Assembly (NCBI RefSeq): GCF_038051985.1
Contig: NZ_CP150291.1
Coordinates: 3,720,001 to 3,784,000 of the forward strand
DNA: 64,000 nucleotides
DNA from: Solibacillus sp. FSL H8-0523
GTDB lineage: Bacteria > Bacillota > Bacilli > Bacillales_A > Planococcaceae
Reading direction: 5' to 3'
Positions 1 through 64,000 of this stretch are shown here, piece after piece. A model generated the notes under the pieces. It did no database searches. It was not told where the DNA came from and saw nothing but the letters and a program-made list of their open reading frames with translations. The position numbers and the translations under genes were made by a program. Position 1 is the stretch's first letter, and each line of letters opens with the position of its first letter.

Positions 1-1325
1 TTTTGTGCTAGCTGCTGTTCAATTTGCTCAGCAAGCTGCTGCATGGGCAATGAAAGTAAATACGGGATTGTTTTTAGTTCTTCCCACAAAGAACGCGCAA
101 AAATAATGTTATTCAGTTGTTGATACTGCTGATAATCATAATTTCCCATATGTGGCTGCGCCTTTGACACTTTATGTAATGGCACAACTAAATTAACGAG
201 CCCATCACAGCCCGCTTGCTTATAGTGCTCCACATCAACAGCAATGCGTTTAAATAATAATGGGAATAACTCACTTAGCATAAAATGATCACTATAGTAT
301 TCAAATACAGTGATATCCTTTTGTGTCGCTTGTCGCCAGTCTATTAAGCTTTTCCATGCACGTAGATCTCGCTCATTTTCATAGCTTTTTGTGTAATCAC
401 GTCCCCAATAAGCATATAAAATATCCGTTGTGCCTACTTGCTGATCGTTTCGTTCGAGCATTTCCCAACTTAAGCCTGCGTTATAAACGATATGCTCGAC
501 CTTTATGTCCAGTTGCTCGCTTTCCAGTGCTTGCTGAAGCTTTTCCGTAAAGGAAATATAGCGTGTCAAAAATTGAACAGCTTCCTCACCCTTAGCGCCT
601 ACATCCTCTGGCCATAGCGATATGCGGCGAATAACAGGTTGCTGCTGACAATACGCGACGATTACTTGAATAACCTGCTGTTGTGCTTTGTCATCTTGTA
701 AAAAGTCATGATTATTAATCGCGTGCGCGGCTGTAAATTCAGTTTCCTCGCCAATTAAATCATTTACCGCACCATCCGCCGCCATTTTTCCAGACACATT
801 TAATCTATTCGCCTTGGCAATTAAGTAACGTAAACTATGCCCACCTAGCGTTACGTTAATGCCTCGCTTTTCAATATCCTCTAGTAAAGCATCCTTCACT
901 TCATCCCATAAGAAAAAGGTAAAGAATACTTCATTTAAGCCATTTTTCGTCCCTACATCAAGCATGCTTTTTAAAAATGGGACATCATCAATCGTTTCAA
1001 ATACATTGCCTCGGCGCGCAAATTTCGGCAACCCGATATAGTGCTGTGAAATGCCAGCTGGTGAGATTTTTTTCGGCTGCTGTAAATCAAAAAACACCAG
1101 TCCTTCTACCTTTTCAAGAAAACGATACACTCCGTATAAAAGTGCGCGGCTTGAATTGCCTCGAATGACATAGTGCTGTGGATGCTCTATTATTTCAAAG
1201 GAATCAGCCATCTCACCTACTGTATGGTGCTCTAGCTTAATCCCTTTTTCCCCTGTGTAATAACGCGTTAATTCCTCACTCGCAAACTGCTCGATTTTTT
1301 GCTGTAAGCTAGGTGATTTGTCCAT
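1..1325 (-). CDS. DUF4838-type putative glycoside-processing protein, C-terminus off the window
   Basis: Open frame of at least 441 codons starting at ATG 1325 behind a strong RBS (AAGGGGGG) and running off the left edge. The N-terminal part has the RGNSSRALLYGVYRFLEKVEG pattern typical of the accessory N-terminal domain of alpha-glucuronidase and hexosaminidase-like proteins. The rest resembles DUF4838: residues such as SLWPEDVG near the middle and a later EYYSDHFM segment followed by DVEHYKQAGCDGL. No signal peptide is visible, so it is probably cytoplasmic and acts on an imported sugar or glycoside. It is the last visible gene of the operon that starts at 7141. The family assignment is from memory of motifs; enzymatic activity is not shown by the sequence. 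Confidence 0.6.
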   Translation of the reverse strand, partial: MDKSPSLQQKIEQFASEELTRYYTGEKGIKLEHHTVGEMADSFEIIEHPQHYVIRGNSSRALLYGVYRFLEKVEGLVFFDLQQPKKISPAGISQHYIGLPKFARRGNVFETIDDVPFLKSMLDVGTKNGLNEVFFTFFLWDEVKDALLEDIEKRGINVTLGGHSLRYLIAKANRLNVSGKMAADGAVNDLIGEETEFTAAHAINNHDFLQDDKAQQQVIQVIVAYCQQQPVIRRISLWPEDVGAKGEEAVQFLTRYISFTEKLQQALESEQLDIKVEHIVYNAGLSWEMLERNDQQVGTTDILYAYWGRDYTKSYENERDLRAWKSLIDWRQATQKDITVFEYYSDHFMLSELFPLLFKRIAVDVEHYKQAGCDGLVNLVVPLHKVSKAQPHMGNYDYQQYQQLNNIIFARSLWEELKTIPYLLSLPMQQLAEQIEQQLAQ

Positions 1326-1360
1326 CTCTTGCCCCCCTTTTGCTACTAGCTATTTAACAT

Positions 1361-1389
1361 AAAGGATACCCAGCAACCGAGTATCCTTT
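1361..1389 (-). other. Intergenic stem-loop before the DUF4838 gene
   Basis: Perfect 9-bp inverted repeat AAAGGATAC / GTATCCTTT around an 11-nt loop, between the Gfo/Idh/MocA gene and the DUF4838 gene. It lacks a U-run, so it is more likely an mRNA processing or stability element than a complete terminator. Confidence 0.4.
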
Positions 1390-1397
1390 CGTTGAAC

Positions 1398-2372
1398 TTA
1401 TAATGTTACGGCCTTTTTCGCGTCATTTGATGCATAGGCCTTTAAAGCAATTTCCAATGATTTCAAGCCATCATAGCCTGAAATTAGCGGATTTTGTTTG
1501 TTTTCTATCGCCTTTAAAAAATCGACAATTAAGTCAAAGTCCGTATCGTTTCCACTATAAAGATGAGTGAGTGATTTTTGATCCTTACTGTAAACATTCA
1601 GCTTTTCGTTGAAGACATCTACCTTTCGTGTTGCCTTTGTTCCAATTACTTCAATCATGACATCGCCCCAAGTTGGGAATTGCGGAAAGCGCGACCAACT
1701 GGCGTCATGCGAAGCAACGACGCCATTTTCAAACACAATCGTCATAATGCCCGCATCATCTGTATCTAGCTCTGTAAAATAGCGATTGGCAAATGCACTT
1801 ACTTCCATAGCTTCACTGTCTAAATACCAACGCATAATATCAACCATATGTACGGTATGGTCTAATACCGCGCCGCCACCTGCAAGCTGTTCATCAATAA
1901 ACCAACCACCTGGATTTTGTCCGCGATTTGTTGAGCGAATTGCGACAATGTCCCCAAGCTCACCTGCATCAATTGCTTGCTTTAAATCGCGAATTGGTGC
2001 GCTATAACGCACAGGATAGGCAATTGAAAGCTTTACACCGTTTTCCTCACAAGCTGCAATCATTTCTTCTGCATCTTCTAGTGTTGTCGCAATCGGCTTT
2101 TCACATAAAATATGCTTTTTTGCCTTCGCTGCAGCAATGACCATTTCCTTATGCAAAACATTTTCACTACAAACGAGCACAACATCGATAGGGTTGGCTA
2201 AAAACTGTGTTATATCCGCAAAAAATGGGACATCGTACGCTGTACTTGCTTGCTGACCACGCGAAAGATCCGTATCATAAATTGCCGTTAAGGTTGCTGA
2301 CGGTATACGTCTTATCGCATCGGCATAGCTCGTTGCGTGAATATGCGCAAAGCTCATAATTCCGATATTCAT
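1398..2372 (-). CDS. Gfo/Idh/MocA family sugar oxidoreductase
   Basis: 324 aa, typical length for the family, which oxidises or reduces sugar hydroxyls with NAD(P). Residues 91-93 are the EKP signature (LCEKPIATT), and a substrate-domain motif GGGAVLDHTVHMVDIMRWY follows near residue 175. The N-terminal nucleotide loop reads IGIMSFAHIHA instead of the usual GxGxxG, so cofactor binding may be atypical. Its start ATG overlaps the stop of the upstream 209-aa gene by 4 bp (ATGA), implying translational coupling. Two further family members lie in the region, suggesting successive or reversible redox steps on one unusual sugar. The substrate cannot be read from the sequence. Confidence 0.8.
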   Translation of the reverse strand: MNIGIMSFAHIHATSYADAIRRIPSATLTAIYDTDLSRGQQASTAYDVPFFADITQFLANPIDVVLVCSENVLHKEMVIAAAKAKKHILCEKPIATTLEDAEEMIAACEENGVKLSIAYPVRYSAPIRDLKQAIDAGELGDIVAIRSTNRGQNPGGWFIDEQLAGGGAVLDHTVHMVDIMRWYLDSEAMEVSAFANRYFTELDTDDAGIMTIVFENGVVASHDASWSRFPQFPTWGDVMIEVIGTKATRKVDVFNEKLNVYSKDQKSLTHLYSGNDTDFDLIVDFLKAIENKQNPLISGYDGLKSLEIALKAYASNDAKKAVTL

Positions 2373-2998
2373 AGCTGTTCACCTCTTTGTAGTAGTGCTA
2401 GAATTGCCTCGTACTTTTGCTCATAGCTTGCATCCCAACTAACCGCATGTGCCGTAATCGCCTCAATATTCTGATATAAATTCAGGTTATTGTCTCGATC
2501 ACCTGTCATTTGTGCACTATCAAATTCTACAAGATGCTGATGGCTGCTCCATTCAAATTCAATACGTGCTTCACCTGTCATATATTCTAAATGCAGCATT
2601 AACTGATTTCCTAATTCACATAAAACAATGACATAGCGTACACCACTAATTTCGTTCGATCGGACCGTCACATGACGTGCTGCACCAAACCATTCGACTA
2701 ATGCGAGCAGATCTTCTTCAATTGAAAAAGCTTCGTTCATTGTGCGACGAATACGTAGCACACCCTTTACCGTGTCATGGGCCGCAATTAACCCCTTTAC
2801 TTGCAGTGAAAAGGAATATGACCATAAATCAAAGTACACAAACCCTTCACGGATATTTTGTGAAAAAGGCTTATAGGCTTCCTTTGTTGGTTGCTGCACA
2901 AGTGTTATCGTATTCGACTCCTCGCTACTTTGAGACGTAAATTGATAAAACGACGAATGCCTTAATTGTTTATTATTGGCTAAAACTAGTTGTACCAT
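2369..2998 (-). CDS. Hypothetical 209-aa protein of the sugar operon
   Basis: I do not recognise this protein. It has no signal peptide, membrane segment or obvious nucleotide-binding motif. It looks like a mixed alpha/beta or beta-rich soluble protein with acidic patches (e.g. EARIEFEW near residue 143) and ends with a helical segment (YEQKYEAILALLQRG). It sits tightly between two Gfo/Idh/MocA genes, overlapping the downstream one by 4 bp and starting 8 bp after the upstream one, so it is almost certainly co-expressed with them. It might be a partner, an epimerase/isomerase-like enzyme or a diverged C-terminal oxidoreductase domain; none of these is demonstrated. Confidence 0.65.
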   Translation of the reverse strand: MVQLVLANNKQLRHSSFYQFTSQSSEESNTITLVQQPTKEAYKPFSQNIREGFVYFDLWSYSFSLQVKGLIAAHDTVKGVLRIRRTMNEAFSIEEDLLALVEWFGAARHVTVRSNEISGVRYVIVLCELGNQLMLHLEYMTGEARIEFEWSSHQHLVEFDSAQMTGDRDNNLNLYQNIEAITAHAVSWDASYEQKYEAILALLQRGEQL

Positions 2999-3006
2999 CT
3001 CATCAC

Positions 3007-4059
3007 CTACAGTTTAATTTCTTGACCCGTTGCTGCGGATTCATAAATTGCACATAACATTTTCATTATCTCCACACCATCTTCTACTGGTGAAATCGGC
3101 TGTGTTCCTGTTAAGCAGCATGTGACAAAATGATGAATCTCGTTCGTAAATGCGCCTTCAAAGTCAAAACCTAACCTATCAATTTGTGGTGTCACATTTA
3201 AAATCGTATCGTGACGTTCTTGCACAATAACGAGCTCTGGTTCAATTTCTGCACCACCTTTTTCCCCGTACAACTTCACTGCTATTTCATCTTGTTTCGC
3301 CTGTAGGGTAAAGCTCACGTCAACAAATAAGGATGCACCATTTTCAAAGCGAATGAGGGCATTTGCTAAATCCTCTACATCATTTAACTCCGCATTATAG
3401 TCTGCTGCCTTATAAAATGATAAGTTTTCGATGTGCGCACGGTTGCCTAACTTTCTATATGTATTTCCTGTTACAGACACCGGCTTTGGCTTGCCCATCA
3501 AATACCAGCAAAGATCTATCATATGCACACCTAAATCCATTAACGGCCCGCCACCTGATTTTGAACGATCACTAAACCAGCCGCCTGGATTACCTAAGCG
3601 ACGTAAGCACGAAGCCTTTGCATAATAAAGCTCGCCTAACTCATCAGCATCAATGAATTTTTTTAATACAGCAACATTCGAAGCAAATCGGCGTACATAG
3701 CCCACTTGTAAAATTTTATTGGATTGTTTCACCGCTTCTTGAATTGCATAGGCTTCATCTAACGTTACGCTAAGTGGCTTTTCAAGCAACACATGCTTGC
3801 CACTTTCTAGTGCTTTAATCGCTAATTGTGCGTGCGAGTTATTCCACGTACAAATGCTAACTGCATCGATTTCTTCATTTGCGAGCAATGCATCCACATG
3901 TGTATAAAGCTTCGTCACCTGATACGTTTCGCCAAGCTTTTGCAGTCGTTGTTCGTTGTGATCGCAAATAGCTAAAAGCTCGACCTGTGGATGTGCAAAA
4001 TATGGACCTAAATGAAATTGTGAAATCGAACCGCCACCAATAACACCAACTTTTAACAT
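3007..4059 (-). CDS. Gfo/Idh/MocA family sugar oxidoreductase
   Basis: 350 aa from ATG 4059, chosen because AGGAGG lies just upstream; an in-frame upstream start at 4083 has no better RBS. The N-terminus has the classical Rossmann glycine loop (VGVIGGGSIS), EKP is at residues 93-95 (LLEKPLSVT), and GGGPLMDLGVHMIDLCW lies near residue 180. Only one base separates its start from the stop of the upstream medium-chain dehydrogenase, and its RBS lies inside the end of that gene. In other bacteria an MDR and a Gfo/Idh/MocA domain can be fused in one polypeptide, so this pair may act together. Substrate unknown. Confidence 0.85.
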   Translation of the reverse strand: MLKVGVIGGGSISQFHLGPYFAHPQVELLAICDHNEQRLQKLGETYQVTKLYTHVDALLANEEIDAVSICTWNNSHAQLAIKALESGKHVLLEKPLSVTLDEAYAIQEAVKQSNKILQVGYVRRFASNVAVLKKFIDADELGELYYAKASCLRRLGNPGGWFSDRSKSGGGPLMDLGVHMIDLCWYLMGKPKPVSVTGNTYRKLGNRAHIENLSFYKAADYNAELNDVEDLANALIRFENGASLFVDVSFTLQAKQDEIAVKLYGEKGGAEIEPELVIVQERHDTILNVTPQIDRLGFDFEGAFTNEIHHFVTCCLTGTQPISPVEDGVEIMKMLCAIYESAATGQEIKL

Positions 4060-4060
4060 G

Positions 4061-5074
4061 TTAGTCTCCTCCTGAAAAATCAATAATCGCTGTTAATTCT
4101 TCACTTTTTGCGAGCTGTTCATAAATTTGCGCTGATTGTTCGAATGGAACTTCTAGTTGAACAAAATCTGAAACATCAATCGCTTTTCTTTCTAACAAAC
4201 GAATATAGGCAGCTAAATTGCGCCCCTGTGTCCAGCGCACATAATGATACGGATAATCAATGGCCTCTTTTTCGTAGCGTGCATCATAGCGCCCTGGACC
4301 ACCTGCACGTGAAATTGTAATAACTGCTTCCTTTGCAAAAAGCGCTTCTCGATCAAATTGTGGTTCCACATCACCAACAATAACAATACGTCCTTGTTTA
4401 CGTACCCAATGCAAACTACGCGCCGTTGTTTCGGAGTGCTTGCCACCTGCACATAATAAAATGGCATCAACACCTTGCCCTTTTGTAAACTGTTCAATAT
4501 GCGCTTCCATTAACGCGAGATCAGTGAATACATCAATGCCCACATTTTGCTGAAGCATTGCTGCACGCTGTTCGTTTGGCTCATAGCAAATCACATCATA
4601 GCTTGCTGCCGCGCAAATTTTCGCAATCATTTGCCCCAGTACACCTAATCCGATGACAACAACTGATTCGCCAAACTGCAATTGCCCTTGGCGAATTGCG
4701 TGAATCGCAATCGTTCCATGTGCTGCAAATGCCGCATGCTGTAATGTAACGCTTTGTGGACATTTCGTAACGAGTGTTTCTGGAACGGCTAGCTGCGCCA
4801 TATGCCCAACATAAGGAGCACCATAACAGGCCACTGTATCGCCTACTTTCACCGTTTTTACATTGTCCCCAATTGCCGTTACAACACCGACCGCACTATA
4901 GCCAAGCTGACGTACCCCATTGTGACTCGCTTCAATTAATAGGCGCTCTGTGCCTGGCGAAATGGCTGTATACATTGTTTTCACCATGACTGCTGTTGGA
5001 AAAAGCTGTGGTGCTTCAATTTCTAGTAATTTCGGAGTACCATTTTGTGCTTGTAAAGCTTTCACATTACTCAC
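4061..5074 (-). CDS. Medium-chain (zinc-type) dehydrogenase/reductase
   Basis: 337 aa MDR-superfamily enzyme with a GroES-like N-terminal domain and a Rossmann domain (VVVIGLGVLGQMIAKI at about residues 137-153). The N-terminal active-site region reads AISPGTER where classical alcohol dehydrogenases have a zinc-binding Cys, and the four-cysteine structural zinc loop is missing. It therefore belongs to the short-loop branch seen in bi-domain MDR/Gfo-Idh proteins rather than to ordinary alcohol dehydrogenases. It overlaps the upstream aldolase gene by 8 bp and is followed after 1 bp by a Gfo/Idh/MocA gene. It probably catalyses a redox step on a sugar derivative. Confidence 0.75.
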   Translation of the reverse strand: MSNVKALQAQNGTPKLLEIEAPQLFPTAVMVKTMYTAISPGTERLLIEASHNGVRQLGYSAVGVVTAIGDNVKTVKVGDTVACYGAPYVGHMAQLAVPETLVTKCPQSVTLQHAAFAAHGTIAIHAIRQGQLQFGESVVVIGLGVLGQMIAKICAAASYDVICYEPNEQRAAMLQQNVGIDVFTDLALMEAHIEQFTKGQGVDAILLCAGGKHSETTARSLHWVRKQGRIVIVGDVEPQFDREALFAKEAVITISRAGGPGRYDARYEKEAIDYPYHYVRWTQGRNLAAYIRLLERKAIDVSDFVQLEVPFEQSAQIYEQLAKSEELTAIIDFSGGD

Positions 5075-6122
5075 CTGATTTCCATTTTGCTAAATTTTCT
5101 TTGACAAAATCATCGTCATGTAAATGGGGGTACATTTCGTAAACACGCGTAATTTCATCTGCTTGTCCTTCACTTAAAACTTCATGGTTTGCTAAGCACC
5201 AATTCCCCTTTAGTAGCCCCTGTCTTGTTAATACTTCGTTAATGCCGGCAATACTCCCTTTAAATGCATGTGCCGGATCAAAAAATGCCGCATTCGCATC
5301 AGTTACTTCAATTGCCTTTGTTAGCCAAGCCCCTTCGATTTGTGCCTGTTCACGAATTGATTTCACGTCTTCAAAATACTGCACCGCGGTTTTCGCCCAT
5401 ACAGACCAATGCCCTAATAACCCACCAACGATACGCTTTTTCACGGTTTCACCATCAATCGTAAACGCATACTCCGTTAATAAATCAACAATAATGTTGT
5501 CATCATTGCCCGTATAAAGCGCAATGTCATTGCAGCGCGGGCTACTACATACGGCACGTACAACGTCTAATGTTTGATAGCGATTAAACGGTGCCATTTT
5601 AATGGCGTACACATTGTCAATGTTCGCTAGCTCCTGCCAGAAGCGATACGTAAATATACGACCGCCAACAGATGGCTGTAAATAAAAGCCGATTACTGGA
5701 ATCACTTTAGCCACTTCGCGTGTACGCTGCAAGAGTGCTTCTTCTGTTAAATGACCTAAGCCGCCCATACTTAACAGTGCTAAATCATAGCCTAATTTTT
5801 TTAAGAGCACAGCTTCCTGTAAAGCTTGCTCAACCGGTCCACAAACACCTCCGATTTTAATAAATGACTCGGGTACATTTGCTTGCTGCATTTCCTCTAT
5901 GGCTAACGTCAACACGCGCTCATATAAATTAAACTGTGGTTCACGAATTTCAAATTGCGTTGTATGCACGCCAACCGCTAATCCGCCAACACCTGCTTCA
6001 ATATAGTATTTCGTTAATGCACGCTGGCTTACTTCATCCAATGTTTTACCTTCATTTAATGCTAGTGGATGGGCCGGAATAAATGCACCATCAAATAGCG
6101 CTTTTTTCACCGCTTCCCTCAT
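5067..6122 (-). CDS. DHDPS (DapA)-family aldolase/lyase
   Basis: 351 aa TIM-barrel of the dihydrodipicolinate synthase / N-acetylneuraminate lyase superfamily. The Schiff-base lysine is K175 (VYAIKMAPF) and the partner tyrosine is Y147 (GFYLQPS); the 28-residue spacing matches Tyr133/Lys161 of E. coli DapA. The usual N-terminal GTTGE-type pyruvate loop is replaced by GVHTTQFEI, so the carbonyl donor may not be pyruvate in the standard way. Context with sugar oxidoreductases makes a catabolic aldol cleavage more likely than lysine biosynthesis. It ends 8 bp inside the dehydrogenase gene and begins just after the epimerase-like gene. Confidence 0.8.
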   Translation of the reverse strand: MREAVKKALFDGAFIPAHPLALNEGKTLDEVSQRALTKYYIEAGVGGLAVGVHTTQFEIREPQFNLYERVLTLAIEEMQQANVPESFIKIGGVCGPVEQALQEAVLLKKLGYDLALLSMGGLGHLTEEALLQRTREVAKVIPVIGFYLQPSVGGRIFTYRFWQELANIDNVYAIKMAPFNRYQTLDVVRAVCSSPRCNDIALYTGNDDNIIVDLLTEYAFTIDGETVKKRIVGGLLGHWSVWAKTAVQYFEDVKSIREQAQIEGAWLTKAIEVTDANAAFFDPAHAFKGSIAGINEVLTRQGLLKGNWCLANHEVLSEGQADEITRVYEMYPHLHDDDFVKENLAKWKSGE

Positions 6123-6124
6123 TA

Positions 6125-7141
6125 TTAAAACGCCCCTTTTCGCTCTTGGAAATGCGTTGGTTTATTTAATGTTGTGCCGTCTGCTTGTACCCAATCTGCA
6201 ACTAAATCGAGCATTTGCTCTAATGTCACGCGTGGATAGCCAAATAATTTATGCGCATGTGCAGCTGTATTTAACAACGCAGTTGGTTGCTCTTCACCGA
6301 CAATTTTTGCTTCTTTGCCAAAGCGATTTGCAAATTCCTTTGCTAACCAACGAACTGACAACGTTTCTGGTCCTGTTACATTTAAAATTTTCGCTGGTGC
6401 TTCGCAATGTAATAATGAACGAATTGCGTATTCATTGGCATCACCTTGCCAAATCACATTCACACTGCCCATTGTGACATCGACAGGCTCCTCCCTATAC
6501 ACGGATTTTGCAATTTCTAGAAGTACTCCATAGCGTAAATCAATTGCATAGTTGAGGCGGAACATTAACATCTTTGTTTGAAAACGATTTGAAAAGTTTG
6601 TAAAAATTCGTTCACGCCCTAATGTAGACATTGCATATTCTCCAATAGGTACAGGTGTTACATCCTCTGAACAATTGCCTGCCGTAACAGGCGAGAACGG
6701 ATAAATATTGCCTGATGAAAAAACAACGATATTTGAATTTTTATACTTATCAGCGACACGACCTGGCACATACGTGTTCATTGCCCACGTAAAATGCTCG
6801 TTATTTACTGTACCGAACTTATTACCCGCCATGAAAATGACGTTTTTGACATCCGGTAACTGTGCAAGCTGAGCCTCGTCTAGTAAATCACACGTAATTG
6901 TCTCGATACCTGCTCGTTCTAATTCTTCTTTCATTTCTGGATTTGAAAAACGGGCTACACCGATAATGCGCTTTTCTACGCCCGCTTCTTCTACTGCACG
7001 TTTTGCCATTTTCGCTAATGTCGGGCCCATTTTACCAGCAATACCTAAAATCAAAATGTCGCCATCTATTTTTTTCATATCTTCTACAAGCATTGTAGAA
7101 GGTTCTGTCATAAATTGTTCCAATTGTTCAATCGTTTTCAT
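6125..7141 (-). CDS. NAD-dependent epimerase/dehydratase family protein
   Basis: 338 aa from ATG 7141, chosen because GGGGTG lies 7-8 bp upstream and the longer in-frame extension has no coding character. The Rossmann segment is ILILGIAGKMG near residue 30, and the SSGNIYPF and GEYAMSTLGRE segments are recognisable as the extended-SDR active-site region. At the YxxxK position this protein reads YAMST, so the catalytic lysine is absent; the chemistry may be non-standard. It is the first gene of the minus-strand sugar operon, divergent from the regulator at 7220. Confidence 0.75.
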   Translation of the reverse strand: MKTIEQLEQFMTEPSTMLVEDMKKIDGDILILGIAGKMGPTLAKMAKRAVEEAGVEKRIIGVARFSNPEMKEELERAGIETITCDLLDEAQLAQLPDVKNVIFMAGNKFGTVNNEHFTWAMNTYVPGRVADKYKNSNIVVFSSGNIYPFSPVTAGNCSEDVTPVPIGEYAMSTLGRERIFTNFSNRFQTKMLMFRLNYAIDLRYGVLLEIAKSVYREEPVDVTMGSVNVIWQGDANEYAIRSLLHCEAPAKILNVTGPETLSVRWLAKEFANRFGKEAKIVGEEQPTALLNTAAHAHKLFGYPRVTLEQMLDLVADWVQADGTTLNKPTHFQERKGAF

Positions 7142-7170
7142 CACACACACCCCTATAAAATTGAATATTC

Positions 7171-7186
7171 TTACATTTTGACGTAA
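7171..7186. promoter_or_regulatory. Candidate operator between sugar operon and its regulator
   Basis: Imperfect inverted repeat TTACAT-N4-ACGTAA (5 of 6 positions symmetric) in the 78-bp divergent region between the epimerase-like gene and the regulator. Its central position would allow one protein to control both promoters. This is an inference from symmetry and position only. Confidence 0.35.
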
Positions 7187-7219
7187 AATTATTTTAGTAT
7201 GAAATTTGGAGGCTTCTAT

Positions 7220-8515
7220 ATGACGAATCAAAACATACCATATACCTCTCAAAGTGTTATTGGGATTATTAGCCCTAATATGATGTTGCCGCTCATTAAA
7301 GAGACGTTACATGGATTCCCTAATCTTCAGGCAAACTATTTTATTATTCATGCTTTTGAAATAAACGAAGAATTAACAACTTTTATAGCTCAACACGAGA
7401 TGCTTGTTATTGCAGACTCTTATATTTATCAACAATTAAAAAAATATGATTCTTCCCTACCCTTATATCAGCTAAACAGCCGGGCCATTCATTTATATCA
7501 ATTACTGTTAACACACCAGCTAACAAATACGATACAACCCTATAGCTTTGACTTTTTACAGCAAAGCGATATTTTAGCGATTACACATCAACTGCAGCTC
7601 GAAATTGATTATGTGAGTGCTCCAGCAGATTCCATCGAACAAATGGTCGAACATCATATTGAGCATACGCAAAAAGGTTATTTAGCTATAACTACTGTCG
7701 CTGCCGTTTACGAGCAACTAAAAGCGCAAAACATAAAATGCGACTACCTTCGCCCAACAAAACAAGAAATGATTGTTGGCTTTGAACGCGTACTGCTTGC
7801 TAGTAAAAGTAGACAAAACAAGGAAACGCAAATTGTTTATGGCATTATCGAATTCGATTCATTGCCAGCAATAGATCAAACAAAGGCTGAACAAGTGCTC
7901 CAGCAATTCGCGCAGCAAATGGATGGTCATTTGATCCAACTGTCCCCATTGCAATATAGCTTTATTACAACGCGTGGTCAGTTCGAACGGGAAACACTTG
8001 GCTATAAGCATTTGCCCCTGCTATCACTCTTCAAAGAAGAACTACATACGAATTGTATTGTCGGCATTGGCTTTGGTTTAAGGGCCTTTGATTCCGGTCG
8101 CCACGCTAAACAAGCACTGTATCAGGCAAAGGAAAACGGGCCAAATGTATGTTATATCGTTCGTGAAGACAATCGCGTCATCGGTCCGATTGATACGACT
8201 GTGTTCATTAACTACGAACAATATCCACTTGCTATTACTGATTTGCACTTGCTTGAACGAGCAGAAAAAGCAGGTATGTCTGCATCCTATATTTCTAAAT
8301 TAATGGGCCGTATTACGAAGCATCAAAAATATATCTATACCGCTGAAGAGCTAGCGCAAACGTTAAATATTACATTGCGAAGTGCCAATCGCATTTTGTT
8401 GAAATGGCTAGATGCAGGACTTGTCGACATTATTGGTGAGGAAAAATTAGCCCATCGAGGGCGCCCAAAGCGCATCTATCACATGCAATTTTTGGAAGAA
8501 CTTAAACATTCCTAA
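7220..8515 (+). CDS. Transcriptional regulator with C-terminal winged-helix domain
   Basis: 431 aa from ATG 7220, which has GGAGG 8 bp upstream. The N-terminal 100 residues resemble a receiver or sensor-like alpha/beta fold (GIISPNMMLPLIKETL). The middle (about 190-320) has a GGDEF-like or adenylate-cyclase-like core (SLFKEELHTNCIVGIGFG, then HAKQALYQAKENG) without the catalytic GGDEF signature, as seen in degenerate sensor domains of some regulators. The last 70 residues (TAEELAQTLNITLRSANRIL, then RGRPKRIYH) look like a winged helix-turn-helix. Transcribed divergently from the sugar operon, so it is probably its regulator. It ends 4 bp from the stop of the convergent Gfo/Idh/MocA gene. Confidence 0.7.
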   Translation: MTNQNIPYTSQSVIGIISPNMMLPLIKETLHGFPNLQANYFIIHAFEINEELTTFIAQHEMLVIADSYIYQQLKKYDSSLPLYQLNSRAIHLYQLLLTHQLTNTIQPYSFDFLQQSDILAITHQLQLEIDYVSAPADSIEQMVEHHIEHTQKGYLAITTVAAVYEQLKAQNIKCDYLRPTKQEMIVGFERVLLASKSRQNKETQIVYGIIEFDSLPAIDQTKAEQVLQQFAQQMDGHLIQLSPLQYSFITTRGQFERETLGYKHLPLLSLFKEELHTNCIVGIGFGLRAFDSGRHAKQALYQAKENGPNVCYIVREDNRVIGPIDTTVFINYEQYPLAITDLHLLERAEKAGMSASYISKLMGRITKHQKYIYTAEELAQTLNITLRSANRILLKWLDAGLVDIIGEEKLAHRGRPKRIYHMQFLEELKHS

Positions 8516-8519
8516 TCTA

Positions 8520-9347
8520 CTATTTAGCACTTGCTGTTATTCGTTCCAATGTACGAATAATTTGCAGTGTTTCTACTTCTGTAATCGGACTTTTCTTTGT
8601 TATGAAAAATTGTTCGATTTCATCCACTAAGCGATCATAAAACTGAACATCACCTGCTGCTATTTCATGCCAATCGCTGTTCACCGCATCATGCACCGCA
8701 AATTGGAAGCTTTGACGCTTTTGTAAATAGCCGCGAATTGTTGAAATTGTTCCATCCTCAAAATGAAGCGTTATAAAATGTTGTTCAGCTTGGCATTGAA
8801 CTGTAAGTGATTGAATCGCTCCAGGTTTTAGCGTTCCAATTATTTCGAGCGCATGAATTCCGTAATAAAAGTAATCATATGGCTCTAGCATCAGAAGCGG
8901 TGCTACAACATCTACCGCTTCGATGCTTTTTCTTTTTGCCTGTTGGACACTATCCGCAAAACGTAACGCGGAACAGCTCATCAGTGGAATGCCCTGCCTC
9001 TTGGCTAGCTTAATGATTTTACTTGCTTGCTCACTAGTGTTTGCTAGTGGCTTATCAATAAACACCGGTTTCTTCGACAATACCAATTCCTCAAACTGTC
9101 TGCTATGTTGCGCTGCATCTACAGAAGTGATTAGAAAAGCATCACATTGTTTATGTAACTGTGCGAGCGTATCAACAAAAGTAACTCCCATTTCTTTTAA
9201 CTGCATCGTAATCGTTTCAATTCTTGATTGGCTCAGTGCTAAAGGTGAGCCACCCTTAAATGCGATAATGTTATGTCCCTTTTTCTGCAATCTTGTCACA
9301 AAGGCGATGGCATGCGAAGAATCTGTACCGATTACGCCGATTTTCAT
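8520..9347 (-). CDS. Short Gfo/Idh/MocA family oxidoreductase
   Basis: 275 aa, shorter than the usual 320-350. The N-terminus is IGVIGTDSSHAIAFV, and the family EKP motif is IDKP here (D98, K99, P100). The C-terminal substrate domain is reduced but keeps the EPYDYFYYGIHALEIIG segment. Last gene of the transporter transcription unit, following the MalG-type permease by 12 bp, so it probably acts on the imported substrate. Confidence 0.7.
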   Translation of the reverse strand: MKIGVIGTDSSHAIAFVTRLQKKGHNIIAFKGGSPLALSQSRIETITMQLKEMGVTFVDTLAQLHKQCDAFLITSVDAAQHSRQFEELVLSKKPVFIDKPLANTSEQASKIIKLAKRQGIPLMSCSALRFADSVQQAKRKSIEAVDVVAPLLMLEPYDYFYYGIHALEIIGTLKPGAIQSLTVQCQAEQHFITLHFEDGTISTIRGYLQKRQSFQFAVHDAVNSDWHEIAAGDVQFYDRLVDEIEQFFITKKSPITEVETLQIIRTLERITASAK

Positions 9348-9359
9348 AAGATCACTCCT

Positions 9360-10163
9360 TTACTTAATACCTGACATGGTAATCCCTTCCGTGAAATACC
9401 TTTGGAAGAAAATGAAGATTAAAAATGTCGGAATAAATGAAATCGTGGCCCCTGCCATTTCGACACCGAAGTTCCCCTCTTTACCTAGCATTGAGGCTAG
9501 ACCAACTGTTACTGGGAACATTTTTTCATTCGTTAAATAAATGAGTGGCTGGAATAAATCATTCCAGTTTGAAATGAAGGCAAATGTACCCACCGTCGCA
9601 ATAACTGGGAACGACAACGGTAAAATAATTTTGAAGAAAATTTGCCAGTCATTTGCACCATCAATATAAGCGGCTTCCTCCAAATCCTTTGGAATGCCCT
9701 GCAAAAATTGTCGTACTAAAAATACGCCCATGATTGCCCACAGCTCTGGTACGATTAATGCCCAGTAAGTATTAATCCAACCAAAATCAGCAAACATAAT
9801 ATACTTTGGAATAATAAATAGTTGCTGCGGAATCATAATGACCGCCATGAAAGTCCAGAAAATTGCCTCTTTGCCCCAAAACTGTTTCTTTGCAAAAATA
9901 TAACCTAGCAAAGCAGCAAATAACATTTGTGTAAATACCGGAATAATTGTAATTACAATCGAGTTCCAAATCCAGCGTAGGAAAATTCCATTTGAAAAAA
10001 TTGAAATATAGTTTTGAATGGATGGGTCCGTTGGTAACCAAAATAGTGGATCAATTTGTGCCTGCTTTACTTCTTTTAATGAACCAAACACCATGATGGC
10101 GAATGGCATTAAGAAGATAATCGCTAAAATTGCTAATGCTGTATACGAGATAAATTTTTTCAT
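9360..10163 (-). CDS. Carbohydrate ABC transporter permease (MalG type)
   Basis: 267 aa inner-membrane protein with about six hydrophobic segments. The EAA loop that docks the ATPase is EEAAYIDGANDWQIFFKIILP near residues 170-190. The C-terminus (RYFTEGITMSGIK) is typical of MalG/AraQ permeases of the CUT1 family. Co-transcribed with the MalF-type permease at 10188 and the binding protein at 11298. No ATPase gene is present nearby; Bacillales commonly serve such importers with a shared ATPase such as MsmX. Confidence 0.9.
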   Translation of the reverse strand: MKKFISYTALAILAIIFLMPFAIMVFGSLKEVKQAQIDPLFWLPTDPSIQNYISIFSNGIFLRWIWNSIVITIIPVFTQMLFAALLGYIFAKKQFWGKEAIFWTFMAVIMIPQQLFIIPKYIMFADFGWINTYWALIVPELWAIMGVFLVRQFLQGIPKDLEEAAYIDGANDWQIFFKIILPLSFPVIATVGTFAFISNWNDLFQPLIYLTNEKMFPVTVGLASMLGKEGNFGVEMAGATISFIPTFLIFIFFQRYFTEGITMSGIK

Positions 10164-10187
10164 TTTTCTGCTCCTCCCCGCACCAGC

Positions 10188-11126
10188 TTAATAATAGTTT
10201 GGATCTTTTCCGATATATTTTCGTTGGATTAATGAAATAATTAAAATGATGAAAAAAAGTACATACGATAGCACTGCAGCATAGCTTAAGTTTAAGCTTG
10301 TAAACCCTTGGTGATATAAGTAATACACAATCGTCGTTGTTGCATAATTCGGTCCACCATTTGTTAATAAAAAGGCAGAATCGAAAATTTGGAACGAGCC
10401 AATCGTCGTTGTTATCGCCACATAGAAGTGAATCGGCTTTAACATTGGGAAGGTTATTTTCCAAAACGTTTTCCAAGAATTTGCCCCGTCAATGCGTGCA
10501 GCCTCGTACAGCTGACGATCAATCGATTGTAAGCCCGCATAGTAATAAATCATCGTTGTTCCCGCTACTTTGAAAATACTTAATCCCGCTAATACAAGAA
10601 GCGCTTGTGATGAGCTCGACATAAATAGCTGCGGGTCAATCCCAACAAAGCCGATTAAATAGTTTACAAAGCCCTCCTCTGTACCGCGGAATAACCAGCC
10701 CCAAATACCTGCAATAATTACGAATGAAGTAACTACCGGTAAGAAGAACAGACCTTTAAAAAAGCCTGCAAACTTTACACCCGAATTAATGATTAGTGCA
10801 AGCACTAATCCTAATGCCATCGTCGGGATTATATAATAGATGGAAAATTTCACTGTATTCCATATTGCTTTCCACGCTATGTCATCATCTAATAATGTTT
10901 TCCAATGTTTTAGCCCTACAAATTCAGGGTCACCAATAATTTTCCAATCATGGAATGTTAAATAAAAACTCAAAGCAAACGGATATACTTGGAAGATAAT
11001 AAAATGAATAATTACAGGAAGAAGCACGACATAAACTAACAAATTTTTATTAAATTCTCGTTTAATTCTTGTGCCAAGCGACTGCTTATTGTGCTGTTTA
11101 GAAGTTGTAGAGGTCACGCGCCTCAC
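10188..11126 (-). CDS. Carbohydrate ABC transporter permease (MalF type)
   Basis: 312 aa with a basic N-terminal tail, then about six transmembrane segments. The EAA loop is YEAARIDGANSWKTFWKITFP near residues 205-225. The family role is formation of the heterodimeric membrane channel with the MalG-type partner encoded 24 bp downstream. Separated from the upstream binding-protein gene by 171 bp holding two stem-loops. Confidence 0.9.
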   Translation of the reverse strand: MRRVTSTTSKQHNKQSLGTRIKREFNKNLLVYVVLLPVIIHFIIFQVYPFALSFYLTFHDWKIIGDPEFVGLKHWKTLLDDDIAWKAIWNTVKFSIYYIIPTMALGLVLALIINSGVKFAGFFKGLFFLPVVTSFVIIAGIWGWLFRGTEEGFVNYLIGFVGIDPQLFMSSSSQALLVLAGLSIFKVAGTTMIYYYAGLQSIDRQLYEAARIDGANSWKTFWKITFPMLKPIHFYVAITTTIGSFQIFDSAFLLTNGGPNYATTTIVYYLYHQGFTSLNLSYAAVLSYVLFFIILIISLIQRKYIGKDPNYY

Positions 11127-11149
11127 CCTTTCTTTTCATGAAGTAGACA

Positions 11150-11185
11150 GGGTGTGCTAAAAGTTATCTCACTTTTAACACACCC
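11150..11185 (-). other. Stem-loop between binding-protein and permease genes
   Basis: Inverted repeat GGGTGTG-x-TAAAAGT / ACTTTTA-x-CACACCC, 15 positions with one mismatch and a 6-nt loop. There is no U-run on the minus strand. Such intra-operon hairpins commonly protect the upstream binding-protein mRNA from 3' decay and give it higher expression than the permeases. Confidence 0.55.
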
Positions 11186-11255
11186 TTACTTCCCTCATTT
11201 TTTGCTAAAAGTCTCGCTGTATGATTGTTTTAATAAAATTTATGCACTTTGTAAT

Positions 11256-11289
11256 AAGGGGCATTTCCGAAAGATTCAGAACGCCCCTT
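11256..11289 (-). other. Stem-loop immediately after the binding-protein gene
   Basis: Inverted repeat AAGGGGC / GCCCCTT with a 20-nt inner region that can pair further (TTC/GAA), directly 3' of the solute-binding-protein stop codon. Followed on the minus strand by TATTACAAAG rather than a U-run, so it is probably a stability hairpin or weak terminator. Confidence 0.45.
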
Positions 11290-11297
11290 GTCACTAA

Positions 11298-12620
11298 TTA
11301 TTTGTTGATTAAGCCATCAATTGCTGCAGCTGATTTGTCTGCAGCTTCTTGTGGTGTTTGTTTACCTTCTAGCATCGCTTGAATTTCAGCTTGGATTAAA
11401 GGCATAACATTACGCCCTTCTGGATGAATAATCCCTGGTTTTGCGAATTGTGTGTAACCCGCTAATTGCGCCATGTACTGCTGTGAATCGAAAATATCTT
11501 TCGCTTCATCGCGTGTTGGAATGTACTGTGTAATATTATTAAATGTACGTTGGTTTTCAGCGTTTGTAACATACTTCATGAATTCTGCCGCTGCTTCTGG
11601 ATTTTTTGAAATTGCAGAACCTACGAACATTCCAACTGTACCGTAAGTTAATTGCTCCGCATCTTTTAATGGAGGTGCAATCACAAAATCAAATGGTTTT
11701 TCAGCTAATAAACGGTTTACCGAAATCCCTGAACCGTTTACCGCTAATAACTTTCCACCGAAGTATAAAGAATCATGATCTAAAGCTGTGATTGAATCTT
11801 GTGGAATCCAACCTTTTTTGTACATTTCGTTTATTAATTCAAACGCTTTTACTGATTCGGGTGTATTAATTAAAATATTATTGTCGGCATCAATTACATT
11901 ACCGCCTGCTTGCCATAAGAATGGGTATAATGTGTTATTTAATGAACCACCACCTGCATAAGAGAATGCATAGTAGCCAGCTGCTTTTGCTTTTTCAGCT
12001 AACGCTTTAAACTCGTCCCAAGTTGTTGGTAAGCTGTTTTCATCCACGCCTAATTCTGTCAAAATGTTTTTGTTATAAACAAGTGATTCAGCCGTTTGTA
12101 AAATTGGCATACCATATTGTTTACCCTTCCAGCTTGTTGCTTCGATTGCTGTTGGTACAAAGCCACTTAATTCTTCTGATGATACATATGGTGAAATGTC
12201 TAAGATTAATTGTTGTTCTGCATATTGAGGCATTTGGTCAGGAATTACATAGAATACATCTGGACCTTGGCCTGCTGCTAACGCTGTTAAGATTTTTTGA
12301 TCACGGTTTGCCCAAGGAATTTGTTCGAAATTTACTTTTACGCCTGTTTCAGCTTCAAAGTTTGCCGTAAAGTCCTTCCACATGTCCCCTTCACCCGTTG
12401 ATCCATCTGTATATGGATGAGCCCAAACAGTAATTTCTCCTGATAACTTTGAAGAATCTTCAGTATTTGTGTCAGCGCTTCCATTATCAGTAGCAGTGTC
12501 AGAAGTATTGTTTGCATCTGATGATGTATCTTCTGTATCATCACCACAAGCTACCATTACAACAGAAAGAACTAATACGAATAAGAACAGCCCAAACTTT
12601 TTGAATATCGAATTGTTCAT
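11298..12620 (-). CDS. Sugar ABC transporter solute-binding lipoprotein
   Basis: 440 aa. Signal peptide with lipobox (SVVMVAC; lipidated Cys about residue 25), then a low-complexity D/T/S/N linker to about residue 58, then a MalE-type extracellular binding domain (GEITVWAHPYTDGSTGEG). Length fits the CUT1 binding-protein family. It captures the sugar outside the membrane and delivers it to the two permeases encoded downstream. First gene of its transcription unit. Ligand not determinable from sequence. Confidence 0.9.
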   Translation of the reverse strand: MNNSIFKKFGLFLFVLVLSVVMVACGDDTEDTSSDANNTSDTATDNGSADTNTEDSSKLSGEITVWAHPYTDGSTGEGDMWKDFTANFEAETGVKVNFEQIPWANRDQKILTALAAGQGPDVFYVIPDQMPQYAEQQLILDISPYVSSEELSGFVPTAIEATSWKGKQYGMPILQTAESLVYNKNILTELGVDENSLPTTWDEFKALAEKAKAAGYYAFSYAGGGSLNNTLYPFLWQAGGNVIDADNNILINTPESVKAFELINEMYKKGWIPQDSITALDHDSLYFGGKLLAVNGSGISVNRLLAEKPFDFVIAPPLKDAEQLTYGTVGMFVGSAISKNPEAAAEFMKYVTNAENQRTFNNITQYIPTRDEAKDIFDSQQYMAQLAGYTQFAKPGIIHPEGRNVMPLIQAEIQAMLEGKQTPQEAADKSAAAIDGLINK

Positions 12621-12654
12621 TGGTGAATCCCCCTTTTATAAAATATTAACCCCT

Positions 12655-12686
12655 TTGTTAAAATAACAATTTAGAATTTTAAATTG
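12655..12686. promoter_or_regulatory. Overlapping inverted repeats upstream of the sugar ABC operon
   Basis: TTGTTA-AAA-TAACAA and, overlapping it, CAATTTA-N6-TAAATTG lie 35-66 bp upstream of the binding-protein start. TTGTTA could also be the -35 element of the minus-strand promoter. The symmetry suggests a repressor or activator site. Confidence 0.35.
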
Positions 12687-12808
12687 CTATTTTTTCCAGA
12701 TTACAAAAAAACAATTACGAACACAAGTCCATTAAAAGTCCTTAATTTAATTTTTAGATTTTTTTGAATTTTTTATTTTATAATAGTACTAATAAGGGGG
12801 ATGAAAGC

Positions 12809-13429
12809 ATGACATTTTGGGAGGGTTTTCATAGTTTCAGTACGCGGCTTCTAAAAATTGTTTATTTAAATTTTCTGTGGTTGTTTTTTTCAATGCTAGG
12901 TTTTTTTATATTTGGTCTTTTCCCAGCGACGATTGCGTTGTTTACAGTGGTACGCCAACTGCTACTTGACGTGGAAAAACCAATTACGCAAACATTTTGG
13001 CAAACCTATAAAAAAGAATGGCTACGTGGAAATGGCTATGCCGTTTTAGCCTATGTCGTCTTGCTCATTTTAGCCGTCGATTTTTATATGATTTATTCGT
13101 TTGACTCATTATCAATTTTATTAATTCCAACCATCATTATTACATTTCTTATTTTTGGAACACTATTTTTCTTGTTTCCTGTTTATGTACATTTCGAATT
13201 GCCGTTTTTCGTACTCATTAAGCAAGCCTTTTTGTTTACATTAACTTCACCTTCAACTGTTTTCCTAAACGCATTGCTTGTTGTTGTCATGTATGGGCTA
13301 TTTAATATTATGCCTGGCGCAATTCCGCTATTTATCGGGAGTGTACTGAGTTACTTTGTCATGCTATTTTCTATTCGTGCGTTCAAAAAAGTTGAACAAA
13401 AAAAATTGCTTGAGGCGGTTTCCACATGA
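12809..13429 (+). CDS. YesL-like DUF624 membrane protein
   Basis: 206 aa from ATG 12809, preceded by AAGGGGG. About five hydrophobic segments; the N-terminal FWEGFHSFSTRLLKIVYLNFLW and the segment LFPATIALFTVVRQLL are typical of the YesL/DUF624 family. Genes of this family usually accompany CUT1 sugar importers, as here (divergent from the ABC operon). Molecular role unknown. Its stop overlaps the start of the next gene by 4 bp. Confidence 0.7.
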   Translation: MTFWEGFHSFSTRLLKIVYLNFLWLFFSMLGFFIFGLFPATIALFTVVRQLLLDVEKPITQTFWQTYKKEWLRGNGYAVLAYVVLLILAVDFYMIYSFDSLSILLIPTIIITFLIFGTLFFLFPVYVHFELPFFVLIKQAFLFTLTSPSTVFLNALLVVVMYGLFNIMPGAIPLFIGSVLSYFVMLFSIRAFKKVEQKKLLEAVST

Positions 13430-14331
13430 AGGGGCTACATCCACAATTAACGAGGATCTATGAACGAAATTTACAACAATCCAAAACGTTTGAACAATTA
13501 ATTGCGAATCGAACATTTACTCATTTTTCAAAACAGCCACTTGATAGGACGCATTGCATAATTGAAGAAATAATGATTGGGGATGTTCGTACCATTTGTT
13601 TAAAGTCAAAGCAGCCTTATGAAAAGGCTCCGTGCTTTATTTGGTTCCATGGTGGTGGGATGGTGTTTGGCAACCCTGATGATAGCATTACATATTTACT
13701 TGATTTTGTAGAACAATTTCAAGCGGTGGTACTTATTCCACAATACCGATTAGCACCTGAGCACCCATATCCCGCAGCAGTTGATGACGGCTATTCGATA
13801 CTGCTTTGGGCATATGAACAGGCTCAGGAATTAAACATTAATAGTAATCAAATTATCCTGAGCGGTGGCAGTGCTGGGGGGAATTTAGCATTAGCGGTTT
13901 CGCTAAAAGCACGAGACCTTGGAGGCCCAACGATTGCTGCCATTCTGCCACTCTATCCGATGCTTGATTGGCAAGTACGTCCTTTTCATGAGCGCTTTAC
14001 GTCACTAGCGATTTGGAATCATGAGAAAAATCAAAAAAGCTGGCTCGCTTATTTAAAACCTTGTGATACAGTTCCAGCTTATGCCTCACCGTTTTATGCA
14101 AAATTAAACAATTTACCGCCAATCTATACGTTTATTGGTACGCTTGATTTGTTTTACGAGGAAGTTTGTGAGTTTGTAGATAAGCTTAAGCAGGCACAAA
14201 ATACGGTATATTTTGATTGCTATGAGGGGTGCTTTCACGGATTTGATTTAGAAAATATTCCGATTGCACAGCAGGCAAAAAAACAGTTACTTACGATGAC
14301 TAGAAAAATCTTAAACGAGTCTATCAATTAA
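13426..14331 (+). CDS. Alpha/beta hydrolase (HSL-type esterase)
   Basis: 301 aa. Oxyanion-hole motif HGGG at residues 75-78, nucleophile elbow GGSAGG with Ser149, Asp241 in GTLDLFYEE and His271 in CFHGFDL complete the triad of the hormone-sensitive-lipase family. No signal peptide, so cytoplasmic; it probably hydrolyses short-chain acyl or acetyl esters. ATGA overlap with the upstream YesL-like gene implies coupled translation. Its stop codon lies in the loop of the terminator at 14313. Confidence 0.85.
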   Translation: MKGLHPQLTRIYERNLQQSKTFEQLIANRTFTHFSKQPLDRTHCIIEEIMIGDVRTICLKSKQPYEKAPCFIWFHGGGMVFGNPDDSITYLLDFVEQFQAVVLIPQYRLAPEHPYPAAVDDGYSILLWAYEQAQELNINSNQIILSGGSAGGNLALAVSLKARDLGGPTIAAILPLYPMLDWQVRPFHERFTSLAIWNHEKNQKSWLAYLKPCDTVPAYASPFYAKLNNLPPIYTFIGTLDLFYEEVCEFVDKLKQAQNTVYFDCYEGCFHGFDLENIPIAQQAKKQLLTMTRKILNESIN

Positions 14332-14350
14332 ATGATAGACTCGTTTTTTT
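14313..14350. terminator. Intrinsic terminator shared by convergent genes
   Basis: Perfect 14-bp stem AAACGAGTCTATCA / TGATAGACTCGTTT with a 6-nt loop and a T-run on the plus strand. The loop contains the stop codon of the esterase gene. The A-run on the other side gives a partial U-run for the convergent GNAT gene. Confidence 0.85.
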
Positions 14351-15221
14351 AAGCTAATGCGCTATATGGATATAACAACATCTCAGGATATTGAATCGTG
14401 CCTTGCTGTTTTACGAACATTGCTCCTTCATCATGGAAAATCCCCTTTTCAACCGGTACGCGTAAAGCATCTGGTGTAAAACATAATTGAATGTTGGATG
14501 CTTGAATTGGAAGCGCACTTATTAATGCAACTAGGTCAATGGGATGCTTTGAAATGACATCTACTAATTGAAAGCGGTCTTCCTGCTCAATTGCTATGAC
14601 AAAGGCTTGAAAATCAGCTACGTAGTAAATGGCATCCGTATATTGTGTTAGCGCATGAAACATCACGATATTTTCATTTTGTAGCATGCCCAACGTTGTG
14701 CTAATTGGCATACGGTGTACAGTCGTTTCATAAAACAGCTGGCGTGCTTTTTCATCATAAATATTTACTTTTTTGATGTCGGTTGGCGTTAGCTGGAGCT
14801 GTTTTGTTTTAATTGTAAAGGTGCCCTGTGTACGTCTTTCAAAACCAAATTTCGGATAAAAGTTTAATACACTTTTATTAGCAAATAAATAAATGATGTC
14901 ATCGTTTGCGACATCCGTTAAAACCTTTTCCATCAATTGACGTGACAAGCCCTTCCCTTGATAAGCAGGATCTGTCATAACCGTACCTACTTGGACGGAT
15001 TTATATGCCTGTCCATCAACAATCATCGTTGCAATTGAAATCGACACATTGGCAATAATTTTGTTATCTACCTCAAAGGCATAGGGACAATACGTTTCAT
15101 CCCAGTAGCCTAGCGCATCCCATTGTTCAAAATCGAGCTGAAATGTTGCTTTTGCTAAGCTAAAAAAGCTTTGTTTTAGCTCTGGATGCTTGCGGATTGC
15201 AGTTCCTTTTACAAAGTTCAT
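14349..15221 (-). CDS. GNAT family N-acetyltransferase (Eis-like layout)
   Basis: 290 aa. The acetyl-CoA motif A is VGTVMTDPAYQGKGLSRQLM near residues 76-95 (QGKGLS loop). A second, degenerate domain follows from about residue 150, as in long acetyltransferases of the Eis/YkkB type. RBS AAGGGGG precedes ATG 15221. Substrate unknown. It lies 16 bp downstream of nagA and may be co-transcribed with it. Confidence 0.75.
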   Translation of the reverse strand: MNFVKGTAIRKHPELKQSFFSLAKATFQLDFEQWDALGYWDETYCPYAFEVDNKIIANVSISIATMIVDGQAYKSVQVGTVMTDPAYQGKGLSRQLMEKVLTDVANDDIIYLFANKSVLNFYPKFGFERRTQGTFTIKTKQLQLTPTDIKKVNIYDEKARQLFYETTVHRMPISTTLGMLQNENIVMFHALTQYTDAIYYVADFQAFVIAIEQEDRFQLVDVISKHPIDLVALISALPIQASNIQLCFTPDALRVPVEKGIFHDEGAMFVKQQGTIQYPEMLLYPYSALA

Positions 15222-15237
15222 GGAATACCCCCTTTGA

Positions 15238-16404
15238 TTACTTATTTTGATAGATTATTATTCCTTCACTTACCGTTAGTAACACTTCATCCTTTTCATC
15301 TACAACAAAAAAGTCAGCATCTTTCCCTATTGCAACACTGCCCTTTCGTTTGTCTAACCCTAATCGTTTGGCACTATTGGTTGCTGTTAGTTTTGCTAAG
15401 GCTATGTCCGATAAATGAAGCCACTTTTTCATATTTTGACGCGCCCTATTTAAATTTAACGTGCTTCCTGCAAGATTCCCCTTACCGACAAGTGTACATA
15501 CCCCATTTTCAACACGCACTTGCTGGCCACCTAAATCATAAATACCATCTGCTAAATCTGCTGCACGCATACTATCTGAAATTAAAATCATACGATCCTC
15601 ACCCACCGCCTCCAATAAAAATTTAATCATAGCGGGGTGAACATGTAGTCCGTCTGCAATCATTTCGATTGTGCAATCACTTTGCAATAAAGCTACTTGC
15701 AGACCTGGCTCTCTATGATGAATTCCGCGCATGCCATTACTAAAGTGTGTGGCATTTTGAATATAATCTCTCGCTAATAACTGTTGGGTTTGCTCATAGG
15801 TAGCATCTGAATGCCCTAAAGAAGTCGCGATTTCCTTGGTTTTTAAGTAGCCACATAACGCATACTCATCATCCAGTTCAGCTGCTACCGTAATAAGCTT
15901 AATAAATCCAGGTGCCACTTGTTCAATTTTTTGAAATTGCTCGAGCGAAGGCTTTACAATAAATTCATCTGACTGTGCCCCTTTTTGAATCGGATTAATA
16001 AACGGTCCCTCTAAATGAATACCAACAATTTTTGCTCCATTTACATTGTCTTTTTGCTTATAAATTGTATGAACAACTTGCTGTAACACTTCAATGTCCG
16101 CGGTCATCGTCGTCGCTAAAAAGCTTGTTACCCCATGTTTTGCTAGTGTCTTACTGATTATTTCTAAGCTTTCTAATGTGCCATCCATCGCGTCTGCCCC
16201 TGCAATACCATGAATATGTTGGTCAATCATTCCTGGGAACAATGTAACATTTGAATTTGTCTCGAAAATTTCGCACTGTATTGGTAGCTCCTGTGCCTCA
16301 CAAATGTTAAAAATCTGTTTTCCTTCTATGACGACATAATGATTTTCCATGACTTGCTTTTCTAATACGACTTGCAACGGTCCTATTGCCCATACATTCT
16401 CCAT
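15238..16404 (-). CDS. nagA: N-acetylglucosamine-6-phosphate deacetylase
   Basis: 388 aa amidohydrolase converting GlcNAc-6-P to GlcN-6-P plus acetate in the cytoplasm. Metal and active-site residues are in place: HIH at 63-65, E132 (HLEGPF), H198 (GHSDATY), H220 (THFSNGM) and catalytic D277 (LISDSM). Length matches the family. The usual partner nagB and a nag regulator are not adjacent; the next genes are an acetyltransferase and gatB. Confidence 0.93.
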   Translation of the reverse strand: MENVWAIGPLQVVLEKQVMENHYVVIEGKQIFNICEAQELPIQCEIFETNSNVTLFPGMIDQHIHGIAGADAMDGTLESLEIISKTLAKHGVTSFLATTMTADIEVLQQVVHTIYKQKDNVNGAKIVGIHLEGPFINPIQKGAQSDEFIVKPSLEQFQKIEQVAPGFIKLITVAAELDDEYALCGYLKTKEIATSLGHSDATYEQTQQLLARDYIQNATHFSNGMRGIHHREPGLQVALLQSDCTIEMIADGLHVHPAMIKFLLEAVGEDRMILISDSMRAADLADGIYDLGGQQVRVENGVCTLVGKGNLAGSTLNLNRARQNMKKWLHLSDIALAKLTATNSAKRLGLDKRKGSVAIGKDADFFVVDEKDEVLLTVSEGIIIYQNK

Positions 16405-16507
16405 CCACCTCAGCCCCTTTGTTCAGCTCATTATGTACTTGTCCCCCATTATTATCCAAATCATGAACAGGTAGCAAGTATTTCTATGATAATTTTTATT
16501 TTTCCAC

Positions 16508-16541
16508 AAAAAAACGACAGCCCACGTTCAGGCTGTCGTTT
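16508..16541 (-). terminator. Intrinsic terminator of gatCAB
   Basis: ACGACAGCC / GGCTGTCGT stem with an 8-nt loop and a 7-nt U-run on the minus strand, 17 bp after the gatB stop. Confidence 0.9.
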
Positions 16542-16557
16542 CATATCATTCAAAAAA

Positions 16558-18003
16558 TTAACGTTTGCTTAATTCTTCTGTTAAGATTTGGTTTGTTAAT
16601 TGTGGGTTAGCTTGACCTTTAGAAGCCTTCATAATTTGGCCTAAAAGTGCTTTAATCGCACGTTCGTTACCGCCTAAGAAGTCTGCTACAGATTTTTCGT
16701 CTGCATCTAATACGCCGTTTACGAATCCACGAATTACTTCTGGATCAGAAATTTGTACTAATCCTTTTTCCTTCACGATTTTCGCAGCTTCACCGCCGTT
16801 AGTAACTAACTCAGTGAATACTTTTTTCGCGATTTTAGAAGAAATCGTACCATCAGAAATTAACTTGATCATGCCAGCTAAGTTTTCTGGTGTTAACGCT
16901 GTATCTTTTAATTCTTTTTGCTCTGCGTTTAAATAAGCTGAGATGTCACCCATTAACCAGTTTGCCGCTAATTTTGCATCAGCGCCAGCTGCTACTGTTG
17001 CATCGAAGAAATCAGAAATCTCTTTGTTGCTAATCAGTACGTTTGCATCGTAGTCTGTTAAATCTAACTCAGAAATGTAACGTGCTTTACGTGCATCTGG
17101 TAATTCAGGAATTGACTGACGTACGCGCTCTAACCACTCGTCAGAAATAGAAAGACGCACTAAGTCTGGCTCTGGGAAGTAACGGTAATCATCCGTACCT
17201 TCTTTTACACGCATAAGAATTGTTTTACCTGTTTTTTCGTCATAACGACGTGTTTCTTGCTCAATTTCGCCACCTGACATCAGCACTTGCGCTTGACGAA
17301 TTTCTTCGTGCTCAAGACCTTTACGTACAAAGTTGAATGAGTTTAAGTTTTTAAGCTCCGCTTTTGTACCGAATTCTTCTTGGCCATAAGGACGGATTGA
17401 AATGTTGGCATCACAACGTAGTGAACCTTCTTCCATACGTACGTCAGAAACGCCAGAGTATTGGATAATTGATTTTACTTTTTCAAGGTATGCATAGGCT
17501 TCGTCTGGTGTACGGATATCCGGCTCAGAAACGATTTCAACAAGTGGCGTACCTTGACGGTTTAAGTCTACTAAAGAGTAGCCATCTGCGTGCGTTAATT
17601 TACCAGCATCTTCTTCCATGTGAAGACGTGTAATACCGATTTTCTTTTTGTAGCCCGGTGTATCACCTTTAGCTGGGATTTCGATTTCAACCCAACCATT
17701 TTTACCGATTGGCTTGTCAAATTGAGAAATTTGGTAAGCTTTCGGATTATCTGGATAGAAGTAGTTTTTACGGTCGAACTTTGTTTCTTGTTCGATTTCC
17801 ATGTTTAACGCTAAAGAAGCGCGCATTGCGTAATCGACAACTTCTTTATTTAATACAGGTAACACACCTGGGTAACCAAGGTCGATTACTGTCGTGTTTG
17901 TGTTTGGTTCTGCACCAAAGTGGTTTGGTGAAGCAGAGAAAATTTTAGACTGAGTTTTTAACTCAACGTGAATTTCTAAGCCGATGACTGTTTCAAAGTT
18001 CAT
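16558..18003 (-). CDS. gatB: Asp-tRNA(Asn)/Glu-tRNA(Gln) amidotransferase subunit B
   Basis: 481 aa, usual length. Begins with [22 protein letters not shown], the GatB signature, and includes the VEIVSEPD segment. The subunit binds and phosphorylates mischarged Glu-tRNA(Gln)/Asp-tRNA(Asn); the C-terminal YqeY-like domain (about 400-481) contacts tRNA. Last gene of gatCAB, 1 bp after gatA. Confidence 0.97.
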
Positions 18004-18004
18004 A

Positions 18005-19468
18005 TTATTTTACCTCCCATAGCGCTGGAGTTTGTGTATTGTAATCTGTTTGTTGCTCGTAAGCATATGCCACACGGTAAAGTGTTTCTTCATCGAAGTG
18101 TTTACCGATAATTTGTAAACCTAGTGGTAAGCCGTTTTCGAAACCACATGGAATCGAAATCGCTGGTACACCTGCTAAGTTAATAGGAATTGTTAAAATA
18201 TCGTTTGCGTACATTGTCATCGGATCTTCAATGTTAGCACCGATTTCGAATGCTGGTGTTGGTGCAGTTGGGCCAATGATTACGTCATAGTTTTCAAATA
18301 CTTTGTCGTAGTCTGCTTTGATTAATGTACGTGCTTGTTGTGCTTTTTTGTAGTAAGCATCATACGTACCTGCTGATAATGAGTACGTACCTAACATGAT
18401 ACGACGTTTAACTTCGTCACCGAAGCCTTCAGCACGTGTGTTTTTGTAAAGCTCTAATAAGTTTTTCGCGTTGTCTGTACGGTAACCATAACGAATACCG
18501 TCGAAACGAGAAAGGTTAGAAGAAGCTTCTGAAGATGAAAGAATGTAGTAAGCAGCTAACGCGTATTTAGAATGTGGTAATGAAACCTCTTCTACTGTCG
18601 CGCCTAAACCTTTTAATACTTCTAAAGCGTCAAGAACTGACTTCTTAGCTGCTTCGCCAACGCCTTCACCTAAAAATTCTTTCGGTACAGCAATTTTCAA
18701 GCCTTTGATGTTGCCATCAAGTGCGGCAGCATAGTTTGGAACTGCTACGTCAGCTGATGTTGAGTCCATTTCGTCTACGCCTGCGATTGCTTCTAATAAT
18801 AATGCGTTGTCTGTAACGTTGCGTGTAATTGGTCCGATTTGGTCTAAAGAAGATGCGAATGCAACTAAGCCAAAGCGAGATACACGGCCGTATGTAGGTT
18901 TCATCCCTACAACACCACAGTAAGCTGCTGGTTGACGGATTGAACCACCTGTATCAGAACCTAATGAGAATGGCACTTCGCCTGCTGCTACTGCTGCTGC
19001 AGATGCACCTGAAGAACCACCTGGTACGTTATTTAAATTCCATGGATTTTTTGTTGTTTTATACGCTGAGTTTTCATTTGAAGAACCCATTGCAAACTCG
19101 TCCATGTTTAATTTACCGATTGTTACCATACCGGCATCGCGTAATTTTTTCACGATTGTTGCATCGTAAATTGGCATGAAGCCTTCTAAAATTTTAGAAG
19201 CACATGTTGTTTCTAAACCTTCAGTTACGATGTTGTCTTTAACCCCGATCGGCATACCGAATAATGGGCCGCGCTCCTCGAAAGGAACTTTATCTAATTC
19301 TGCTGCTGTTGCAGTAGCTTGTTCTTTATTTAATGCTAAGAAAGCTTGTACATCGCCATCTAACTTTTCTACACGGTCAAAAGCTTCTGCTGTTAAGTCC
19401 GCAATTGTTAGTTCGCCTGCTTTAATAGCTTCTTGTAATTGTGCTGAAGTGCGCTCAAATACTGTCAT
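18005..19468 (-). CDS. gatA: Asp-tRNA(Asn)/Glu-tRNA(Gln) amidotransferase subunit A
   Basis: 487 aa amidase-signature glutaminase that supplies ammonia to GatB. The Ser-cis-Ser-Lys triad is readable as K77 (GVKDNI), S152 (PGGSSGAS) and S176 (TGGSIRQP), with spacing equal to that of S. aureus GatA. Sits between gatC (17-bp gap) and gatB. Confidence 0.97.
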
Positions 19469-19485
19469 GCGTAAGTGTCCTCCTG

Positions 19486-19776
19486 TTAGTCCATAATTGA
19501 TGGTACTTTAATTTGACCAGCTTCTTGATCTTTTACGTTTAGCATTACTTTTTCGCGTGATAAGCCTTGTTTTGCTACGTCTTCGCGAAGTACGTTTACT
19601 AATGGTAAAACGTGAGAAGTAGGCTCTACGTTTGTTGTATCTAATTCATTTAATTGCTCTGCGAAGTCAGTGATTTTGCCTAATTGCTCTGCAAATTTTT
19701 CTGCTTCTTCTTCTGTGATGGCAAGACGAGCTAAATGTGCTACGTGTTTAACTTCTTCTTTTGATATTTTTGCCAT
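19486..19776 (-). CDS. gatC: Asp-tRNA(Asn)/Glu-tRNA(Gln) amidotransferase subunit C
   Basis: 96 aa small subunit that clamps GatA to GatB. The N-terminus ([20 protein letters not shown]) and the central [19 protein letters not shown] are diagnostic. RBS GGAGGTG precedes ATG 19776. First gene of gatCAB. Confidence 0.95.
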
Positions 19777-19957
19777 GTATTACACCTCCAAATTCGATTA
19801 AACCATGTTGTTTATCATACCATTTTTCCCTTTAAAAATCTCCGCTTGGCTAAAAAAATAACGAAAGTTAGGCATCTCTCAGACGTTTTTTCGCCAAATT
19901 AACGCATTAACGCGGTGAAGTACTTTTAAGTTCTGTTTAAAGCCCATACATTTTAAA

Positions 19958-19997
19958 ATCCCGCAAAAGTAAACTTGCACACTTTTGCGGGATTTTT
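19958..19997. terminator. Intrinsic terminator of the amino-acid ABC operon
   Basis: 13-bp stem ATCCCGCAAAAGT / ACTTTTGCGGGAT with a 10-nt loop; T-rich on both sides, so it can act bidirectionally. On the minus strand it closes the operon ending at 20025, and on the plus strand it would shield gatC from antisense transcription. Confidence 0.85.
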
Positions 19998-20024
19998 ACT
20001 AAAATATAAACTTAACTATTAAAT

Positions 20025-20786
20025 CTAAATTCCGTCGCCATTAATATTATGCAACGTTAAATAATTTTTTAAAAATCTTTTTGTTCGTTCGTTTTGAGGA
20101 TTCCCAAAAATTTCTTGTGGCGTCCCCTCTTCAATAATATAACCATCTGCCATGAAAATAACACGATCCGCTACTTCCTTTGCAAATTCCATTTCATGTG
20201 TGACAACAATCATTGTACGACCTTGTTTAATAACAGATTTCATAACGTTTAAAACTTCTTCTACTAATTCGGGATCAAGGGAAGAAGTAGGCTCATCAAA
20301 TAAAATAACATATGGGTCTAAAGCAAGTGCACGTGCAATTCCGACACGTTGCTGCTGGCCACCTGAAAGTGCAATTGGATAATGGTGCTCTCGCTCTTCA
20401 AGACCTACTTCCTTTAACAGCTGATTTGCTGTTTTTTCTGCTTGTAGCTTTGATACTTTTTTCGTTAAACGAAGCGGTTCTGAAACATTATGCAATGCAG
20501 TTTTATTCTTAAACAAATTATAATTTTGAAATACCATTCCTGTTTTTCCGCGTAACTTTGTAACCTGTGACTTTTTATAGTTATTTAAATTTATTGTTTC
20601 ACCATCTATTTCAATAGTACCTTGTTCCGCTTTTTCTAAAAAGTTTAGGCATCTTAGTAACGTTGATTTCCCTGAGCCTGATGGACCAATAATCGCTAGG
20701 ACCTCACCATCATTAATTTCAATATCAATTCCTTTTAGAATTTTTGCTTCACCATAACTTTTATGTAGATTTTGAATTTTAATCAT
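20025..20786 (-). CDS. Polar amino-acid (probably cystine) ABC transporter ATPase
   Basis: 253 aa. Walker [10 protein letters not shown] with K40, signature LSGGQQQR and Walker [16 protein letters not shown] are complete. The sequence is of the GlnQ/TcyN class of family-3 importers. It overlaps the permease gene by 4 bp. The operon with a DsbA-like first gene makes cystine or another sulfur amino acid the best guess for the substrate, but the ATPase itself does not reveal it. Confidence 0.88.
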
Positions 20787-21466
20787 TTCGTTGCCTCCTT
20801 ACGATACGGACGCTCTACGTAGTTTTCTAACTTCGATTGTAAGTAAGATAGAATTACAGTGATTGCCCAATAAATTAAACCAACTGTTAAGTAGGCTTCT
20901 AAAAATTTATAGGTAACAGCCGATTCCAGTTTCGCGCGTGCAAGCATATCTACTACACCAATTGTGAAGGCTAGAGACGTTTCTTTAATCATCATAATGT
21001 AGTAATTTCCCGACGATGGAATGGCCACACGTAAGACTTGCGGTAAAATGACTGTACGTAAGCCTTGCCACTTTGACATATTGACCGCATCACATGCTTC
21101 AAATTGACCTTTATCGACAGCTAAAAACGCTGAACGGAACACTTCTGATAAATACGCTGCGTTTTTCATACTAAGCGCAAAAATAACAGCAGCAACTGCC
21201 TCCAACGAACTAAAACTCGGAAATAACTGTGGCAATCCAAAATAAAAAATAAATATTTGTATTAACGTTGGGACACCGCGGAAATACGAAATAATTACCA
21301 ATAAAATTGGATAGATAACAGGCACTTTAAAATTAATGATTACCGCAAAAATTAATCCAATAACAATTGCTAATAAAAATGACACCGTACCGATGTAAAG
21401 AACGATTGGCAAATACTCTATAATTTTTGGAAATATTTTAAGCATATATTGAAAATCAAAATTCAT
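20783..21466 (-). CDS. Polar amino-acid ABC transporter permease
   Basis: 227 aa with about five transmembrane segments (first around residues 15-45, [21 protein letters not shown]). The EAA-like loop is [24 protein letters not shown] near residues 130-150, typical of HisM/TcyM/TcyL permeases. It probably forms a homodimer, since only one permease gene is present. A stem-loop separates it from the binding-protein gene. Confidence 0.88.
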
Positions 21467-21523
21467 AATATCCCTCTTTCCTCTAAGAACAATCGACTAG
21501 TAATTGTGTAATAGAACATGAAA

Positions 21524-21552
21524 GCTGTTCAAAGAATACGTCTTTGAACAGC
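21524..21552 (-). other. Stem-loop between binding-protein and permease genes
   Basis: Perfect 12-bp inverted repeat GCTGTTCAAAGA / TCTTTGAACAGC with a 5-nt loop, 9 bp after the binding-protein stop. No U-run follows, so it is probably a 3' stabiliser giving excess binding protein, as in other ABC operons. Confidence 0.55.
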
Positions 21553-21560
21553 CTTCACAA

Positions 21561-22376
21561 TTATTTATGTGGAATCGTTACGTCGATTGCGCTCCATTTA
21601 TCTGAAAGCTCTTTTAGCGTTCCGTTATCTTGTAACTTTTGAACTTCTGCACTAAATGCTTCTAAAAATTCTTTATTTTCATCTGAACGAACAAATGGGA
21701 AGCCATAATCAAAGTTTACTAAGTAATCTTCACCATAAATTTTTAATGGTAATCCTTCATCACGAATACGAGATGCTGCTGTAATTTTTACATCAATGAA
21801 TGCATCCAAACGTCCTAATGCCACTTCATTATATGTGCCACTTACATCTTGATACGGTGTAATCGTAATTTCATTTCCGTTTTCTTCATTCCACTTTTCT
21901 AAAAACTGGTGCAAGTTATTGCCCAGCAATACGCCTACTTTTTTACCTTTTAAGTCTTCAATACTATTAATTGAATTGTTATCTTCATGAACTACTAATG
22001 TTGCACCCGAATAAGCGTATGGTGTTGAAAAATCATATTTCGCACGACGTTCATCTGTCATGGCAATTAAATTGGCTACAGTATCAATTTTACCTGCATC
22101 TAACATACCGAAAATACCTGAGAACTCTGCAAATTCCCATTTAATTTCGTAACCTAATGCTTCGCCTACTTTTTCTAAAACTTCTACATCATAGCCCTGT
22201 GCATCTCCGTTTTCATCAACAGAAATAAATGGAGGGTAAATGCCTGATGAACCAACTACTAATACTTTTTTATCCTCTGCTGAAGCTTTTTCTTCCTCTT
22301 TATCAGAGCACGCTGCGAGTACTACTAACAACGCACTCAATAGCAACAAAAAGGATAACTTTTTTATTTTTTTCAT
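21561..22376 (-). CDS. Family-3 amino-acid binding lipoprotein
   Basis: 271 aa. Lipobox LVVLAAC at residues 17-23, then a SBP_bac_3 domain: VGSSGIYPPFISVDENGDAQ, GYDVEVLEKVGEALG, and later KVGVLLGNNLHQFLEKW. Pattern fits polar-amino-acid or cystine binding proteins (TcyJ/TcyK-like). Starts directly after the DsbA-like gene stop (22377), so the two are co-transcribed. Confidence 0.87.
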   Translation of the reverse strand: MKKIKKLSFLLLLSALLVVLAACSDKEEEKASAEDKKVLVVGSSGIYPPFISVDENGDAQGYDVEVLEKVGEALGYEIKWEFAEFSGIFGMLDAGKIDTVANLIAMTDERRAKYDFSTPYAYSGATLVVHEDNNSINSIEDLKGKKVGVLLGNNLHQFLEKWNEENGNEITITPYQDVSGTYNEVALGRLDAFIDVKITAASRIRDEGLPLKIYGEDYLVNFDYGFPFVRSDENKEFLEAFSAEVQKLQDNGTLKELSDKWSAIDVTIPHK

Positions 22377-22901
22377 TTATACTTCCGCCTTTTCTAATTG
22401 TTTTTCGATAACTTCTACTAATTCTTCCGCAAAAATTTCACGTGGATATTGGAATTCTAAATCATTTACAAATACGGTAGGAACCATCGTGACATTGCGT
22501 TCAATTGCTTCACCAATGATCAATAAGCTACGATCAATATTTGAAAACTCTTCTTTTAAACCATAATTTTGTTCAATATATTGTTTGATTTCGTGATTCG
22601 AATATTTATCCCAAGTAGCTTGGTTTTTAAAGAGCTCGCTAATAATTTCAAGCGTGCGTTGTGGATTGCTGTAATCTAAATTTGCATTGATTAATGTGCC
22701 AGGTAATAACATTTCACGTGGTTTATCATAATGCTTTACAATTACCGCTACCTGATTTGATTCGATATATTTTGGTAAGACTGTATCAACTAATTCATAA
22801 AACGTTGCACAGTAAGGACAAGCATAATTTAAAAATACTTCTACTTGAACTGGTGCGTTGGCAGCACCAAGTACTAAATAATCATTTTTAACTTCTGACA
22901 T
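22377..22901 (-). CDS. Cytoplasmic DsbA-like thioredoxin-fold protein
   Basis: 174 aa. Thioredoxin-fold oxidoreductase with a CPYC redox motif (Cys28, Cys31) and the cis-proline loop TMVPTVFVND near residue 148. There is no signal peptide, so it acts in the cytoplasm, unlike BdbD or DsbA. First gene of an ABC operon for a polar amino acid; a role in reducing imported cystine or thiols is plausible but inferred. Family usual length 170-220 aa. Confidence 0.8.
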   Translation of the reverse strand: MSEVKNDYLVLGAANAPVQVEVFLNYACPYCATFYELVDTVLPKYIESNQVAVIVKHYDKPREMLLPGTLINANLDYSNPQRTLEIISELFKNQATWDKYSNHEIKQYIEQNYGLKEEFSNIDRSLLIIGEAIERNVTMVPTVFVNDLEFQYPREIFAEELVEVIEKQLEKAEV

Positions 22902-22937
22902 TCATAAAACCTCCAAATAAAATAATAGAAATCGAAA

Positions 22938-22980
22938 CTAACCATATAATATACTATTCTTATAGGTATTGTAAATATAA
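22938..22980 (-). promoter_or_regulatory. Promoter of the DsbA-like/ABC operon with possible CymR-like site
   Basis: On the minus strand, TTTACA is followed 16-18 bp later by TATATT/TATTAT, a plausible sigma-A promoter. Between them lies ATACC-N4-AGAAT, loosely reminiscent of the CymR cysteine-repressor site of Bacilli. The match is imperfect and offered as a lead only. Confidence 0.3.
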
Positions 22981-23073
22981 TTATTTTATTTTTTCTGATA
23001 ATTTGTGATGTATTTTGAAATACGTACAAATTCTAGCTTATTCCAGTATTATTACACCTAATTTTTCAAAACA

Positions 23074-23111
23074 AAAAAAACGAACTAAGAAGGATTAATC
23101 CCTAGTTCGTT
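23074..23111 (-). terminator. Intrinsic terminator of camS
   Basis: Outer stem AACGAACTA / TAGTTCGTT with an inner GGATTAATCC palindrome, and an 8-nt U-run on the minus strand; 59 bp after the camS stop. Confidence 0.85.
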
Positions 23112-23169
23112 TATAGACTATGTGTTTATTTTGTTTTTAATTACATTTACAAGGAAAAATCATTTCCAG

Positions 23170-24342
23170 TTACTCATAAATATGCACAAACGGCTCGTCG
23201 CTATTCGGCTCTTTGACGATTAATACTTCTGGTCCATTTACGGACGTGATGCTGACTGTAACATTTAAATCAAGCGGTAAATGATTCAACATTAAACCGG
23301 TAATATATTGCGTGAAGCCGGTAATTTCGGCAGTGCCGTAAAACTGAATCGGAATTTCTATATCTAGCTTTTGGATATGCTTATTTTGATAGAAGCCTGT
23401 CGCAAATACACTCGTAAAGTTCGAGAAGTATTTATCAACATCTTGCTTAAAGTTTAAGAAACTTTTATTCATCTCACGGTATACATCTTCAGGCGAGTTC
23501 ATTGGGAACGTCACGTATTTTTCATTAACGTCCTGCCAATCGCCTAAAGCCGTTTTCCCTTCATCCGCAAAGTTAAAGGCTACATACGAACCTGGCACTA
23601 TCGAGTTACGCTCTTCTTGTTTAAATAGAGCCACCGCGATTGGAATATCCGCTAGTTCTGTGCGTGCGCGTAGGCGATTCACCACTTCTTGTGCAATCTT
23701 TTTCCCCTCTGCAACAAGCTCGTCTTCAGAAAGTTTTTGTTCGTAAAACTCCCCATATTGCTCTTTTTGATAATAATAAACTGAGTTTAATGCAAGCCCA
23801 ATCGACATCCCGGCAAGCTTCACTTTATTATCATCCGTTTTTGTTAAATAATTTTGTTCCACAATATGTGATACATAAATCGGTGCTTCTGTCGCTTTCA
23901 CCGTAGAGTCCATTTCCTGACCTGTTTTTTCATCGATACTCGATGGATTTAACCCTTGGTATTCCGGGCCTTTATCGGTCGTTTGGTTTGGTCGCGCCAG
24001 CCAATATTTCAACATCGTTTCATCTAAATATTGGCCCTCTTGGAAATAATATTTTTCCGTATCGTAAAAATTTTGTGAAATACGCATTAAGCCGGTTTCG
24101 ACTTCTTTCATATCATATTTCGTAAAAATATTCGAAACGACTAATCCGCGACTTGCACTTTCCTTATACGGAATCAGCGTACGATAAAAATTATCGCTTA
24201 ATTTCATATTTGGGATAATCGTAGTTTCCACTTCTTCTGTGTCTGATTGTTGTGTGAGCTCGGTATCAGGTGTGATGCTTGGTGTACACGCTGATAGCAT
24301 TGCTGCTGCAATCATCGCCGGTATCCAGCGGTAACGTTTCAT
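23170..24342 (-). CDS. camS: CamS family sex-pheromone lipoprotein
   Basis: 390 aa. Signal peptide with lipobox AMLSAC (Cys about residue 19). CamS/YerH family; in enterococci and staphylococci the lipoprotein signal peptide is processed to a pheromone heptapeptide, while the mature function is unknown. Located directly after ligA with an 18-bp gap, as in B. subtilis (pcrB-pcrA-ligA-yerH). Confidence 0.9.
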   Translation of the reverse strand: MKRYRWIPAMIAAAMLSACTPSITPDTELTQQSDTEEVETTIIPNMKLSDNFYRTLIPYKESASRGLVVSNIFTKYDMKEVETGLMRISQNFYDTEKYYFQEGQYLDETMLKYWLARPNQTTDKGPEYQGLNPSSIDEKTGQEMDSTVKATEAPIYVSHIVEQNYLTKTDDNKVKLAGMSIGLALNSVYYYQKEQYGEFYEQKLSEDELVAEGKKIAQEVVNRLRARTELADIPIAVALFKQEERNSIVPGSYVAFNFADEGKTALGDWQDVNEKYVTFPMNSPEDVYREMNKSFLNFKQDVDKYFSNFTSVFATGFYQNKHIQKLDIEIPIQFYGTAEITGFTQYITGLMLNHLPLDLNVTVSITSVNGPEVLIVKEPNSDEPFVHIYE

Positions 24343-24360
24343 GAGAACAAGTCCCCTTTA

Positions 24361-28622
<4,262 letters not shown>

Positions 28623-28712
28623 GCTGCACCTTCCTTTAAAAGAACATTTGTTCCTATTTTATCATAATCACCCGATTCAAGCGGGATACTACAAGATTTT
28701 TTCAAAAATCTT

Positions 28713-29405
28713 TTACTTCACTGTATTTTTAACGGCTTGTACCGTTTTTAACGCTGCCTTTAAGTCATCATAAATAATATTGCCAACAACGACTGTATCT
28801 GCGTATGCGGCCATTTCCGTTGCTTGTGCTACTGACGTAATACCGCCACCGTAAAACAGCTTTGTCGTTTCTAACACTTCAGCTGTTGCTTTGACCATGT
28901 CAACATCGCCATAAGCGCCACTATATTCTAAATAGAAGATTGGCATTTTGAAGTAATTTTCTGCCATACGTGCATAAGCAATCACATCATCTTCTGTTAA
29001 ATCTGTTTTTGCATTCGTTACTTGTGCCACTTTGCAATCTGGGTTTAATACACAGTATCCTTCTGCCACAAGCTCTTCCCAAATTAACACATCACCGTAT
29101 TCCTTAATTGCCTCGTGATGCAAATCCTTCACCCAGGTTGTTTCCATACTATTTAATACAGACGGAATGAAATAGTAATCGTAGCCTGGTGAAATGCTAT
29201 CAACATTTGAAATTTCAAGCGCGATCGGCACAGAATAACGACGAACGCGTACTAATAAATCTAACACACCATCCAGTGTCACATCATCGGTACCGCCAAC
29301 TAAAATCACGTCTGTCCCTGATTCACAAATTTGTTCTAACGCCTCATTCGAGATTTCCTTCGCTGGGTCTAATTTAAACACGTGACGCCAATTTAAATAA
29401 TCCAT
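28713..29405 (-). CDS. pcrB: Heptaprenylglyceryl phosphate synthase
   Basis: 230 aa from ATG 29405 (AGGTGG 8 bp upstream; GTG 29417 and ATG 29411 are alternatives). TIM-barrel prenyltransferase: KHVFKLDP-like start ([12 protein letters not shown]), [33 protein letters not shown] and a C-terminal FYGGGI phosphate-binding motif. Transfers heptaprenyl to glycerol-1-phosphate in Bacillales. Precedes pcrA, as in B. subtilis. Confidence 0.93.
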
Positions 29406-29503
29406 TGTCATTTCCACCTATTCCTCTAATTTATCTATAACGTTTGAAGTCATTTCACTTATTTTCGACTACCTCTTAGTATAACGAATCTATGAAAAAT
29501 ATT

Positions 29504-29536
29504 AAAAGACTGAGCGATGAATTTGCTCAGTCTTTT
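29504..29536. terminator. Intrinsic terminator after yerC
   Basis: Perfect 12-bp stem AAAAGACTGAGC / GCTCAGTCTTTT with a 9-nt loop, T-rich on both strands, 37 bp after the yerC stop. It separates yerC from pcrB. Confidence 0.85.
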
Positions 29537-29573
29537 ACGCTGTATCCGTTTATTTAACTGGATGAGCTGCTTG

Positions 29574-29888
29574 TTACTTTGATGTAAACGGCTTTTCTTC
29601 TGGATAAAGACGACCAAGCATCTCATCATACGTGTCATTGCCATAATCGAAGCAACGGCGTACGCGCGAAATTGTTGCTGTTGACGCACCTGTTTCTTTC
29701 TTAATTGTTTCATACGTTTTCTTTAAACGTAGTAAATGCGCCACTTCAAAACGCTGTGCTAATGATTGGATTTCACTAATCGTGCACAGATCATCAAAAA
29801 ACTTGTAGCATTCCTCAATATCTTTTAACTCTAGGACCGCTTTAAATAGCTGTTCTGTTTGATGACCACGAATCTTTTCAATTTGCAT
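29574..29888 (-). CDS. yerC: YerC/TrpR-like DNA-binding protein
   Basis: 104 aa from ATG 29888, with GGTGG upstream. TrpR-superfamily helix-turn-helix: ECYKFFDDLCTISEIQSLAQRF, then a recognition helix ETGASTATISRVRR. The family has no well-defined target. It sits between the YerB lipoprotein gene and pcrB, the conserved Bacillus order. Confidence 0.88.
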   Translation of the reverse strand: MQIEKIRGHQTEQLFKAVLELKDIEECYKFFDDLCTISEIQSLAQRFEVAHLLRLKKTYETIKKETGASTATISRVRRCFDYGNDTYDEMLGRLYPEEKPFTSK

Positions 29889-29907
29889 GTAGCCCACCAT
29901 TCCCTCT

Positions 29908-30963
29908 CTACTCTGAATATGTAACAGCTGTCGTTAGGCCTGGCGATGTTGGTACAAAATGAACCCATGTTTTCCCTGGTACGAGCTTCACTTCTGTGCC
30001 ATCTTCCTCCACGGCAGTTAACAGGCCGTCTATATTTTCCCATTTCACTTCACGTATCGTACCAGCTTGTGCCACGTACGCATTGCCTCCGTCTGTAATC
30101 GTAATGTCACGTCGACCTTCATTATCAATCACACGGTGTGGCATTTCAAAAAATAAAACATTGGCTAATTCGACTGACGCATTTGTTGCGTAATCAATCG
30201 TTTCGATAGTTGCCGAATAACGCGTATAGTGATTTTCTTCACTATTATAAACATAATGGCTGTTAAATGAACCACCATTATTATACTTCATCGTCACTTC
30301 GTTAGCCGGTACTCCTATTTTAACATTATCTTCGGCTTCGTAAAATGGATATGATACTTTTTTCTGATAAAGTAGTGAAGCGCCGATTTTTTCTGCACCT
30401 GCTACGACATTTTCACCTGAAATATAGGAGTTATGAGGCGCTTTTCTTGCTGAAGAACGCTTGAAAAAAGTCCCATCATAATTCATGCCATTAATATGAT
30501 CGACTACTTTACGGTCAAGCATTGACTTTGCTTCTGGGCTATAGCCGTGCGCAATATAAAACGCATCTAACCCGCCTGCCATATCAATAAAATACGAACG
30601 TGCACTACGGATTGGTCCAATCGATTCCGGAATTTCTGATTGGAATAATGCTAAGAAGCGCGTTACATCACCCTCTGCTAGCATTTCATACACCACATCC
30701 GCTGAAGCAAGCCCTGATTGTGGGCGTGCTTGTGGATGATTGTTAATTGTTGCTAGGATCGGGCGCGTTGTCACTTCTTCTGCCACACGCTCCCCTGTGA
30801 ACGGCATCACATACGGTAGCATTTCCGCTGCTTCTGCTAGGATTTCATCTTCTTTAACATCTTCTAGTTCTTCGATTGGTTCCTGTGTTTCTTCTTTAGT
30901 TGAGCAACCCGAAATAATGGCTGCACACAACATTGTAGCTGCGAATAAATGGAGCTTTTTCAC
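29908..30963 (-). CDS. yerB: DUF3048 lipoprotein YerB
   Basis: 351 aa. Lipobox AIISGC (Cys about residue 20), then an acidic linker and two DUF3048 domains. Diagnostic segments: ATINNHPQARPQSGLASADVV and ESIGPIRSARSYFIDMA. Exported lipoprotein of unknown function, conserved beside adenine deaminase YerA in Bacilli. Separated by 25 bp from the adenine deaminase gene. Confidence 0.88.
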   Translation of the reverse strand: MKKLHLFAATMLCAAIISGCSTKEETQEPIEELEDVKEDEILAEAAEMLPYVMPFTGERVAEEVTTRPILATINNHPQARPQSGLASADVVYEMLAEGDVTRFLALFQSEIPESIGPIRSARSYFIDMAGGLDAFYIAHGYSPEAKSMLDRKVVDHINGMNYDGTFFKRSSARKAPHNSYISGENVVAGAEKIGASLLYQKKVSYPFYEAEDNVKIGVPANEVTMKYNNGGSFNSHYVYNSEENHYTRYSATIETIDYATNASVELANVLFFEMPHRVIDNEGRRDITITDGGNAYVAQAGTIREVKWENIDGLLTAVEEDGTEVKLVPGKTWVHFVPTSPGLTTAVTYSE

Positions 30964-30988
30964 GTTGGTGACCCCCTAGAATATTTTT

Positions 30989-32716
30989 TTAACGCATGAC
31001 AGCTGGTAACATCACTGTATTTTTCATGACATCAAAAATACCGCGCGTCGTAATTCGAACATATGGTAAATGCGTCGATTGTAAAAATAATAATGTATAA
31101 ATCGCATCAGAATGATTATAGCCGCGCGTCTTTAACGCTTTTTTCAGCTCTACTTCAAGTGGAATTAAATCATTCACATCGCCATCATAAATACTTCCAG
31201 CAAGAGTTAATGGCACTTTCACAACTACTTGTCCATCTTCTACAAGTACAATGCCACCACTCATTTGTTTTAATTCATTAAAAGCATGCATCATTTCTTT
31301 CATGCTTTTTCCGATTAAAATAATATCGCCTGTATTTGAGTACGAAGAGGCAAAACCTTTTACATGCGTCGCAAAGCCTTTAATCATCGTGTTCACACGC
31401 CATTTTCCGTCACGGTCAACTAACATTAAATAGCTTTCGTCATGATCTGATGGTAAATCGTGCTGACCTTGACTTTTCACGCTATAGGGCTTTGTAATGA
31501 CATCATTGACCATTTCAATTCCGATGGGCATCGAAAATTGAAAATCAGCCTCATGTAAATCAAAATCCATCGCTAATTCACCAAATACCGATAAATCCGT
31601 TTTTGGGAACGCCTTTGTATCAAGGCCGTCCTTTTTTAGCCAAACCCCTTTTGCTAGCACCGCTTCAGGCGTTGGTGAAAATTCGTCTTCTAAAATATTA
31701 ATATTGGCATAGCGACCCGTTGCGATTAAGCCGTGTAAATTCGTCATATTGTAATAGCGTGCAACGTTATATGTAGCCATATTATACGCATCTACCGGGC
31801 GAACACCTGCTTCAAGTGCAGCCTTAATACATTTATCAATAACCCCGTCTTGGTGGAAACCTGGTGTCGAGCCATCTGTCGTCATCATTAAATGATCGAA
31901 TACATCATAGCCCTTCTCAACAACTGCCTTTAAAAGCACGGGTAAATCTGGGCGAATCGAAGAGTAACGTAACGTCACGGCATAGCCATGCTGCAGACGC
32001 ATTTCAACATCTTCGATTGTCATCGATTCATGATCGCCATCCACACCGAATAAACGCATTTTCGTTAATGTTTTTTCCGATGCTCCTGGTAAATGCCCTT
32101 CAATTTTCTTACCTTTATGTTTTGCTGCTTGAATCCAGTACAGCATTTGATCATCACCGCGCATAAGTCTCGGCCAGCCTGTTAGCTCACCACCCATGAT
32201 TACATCATGACGATCCAACCATTCCATGACTGATGCATTTGAATACAGCTCGCCTTCATTTTCCAGTTCGGTTTGCGAATCAAAACGACTCCACCAGTAA
32301 AACGAAAACGGGAGCTTACTTAGCTCGTCCATAAAAGAAAACGCTTTCTTATTCCCTAATAACGAAACAAACGACATATTATCAGAAATGAACGTCGTCG
32401 TTCCACTTTGCGCACAAAATTCCGCAAAGCTATGTGGGTTATAGAGCTGGAATGGATGAACATGTGGCTCGATATAACCGGGAACTACCTTTTTCCCCGC
32501 GATATCAATTATTTCTGTTCCTTCAATATTAGAAGGCATTTCTTTACCAACATAGACGATGCGGTCATCTGCGATCCAAATATTTCCTGTCATCCATGTT
32601 TTCATCATGCTATGTAAATAAGTTGCATTTTGTAGTACTAAATTCGGAGCAGCATGCCCATCAATAATACTCACTTGTTTTCGTATATTATTTATTTTCC
32701 ATTTAATTTCCGGCAT
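30989..32716 (-). CDS. Adenine deaminase / YerA-type amidohydrolase
   Basis: 575 aa from ATG 32716, with AGAGGAG upstream; the in-frame ATG 32764 has no good RBS. AdeC-family amidohydrolase: metal-binding HVHPF (EPHVHPFQLYNPHSFAEF), EGHLPG, then GVRPVDAYNMAT near residue 300 and the C-terminal adenine deaminase domain. Predicted to convert adenine to hypoxanthine; YerA-branch members are less well characterised than AdeC. Next to the purine operon, as in B. subtilis. Confidence 0.85.
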   Translation of the reverse strand: MPEIKWKINNIRKQVSIIDGHAAPNLVLQNATYLHSMMKTWMTGNIWIADDRIVYVGKEMPSNIEGTEIIDIAGKKVVPGYIEPHVHPFQLYNPHSFAEFCAQSGTTTFISDNMSFVSLLGNKKAFSFMDELSKLPFSFYWWSRFDSQTELENEGELYSNASVMEWLDRHDVIMGGELTGWPRLMRGDDQMLYWIQAAKHKGKKIEGHLPGASEKTLTKMRLFGVDGDHESMTIEDVEMRLQHGYAVTLRYSSIRPDLPVLLKAVVEKGYDVFDHLMMTTDGSTPGFHQDGVIDKCIKAALEAGVRPVDAYNMATYNVARYYNMTNLHGLIATGRYANINILEDEFSPTPEAVLAKGVWLKKDGLDTKAFPKTDLSVFGELAMDFDLHEADFQFSMPIGIEMVNDVITKPYSVKSQGQHDLPSDHDESYLMLVDRDGKWRVNTMIKGFATHVKGFASSYSNTGDIILIGKSMKEMMHAFNELKQMSGGIVLVEDGQVVVKVPLTLAGSIYDGDVNDLIPLEVELKKALKTRGYNHSDAIYTLLFLQSTHLPYVRITTRGIFDVMKNTVMLPAVMR

Positions 32717-32908
32717 TTTAAACACTCCTCTCAAATCATCCGTATCTTTCGGGTAAAAATCCACATACTTAAATCATTATATTTTGCTTTATGTTAGCTT
32801 TCCCTACATTATTCCCTATTTAAGAATAATCGTATCATAGCACTTTCATAAAGCAAAGTGTTTCAAGTTTTATTTTAAAAAATAGCTAAAAAAGGAGGAT
32901 ATTACCAT

Positions 32909-33145
32909 ATGTTAGAACCAAATATTTCAGAAACAAATGCCTTTGTGCGCATGATGTGTGGCGTGGCGATGACAGCTTTTGGCATAGGTCGCATTTCTCG
33001 GAATCCACAGTGTACAACCGGTCGCATTATGATACTTGCTGGTGCGATGAAGGTTGCGGAAGGCTATTATCAATATTGCCCAGTGACGGCGATGGTCATG
33101 CAAGATGAAACAGGGCCGGAAACGGAATCTAATACATTTTCATAA
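32909..33145 (+). CDS. Small YgaP-like (DUF2892) membrane protein
   Basis: 78 aa with AAGGAGG 9 bp upstream of ATG 32909. Two hydrophobic segments (RMMCGVAMTAFGIGRISRN; GRIMILAGAMKVAEGYY) followed by a YCPVTA motif that resembles the conserved CP of DUF2892/YgaP tail-type proteins. Lies between the convergent purD and divergent adenine deaminase genes. Function unknown. Confidence 0.65.
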   Translation: MLEPNISETNAFVRMMCGVAMTAFGIGRISRNPQCTTGRIMILAGAMKVAEGYYQYCPVTAMVMQDETGPETESNTFS

Positions 33146-33215
33146 TTCACTCAAACCTTGAGCCCTCTGACGGTAACATTCAGGAATAGTTTCAAAAACG
33201 AAAACATTTTCTCAT

Positions 33216-33262
33216 ATAAAAAACCACTTTCATTTAAGTAAATTTACTTAGTGAAAGTGGTT
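33216..33262 (-). terminator. Terminator of the purine operon after purD
   Basis: AACCACTTTCA / TGAAAGTGGTT stem with an inner TAAGTAAATTTACTTA palindrome, and a U-run on the minus strand. It can also terminate the convergent 78-aa gene. Confidence 0.85.
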
Positions 33263-33279
33263 CTTCAAATTAACGATGA

Positions 33280-34560
<1,281 letters not shown>

Positions 34561-34573
34561 TTAGGTTATCTAA

Positions 34574-34705
34574 CCCGTTGCTTTCCATTCCGGCGGACGC
34601 TTTCCACGGGCACGGCTCCAGCCTTCTCCCTCACTTCGTTCAGTCCGGGTGCTGCCGCTCGTGCTATTCCCGTAGGAGTCGCCACCTACATTCCAAGCAA
34701 CTAGA
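34574..34705. repeat. Dispersed palindromic repeat-like element
   Basis: About 130 bp, more GC-rich than its surroundings. Ends are GTTGCTT / AAGCAAC; inside, GGCGGAC can pair with GTCGCC and GGGcACG with CGTG...CCC, giving a long imperfect hairpin. The segment CGGCGGACGCTTTCC resembles an interspersed repeat I recall as frequent in Bacillales genomes. No open frame of its own. The multi-copy status cannot be shown from one window. Confidence 0.6.
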
Positions 34706-34753
34706 ATATTTCTTTAGCATTCGTTATACGTTTAATAAACTATAAAATTGTAT

Positions 34754-34789
34754 AAAAAAACGCCCGCCATAATTTAGGCGAGCGTTTTT
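34754..34789. terminator. Intrinsic terminator inside the purH-purD gap
   Basis: Stem AAACGCCCGCC / GGCGAGCGTTT with one mismatch, 8-nt loop, and T-runs on both sides (7 U on the minus strand). Its minus-strand reading would stop RNA coming from purH and the hairpin array before purD. Confidence 0.8.
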
Positions 34790-34793
34790 CATT

Positions 34794-35030
34794 AATGGTC
34801 GTTGACACTGCGCTACCCGACCAAAAGTAGTGCTGTGCGTAGTACAATCAATGATCATTTTTTATTAACGGTGCATCTCCCGGCCAAAGTCGATGCAGTC
34901 GTTAATGTTATTTTTTCCGATGAGGACCCGGCCAAGAATCCAAATCGTCTTATTTACCTGTCTCCCGGCCAGAGAGAAGATAAATAATGCATTTGCAAAC
35001 GCTTCTGCTAACGTCCGGCCAGAACATTAG
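34794..35030. other. Tandem array of five hairpins with a conserved CCCGGCCA loop
   Basis: Five non-identical stem-loops, each with the loop CCCGGCCA or a close variant. Loop positions: 34816-34823 (CCCGACCA), 34879-34886, 34927-34934, 34964-34971 and 35014-35021 (TCCGGCCA), spaced 63, 48, 37 and 50 bp apart. Stems: CACTGCGCTAC/GTAGTGCTGTG inside an outer AATGGTCGTTGA/TCAATGATCATT; TTAACG+TGCATC/GATGCA+CGTTAA; CGAT+GGA/TCC+ATCG; TTATTTA+TCTC/GAGA+TAAATAA; and GCTAA+GT/AC+TTAGC. Because stems differ and loops agree, the RNA structure appears selected. On the minus strand the loops read TGGCCGGG. I know of no named family that fits. Confidence 0.7.
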
Positions 35031-35043
35031 CGAAACATTATTC

Positions 35044-35072
35044 TATTATAAAGCTTTTTTTGAAATTTTTCT
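35044..35072 (-). promoter_or_regulatory. Candidate promoter downstream of purH
   Basis: On the minus strand TAGAAA is followed by 17 bp and a perfect TATAAT (35044-35049), 50 bp downstream of the purH stop. Together with the terminator at 34754 it would define a roughly 280-nt transcript covering the hairpin array. The -35 matches only 4 of 6 positions. Confidence 0.35.
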
Positions 35073-35097
35073 ACTATAATTGCTGGGAAAGTGATAA

Positions 35098-36633
35098 TTA
35101 GTGTTTGAAATGACGAACACCCGTGAACACCATTGTAATCCCTGCTTGGTTTGCTGCGTCGATAGAATCTTGGTCTTTAATCGATCCACCCGGTTGAATA
35201 ATCGCTGTAATACCTGCTGCGATTGCCGCTTCTACCGTATCTGCCATTGGGAAGAATGCGTCAGATGCAAGTGCTGCACCTTTTGCTTTTTCGCCTGCTT
35301 GCTCGAATGCGATTTTAGCCGCGCCTACACGGTTCATTTGACCAGCGCCTACACCTAGTGTCATTTGCGCATCTGTTACAACGATCGCATTTGATTTTAC
35401 GTGTTTCACAACTGACCAACCAAGTTGTAATGCTTCCCACTCTTGTTCAGTAGGTTCACGGTCTGTTACAACTTTAATGTCTGCATTAGCAAATCCGTAA
35501 CGGTCTGGCTCTTGTACAAGTAAGCCACCTTCAACCGATACCACATTGAATTGATCTTGCTTTTCTTGAGCGAAATCAATTGTTAATAGGCGAATGTTTT
35601 TCTTCGTCGTTAAAATTTCTAACGCTTCCGCACTAAAACTTGGTGCGATGATGATTTCTAAGAAAATGCCTGATAATTTTTCAGCCGTTGCTTTGTCTAC
35701 TTCCATATTTAACGCGATAATACCGCCAAAGATTGAAGTTGAATCTGCTTCGTATGCTTTATCGAATGCTTCTTCGATTGTTACACCTGTACCAACACCA
35801 CAAGGGTTCATATGCTTCACAGCAACTGCTGCTGGCATTTCAAACTCTTTAACGATTTGAAGTGCTGCATTGGCATCTTGAATATTGTTGTACGATAATT
35901 CTTTACCGTGTAATTGTGTCGCATAGGCGATTGAGAAGTCAGAGCCTAAACGTTTTGCATAGAACGCTGCTTTTTGGTGCGGGTTTTCACCGTAACGTAA
36001 TGTTTGTTTTAACTCATACGTTAACGTTAAGTTTTCTGGGAACTCATCACCAATCGCATTTGTTAAGTGATTTGAAATATACGAATCATAAGCCGCTGTA
36101 TGGCGGAATACTTTCGCTGCTAAACGACGACGTGTTTCTAATGTAGTTTTAGCATCTGCTTTTAATTCTTCTAAAACGACTGCATAGTCCGTTGAATCCA
36201 CGATTACTGTTACATAATCATGATTTTTTGCTGCAGAACGTAGCATCGTTGGACCGCCGATATCGATATTTTCGATTGCGTCATCCCAAGTAACATCTGG
36301 TTTTGAGATTGTTTCTACGAACGGGTAAAGGTTTACACAGACGATTTCAATTGGCTCGATTCCGTGCTCTTGCATTTGTGCAACGTGAGAAGGCTCATCA
36401 AATTTCCCTAACAGACCACCGTGGATCATTGGGTTTAATGTTTTTACACGGCCATCTAAAATCTCAGGGAACTTTGTTACTTCGTCCACTGCTGTTACCG
36501 GTACGTTGTTATCTTGTAATAATTTTTTTGTGCCACCTGTAGAAAGTACTTCATAGCCAAGTGCTACTAATTCTTTTGCAAATTCTAAAATTCCATTTTT
36601 ATCTGAAACACTAATAAGTGCACGTTTCGTCAC
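35098..36633 (-). CDS. purH: Bifunctional AICAR transformylase/IMP cyclohydrolase
   Basis: 511 aa from GTG 36633 (GGGGG upstream), which aligns with the usual [13 protein letters not shown] start. N-terminal cyclohydrolase domain (STGGTKKLL near residue 35), then the transformylase domain with KHMNPCGVG near 264. Catalyses the last two steps to IMP. Starts 63 bp after purN; followed by an unusual 567-bp gap before purD. Confidence 0.97.
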
Positions 36634-36696
36634 GACTAGGTCCCCCAATTTTTATTGTTTTCATTTCGGTAAGTACATGCCCTCTCATGGAGCGAC

Positions 36697-37272
36697 TTAT
36701 GCGAAAGTTTGTTTAAATAGCTGCTGTAATGTATTCGTATAAAGTGCGTGCTCCAATTTATGAACACGCGCTTCCGTTTGTTCACGGTCTCCAGGAACGA
36801 CGTCAACCGCGCCCTGTGCAATAATTTTCCCTGTATCCATACCAGCGTCCACGTAATGTACGGTAACACCGGTTACTTTGACACCATGATCCATTGCTTG
36901 ACCAATGGCGTCTTTGCCTGGGAATGATGGTAATAATGAGGGGTGGATATTAATAATACGGTTTTCATACGCAGTGAGTAATGTCTCACCAACAAGACGC
37001 ATATAACCTGCTAAAATTACCCAATCCACATCATGTGCTTCAAGTAGCTCAATCACCTTTTGCTCATATGCTACTTTGTTTTCAAATGCTTTAGGTGCAA
37101 GCTCTACAACTGGAATGCCGAAATTATTCGCACGTGTGACAACAAAAGCGCCCGGCTTGTCCGTAATAACAAGCTCGATGGTCGCATGTAATTCGCCGCG
37201 CTCGATTGCTTCTTGAAGCGCTTGGAAGTTTGAACCACTTCCTGAAGCAAACACTGCTAGTTTCGTAGTCAT
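36697..37272 (-). CDS. purN: Phosphoribosylglycinamide formyltransferase
   Basis: 191 aa GAR transformylase using 10-formyl-THF. Catalytic residues N108, H110 (NIHPSLLPSFPG) and D146 (DAGMDTGKI) match the spacing of E. coli N106/H108/D144. Start ATG shares one base with the purM stop (TAATG), implying translational coupling. Confidence 0.97.
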   Translation of the reverse strand: MTTKLAVFASGSGSNFQALQEAIERGELHATIELVITDKPGAFVVTRANNFGIPVVELAPKAFENKVAYEQKVIELLEAHDVDWVILAGYMRLVGETLLTAYENRIINIHPSLLPSFPGKDAIGQAMDHGVKVTGVTVHYVDAGMDTGKIIAQGAVDVVPGDREQTEARVHKLEHALYTNTLQQLFKQTFA

Positions 37273-38327
37273 TACACTAGGCTCCCGTCATGCTCACCGT
37301 TGAATAGAACGCCTTCACCTTTCACAACGCGACCAATTGTGTAGGCTTTTTCACCGTTTGCTTCTGCTGCAGCGATTACGTTATCAACCTCTGATGCAGG
37401 AACAGCCATAACAAAGCCGATTCCCATGTTGAATACGTTATAAAGGTCTTTGTCTGCTAATTGGCCTTTGTCTTTTAAGAAGTCAAAGATCGGTAGTACT
37501 GGCCAAGTGCCTAAATCAATTTCTGTTGCTAACCCTTCAGGCATCATACGTGGTAAGTTTTCATAGAAACCGCCACCTGTTACGTGTGCACAGCCGTGTA
37601 CTTCTGCTGCTTTTAATGCGGCAAGTACAGGTTTTGCATATAACTTTGTTGGTACTAATAATGCTTCACCAATTGGCCCTAAACTTTCATAGCCTTCAAC
37701 TACTGCATCTACCGCATAGCCATTATCAGCAAATACCACTTTACGCACTAATGAATAACCGTTTGAATGGACGCCACTTGATGCAAGACCAACAAGTACG
37801 TCACCTTCTACGATGTTTTCACCTGTAATGATGTCTTTCTTTTCACAAGCACCTACAGCAAAACCAGCTAAATCATACTCGTCTTCTTCGTAAAGACCTG
37901 GCATCTCCGCTGTTTCGCCTCCGATTAACGCTGCACCAGATTGCACACAGCCATCCGCTACACCTTTAACAATTTGCTCGATTTTTTCAGGGAATGCTTT
38001 ACCAACTGCTACATAGTCAAGGAAGTAAAGTGGCTCTGCGCCTTGTGCAACGATATCGTTTACACACATTGCCACACAGTCAACACCGATTGTATCGTGC
38101 TTATCGACCATGAATGCTAGCTTTAACTTTGTCCCAACACCATCTGTACCTGAAATAAGAACGGGTTCTTTTAAGTTTAACGTAGATAAATCGAACATAC
38201 CGCCAAAGCCGCCGAATGTCCCCATCACACCTAATCGATTTGTGCGCTCAACGTGTGATTTCATACGTTTTACGGCTTCATAACCTGCTTCAATATTAAC
38301 GCCTGCTTGTTCATATGCTTTAGACAT
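37272..38327 (-). CDS. purM: Phosphoribosylformylglycinamidine cyclo-ligase
   Basis: 351 aa from ATG 38327, with AGGAGG upstream. AIR synthetase: [18 protein letters not shown] start, DGVGTKLK near residue 60, GGETAEMPG near residue 140 and [13 protein letters not shown]. The C-terminus overlaps purN by one base. Confidence 0.97.
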
Positions 38328-38401
38328 ACTGTACTTGCTCCTCCTTAAATAGAGGAAGGGCATTCCTGCTCACGCAAAGAAATACGCCTCCCACTTACCG
38401 T

Positions 38402-39820
38402 TTAACAGTCTTTTTCGTGTGGTAATACTGTGTCTGGGAAAATCTCTGTTGGATATTCACCTGTAAAGCAGGCCATGCAAAGCCCGCCTGTTTCACCTTC
38501 GAATGGACGGTCTGTTGCACGCACCATGCCTTCTACTGATAAAAATGTTAATGTATCTGCTTCGATAGCAACACGAATATCTTCTACGCTGTGACTAGAA
38601 GCGATTAACTCTTCATGTGTTGATGTATCAATCCCGTAATAGCAAGGATCCGTCATTGGTGGTGAAGAAATGACAACATGCACTTCTGCTGCGCCCGCTT
38701 CTTTTAACATACGAACAATACGCTTTGATGTTGTACCACGTACGATTGAATCGTCTACCATGACAACGCGCTTGCCTTTAACCACTTGAACTACTGGTGA
38801 AAGCTTCATTTTTACGCCGCGCTCACGTAATTCTTGTGTCGGTTGGATAAATGTACGGCCAACATAACGGTTTTTGATTAAGCCTAACTCGTACGGAATA
38901 CCACTTTCTTCAGAGAAACCAATCGCTGCCGAAATCGATGAATCCGGTACACCTGTTACAATGTCCGCTTCAAGATGTGCACATTCTCTTGCTAGCTCTT
39001 TCCCCATACGTTTACGCGCCATATGAACGTTGACACCATCAATATTTGAATCAGGACGAGCAAAGTAAACATACTCCATTGCACACATCGTACGTTTGTC
39101 TGCTTCAACAAAGCTATCTACTTCTAAACCATTGTCTGAAATAATTAATAGCTCGCCTGGCTCAACTTCACGTACATATTCAGCACCGATTAAATCAAAT
39201 GCACAAGTTTCAGAAGCTACGACATATGCATCGCCTAATTTACCTAATGACAGTGGACGTAAACCATTACGGTCGCGAGCAACAATCATTTGGTTATTTG
39301 CTAATAAGATAATTGAAAAGGCACCTTTTAATAATGAAAGGGCTTCTTTCACTTTTGAACGAAACGGTGAATGCTTCGATTTTTTAATTAAATGAACAAC
39401 TACCTCTGTATCCGAAGTAGAGTTAAATAAACTACCAGAGCGCTCTAAAAATTGTTTTAAATGATTCGCATTCACTAAGTTCCCGTTATGCGCAATCGCT
39501 AAAGAACCTGTTGATGAACGGAATAAAAGTGGCTGAACGTTTTCAATTCCCTTCCCACCTGCTGTTGCGTATCGTGCATGCGCAATGGCAGCATGACCTG
39601 TTACTTTACGTAATTTGTCCTCGTTAAATACGTCATTGACAAGTCCTTCACCACGTACAGCTTGAAGTTGCTGGCCGTCTGTTGTGACGATACCAGCTCC
39701 TTCTTGTCCGCGATGTTGTAAGGCATGTAAGCCGTAATAACTTAAGTGGGCTGCATCTGGGTTACCCCAAATACCAAATACGCCACATTCTTCATTTAAG
39801 CCTCTGATTTCAGCAAGCAT
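38402..39820 (-). CDS. purF: Amidophosphoribosyltransferase
   Basis: 472 aa from ATG 39820 (AAGGAGC upstream). Starts with an 11-residue propeptide [11 protein letters not shown], followed by Cys12, the glutaminase nucleophile after processing, as in B. subtilis. The PRPP motif [15 protein letters not shown] is near residue 340, and the C-terminal cysteines (ACFTGEYPT) fit the Fe-S-binding Bacillus-type enzyme. Overlaps purL by 25 bp. First committed step of the pathway. Confidence 0.97.
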
Positions 39821-42027
39821 GGGATTGCTCCTTTCCAAGCAGAACGGAATTCCTCCACTGTACCTTCAACAAGTACGCCAGTTTCACCGTTAATTGTTAG
39901 TTTTGCGTCTTCTGTTACTGTACCGATTTTTTTAGCGTCTACTGCAATCGCTTCAAACGCAGCTGCATTTTCAGCTTTTACTGTTAACACAAAACGTGAT
40001 TGTGATTCGGCAAATAATGCTGTTGTTGCTGAACCTGTTAGTGTTGCTTCAATACCTAAGCCGTTCGCTGCAAATGTTTTTTCTGCAAGCGCAACTGCTA
40101 CGCCGCCTTCAGAAACGTCATGCGCGGATTGTACTAAACCTGCACGAATTGCTTCTAAAATTGACGCTTGACGCGCTGCTTCTACGTTTAAATCGATTGT
40201 TGGCGCTTGACCAGAGATGTTACCTTCGATTAATTTTTGTAATTCAGAACCACCGAATTCTAGTTTCGTTTCACCGATTACGTACACCACATCACCAGCA
40301 GCTTTCACTTCTTGTGTTGTTACGTGTGCTAAATCTTTTACTAAACCAACCATACCGATTGTTGGTGTTGGGTAAACCGCTTCACCTGAACGCTCATTGT
40401 ACATTGATACGTTACCACCAATTACTGGTGCATCAAGTGCTAAACATGCTTCCGCGATGCCATCCGCTGATTTTTGGAGCTGCCAGAAGATTTCTGGTTT
40501 TTCTGGGTTACCGAAGTTTAAGCAGTCTGTAATCGCAAGTGGTTGTCCACCTGAACATACGATGTTACGCGCTGCTTCTGCAACTGCGATTTTACCGCCT
40601 GTTGTTGGATCTAAATAGATATAGCGAGAGTTACAGTCTGTTGTCATCGCTAACCCTTTATTTGTGCCACGTACACGTAACACCGCAGCATCAGAACCTG
40701 GTGCTACAACTGTATTTGTACGTACTTGGTAATCATATTGATCGTAAACCCACTCTTTAGAAGCAATTGTTGGTGCTTTTAAAAGTGCCGTTAACGTTTC
40801 TTTGTAATCTGTTACTTGTGGTTCAGCATTTTCCATTGCTTGGAACGCAGCAAAGTAAGCTGGCTCTGCTTCTGGCATAATGTAAACAGGTGCATCTTCA
40901 GCAAGTGCATCTGCAAGTACTTCTGCAACCACTTCACCGTTGTGGATTAGGCGTAGCATTTTGTCGTCTGTTACACGGCCTACTGCTACTGCATCTAAAT
41001 CATATTTATCAAAGATCGCTTTAATTTCTTCTTCACGACCTGCTTTTACAACTAATAACATACGCTCTTGAGACTCCGATAACATCATCTCGTAAGCTGA
41101 CATGTTTGTTTCACGTTGTGGTACTAAGTCTAAGTTCATTTCTACACCCGTGCCTGCTTTTGAGGCCATTTCTGCAGAAGATGACGTTAAACCTGCCGCA
41201 CCCATATCTTGAATTCCGACAAGAGCGTCTGATTTTACAACTTCTAAACAAGCTTCAAGAAGTAATTTCTCCATGAATGGGTCACCAACTTGTACAGCTG
41301 AGCGTGACTCTTCAGTATCTTCAGTTAACTCTTCGGATGAGAATGTCGCACCGTGAATCCCGTCACGACCTGTTTTTGCGCCAACGTACATCACTGTGTT
41401 CCCTACACCAGCAGCAATACCTTTTTGGATGTCCTTATGATCGATTAAACCTACACACATTGCGTTTACAAGTGGATTGCCTTCGTAGCAAGGGTCGAAC
41501 TGAATTTCGCCACCAACTGTTGGTATCCCGATACAGTTACCGTAACCAGCGATACCAGCTACAACTTCCTCGAATAAGTATTTACCGCGCGCTGTTTTTA
41601 ACTCGCCAAAACGTAATGAGTTCAGCATCGCAATTGGACGTGCACCCATTGAGAATACGTCACGGATAATGCCGCCTACACCTGTTGCCGCGCCTTGGTA
41701 TGGCTCGATTGCAGATGGGTGGTTATGTGATTCCATTTTGAATACAACGGCTTGGTCGTCACCGATGTCAACGATTCCCGCACCTTCACCAGGACCTTGC
41801 AAGACTTGAGGACCTTTTGTTGGGAATTTGCGTAAAACTGGCTTCGATTTTTTGTAAGAGCAGTGCTCAGACCACATTACTGAGAATAGACCTGTTTCTG
41901 TCCAGTTTGGAATGCGACCTAATTTTTCGATTGCTAAATCAAACTCCGCATCTGACATACCCATGTCCGCATATAGACGCTGCTCTTTAATTTGCTCTGG
42001 TGATGGCTCGAAATTAGTTGTTGACAT
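39796..42027 (-). CDS. purL: FGAM synthase, large subunit
   Basis: 743 aa from ATG 42027 (GGAGGG upstream), the small Gram-positive type without the C-terminal glutaminase. ATP-binding [20 protein letters not shown] near residue 90. Works with PurS and PurQ, encoded just upstream. Overlaps the purQ end by 14 bp. Confidence 0.97.
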
Positions 42028-42697
42028 GTTGTTCCCTCCACTGCATAACAATTGATTTGAATAATTTAAGACCGTCTGCGCCACCAACGATTTCGTTTGC
42101 TGCACGCTCTGGGTGAGGCATCATACCAAGTACGTTACCTTCTTTGTTGACGATTCCAGCGATGTCTTCTAAAGAACCGTTTGGATTTTCACCTTCGTAT
42201 GTGAATGCGATTTGATTGTTCGCTTTAAGTTCTGCTAATGTTTCTTCGTCACAGTAATAGTTACCTTCACCGTGTGCGATTGGAATGTTGATTACTTCGC
42301 CAGCTTCATACTGATTTGTGAATAATGTGTTGTTGTTTTCAACTTTTAACTGCACTGTACGACACATGAACTTTAAGTTTTTGTTACGGAGTAACGCGCC
42401 AGGTAGTAAGCCTGCTTCCGTTAAGATTTGGAATCCGTTACAAACGCCTAATACTGGCTTGCCAGCTGCAGCAAATTCTTTTAATGCTTTCATGACATTC
42501 GATTGGTTGGCCATTGCGCCACAACGTAAGTAGTCACCATATGAGAAACCACCTGGAACTAATGCACCGTCAAAACCTTCTAATGAGTCTGCTGTGTGCC
42601 AAACGTATTCTACTTCTTCACCTAATTCGTCTTTAATCGCATGATACATGTCGATATCACAGTTAGACCCTGGGAAAACGAGTACTGCAAATTTCAT
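42014..42697 (-). CDS. purQ: FGAM synthase, glutaminase subunit
   Basis: 227 aa from ATG 42697 (GAGGAGG upstream). Class-I glutamine amidotransferase: nucleophile C86 in GVCNGFQIL, with the C-terminal His/Glu in [11 protein letters not shown]. Supplies ammonia to PurL. Starts 2 bp after purS. Confidence 0.97.
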
Positions 42698-42699
42698 GA

Positions 42700-42945
42700 T
42701 TATGCCTCCTCGATTTCGTAGCGGTACTTCTCGATTACCGTATTTGTTAACACTTTTTCGCACATTTCTTTCACGATTGCTTCTACATCGCGGTCAGTAT
42801 CTGCGATTTCCACTTCTAAATATTTACCGATACGAACGTCTGTAACTTCCGCATAACCGATTTTTTGTAATGAACCTTGAACAGCTGACCCTTGTGGATC
42901 TAAAATACTTTCTTTTAATGTTACGTAAATTTTAACTTTCTGCAT
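42700..42945 (-). CDS. purS: FGAM synthase, small structural subunit
   Basis: 81 aa. [20 protein letters not shown] is the PurS signature. Bridges PurL and PurQ in the Gram-positive complex. Immediately between purC and purQ. Confidence 0.96.
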
Positions 42946-42948
42946 GAC

Positions 42949-43659
42949 TTATTTGCCTCCAAGTTTTTGTAAAATAATTTCGTATACTTCAGTAATACTG
43001 CCTAGATCACGGCGGAATACGTCTTTATCAAGCTTTTGATTTGTCTCTGTGTCCCATAAGCGACACGTGTCAGGTGAAATTTCATCGGCAAGTAGTACAT
43101 TGCCATCCTTATCACGACCGAATTCTAATTTAAAGTCGACTAATGTCACACCTACGTCAGCAAAGATGGGGCGCAGCACTTCGTTTACTTGTAGCGCTGC
43201 ATCATATAAGCTTTGCACTTCTTTAGGTGTCGCAAGATCTAACACGTCAATATGCTCATTTGTAATGAAGGGATCCCCTAATTCGTCATCCTTGTAATAA
43301 AACTCAACGATTGGACGCTTCAGTGCTACCCCTTCTTCAAAGCCTAAGCGTTTTGCTAAGCTTCCCGCAGCGATGTTACGTGTTACCACTTCAATTGGAA
43401 TAATGTCGACTTTACGTACAAGCTGTTCATTAGCAGAAAGGCGTTTCACGAAATGTGACGCAATTCCGTTTGCTTGTAATTTTTCGAAAATTAAAGTCGT
43501 GATTTGGTTATTTAAATTTCCTTTACCAGCGATTTCGGCTTTTTTCTCACCGTTAAACGCTGTCGCACTATCCTTATATTCTACAAAAAGAATGTCTTCT
43601 TCCTGTGTTTGATATAATCGCTTTGCTTTACCTTCGTACAAAAGTTGACCTTTTTCCAT
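42949..43659 (-). CDS. purC: SAICAR synthetase
   Basis: 236 aa from ATG 43659 (GGAGG upstream). Starts KGQLLYEGKAKRLYQT, then EVVTRNIAAGSLAKRLG and LVDFKLEFG, all standard. Couples CAIR and aspartate with ATP. Separated from purB by 92 bp that include a small hairpin (43720-43741). Confidence 0.97.
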   Translation of the reverse strand: MEKGQLLYEGKAKRLYQTQEEDILFVEYKDSATAFNGEKKAEIAGKGNLNNQITTLIFEKLQANGIASHFVKRLSANEQLVRKVDIIPIEVVTRNIAAGSLAKRLGFEEGVALKRPIVEFYYKDDELGDPFITNEHIDVLDLATPKEVQSLYDAALQVNEVLRPIFADVGVTLVDFKLEFGRDKDGNVLLADEISPDTCRLWDTETNQKLDKDVFRRDLGSITEVYEIILQKLGGK

Positions 43660-43751
43660 GACGTATTCCTCCAAAAAGTTAATTGATTTTGTTACACCTT
43701 CTAAAAGGCTTTTCAGGAAAGGTTCACCAAGTGATGAACCTCAGCCCTAAT

Positions 43752-45053
43752 TTAGTTCAGTCCTAAACGTTCAAAAATGTAATCGACGTTTTGAATGTGA
43801 TAGTTGTAATCGAAGCAGTCGTTGATTTCTTCAGGTGAAAGGTATGAAGTAATCTTTTCGCTTGCTTCTACTAATGGACGGAACTGAGTTTGTTCATCCC
43901 ATGAGCGCGCTGTTAACGGTTGAACCGTATCGTACGCTTCTTCACGAACTAAACCTTTATCAATTAATGCAAGTAGAATACGCTGTGAGTAAATTAACCC
44001 AAATGTACGCTCCATATTGCGTTTCATATTTTCAGGGAATACCGATAAGTTTTCGATAATGTTGCCGAAACGATTTAACATGTAATTTAATGTAATCGTG
44101 GCATCTGGAATAATGACACGTTCAGCTGATGAGTGCGAAATATCGCGCTCGTGCCATAGTGACACGTTCTCGAAAGCTGTTAGCATATAGCCGCGCATTA
44201 AGCGTGCCATACCTGTCATGTTTTCAGAGCCGATTGGATTACGTTTATGCGGCATTGCCGAAGAACCTTTTTGACCTTTTGCGAAGCCTTCTTCCACTTC
44301 ACGTGTTTCGGACTTTTGTAAGCCGCGCACTTCTGTTGCGAACTTTTCAATAGATGTCGCGATTAATGCTAATGTTGAGAAGTACTGTGCATGACGGTCA
44401 CGTTGCAGCGTTTGTGTTGAGATTGGTGCAGCTGCTAAACCTAGATGCTCACATACATACGCCTCTACGCGAGGGTCGATGTTGGCATATGTCCCAACTG
44501 CCCCACTCATTTTACCGGTTTCAATGACCGTTGCAGCCGCTTCGAAGCGTTCAATGTTACGCTTCATTTCCTCGTACCAAAGGGCAAGCTTTAAACCAAA
44601 TGTAGTCGGCTCTGCGTGCACTCCGTGTGTACGACCCATGCAAACTGTTTTTTTATGTTCAATCGCTTTTTTCTTAATGATTTCAAGGAACTTCGTTAAG
44701 TCTTTGCGCAAAATATCATTTGCTTGCTTAATTAAGTAAGATAACGCTGTATCTACCACGTCTGTAGAAGTTAAACCGTAATGTACCCATTTACGTTCAT
44801 CCCCAAGTGCAGGTGTTTCTGAGACAGCGCGAGTGAACGCAACTACGTCATGGCGCGTTTCCTTTTCGATTTCGTAAATGCGTTCGATATCGAAGTCGGC
44901 ATTCGTACGTAATTTAATAACATCTTCTTTTGGAATTTCACCAATTTCAGCCCATGCTTCACAAGCTAAAATTTCTACTTCAAGCCAAGCTCGATATTTA
45001 TTTTCTTCAGTCCAAATTGCGCCCATTTCGGGACGAGTGTAGCGTTCAATCAT
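43752..45053 (-). CDS. purB: Adenylosuccinate lyase
   Basis: 433 aa fumarase-superfamily enzyme acting on SAICAR and adenylosuccinate. The signature [11 protein letters not shown] lies near residue 265 and TAREDGVHAE-type [14 protein letters not shown] near residue 140. RBS GGAGCATAAAAAG before ATG 45053. Confidence 0.97.
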
Positions 45054-45068
45054 CTTTTTATGCTCCTT

Positions 45069-46193
45069 CTACTCTGGCCAAATACCAGAATCCTCGATTT
45101 GTTTTAGTGTCGTGTTTAAATCATCGGTCATAATCGTAACATGACCCATTTTGCGATTAACTTTTGCTTCTGATTTACCGTAAAGGTGTACAGACCAATC
45201 TGGATATTTCGAAATAGAGTTTGTTAAAGATACAACATGCTGTCCTAGCACATTCACCATGATTGATGGTGCCCATAGCTCTGGTTTGCGTAATGGCCAG
45301 CCACAAACAGCGCGGATATGCTGTGTGAACTGTGAAATATTGCACGCCTCAATTGAGTAATGACCTGAATTATGTGGTCGCGGTGCGCATTCGTTGATGA
45401 CAATACTACCATCTTCTAATACGAACATTTCTACTGCTAATGTGCCGACTAACTGTAAGTAGTCTGCAATCTTCATTGCCGCCTCTTCTGCTAACGCTGC
45501 TGCGTTAGCTTCGATGCGTGCAGGCACAATCGTTTCATGTAAAATGTGATTCACATGAATGTTTTCGCCTACTGGCAAGCAGTATGTTTCGCCATGGCCG
45601 TTACGTTGAACAATGACTGAAATCTCTTTCGTAAATGGTACAAAGCCTTCTGCGATGCATTGTGAATGTTCAAATAACCCTTTTGCAAGTGACAGGTCCC
45701 CTGCTGATTTTAGCAGTTGCTGTCCTTTGCCATCATAGCCGCCGCGTGCCGTTTTCACGATGCATGGGAAGCCAATCTCCTGAATGTGTGCTTCAAGCTG
45801 TTCATATGTATCTGCCACGATATACGGCGCTACTGGACAACCAGCCTCAACAATCATCGCTTTTTCCGTTACACGATTTTGTGTAATCCGAACAAGCTCT
45901 GCTCCTTGTGGTACGTAAGCCATTTGCGTTAAACGCTTTAAGCCCTCGTAATCAATATTTTCAAATTCATACGTAATGACGTCACTTACCTCAGCTAATT
46001 CTTCAAGGGCCGCCTCGTCATCATACGCTGCAACAATGCGAATATCTGCCACTTGTCCACAAGGTGAATCCATTGTTGGTTCAAGCACGGCGATTTTATA
46101 ACCCGCTTCTTTTGCCGCCATCGCCATCATACGGCCAAGCTGACCGCCACCGATGATTCCGATTGTTTGTCCAGGATAGATCATTTTTGTCAC
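45069..46193 (-). CDS. purK: N5-carboxyaminoimidazole ribonucleotide synthase
   Basis: 374 aa from GTG 46193, which overlaps the purE stop (GTGA) and has GGGTGA 6 bp upstream. ATP-grasp fold: [14 protein letters not shown] start, [12 protein letters not shown] near residue 146, and [11 protein letters not shown] near residue 270. Converts AIR plus bicarbonate to N5-CAIR. Confidence 0.97.
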
Positions 46194-46678
46194 GTTAGGT
46201 CACCCGTGCTTTCTAAAACTTGCGCTTTCGTTGCTTCACGACGTGCGTCAAGCTTAGCGGCAAGCTCTATATCAAAGGCTCCTAAAATTTGAGCTGCTAG
46301 TAAACCAGCATTCGTTGCCCCAGCTTTACCGATTGCAACGGTTGCTACCGGTACGCCACCTGGCATTTGTACGATTGATAGTAGGGAATCAAGACCGTTT
46401 AGTGCACGAGATTGTACAGGTACACCAATAACCGGTAATGTCGTTTTTGCTGCAACCATTCCTGGTAAGTGAGCTGCCCCGCCTGCACCAGCAATAATTA
46501 CTTGAATACCACGATTACGAGCAGCATCTGCGTACTCAAACATTAAATCAGGTGTGCGGTGTGCCGATACAACTTGCTTTTCATAAGGTACTCCAAGCTC
46601 ATCTAAAATGTCACATGCATGCTTCATTGTTTCCCAATCACTTGAACTTCCCATAATAACGCCAATTTTCGGATTCAT
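46190..46678 (-). CDS. purE: N5-CAIR mutase (purE catalytic subunit)
   Basis: 162 aa from ATG 46678 (AAAGGAGC upstream). Begins [18 protein letters not shown]; the active-site loop SAHRTPDLM and [11 protein letters not shown] follow. First gene of the pur operon, 58 bp after the riboswitch terminator. Confidence 0.97.
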
Positions 46679-46735
46679 GAGTTTCGCTCCTTTAAACATC
46701 TTCTCCACTTACGCTTAAGTTTCTATTCTATTAAC

Positions 46736-46794
46736 GAAAAAAGTCCTCAAATAAACTACTCTCTACGCATGAGAAAGCAGTTTACTTGAGGACT
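46736..46794 (-). terminator. Riboswitch terminator of the pur operon
   Basis: Stem AGTCCTCAAATAAACT / AGTTTACTTGAGGACT with a U-run on the minus strand, between aptamer and purE. The competing antiterminator is visible: the aptamer 3' strand (46862-46876) can pair with 46763-46779, inside the terminator's loop and arm. Confidence 0.88.
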
Positions 46795-46867
46795 CGTTTG
46801 AAAAGAATATGAAGATGATAGCATCTCTATCCACACCCTTTAAAGTAATCGTACCAAAAGTTGCTTT

Positions 46868-46936
46868 CCCACATAGTCCGGAATTTACGGTACCGGGTAG
46901 AGACACTAGAGCCATATTCTCTAGCATATATGAGGG
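46868..46936 (-). promoter_or_regulatory. Purine (guanine/hypoxanthine) riboswitch aptamer, pur operon
   Basis: Reading the minus strand, the conserved core ATATGG, GTxTCTACC, CCGTAAA and GACTATG is present with paired P1-P3 arms. The base at the specificity position is C (GACTATG), which favours guanine or hypoxanthine over adenine. Lies 26-90 nt downstream of the promoter and upstream of a terminator, so it acts by transcription attenuation. Confidence 0.93.
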
Positions 46937-46958
46937 ATTAAATGTTTTTCCTGTACAC

Positions 46959-46987
46959 ATTTTATCAAGGGTTTGAAAGAAAATCAA
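46959..46987 (-). promoter_or_regulatory. Promoter of the purine operon
   Basis: TTGATT-N17-TAAAAT on the minus strand (-35 at 46982-46987, -10 at 46959-46964), placed directly upstream of the riboswitch and downstream of the PurR operator. Confidence 0.75.
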
Positions 46988-46997
46988 TGCAAAAATG

Positions 46998-47031
46998 CGA
47001 ACGATAAATTTTCAGAAAACAATATCGTTCG
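46998..47031. promoter_or_regulatory. PurR operator of the purine operon
   Basis: Inverted PurBoxes CGAAC (46998-47002) and GTTCG (47027-47031) separated by 24 bp, extended symmetrically as CGAACGATA / TATCGTTCG. Fits the B. subtilis PurR two-box arrangement, with PRPP-responsive repression expected. Confidence 0.8.
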
Positions 47032-47051
47032 GTTTTTAGTCGATAATCGAA

Positions 47052-47240
47052 TTATTCTTCAACTAATATCCCTTTGAATTGAATTTTTTGACGTAAGTAT
47101 ACCGGTTCTCCATTTACTTCCTCAAATACTGGTTCTTCCTTACGTCCAAATGGCATATAGCCATCTTTCTTCATTCGTTCAAGACATTGCTCGATTGTTT
47201 CATTTTCTTGTACTTCATACCATACTTGCTTTTTTGCCAA
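47052..47240 (-). CDS. yebG: Small NETI-motif protein (YebG-like)
   Basis: 62 aa if the TTG at 47240 is used (GGAAGG 9 bp upstream); ATG 47249 is an alternative but sits directly against the GGAAGG. Contains the NETI motif (QENETIEQCLERMKKDGYMP) that names the family. Function unknown. Located just upstream of purE, as in B. subtilis. Confidence 0.75.
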   Translation of the reverse strand: MAKKQVWYEVQENETIEQCLERMKKDGYMPFGRKEEPVFEEVNGEPVYLRQKIQFKGILVEE

Positions 47241-47354
47241 ACCGGTCATCCTTCCAACTTTCAATATCGCTCTTACTATACCACGTAATATTATAGGCAA
47301 TCTATCGGAACGATTTGCAATTGTGAACGATTTGTCACAATTTTATAAGTATTG

Positions 47355-47382
47355 AAAAAGGAGTACCATTCCGGCACTCCTT
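47355..47382 (-). terminator. Terminator of the two-component/lipoprotein operon
   Basis: Stem AAGGAGTgCC / GGtACTCCTT with a 5-nt loop and U-run on the minus strand, just after the lipoprotein gene. Confidence 0.8.
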
Positions 47383-47387
47383 CAACA

Positions 47388-48422
47388 TTACTCTGTAAAT
47401 TCCATTTGTTCGATAATCGGTAAAATCTGTTCGATTGTTAGATCTGGATTATCTAACATCACATTGTAACGTAAGCCTTGCTCATCCCACTGGATTAACT
47501 TAAAAACTTCTAAATCTAACACTTTTCCGTTTACGCCACGCACCTCGAGTGTTTCCTCGTCTTCATCTAATGCTTGTAAGGGTTTAAAGACAGATAATGA
47601 AAATTGTTGGTCATCCTTTTCATACGTTAATGCGATTTCACCTGTCTCCTCCATATTCATATCTTCAATCATTTCTAATGTATAGCCAGTTGATTCGGGA
47701 ACAATTAAAAATGGCCCTAATTTTTCTTTCGCCTCGTCTATTGTAATTTCTACGGGAAGCTTAATTGTTTCTGTATCGATTACGACATCATCTGGTAAAT
47801 CCACAATGAACTGTGCATCATCAATTTTGGCGTTCGGTTCAAATTTTGTAAACTCTGACGATACAGTAAGGTCTCCACTAGTGGTAACCGACTTTAATGT
47901 CATCCATGTCTTTTTATCCACCCAAATTTCCATATCGCCAAATAATGATTTCGAGTCTTTTGCTTTCGCAATCAGATGGTACGTATCATGACCTGCAATT
48001 TTTTCATCATCACCAATTGTAATTTCATGTGAATCTTTAATTTGTTCTAAAACGCGTAATGCTTGCTCCTTTAACGTCGGTTGCACCAGTCCTTCGCTGC
48101 CTTCACCTAGCTCAAGTATCATGGCTGTATTCGTCGACTTTGTATAGGAAGTCAGTTTCTTGCCATCGTTAATCGCTAAAGACTCCTCACCCGTTGAATC
48201 CATGACTTCCACACGATTTTTACCGTTTTTCTCCCATTGCTTTGATTGTACCTCTGTCCCATCATTCATGACGATTTTGTATTCACCATAATAAGAAGTA
48301 AGTTCAGACGTTTCCTGCAATGCTTGATTTAAAATTTCCTGCGGTGAAAAATCTGTTGTACTACCACAACCTGCTAATGATAAGGTTAAAATTAATGCTG
48401 CTGAATAAATGATTTTCTTCAT
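47388..48422 (-). CDS. LolA-like/DUF4367 lipoprotein
   Basis: 344 aa from ATG 48422 (GGAGCC upstream), which overlaps the histidine-kinase stop (ATGA). Lipobox LSLAGC (Cys about residue 19). The N-terminal part (QETSELTSYYGEYKI, NDGTEVQSKQWEKNGKNRVEV) resembles outer-membrane-lipoprotein-sorting-protein-like domains of Gram-positives; a C-terminal domain follows from about residue 215. Probably a cell-surface sensor or effector coupled to the two-component system. Confidence 0.7.
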   Translation of the reverse strand: MKKIIYSAALILTLSLAGCGSTTDFSPQEILNQALQETSELTSYYGEYKIVMNDGTEVQSKQWEKNGKNRVEVMDSTGEESLAINDGKKLTSYTKSTNTAMILELGEGSEGLVQPTLKEQALRVLEQIKDSHEITIGDDEKIAGHDTYHLIAKAKDSKSLFGDMEIWVDKKTWMTLKSVTTSGDLTVSSEFTKFEPNAKIDDAQFIVDLPDDVVIDTETIKLPVEITIDEAKEKLGPFLIVPESTGYTLEMIEDMNMEETGEIALTYEKDDQQFSLSVFKPLQALDEDEETLEVRGVNGKVLDLEVFKLIQWDEQGLRYNVMLDNPDLTIEQILPIIEQMEFTE

Positions 48423-49858
48423 AGTTCCGGCTCCTTTGTTGGTAGCCATAAGATAATGGCCGTTTGATTTTTATGTGAAATCGCTTGAATTTCACCGTTA
48501 TGCTTTTCAATTATTTGTTTGGAAATGCTTAAACCTAGCCCTGCCCCACGCTGACCTATGTTACTACGCGATTCATCTAACTGATGCAGTGGCTCGAACA
48601 TTTTTTGACACTGCTCTTTAGAAAGGGTAGCCCCGCTATTTTCGATTACGAGATATAAACCCTTATTCGTAAAATAGTTGTTCAATGGCTCCCATTTTTG
48701 TGGAATGTGCTCACGTTCAAACACAGCGATTGAAATGGTACCGCCTGGATTCGTGTACGTCCATGCATTAGAAACAAGATTATCGACTACGCGCATCAAC
48801 TGCTTTGGATTAACCAGATAGTCGTTCTGAAGCTGAATGGATGTTGTCGCATTAAAACCCATGTCAACACTGATTTGTTCATAATCCCCTAGCAACATCT
48901 CGAAAAATTCAGCGCCATCGACTTCTACAAGTTCCATTTCATATGATTTTGATTGGAGTAGTGTAAACATCATCAAATCGTCTAGTAGCTGCTTCATGTA
49001 ATCTGACTTACCATATATAATTTGTAAATACTCCTGCTGATCCTGTTCACTTAACTTCCCTGCAAGTAAGCTTTCGCTATAGGCTTGAATTGATGTTAAT
49101 GGTGTTTTTAAGTCATGCGAAAGACTTGCAATCATAAACTCCTTTTGACGCTGTTCGCTATCTAACTTATCACGCGTTGCAACAATTTCCTGCTGCATCA
49201 TTTGGAAGCTTGCCATTAACTCGCCAAGCTCATCCTTTCGAATAGCTAGTATTGTCGTCGACTCCCCTTTTGCGAAAAGCCGCATTTGTTCAATTAACTG
49301 CTTTGCTGGTCGGTTTAAACGGCGATTTAAAAAGTACACAACTGCGCCATACAATAGAAGTAAGATAACAATTAAACTACCGACAACTAGTGCAGTTTTG
49401 GAATTGATCTCTTCCGTCCATTCGGTACGAGCAAGTGTAATTTTATATACTCCTTTGATTGCCGTATCTTCATAAACAGGTTCTTTATAAACAAAGGTCT
49501 CATAGTTTTGTTTCAACTCATACAAATTTTTATACAACGTACTTTTCGCCTCAAAGTTGCTATAGGAACCTAGTGGATTTGATGAATAATAGACTTTTCC
49601 GTTCGGACTATAAAGTGTAATCATTAATTGATTTGACGTTAATGCTTCAATTTCACTAAAACCCTGCCTACTTGAATAAAGGGTTGGGTCATCTAATAAC
49701 TCCTTTAACTCTGTCACCTGCGACCAGGTCTTAAAATATTCCTCTACGTTTTTATCTTGATAATAGGCATTAATAGACACGTATAATCCGTAAAGTGCGC
49801 CAAGCGGGATGAGCATCACTAGTAAATATGTGACAAGTAGCCAATATTTAATTTTCAT
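48419..49858 (-). CDS. Sensor histidine kinase
   Basis: 479 aa. Two transmembrane segments (about 5-28 and 155-177) flank an extracellular sensor domain of roughly 125 residues; HAMP then follows, and H248 in SLSHDLKTPLT is the phosphoacceptor. HATPase boxes VDNLVSNAWTY and GAGLGLSISKQI are intact. Cognate regulator gene overlaps upstream by 4 bp, the lipoprotein gene overlaps downstream. Stimulus unknown. Confidence 0.92.
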   Translation of the reverse strand: MKIKYWLLVTYLLVMLIPLGALYGLYVSINAYYQDKNVEEYFKTWSQVTELKELLDDPTLYSSRQGFSEIEALTSNQLMITLYSPNGKVYYSSNPLGSYSNFEAKSTLYKNLYELKQNYETFVYKEPVYEDTAIKGVYKITLARTEWTEEINSKTALVVGSLIVILLLLYGAVVYFLNRRLNRPAKQLIEQMRLFAKGESTTILAIRKDELGELMASFQMMQQEIVATRDKLDSEQRQKEFMIASLSHDLKTPLTSIQAYSESLLAGKLSEQDQQEYLQIIYGKSDYMKQLLDDLMMFTLLQSKSYEMELVEVDGAEFFEMLLGDYEQISVDMGFNATTSIQLQNDYLVNPKQLMRVVDNLVSNAWTYTNPGGTISIAVFEREHIPQKWEPLNNYFTNKGLYLVIENSGATLSKEQCQKMFEPLHQLDESRSNIGQRGAGLGLSISKQIIEKHNGEIQAISHKNQTAIILWLPTKEPEL

Positions 49859-50550
49859 AACGCCTCACCAATGAAACGGTAGCCCTTCCCCCAAACCGTT
49901 TCAATAAAGTGGGGTGTCTTCACAGGGTCCTTTAATTTTTCACGTAGTGCCTTAATGTGTACCGTCACCGTATGTGTTTGATCCAGCTCAACTTGCTGCC
50001 AAACATGGGTGTATAATTCATCTTTTTTAAACACATTGAACGGATGCTGTATAAATAGTTTTAACAGTGCGAATTCCTTGTGCGTTAAATTCACTTTTTC
50101 GTCATCCACATAAATTAACTCTTTCTCTAAATCAACGGTTAATCCATGTGCAAATTTTAATAAGCTCTGCTCAACAGTTACTTTGTTATAACGCCACCAA
50201 CGTCTGAGTTGAGATCGAACGCGGGCTTTTAACTCTTCTAATGAAAATGGCTTTGCTAAATAATCATCGGCATCTTGTAGGCCCTCGACTTTATCCGCAT
50301 CCTCGCTTTTCGCACTAATCATAATAATGGGCACGTCACTTTGTAGGCGGATTTGTTCAATCATAGTTAGCCCATCCATTTCAGGCATCATCCAATCGAC
50401 AAGCACTAATGAATAGTTGCCGGCAGAAAAATCTTCTAATCCTTCAATGCCCGTTGTCGCCCACGTTACAAAATAACCTTCCTTCGTTAACGTATCCTTA
50501 ATAATGCGTGCAATTTCACGATCATCTTCTACTAAAAGAATTTGCTCCAC
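49855..50550 (-). CDS. OmpR-family response regulator
   Basis: 231 aa. Receiver domain with D52 (LVDWMMPEMDG) and K99 (YLAKPF), then an OmpR/PhoB winged helix ending VWGKGYRFIGEAL. The receiver reads EGLQDADDYL where the family norm is EGLxAGADDYL, i.e. one residue shorter in the loop before beta-5. First gene of the operon; 4-bp overlap with the kinase gene. Confidence 0.92.
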   Translation of the reverse strand: MEQILLVEDDREIARIIKDTLTKEGYFVTWATTGIEGLEDFSAGNYSLVLVDWMMPEMDGLTMIEQIRLQSDVPIIMISAKSEDADKVEGLQDADDYLAKPFSLEELKARVRSQLRRWWRYNKVTVEQSLLKFAHGLTVDLEKELIYVDDEKVNLTHKEFALLKLFIQHPFNVFKKDELYTHVWQQVELDQTHTVTVHIKALREKLKDPVKTPHFIETVWGKGYRFIGEAL

Positions 50551-50751
50551 TTCTTTCGCCTCCTGTATTTACTATAACGATTAATTCATTAGAAATTGGT
50601 AACTTTATAAATTCTTTATTTTTAGTATAACTTTTACAGCAATTTGTTGCGATGCGTATGGAAATTAATTTAAAAGACTAAAAGTGAAAAATACTTTCGG
50701 GGAGTAACTAATTAAGAAGATTTTAGTGAAGGCCTAATTAAATGAAAACAC

Positions 50752-50783
50752 AAAAAAACCACTGATTTCTCAGTGGTTTTACG
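50752..50783 (-). terminator. Terminator of the rRNA operon
   Basis: Stem AAAACCACTGA / TCAGTGGTTTT with a 4-nt loop and a U-run on the minus strand, 8 bp after the 5S gene. A 237-bp intergenic stretch lies between here and the response-regulator start; I see no gene in it. Confidence 0.88.
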
Positions 50784-50787
50784 ATTA

Positions 50788-50902
<115 letters not shown>

Positions 50903-50963
50903 TTATTTGAAAGAATTATTCTTTCAAAACTGGATAAACGTTTCATTGATGTTCATAAATTGT

Positions 50964-55755
<4,792 letters not shown>

Positions 55756-55906
55756 AGTTAGTTTGAAAGCTCATTTGCTTTGCTAGCGATCCAACTAATT
55801 AAAGTTGTAATCTATTGTTTGTTTCATTTAAGAAACTTGTTTTTCATTAACGTTGCTTGTTCAGTTTTCAAGGTTCATGTGTAAGTCGTTTGTGCGACTG
55901 TTTTAT

Positions 55907-55935
55907 ATTTTACAGTAGTTGTTTTCGTTTGTCAA
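55907..55935 (-). promoter_or_regulatory. rRNA operon promoter P2
   Basis: TTGACA-N17-TAAAAT on the minus strand (-35 at 55930-55935, -10 at 55907-55912). Both hexamers are near consensus. The start would fall around 55900, about 145 bp upstream of the 16S gene. Confidence 0.8.
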
Positions 55936-55997
55936 CAACTTCTTTAAAATGTTTATTTGTTTATGTTGTTTTCGTTTGTTTCTTAACAACGTGTTTA

Positions 55998-56027
55998 ACT
56001 ATACAACGGAAACCTGAAGTAGCGCAA
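55998..56027 (-). promoter_or_regulatory. rRNA operon promoter P1
   Basis: TTGCGC-N18-TATAGT on the minus strand (-35 at 56022-56027, -10 at 55998-56003), about 90 bp upstream of P2. A tandem P1/P2 pair is the usual Bacillus rrn arrangement. Confidence 0.65.
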
Positions 56028-56158
56028 CCCCTTTTTAAAAGAAAAAATTTTCTGATTTCTTAAAAACAATTTGTTATGAGTTTCTTCTATTATATATGTA
56101 GTAAAGTCAATTTACTTGTCAGCTTAAATTAACTTTACTATCCATCATTAAAATCGCT

Positions 56159-56626
56159 TTAAAATTCCAATCTCATCTTTCTGCTAATGGTTTTCATGTT
56201 GTACTTTTCATAAAAAGCAATGGCTTCTTCATTGAATTCCCATACATTTAATTCAACAGACTCTACATTTTGTTCTTTCGCCCAGTTAACACATGCTTCA
56301 AATAATAATGAGCCGATTCCTTGGCGCTTCACTGAACGATCGACACCAAAATCATGTATGTATGCAAATTTCCGCTGAATTAACGAGGCAAATTTGGAGG
56401 CACATTCAATTGTAATGACTGCAAACCCTATAATTCGCTCAGCCTTTACGATAAAAACTTTACTGTTCTCTTGTTCAAGCAGTTCCATATAATATTCTTT
56501 TGGCATTACACAATTCACTTGCTTAAAAACCGATGCATCTCCCGCCACATGATCTTCATGGCCTTGCCTCACTAAACGGTTTACTTCTAGATAATCTTTT
56601 TCTGTTGCTTCTATAATCTGATACAT
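56159..56626 (-). CDS. GNAT family N-acetyltransferase
   Basis: 155 aa single-domain acetyltransferase. Acetyl-CoA motif VDRSVKRQGIGSLLFEACVNW near residues 95-115 (QGIGS). The N-terminus (MYQIIEATEKDYLEVNRLVRQGHEDHV) is typical of uncharacterised GNATs. RBS AGAGGGGGG before ATG 56626. It lies upstream of the rRNA promoters. Confidence 0.85.
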   Translation of the reverse strand: MYQIIEATEKDYLEVNRLVRQGHEDHVAGDASVFKQVNCVMPKEYYMELLEQENSKVFIVKAERIIGFAVITIECASKFASLIQRKFAYIHDFGVDRSVKRQGIGSLLFEACVNWAKEQNVESVELNVWEFNEEAIAFYEKYNMKTISRKMRLEF

Positions 56627-56687
56627 TCTTTCCCCCCTCTTTCAGCGTTTCTTCTATATAACTTATTTAAACTCCTCTTTTACAAAT

Positions 56688-56718
56688 AAAAAAACTACCT
56701 AGACATTTGCCTAGATAG
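56688..56718 (-). terminator. Terminator of pbuG
   Basis: Stem CTATCTAG / CTAGGTAG (one G-U) with an 8-nt loop and a 7-nt U-run on the minus strand. Confidence 0.8.
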
Positions 56719-56741
56719 CTTTGAGTTATTTTGAGTTTCTT

Positions 56742-58043
56742 CTATAAGAAGATGAAATACGCTAGGAAGATCGCGAATAGTCCATACATAATCGGATGAA
56801 TTTCTTTACTACGTCCTGCTACGATCATTGTGATTGGGTAGAAAATGAAACCTACTGCGATACCTGTTGCGATTGAGTAACCTAATGGCATACATAATAC
56901 AACTAAGAATGCTGGAATGGCGATTTCGATTTTATCCCACTCGATTAAGCGTAATGATGAAACCATTAATGCACCAACGATAATTAATGCTGGAGCTGTT
57001 ACCGCTGAAGTAACAACTGCTAATAATGGTGTAAAGAATAGAGCTAATAAGAATAATAGACCTGTTACGACAGAGGCTAAACCAGTACGAGCACCTGCTG
57101 CTACACCGGCTGTTGACTCTACATAAGATGTCGTAGTAGAAGTACCGAAGATTGCACCAGTTACCGTTGCTAATGCATCAGCTAATAATGCACGACCAGC
57201 ACGTGGTAACTTGTTATCTTTTACTAAACCTGCTTGACCTGCAACCGCCATTAACGTACCTGCTGTATCGAAGAAGTCAACGAATAAGAATGTTAATACG
57301 ACAATTAAGAAATCCATGTTCAGGATTAAATCAAAGTCTGAGAATGCATCAAATGCTGCACCAAATGTTGGTGATACATCTGGAATTGCCGCTACGATAC
57401 CAGTTGGTAAGTTTACTAAACCGACAATCATACCTACTATTGCTGTAACGACCATTCCGTAGAAAATACCGCCATTTACTTTTTTCGCTAATAAAATCGC
57501 TGTTACGACTGTACCGAACACTGCTAGTAAGGTGTTCCCTGATGTTACATCACCTAATTTAACTAATGTCGCTGGATCTGCTACGATAATGCCTACTGAT
57601 TGGAAACCTACAAATGTAATGAATAAACCAATACCCGCACCTACTGCATATTTAAGCTGTGCTGGAATCGCGTTAATAACCGTTTCACGTAAACCTGTTA
57701 AAGATAGAATAATAAAGATTATACCTGAGAATAAAACACCTGTTAATGCTGTTTCCCATGCCATGCCCATTCCTAAAACAACTGAGAAGGCGAAGAATGC
57801 ATTCAGACCCATACCTGGCGCTAATGCGATTGGGTATCTTGCAATAATCCCCATAAATAAAGAACCGACAGCAGCAGCTAAAGCAGTTGCTACAAATACT
57901 GCATTATAATCCATACCTGTTTCTGAAAGCATCCCTGGGTTAACAGCTAAAATATAGGCCATTGAAAGGAATGTTGTTAAACCACCTAAAATTTCGCGGC
58001 GGTAATTCGTACCAAGTTTATCGAACTCGAAATACTTTTTCAT
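56742..58043 (-). CDS. pbuG: Guanine/hypoxanthine permease (NCS2/AzgA family)
   Basis: 433 aa with 12-14 hydrophobic segments. Begins KYFEFDKLGTNYRREILGGLTTFLSMAYILAVNP, the PbuG/AzgA signature, and contains the motif GMGLNAFFAFSVV. Imports guanine and hypoxanthine with protons. Preceded by a guanine-type riboswitch and a PurR operator, so it is part of the purine regulon. In B. subtilis pbuG also precedes the yeb genes and purE. Confidence 0.93.
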   Translation of the reverse strand: MKKYFEFDKLGTNYRREILGGLTTFLSMAYILAVNPGMLSETGMDYNAVFVATALAAAVGSLFMGIIARYPIALAPGMGLNAFFAFSVVLGMGMAWETALTGVLFSGIIFIILSLTGLRETVINAIPAQLKYAVGAGIGLFITFVGFQSVGIIVADPATLVKLGDVTSGNTLLAVFGTVVTAILLAKKVNGGIFYGMVVTAIVGMIVGLVNLPTGIVAAIPDVSPTFGAAFDAFSDFDLILNMDFLIVVLTFLFVDFFDTAGTLMAVAGQAGLVKDNKLPRAGRALLADALATVTGAIFGTSTTTSYVESTAGVAAGARTGLASVVTGLLFLLALFFTPLLAVVTSAVTAPALIIVGALMVSSLRLIEWDKIEIAIPAFLVVLCMPLGYSIATGIAVGFIFYPITMIVAGRSKEIHPIMYGLFAIFLAYFIFL

Positions 58044-58102
58044 AATGAAATTTTCCTCCGTGTTGTCGTCTACAACATCTGTGAGAACTTAACCCTTAAA
58101 AA

Positions 58103-58137
58103 CAAAAAAGACACGCAAAGCGATTCGCTGCATGTCT
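58103..58137 (-). terminator. Riboswitch terminator of pbuG
   Basis: Stem AGACATGCAGCG / CGCTTTGCGTGTCT (one internal mismatch, G-U pair) with a 6-U run on the minus strand. It overlaps by 1-2 nt the downstream strand of the antiterminator at 58136-58145. Confidence 0.85.
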
Positions 58138-58203
58138 ACGATTTAAGGACAATAAATTCTATACCCCATTTATAGAGCTATAAAACCTATTTATAAATCG
58201 TAG
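58136..58203 (-). promoter_or_regulatory. Antiterminator helix of the pbuG riboswitch
   Basis: CTACGATTTA (forward 58136-58145) is an exact 10-bp complement of TAAATCGTAG (58194-58203), which holds the 3' strand of aptamer helix P1. When ligand is absent this helix can form and exclude the terminator. Confidence 0.7.
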
Positions 58204-58263
58204 TCGAATCATTTACGGTGATTCGGTAGAAACTTACGGGCCTTATTCCCGACATTATACGAC
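58199..58263 (-). promoter_or_regulatory. Purine (guanine/hypoxanthine) riboswitch aptamer, pbuG
   Basis: On the minus strand: P1 TCGTA/TACGA, core TTTCTACC and ACCGTAAA, then GACTACG. The specificity base is C, favouring guanine/hypoxanthine. The J1/2-P2 start reads AATAAGG instead of the usual ATATGG, a variant worth noting. Confidence 0.9.
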
Positions 58264-58285
58264 GACGTATTTAATTTATGATAGT

Positions 58286-58314
58286 AATATATCATTTCAT
58301 TTTTCTAATTTCAA
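58286..58314 (-). promoter_or_regulatory. Promoter of pbuG
   Basis: TTGAAA-N17-TATATT on the minus strand (-35 at 58309-58314, -10 at 58286-58291), between the PurR operator and the riboswitch. About 240 bp upstream of ATG 58043. Confidence 0.75.
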
Positions 58315-58323
58315 CACTATTCA

Positions 58324-58357
58324 CGAACATTTTTTAATTATTTTATAATATAGTTCG
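58324..58357. promoter_or_regulatory. PurR operator of pbuG
   Basis: CGAAC (58324-58328) and GTTCG (58353-58357) separated by 24 bp, exactly the spacing found at the pur operon. A further lone CGAAC sits at 58451-58455. Position just upstream of the promoter is as expected for PurR. Confidence 0.75.
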
Positions 58358-58541
58358 TAAAAATATCTATTAATAACTAATTTTTTGATTTTTAAAGCAT
58401 AATAATGCATTTTATACGTAAATTTTTAAAAGTTTTCTTTTTTCAAAATACGAACATTCTATGACAAAAGCTGTATTTTTTTGGCGGATTCCTGAAAAAG
58501 TGAAAAAGCAGCTCAATTTTTACAGTCAAACTGCCCATTTC

Positions 58542-59732
58542 CTAATCAAATGTTAAAGAATACTTTTTCGTTTTCAAATACAGCATAAAGAAAATCGTCA
58601 GCGCTAAACTAAATAACCCAAATACTAAGCCTGTAATCGGTAACCCCACCCAATCGAGTAATGCACCTGTCGATAACAGCACCACTTGAAACAATGTTTG
58701 GTCGATCATATTACGGAAGGCAAAGAAGCGCCCGTGGTACTCAGCTGGCATTTGCTTTTGGAAAATCGTCATCGTTGTTGGGAAGAAACAGCCCACCGTA
58801 AAACCAAACGAAGCAAAAATAATCACGTTCATGATTTCGATAGTCGAGAAAAATAACAGCGACTGCAAGCCACCGATCAACAGAGCCAAGCTAAACAGCA
58901 TCGTCCCGGTTTTCATGCGTAAGCCTAACTGTTTTACTGCAATTGCCCCAAGCATAAAGCCAACACCTTCTACTGTATACAACAATCCTGAAATACTCGT
59001 AGAATCATGCATTTGTGCGATTTTCATAATCATTAAATTAAACGATCCTAAAAATAAAATCGGTACAACAATTAATACAAGTGTTACAAGTACAACTGGA
59101 TATTGCTTTAAGACAGGTAACACTTCTCTGAAACTGCCACTTTCCTTCTCTTTTGATGTACGTTCCACAACGTCTTCATCAATTTGTAAGAAGAATAACG
59201 TCGCTAACACGAGTATGTACATGATGAGTGAAACGACATATAGCCAAATTAAATCAAAATACGCTACGAATAATCCAGCCGCCGCCGCACCAACAATACG
59301 AGATAATGTCCGCGCATTCATATGCCAACCATTTAATGAAAGTAAATCTTTTTTGTCGACGATTTTTGGCACAACTGATTGAATAGCCGGCATAAAAAAT
59401 GCCGCTGCGATTTGTAATAGTACTAAAAAGACAATCATGAGCAGTACGGAATCAAACATAATCGCTGCAAACATCACAAATACCGTGAAAATGCGGCCAA
59501 TTGATGAACCAATTAATACTTTCTTTTTACTTGTTGCATCGATAATTCGCCCAGCTAACGGTGCGACAATTACACCAGCAAGCATCCCAATCGCTAAAAT
59601 GACCGATTTATGAAAGTCAGAGGCAACAAACTCCGTCATGAACGCTAAATTTCCGATAATGCCGGCCCACAGACCCAGCCCTACGATGAATTCACCGATC
59701 AGCACAATCCATACATTTCGATTACGCCACAT
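58542..59732 (-). CDS. MFS family transporter
   Basis: 396 aa from ATG 59732 (AGGTGG 7 bp upstream); longer in-frame starts lack an RBS. About 12 transmembrane segments. Begins WRNRNVWIVLIGEFIVGLGLW; the family loop is GRIIDATSKKKVLIGSS near residue 60. Resembles MFS efflux proteins of macrolide-exporter type (MFS_3). No neighbours indicate its substrate. No clear terminator is visible after it. Confidence 0.85.
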   Translation of the reverse strand: MWRNRNVWIVLIGEFIVGLGLWAGIIGNLAFMTEFVASDFHKSVILAIGMLAGVIVAPLAGRIIDATSKKKVLIGSSIGRIFTVFVMFAAIMFDSVLLMIVFLVLLQIAAAFFMPAIQSVVPKIVDKKDLLSLNGWHMNARTLSRIVGAAAAGLFVAYFDLIWLYVVSLIMYILVLATLFFLQIDEDVVERTSKEKESGSFREVLPVLKQYPVVLVTLVLIVVPILFLGSFNLMIMKIAQMHDSTSISGLLYTVEGVGFMLGAIAVKQLGLRMKTGTMLFSLALLIGGLQSLLFFSTIEIMNVIIFASFGFTVGCFFPTTMTIFQKQMPAEYHGRFFAFRNMIDQTLFQVVLLSTGALLDWVGLPITGLVFGLFSLALTIFFMLYLKTKKYSLTFD

Positions 59733-59897
59733 AGCCTCTCCACCTTTTTTAGAATTTTCGCTATCTTCCATTGTAATAAATTTCGAGTTACTAAACAATA
59801 TGTAAGATTAGTTCTTTAAAGCTTAAGCACATCTAATGAGGATTCCTCGACGCTGCTTTTTATTGTATAATTTTAGTAAACGACGAGGAGCAATAAC

Positions 59898-60020
59898 GTT
59901 GTTTTATCGAATAAACATGAGCAGTTTTTATGGGTAACGAAAGATGAGGCAATGGAACTTTTACCACAGCCTATTATTGAAGATTTCACGCAGCATCAAC
60001 TTTTCGAACGTTTATTTTAA
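59898..60020 (+). pseudogene. C-terminal remnant of a probable Nudix hydrolase
   Basis: An open stretch of 40 codons ending at TAA 60018-60020. It reads HEQFLWVTKDEAMELLP, which looks like the C-terminal part of Nudix or MutT-like hydrolases, then IIEDFTQHQLFERLF. A TATAAT box and a GAGGAG RBS lie just upstream (59870-59890), but the frame has no proper start and the Nudix box is missing. Likely the trace of a deletion. Confidence 0.4.
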
Positions 60021-60101
60021 ATTTTTCCATAATAGTTTATATAGATGTTATATTGTCCCCTCATAGTAAAAAGGTAAAAACATAACTGGAGGGATTTTTT
60101 T

Positions 60102-60500
60102 ATGGAACAACAACGTTCTTGGGCTTTAACTTTAATTCGCTTTGCTGCAATTTTTGGCTTCATCGGTGTATTTATCGGGTCAAAAATGAGCGGTGATATG
60201 GATTACTCGTTACGTCCAATTCACGCACATATTGTATTAGTTGGTTGGTTATCTGTATTTGCATGGGGGATTTTCTATTATATCGTACCGGTACGCAAAT
60301 TAATTCTTGTTAAGATTCACAGTATCCTCGGCATGATTGGCGCATTCGGCTTAACGTTCGGTATGTGGCTATACAACTTAAATCCATTTAACTTAAATGA
60401 AACATTTAATATGGTGTTCTTCATCGTTGGAGGAACGATTCTATTAATCGCCTTTGCAATGTTTGTGGTGATTACGTTTATGGTAGATAAAAAGAAATAA
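60102..60500 (+). CDS. Small four-TM protein related to heme-copper oxidase subunit I
   Basis: 132 aa with GGAGGG upstream of ATG 60102. Four hydrophobic segments at about 8-25, 42-63, 70-90 and 103-128. The segment RPIHAHIVLVGWLSVFAWGIFYY has HAH and the WLS/G pattern found in the N-terminal helices of cytochrome c/quinol oxidase and NorB-type subunits. Too short to be a whole oxidase; likely a single-gene paralogue of unknown function or a heme/Cu-related membrane protein. Terminator immediately after. Confidence 0.6.
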   Translation: MEQQRSWALTLIRFAAIFGFIGVFIGSKMSGDMDYSLRPIHAHIVLVGWLSVFAWGIFYYIVPVRKLILVKIHSILGMIGAFGLTFGMWLYNLNPFNLNETFNMVFFIVGGTILLIAFAMFVVITFMVDKKK

Positions 60501-60511
60501 TAGTTAATAGA

Positions 60512-60545
60512 CCTAAGCAACTTTTCGTTGCTTAGGTTTTTTTAT
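60512..60545 (+). terminator. Intrinsic terminator after the four-TM protein gene
   Basis: Perfect 10-bp stem CCTAAGCAAC / GTTGCTTAGG with a 5-nt loop and a T-run on the plus strand. Confidence 0.92.
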
Positions 60546-60564
60546 TCAGATTTTTACCGAAATT

Positions 60565-60607
60565 AACCTTATTTTCAGAAAAAATATTTTTTTCTGAAAA
60601 TAAGGTT
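60565..60607 (+). promoter_or_regulatory. 43-bp near-perfect palindrome upstream of the ABC operon
   Basis: 20-bp perfect inverted repeat (AACCTTATTTTC ... GAAAATAAGGTT) with a 3-nt loop, 83 bp before the TTG start of the ATPase gene. AT-rich, so less typical of a plain terminator. It may be a second terminator, a cruciform, or a regulator operator overlapping the operon promoter (TATAAT at 60624 and 60641). Confidence 0.6.
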
Positions 60608-60689
60608 GTTTTATTTAAGTGAGTATAATAAAATAACTCATATAATATAAAACCTACAAGAATAATTGGTTTTAAGTGAGGTGATTTTT

Positions 60690-61463
60690 TTGTCTACACC
60701 TATTGTTTCAGTTGAACAAATTACAAAATCTTATAATGGCACTTCACCTGTGCTCAGTAATATTACGTTTGATATTCAACCCGGCGAGGTAATTGCATTG
60801 CTCGGAAAAAGTGGTTGCGGCAAAAGTACATTGCTTAATTGCATTGGTGGTTTTGAAGAAACCGACTCTGGACGTGTGCGATTAGATGGCCAGCAAGTCA
60901 TCACTCCAAGTAAACGCTGCGTCATGCTCATGCAAAACTATGGTCTTTTGCCATGGCGTTCTGTACAAAAAAATGTGGAGTTAGGCATTGAGGGTTCTGG
61001 CTTAACAAAGCAAGCCATTACTGAGCGAGCACAGCATTACTTACAAATGGTTGGTTTACACGATCGTGCTTCTTCTCTACCGAGTGAGTTATCCGGGGGC
61101 ATGCAACAACGCGTTGCCATTGCACGCGCGCTCGCTATCCAGCCCGAAGTTATTTTAATGGATGAACCCTTCGGAGCATTAGATACATTTACACGCTATT
61201 ATTTGCAAAATGAACTATTGCAAATTCAACAACGCGAAAAAATGACCATTATTCTCGTGACACATGATATCGACGAAGCCATTTACTTAGCGGATCGTAT
61301 TTTCATCATGAAGCCTAACCCAGGAGAAATCCATAAAGAAATTTCATTAAAAATGAGCAAGCCGCGCGATCGTTCAGATTCTGACTTCCAACACTATCGC
61401 GAACTCATATTTAATGAGTTTCACTTTACCAATATGAAATCACCAATCGAATTTAATATTTAG
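60690..61463 (+). CDS. SsuB/TauB/NrtD-type ABC transporter ATPase
   Basis: 257 aa from TTG 60690, which has GAGGTGA 6 bp upstream; an earlier in-frame start at 60666 has no RBS. Walker A GKSGCGKST, a Q-loop MQNYGLLPWR, signature LSGGMQQR and Walker B VILMDEPFGALDTF are complete. Family imports sulfonates, taurine, nitrate or bicarbonate. First gene of a three-gene importer operon. Confidence 0.85.
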   Translation: MSTPIVSVEQITKSYNGTSPVLSNITFDIQPGEVIALLGKSGCGKSTLLNCIGGFEETDSGRVRLDGQQVITPSKRCVMLMQNYGLLPWRSVQKNVELGIEGSGLTKQAITERAQHYLQMVGLHDRASSLPSELSGGMQQRVAIARALAIQPEVILMDEPFGALDTFTRYYLQNELLQIQQREKMTIILVTHDIDEAIYLADRIFIMKPNPGEIHKEISLKMSKPRDRSDSDFQHYRELIFNEFHFTNMKSPIEFNI

Positions 61464-61474
61464 GAGGCGAAAAG

Positions 61475-62416
61475 ATGAAAAAGATTTTTGCGTTACTGTT
61501 ATTCGTAGCTGTACTTGCATTAACTGCTTGTGGAACTAACGACGCTTCAGAAACAAAAGCTGATGGAGAAAAACCAACAATAAAAATTGGGTATTTGCCA
61601 ATCACACACGCTGTTCCTTTATATATGCAAAAGGATACAGAATATGAAAATTATAATTTAGAGCTTGTAAAATTCGGTTCTTGGCCGGAATTAGTGGACG
61701 CGTTAAATTCAGGCGCGATTGATGGGGCATCTATGTTGATTCAATTAGCGATGAATGCAAAGGAAAAAGGTATTGATTTAAAAGCAGTCGCACTTGGTCA
61801 CCGTGACGGGAATGTGCTGATTGGTGGAAAGAATATCGGATCTGTTGAGGAATTAAAAGGGAAGTCTTTTGCCATTCCTAGCCGCTTCTCTACACATAAT
61901 ATTTTATTATATGAAATGTTAAAAAAGCATAATATCGGTTATGACGAAGTAGATGTCATTGAGTTGCCTCCTGCTGAAATGCCTGCTGCTCTTGCAGAAG
62001 GGCGCATCGCAGGATATGTCGTGGCAGAACCATTCGGCGCAATTTCTGTGTCACTTGAAAATGGCAACGTGCTCTATCAATCCGAAGACATCTGGCAGGA
62101 TTCTATCGACTGCGGCTTAGTATTACGAGGTCAGTTTATTGAAAATAATAAAGAGCTCGTTCAAAGCTTCGTAGATGACTATATTGCAGGTGGCGATCTT
62201 GCCCAGCATAAAGACGATCATACACATGATGTTGTAAGCGAATATTTAACAGTTGAAAAAGATGTGTTAGACCTGTCATTACAATGGATTTCTTATGATA
62301 ACTTAGCCATTGAAAAAGACAGCTATGAAATTTTACGCAATGCATTAATTGAAATGGAGCTTTCTAAAAACCCTCCAACCTATGAGGAATTTGTAGATGC
62401 TCGCCTTGTAAACTAA
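61475..62416 (+). CDS. SsuA/NrtA-type ABC substrate-binding lipoprotein
   Basis: 313 aa. Lipobox LALTAC (Cys about residue 19). The core IKIGYLPITHAVPLYMQ, GSWPELVDALNSGAIDGASM and GYVVAEPFGA is that of NMT1/NrtA/SsuA-like binding proteins; the WxEL-DAL-SG pattern is closest to NrtA/CmpA. The ligand (nitrate, sulfonate, thiamine precursor or other) cannot be decided from sequence. RBS AGGAGG precedes ATG 61475. Confidence 0.85.
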   Translation: MKKIFALLLFVAVLALTACGTNDASETKADGEKPTIKIGYLPITHAVPLYMQKDTEYENYNLELVKFGSWPELVDALNSGAIDGASMLIQLAMNAKEKGIDLKAVALGHRDGNVLIGGKNIGSVEELKGKSFAIPSRFSTHNILLYEMLKKHNIGYDEVDVIELPPAEMPAALAEGRIAGYVVAEPFGAISVSLENGNVLYQSEDIWQDSIDCGLVLRGQFIENNKELVQSFVDDYIAGGDLAQHKDDHTHDVVSEYLTVEKDVLDLSLQWISYDNLAIEKDSYEILRNALIEMELSKNPPTYEEFVDARLVN

Positions 62417-62435
62417 CTAAGGACGGAGGGATCGT

Positions 62436-63197
62436 ATGGTCATATTGAGAAAGTTTTCACCGGTTGCACTTGGGTTTTTATTAGTAATCATCGTTTGGCA
62501 ATTGGCTACAATTTTCGGTGGGCATCAAGCAGCACTCTTCCCTCCTCCGTTAAAAGTAGGCGAAGCTTTGTTTGGCATCATCATGGATGGCTCAATTTTC
62601 ACCCATATCCAAATTAGCTTATTTCGCTTCTTTTCAGGTTATTTAACAGCTGTTATTATCGCCATCTTGCTAGGCTTGATTTTAGGCAGACTGCCAAAAG
62701 TATGGCAAGTGATTGACCCAATTGTGCAAGTATTGCGCCCAGTGTCACCTATTGCTTGGTCTCCGTTTATTGTCTTATGGTTTGGTATCGGCAATATGCC
62801 TGCTATCGTTATTATTTTTTTAGCAGCGTTTTTCCCAGTTTTATTATCAACCGTATCTGCTGTACGTAAAGTCGATAAAACGTATTTACGCATTGCAGCA
62901 AATTTTGAGATGAGCCAGATTGATACATTAAGAAAAATCGTTTTACCTGCATCGTTTCCTATGATTGCAAATGGCTTGCATATGGCTTTAGGCTCTGCTT
63001 GGATCTTTTTAGTGGCAGGGGAAATGGTTGGAGCACAATCGGGGCTTGGCTTCTTAATTATCGATGCTCGAAATGCACTAAGTTTAGATTTAGTACTAGC
63101 AAGCATCGTTGTTATTGGGGTTCTTGGTTTAGTTTTAGATAAGGGGATTCACTACTTTGAGGCTTGGGTCAACAAAATTTGGGGTGGAACAACTTAA
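62436..63197 (+). CDS. SsuC/NrtB-type ABC transporter permease
   Basis: 253 aa with six hydrophobic segments. The N-terminus (ALGFLLVIIVWQLATIFG) and the conserved motif RPVSPIAWSPFIVLWFGIGN followed by the coupling loop EMSQIDTLRKIVLPASFP are typical of SsuC/TauC/ThiX permeases. Forms a homodimeric channel with the two encoded partners. Confidence 0.88.
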   Translation: MVILRKFSPVALGFLLVIIVWQLATIFGGHQAALFPPPLKVGEALFGIIMDGSIFTHIQISLFRFFSGYLTAVIIAILLGLILGRLPKVWQVIDPIVQVLRPVSPIAWSPFIVLWFGIGNMPAIVIIFLAAFFPVLLSTVSAVRKVDKTYLRIAANFEMSQIDTLRKIVLPASFPMIANGLHMALGSAWIFLVAGEMVGAQSGLGFLIIDARNALSLDLVLASIVVIGVLGLVLDKGIHYFEAWVNKIWGGTT

Positions 63198-63211
63198 AAA
63201 GACTCAATGGT

Positions 63212-63634
63212 TCAAGCTAATGGTCGAATATTGATTTGCTCCACTTTTTGTCCAGTTTTTGTTGAATAATAACCAACTGCTACACGGTCATTGTTTTCAT
63301 CAACAATTTCTTTATAACACGTGTCTAAATGGTCGGCGCCCCATATAATCATTGCATTAAATACATGCTCTAAGGCTTGACCCTTTTCAGTTAATGTATA
63401 TCGATAACGTGGTGGATGTGCCACGTAAAGCTCTGCTTTTACAAGTCCCGCCTGCTCTAATTCCTTTAAGCGACTTGATAATGTATTCGCTGAAAGGCCA
63501 GGGAGTTTTAGTTTAATATCATTGAAGTTTGTTTCACCTATAAGTAATTCGTGGATCACTAATAATGTCCATCGATCACCTATTACATTTAATGTTTGTG
63601 CGATATTACAAGGTAAGTCATAGCGTGTTTTCAT
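63212..63634 (-). CDS. HxlR family transcriptional regulator
   Basis: 140 aa winged-helix regulator. NIAQTLNVIGDRWTLLVIHELL near residues 9-30 and LSSRLKELEQAGLVKAELYVAHPPRYRYTLTEKG are the HxlR/DUF24 signature. RBS AAGGAGGAG precedes ATG 63634. HxlR members often answer thiol or carbonyl/aldehyde stress via Cys; the two cysteines (CNIAQ, CYKEI) fit but no disulfide role is proven. Divergent from the gene at 63731 across a palindrome. Confidence 0.9.
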   Translation of the reverse strand: MKTRYDLPCNIAQTLNVIGDRWTLLVIHELLIGETNFNDIKLKLPGLSANTLSSRLKELEQAGLVKAELYVAHPPRYRYTLTEKGQALEHVFNAMIIWGADHLDTCYKEIVDENNDRVAVGYYSTKTGQKVEQINIRPLA

Positions 63635-63682
63635 GTCGTCTCCTCCTTGTAATTAAGTATAAGCATTAATTTTATACAATGC

Positions 63683-63701
63683 GAGTTAATTTTTTTAACT
63701 C
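63683..63701. promoter_or_regulatory. Candidate HxlR operator
   Basis: Inverted repeat GAGTTAA-N5-TTAACTC in the 96-bp divergent region between the HxlR gene and the gene at 63731. Symmetric and close to both promoters, so it is a candidate binding site for the HxlR protein. Confidence 0.5.
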
Positions 63702-63730
63702 AATAAAACTATATATTGGAGGAATTTAAA

Positions 63731-64000
63731 ATGACTTTATTTTTAGTAGAATCAACGATTAACGAAATTTCAACAAAGGGCGCTTTCTCAGCATTCGTTG
63801 AAAAGGTGCATGCAACGGAAGGTACTCATGTTATCGAAGTGCAAGTAGCAAAAGACTTTTCACGTGCCTATTTCATTATTGAAGCAGCAACTGAGCAAGA
63901 GGCAAAATCAGCGTTAGAAGCACAAAACGCCGTAGCTGATTTAACAAAAGAAGTGCGCTTAATCGGGAAAGAATTAGATGAAGTTAAAAATAACAATGAA
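63731..64000 (+). CDS. Unknown small-domain protein, C-terminus off the window
   Basis: Open frame from ATG 63731 (GGAGG upstream) to the right edge, 90 codons so far. The visible sequence (TLFLVESTINEI, EGTHVIEVQVAKDFSRAYFIIEAATEQEA) suggests a ferredoxin-like fold, similar in layout to DUF4242-type proteins. Divergent from the HxlR gene and probably under its control. Family call is tentative because the gene is truncated. Confidence 0.5.
   Translation, partial: MTLFLVESTINEISTKGAFSAFVEKVHATEGTHVIEVQVAKDFSRAYFIIEAATEQEAKSALEAQNAVADLTKEVRLIGKELDEVKNNNE

Follow-up and report, generated by a model that had tools for sequence, protein, structure and literature searches.

A candidate RNA family with repeated UGGYC loops between purH and purD in Solibacillus and related genera

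The gap between purH and purD in a 64-kb stretch of DNA from Solibacillus sp. FSL H8-0523 (the window) almost certainly encodes a selected, structured RNA on the minus strand, and its repeated hairpins make it a well-supported candidate for an RNA family, which matches nothing in Rfam at threshold. The first-pass annotation had described five stem-loops with a common loop between the two genes. All five are present, with the loop word CCCGGCCA on the plus strand at 34879-34886, 34927-34934 and 34964-34971 and its variants CCCGACCA at 34816-34823 and TCCGGCCA at 35015-35022, and every one of these words sits in the loop of a predicted hairpin. The array delimited by that annotation (34794-35030) is real, but the true unit is longer and occupies 34754-35050. 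Read on the minus strand from 35050 to 34754, which is the direction of the pur operon, it runs from a promoter-like TATAATAGAATAA through the five hairpins to an intrinsic terminator. As far as such signals go, this agrees with one of the two options offered earlier, a minus-strand RNA of roughly 280 nt running from TATAAT to the terminator. The evidence is comparative throughout.

The hairpin array and its strand

Within the window CCCGGCCA has three exact matches, all of them in the array, where 0.62 occurrences were expected and three were reached in one of 100 shuffles. The rest of the genome contains 25 further exact copies, nearly all of which are ATGGCCGGG; all were folded and none formed a hairpin array of this type, so that the array is not a by-product of a common word.

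When 34735-35097 was folded as RNA, the minus strand gave a z-score of -6.4 (none of 100 shuffles was as good), versus -2.4 for the plus strand. The sense (minus) fold was the more stable in 28 of 28 distinct loci, with a mean of -81 versus -59 kcal/mol for the antisense fold. Across 103 hairpins G-U pairs numbered 243 in the sense folds versus 61 in the antisense folds, and UGGYC was wholly unpaired in 93 of these hairpins when folded in the sense direction. The other option, a plus-strand RNA that would present CCCGGCCA antisense to the pur operon, had been argued from the G-U pairs of one hairpin, and the argument fails for the set of 103. Both strands carry inverted repeats, and the terminator is more or less symmetrical and gave weak antisense matches in the covariance-model search; against this, the sense strand folds better in every locus and by z-score, the G-U pairs are biased 4:1 towards it, and the TATAAT block belongs to the minus strand. 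We consider a plus-strand RNA extremely improbable. The repeated loops and their variants noted earlier stand, but as the RNA sense is minus, the loop is to be read as UGGCC or UGGUC followed by GG.

Table 1. Features of the purH-purD region, in window coordinates.
Feature	Position	Strand	Remarks
purH	35098..36648	-	Upstream gene; ORF; tblastn match in all array loci
-10 box TATAAT	35045..35050	-	Part of conserved block TATAATARAATAAWGUUUCR
Inferred RNA, ~285 nt	34757..35039	-	Putative start ~7 nt after TATAAT, end in U tract; sharp conservation borders; fold z -6.4; 16/16 Solibacillus and four other genera
Hairpin 1	34998..35039	-	Loop UGGCC 35021-35017; fold; co-varying stem
AGCGUUU	34997..35003	-	Adjoins hairpin 1 on its 3' side; possible strand of an antiterminator
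Hairpin 2	34950..34987	-	Loop UGGCC 34971-34967; fold; covariation; lost or decayed in some genera
Hairpin 3	34918..34947	-	Loop UGGCC 34934-34930; fold; covariation with one bulged base; lost in L053/L054
Hairpin 4	34864..34906	-	Loop UGGCC 34886-34882; conserved bulged A; fold; covariation
Hairpin 5	34789..34854	-	Loop UGGUC 34823-34819; fold; loop kept in all species
Intrinsic terminator	34757..34789	-	Stem, then U7; 5' arm holds AAACGCU (34781-34787)
purD	33280..34530	-	Downstream gene; ORF; 3' of array in all complete loci

Distribution, borders and likeness to known RNAs

When relatives were searched at the DNA level, the region turned up in each of the 15 congeners of the set and in three other genera. 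The unit, invariably located between purH and purD, is shared by all 16 Solibacillus genomes and four further genera of the family (Caryophanon, Metasolibacillus, the Lysinibacillus odysseyi group and one more); loop conservation in relatives, on which the first-pass annotation had staked its proposal, is thus borne out. A covariance model of the whole array, R1, was run on more than 200 genomes of the family with strict filters, which diverged arrays could escape, and gave strong matches in five genera only (g1, g15, g16, g18 and g19, where the labels of g15 and g18 rest on sequence match or inference); each array match that was read had purH and purD on either side and the same orientation. 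When named genomes were scanned for the pattern, Solibacillus palustris, S. faecavium, S. merdavium, Lysinibacillus odysseyi, Bacillus ndiopicus, Metasolibacillus meyeri and Caryophanon latum were added, and outside purH-purD loci there were only chance matches. No further arrays were found in a wider draw of 261 genomes of the order and 399 of the class, where the extra matches read were terminators without a loop array, and plasmids and phages had no match. The arrays at other loci that had been suggested as a check were found neither by the covariance models nor by the pattern searches of relatives: no second copy turned up in these genomes or in other genera, with the full model giving terminators only in the rest of the family and class, four of which were read, and the single-hairpin model R2, which has little power, separated just one locus of Solibacillus clearly from background, the purH-purD array. 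In a tree of PurH and PurD the array-bearing rows all fall to the same side of a single branch (support 72/59), and a single origin of the array is possible. The gaps share one plan, consisting of TATAATAGAATA, hairpins with UGGYCGG, AGAAGCGUU (AAAAGCGUU in one) and the terminator AAACGCUCGC.

Conservation runs from the TATAAT block to the U tract. TATAATA.AATA is invariant in 13 representatives of the five genera, and the 60 nt upstream of the block are hardly conserved, save for a weak TAG about 17-26 nt upstream. A generic promoter scan reported TAGAAA-17-TATAAT with 10 of 12 matches, the -35 element being weak. We infer that the block is a promoter, giving a transcript of about 285 nt.

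Searching 34500-35150 against Rfam 15, including the T-box, the PyrR site, the purine riboswitch and others, gave nothing at or above the gathering threshold, and with E up to 5 there were sub-threshold matches only, nearly all covering the terminator; the earlier remark that no named family with this loop was known agrees with Rfam 15 at threshold. A literature search for the loop sequence or for Solibacillus found nothing relevant, and the mention of purH in a motif list from the Breaker laboratory (50 genomes) concerns an unrelated Thioalkalivibrio RNA. There are nevertheless partial likenesses. TRAP binds 9-11 NAG repeats between spacers, and its sites, unlike those described here, are not hairpin loops; what the array has in common with the TRAP-bound trp leader is the use of several short repeats, there bound by one multimeric protein in attenuation (PMC4347634). 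The PyrR-type attenuators of pyr operons (PMC4347634) are similar in belonging to a nucleotide-synthesis operon and in having a terminator, a possible antiterminator and an upstream stem that sequesters it, but the array has no Rfam PyrR-site match, a different loop, several copies per leader, and purine rather than pyrimidine genes. CsfG (ylbH RNA, RF00516), a conserved multi-loop small RNA of Bacillaceae (PMC3574147), differs in its CU-rich loops and was rejected as the same RNA, as this genome has no RF00516 match and the B. subtilis control was positive. The CsrB/RsmZ decoys are likewise short RNAs with several stem-loops, a common loop element and an intrinsic terminator, RsmZ having four stem-loops and a terminator (PMC4005645). 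Their loops, however, carry A(N)GGA, whereas here the loop is UGGYC with GG in the closing stem, and among 47 distinct hairpins every GGA lies in the stem and comes from an A as third closing base. The genome does encode CsrA (PF02599 match at G000:C1:593189-593344, 89 bits).

Two purine riboswitch aptamers lie on the minus strand of the window at 46854-46953 and 58181-58282, the first of which precedes the pur operon with the array in its purH-purD gap.

A constant loop on changing stems

The number of hairpins per unit varies from three to five: most units have five, Caryophanon latum and part of g18 have four, and L053 and L054 have three. Hairpins 1, 4 and 5 are retained in every case, and hairpin 2 is absent from L049-L054. 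In the 47 distinct hairpins the columns U, G, G, C, G and G (UGG-CGG) are invariant, position four of the loop is either C or U, and all other columns are below 90%; this set excludes the few aberrant copies, such as those with AGGCC in L018, UGGCU in L019 and L020 and a four-base loop in L025, every one of which is a hairpin 2. The loop of hairpin 4 is UGGUC in many other species. The stems co-vary, with the proviso that the shuffle counts overstate significance because related genomes are not independent: both sides had changed in 82 cells versus 43 in shuffles (0 of 500 as high), 82% of hairpin 1 was paired versus 59% with shuffled arms (0 of 2000), hairpins 1-4 scored higher than any of 2000 arm shuffles (with one base bulged in 3 and 4), and hairpin 5 was not significant in this ungapped test. 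The true stem register also beat slid registers in cells paired and in covariation score. Unit length ranges from 216 to 300 nt and varies by non-triplet indels, so that a conserved reading frame is unlikely, and a coding unit was rejected.

Invariant loops on co-varying stems argue that selection acts on the presented loop, kept several times over, rather than on any particular stem sequence; the loop, being the same on freely changing stems, would then be what the cell uses. The first-pass suggestion that the RNA is structured, under selection and equipped with a repeated binding loop accordingly agrees with the invariant loop, the co-varying stems and the conservation, while binding itself is predicted from these patterns. 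The three to five hairpins would be interchangeable scaffolds presenting UGGYC, closed by weak Y-G pairs, and the loop probably binds a partner and controls or accompanies the next gene. A single partner could be bound several times, either a protein or, if the loops kiss each other, the loops themselves. In the latter case UGGYCG loops would pair within or between molecules (U-G, G-C, G-Y, Y-G, C-G, G-U), and the RNA would be compacted or dimerised. The loop is self-complementary, the common tolerated change of C to U at Y still pairs with the G of the partner loop, and the motif exceptions in the first alignment fall in the dispensable hairpin 2. Self-complementarity and C/U tolerance would fit kissing as well as protein binding, but the same pattern would be expected of a protein, or of a different RNA carrying G there, and loops of five bases are tight for a kiss of 4-6 bp unless the closing U-G pairs open. 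We regard self-association, which could be combined with either of the roles considered below, as unlikely. Pairing of UGGUCGGG with the 3' end of tRNA-Pro (CCCGACCA) was dropped as a main idea, as many loops have C at Y and would leave a mismatch.

With the stems free and one loop fixed, the signature is unusually clean and suggests a specific partner that could be retrieved with a single bait. A protein partner would be a regulator that recognises RNA by a loop motif of which we know no other example; if the loops kiss, this would be a natural repeated-kissing RNA.

The terminator and purD

The 5' arm of the terminator, ACGCUCGC, is nearly invariant (GCGCUCGC in one genome), and the 3' arm varies. 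In Caryophanon (L026, L045 and L049) a changed 3' arm leaves a C.A mismatch, and the 5' arm is unchanged, as if it had a second role. AGCGUUU is invariant in four genera (AGCGUUA in g18); in the consensus its GUUU lies outside hairpin 1, yet it too is unchanged in the four. Among upstream stretches complementary to the terminator 5' arm it is the longest in each representative tested (tied in L048), and it forms 7 bp with AAACGCU (6 bp in g18) between near-invariant blocks in which no compensatory change was seen; the chance of such a complement per genome is about 0.01-0.1 at a length of 7-8 nt and 0.26-0.29 at 6 nt. When Solibacillus transcripts were truncated ahead of the terminator 3' arm, the pairing core had a probability of about 0.75-0.97; the corresponding folds of L025, L027, L048 and L050-L054 (L025, g18 and part of g19) did not favour the pairing.

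Between the end of the terminator and the start of purD there are 33-266 nt, so that purD, unless separately transcribed, would depend on read-through if the terminator works; the distance is only 33-43 nt in L012, L010, L045, L047 and L048, a space into which a separate purD promoter could hardly fit outside the terminator. As in a transcription attenuator, the sequence places a U-tract terminator between the TATAAT block and the gene. Transcripts from the array promoter and from the operon would share this one terminator, and we therefore propose, as a favoured though still tentative reading, that the array works as a structured leader or attenuator of purD that is also released as a small RNA, its repeated loops binding their partner multivalently. 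Transcription of a lineage-specific structured RNA would start between purH and purD at a promoter of its own, run in the pur operon direction and end at the intrinsic terminator directly ahead of purD. As long as AGC stayed engaged in the base of hairpin 1, the terminator would form, and most transcripts would end there as small RNA; if AGCGUUU instead paired with AAACGCU, the terminator would be opened and purD transcribed. Antitermination of this kind is plausible, with odds that we put at roughly even. The fuller proposal, a new class of RNA in which a new recognition element, a UGGYC pentaloop on exchangeable stems, is bound by an RNA-binding protein or kisses itself and controls purD, the final gene of the purine operon, by antitermination, is more doubtful.

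Beyond fold, strand, covariation and unit borders, the attenuator reading is favoured by the constant position ahead of purD in five genera, by the short distances to purD, by AGCGUUU/AAACGCU, kept in four genera, and its pairing in truncated Solibacillus transcripts, by the unchanged terminator 5' arm in Caryophanon, and by the terminator-like hairpins that sister genera without the array often have in the same gap (six or so genera, e.g., L103-L105, L109, L110 and L113); other genera without the array have gaps of 14-25 nt and no hairpin. However, the position is uninformative in itself, because purH and purD are also neighbours in genera that lack the array and one inherited origin is possible. 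The complementarity may be due to chance, shows no compensatory variation, is only 6 bp in g18 and is disfavoured in several truncated folds, and the -35 element is weak. The hairpins of the sister genera also make it ordinary in the family that purD transcription passes such a structure, which suits the main rival explanation. Here the array would be a stand-alone, trans-acting, Csr-like decoy whose three to five identical loops titrate an RNA-binding protein (not CsrA, by the usual motif), with leaky termination serving purD, which would not be its target. The promoter-like block, the terminator and the sharp borders suit such an RNA, and identical loops on unrelated stems in three to five copies are a hallmark of titration RNAs. 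On the other hand, the loops are without the A(N)GGA of CsrA sites, the array was never found away from purD, and neither a second array nor a conserved single hairpin marking regulated mRNAs was seen elsewhere in Solibacillus, although the single-hairpin model has little power. We hold a decoy to be possible, if rather unlikely. The array also raises the question of how purD is expressed past a strong-looking terminator within its own operon.

Repeats also occur between the terminator and purD. A GC-rich dispersed repeat with about 20, mostly partial, genomic matches occupies 34560-34712 of the window; it is missing at this place in many congeners, and similar-looking repeats are found in L018-L020 and L049. 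The g18 genomes (L051-L053) have tandem-like CGCAGATAA repeats there.
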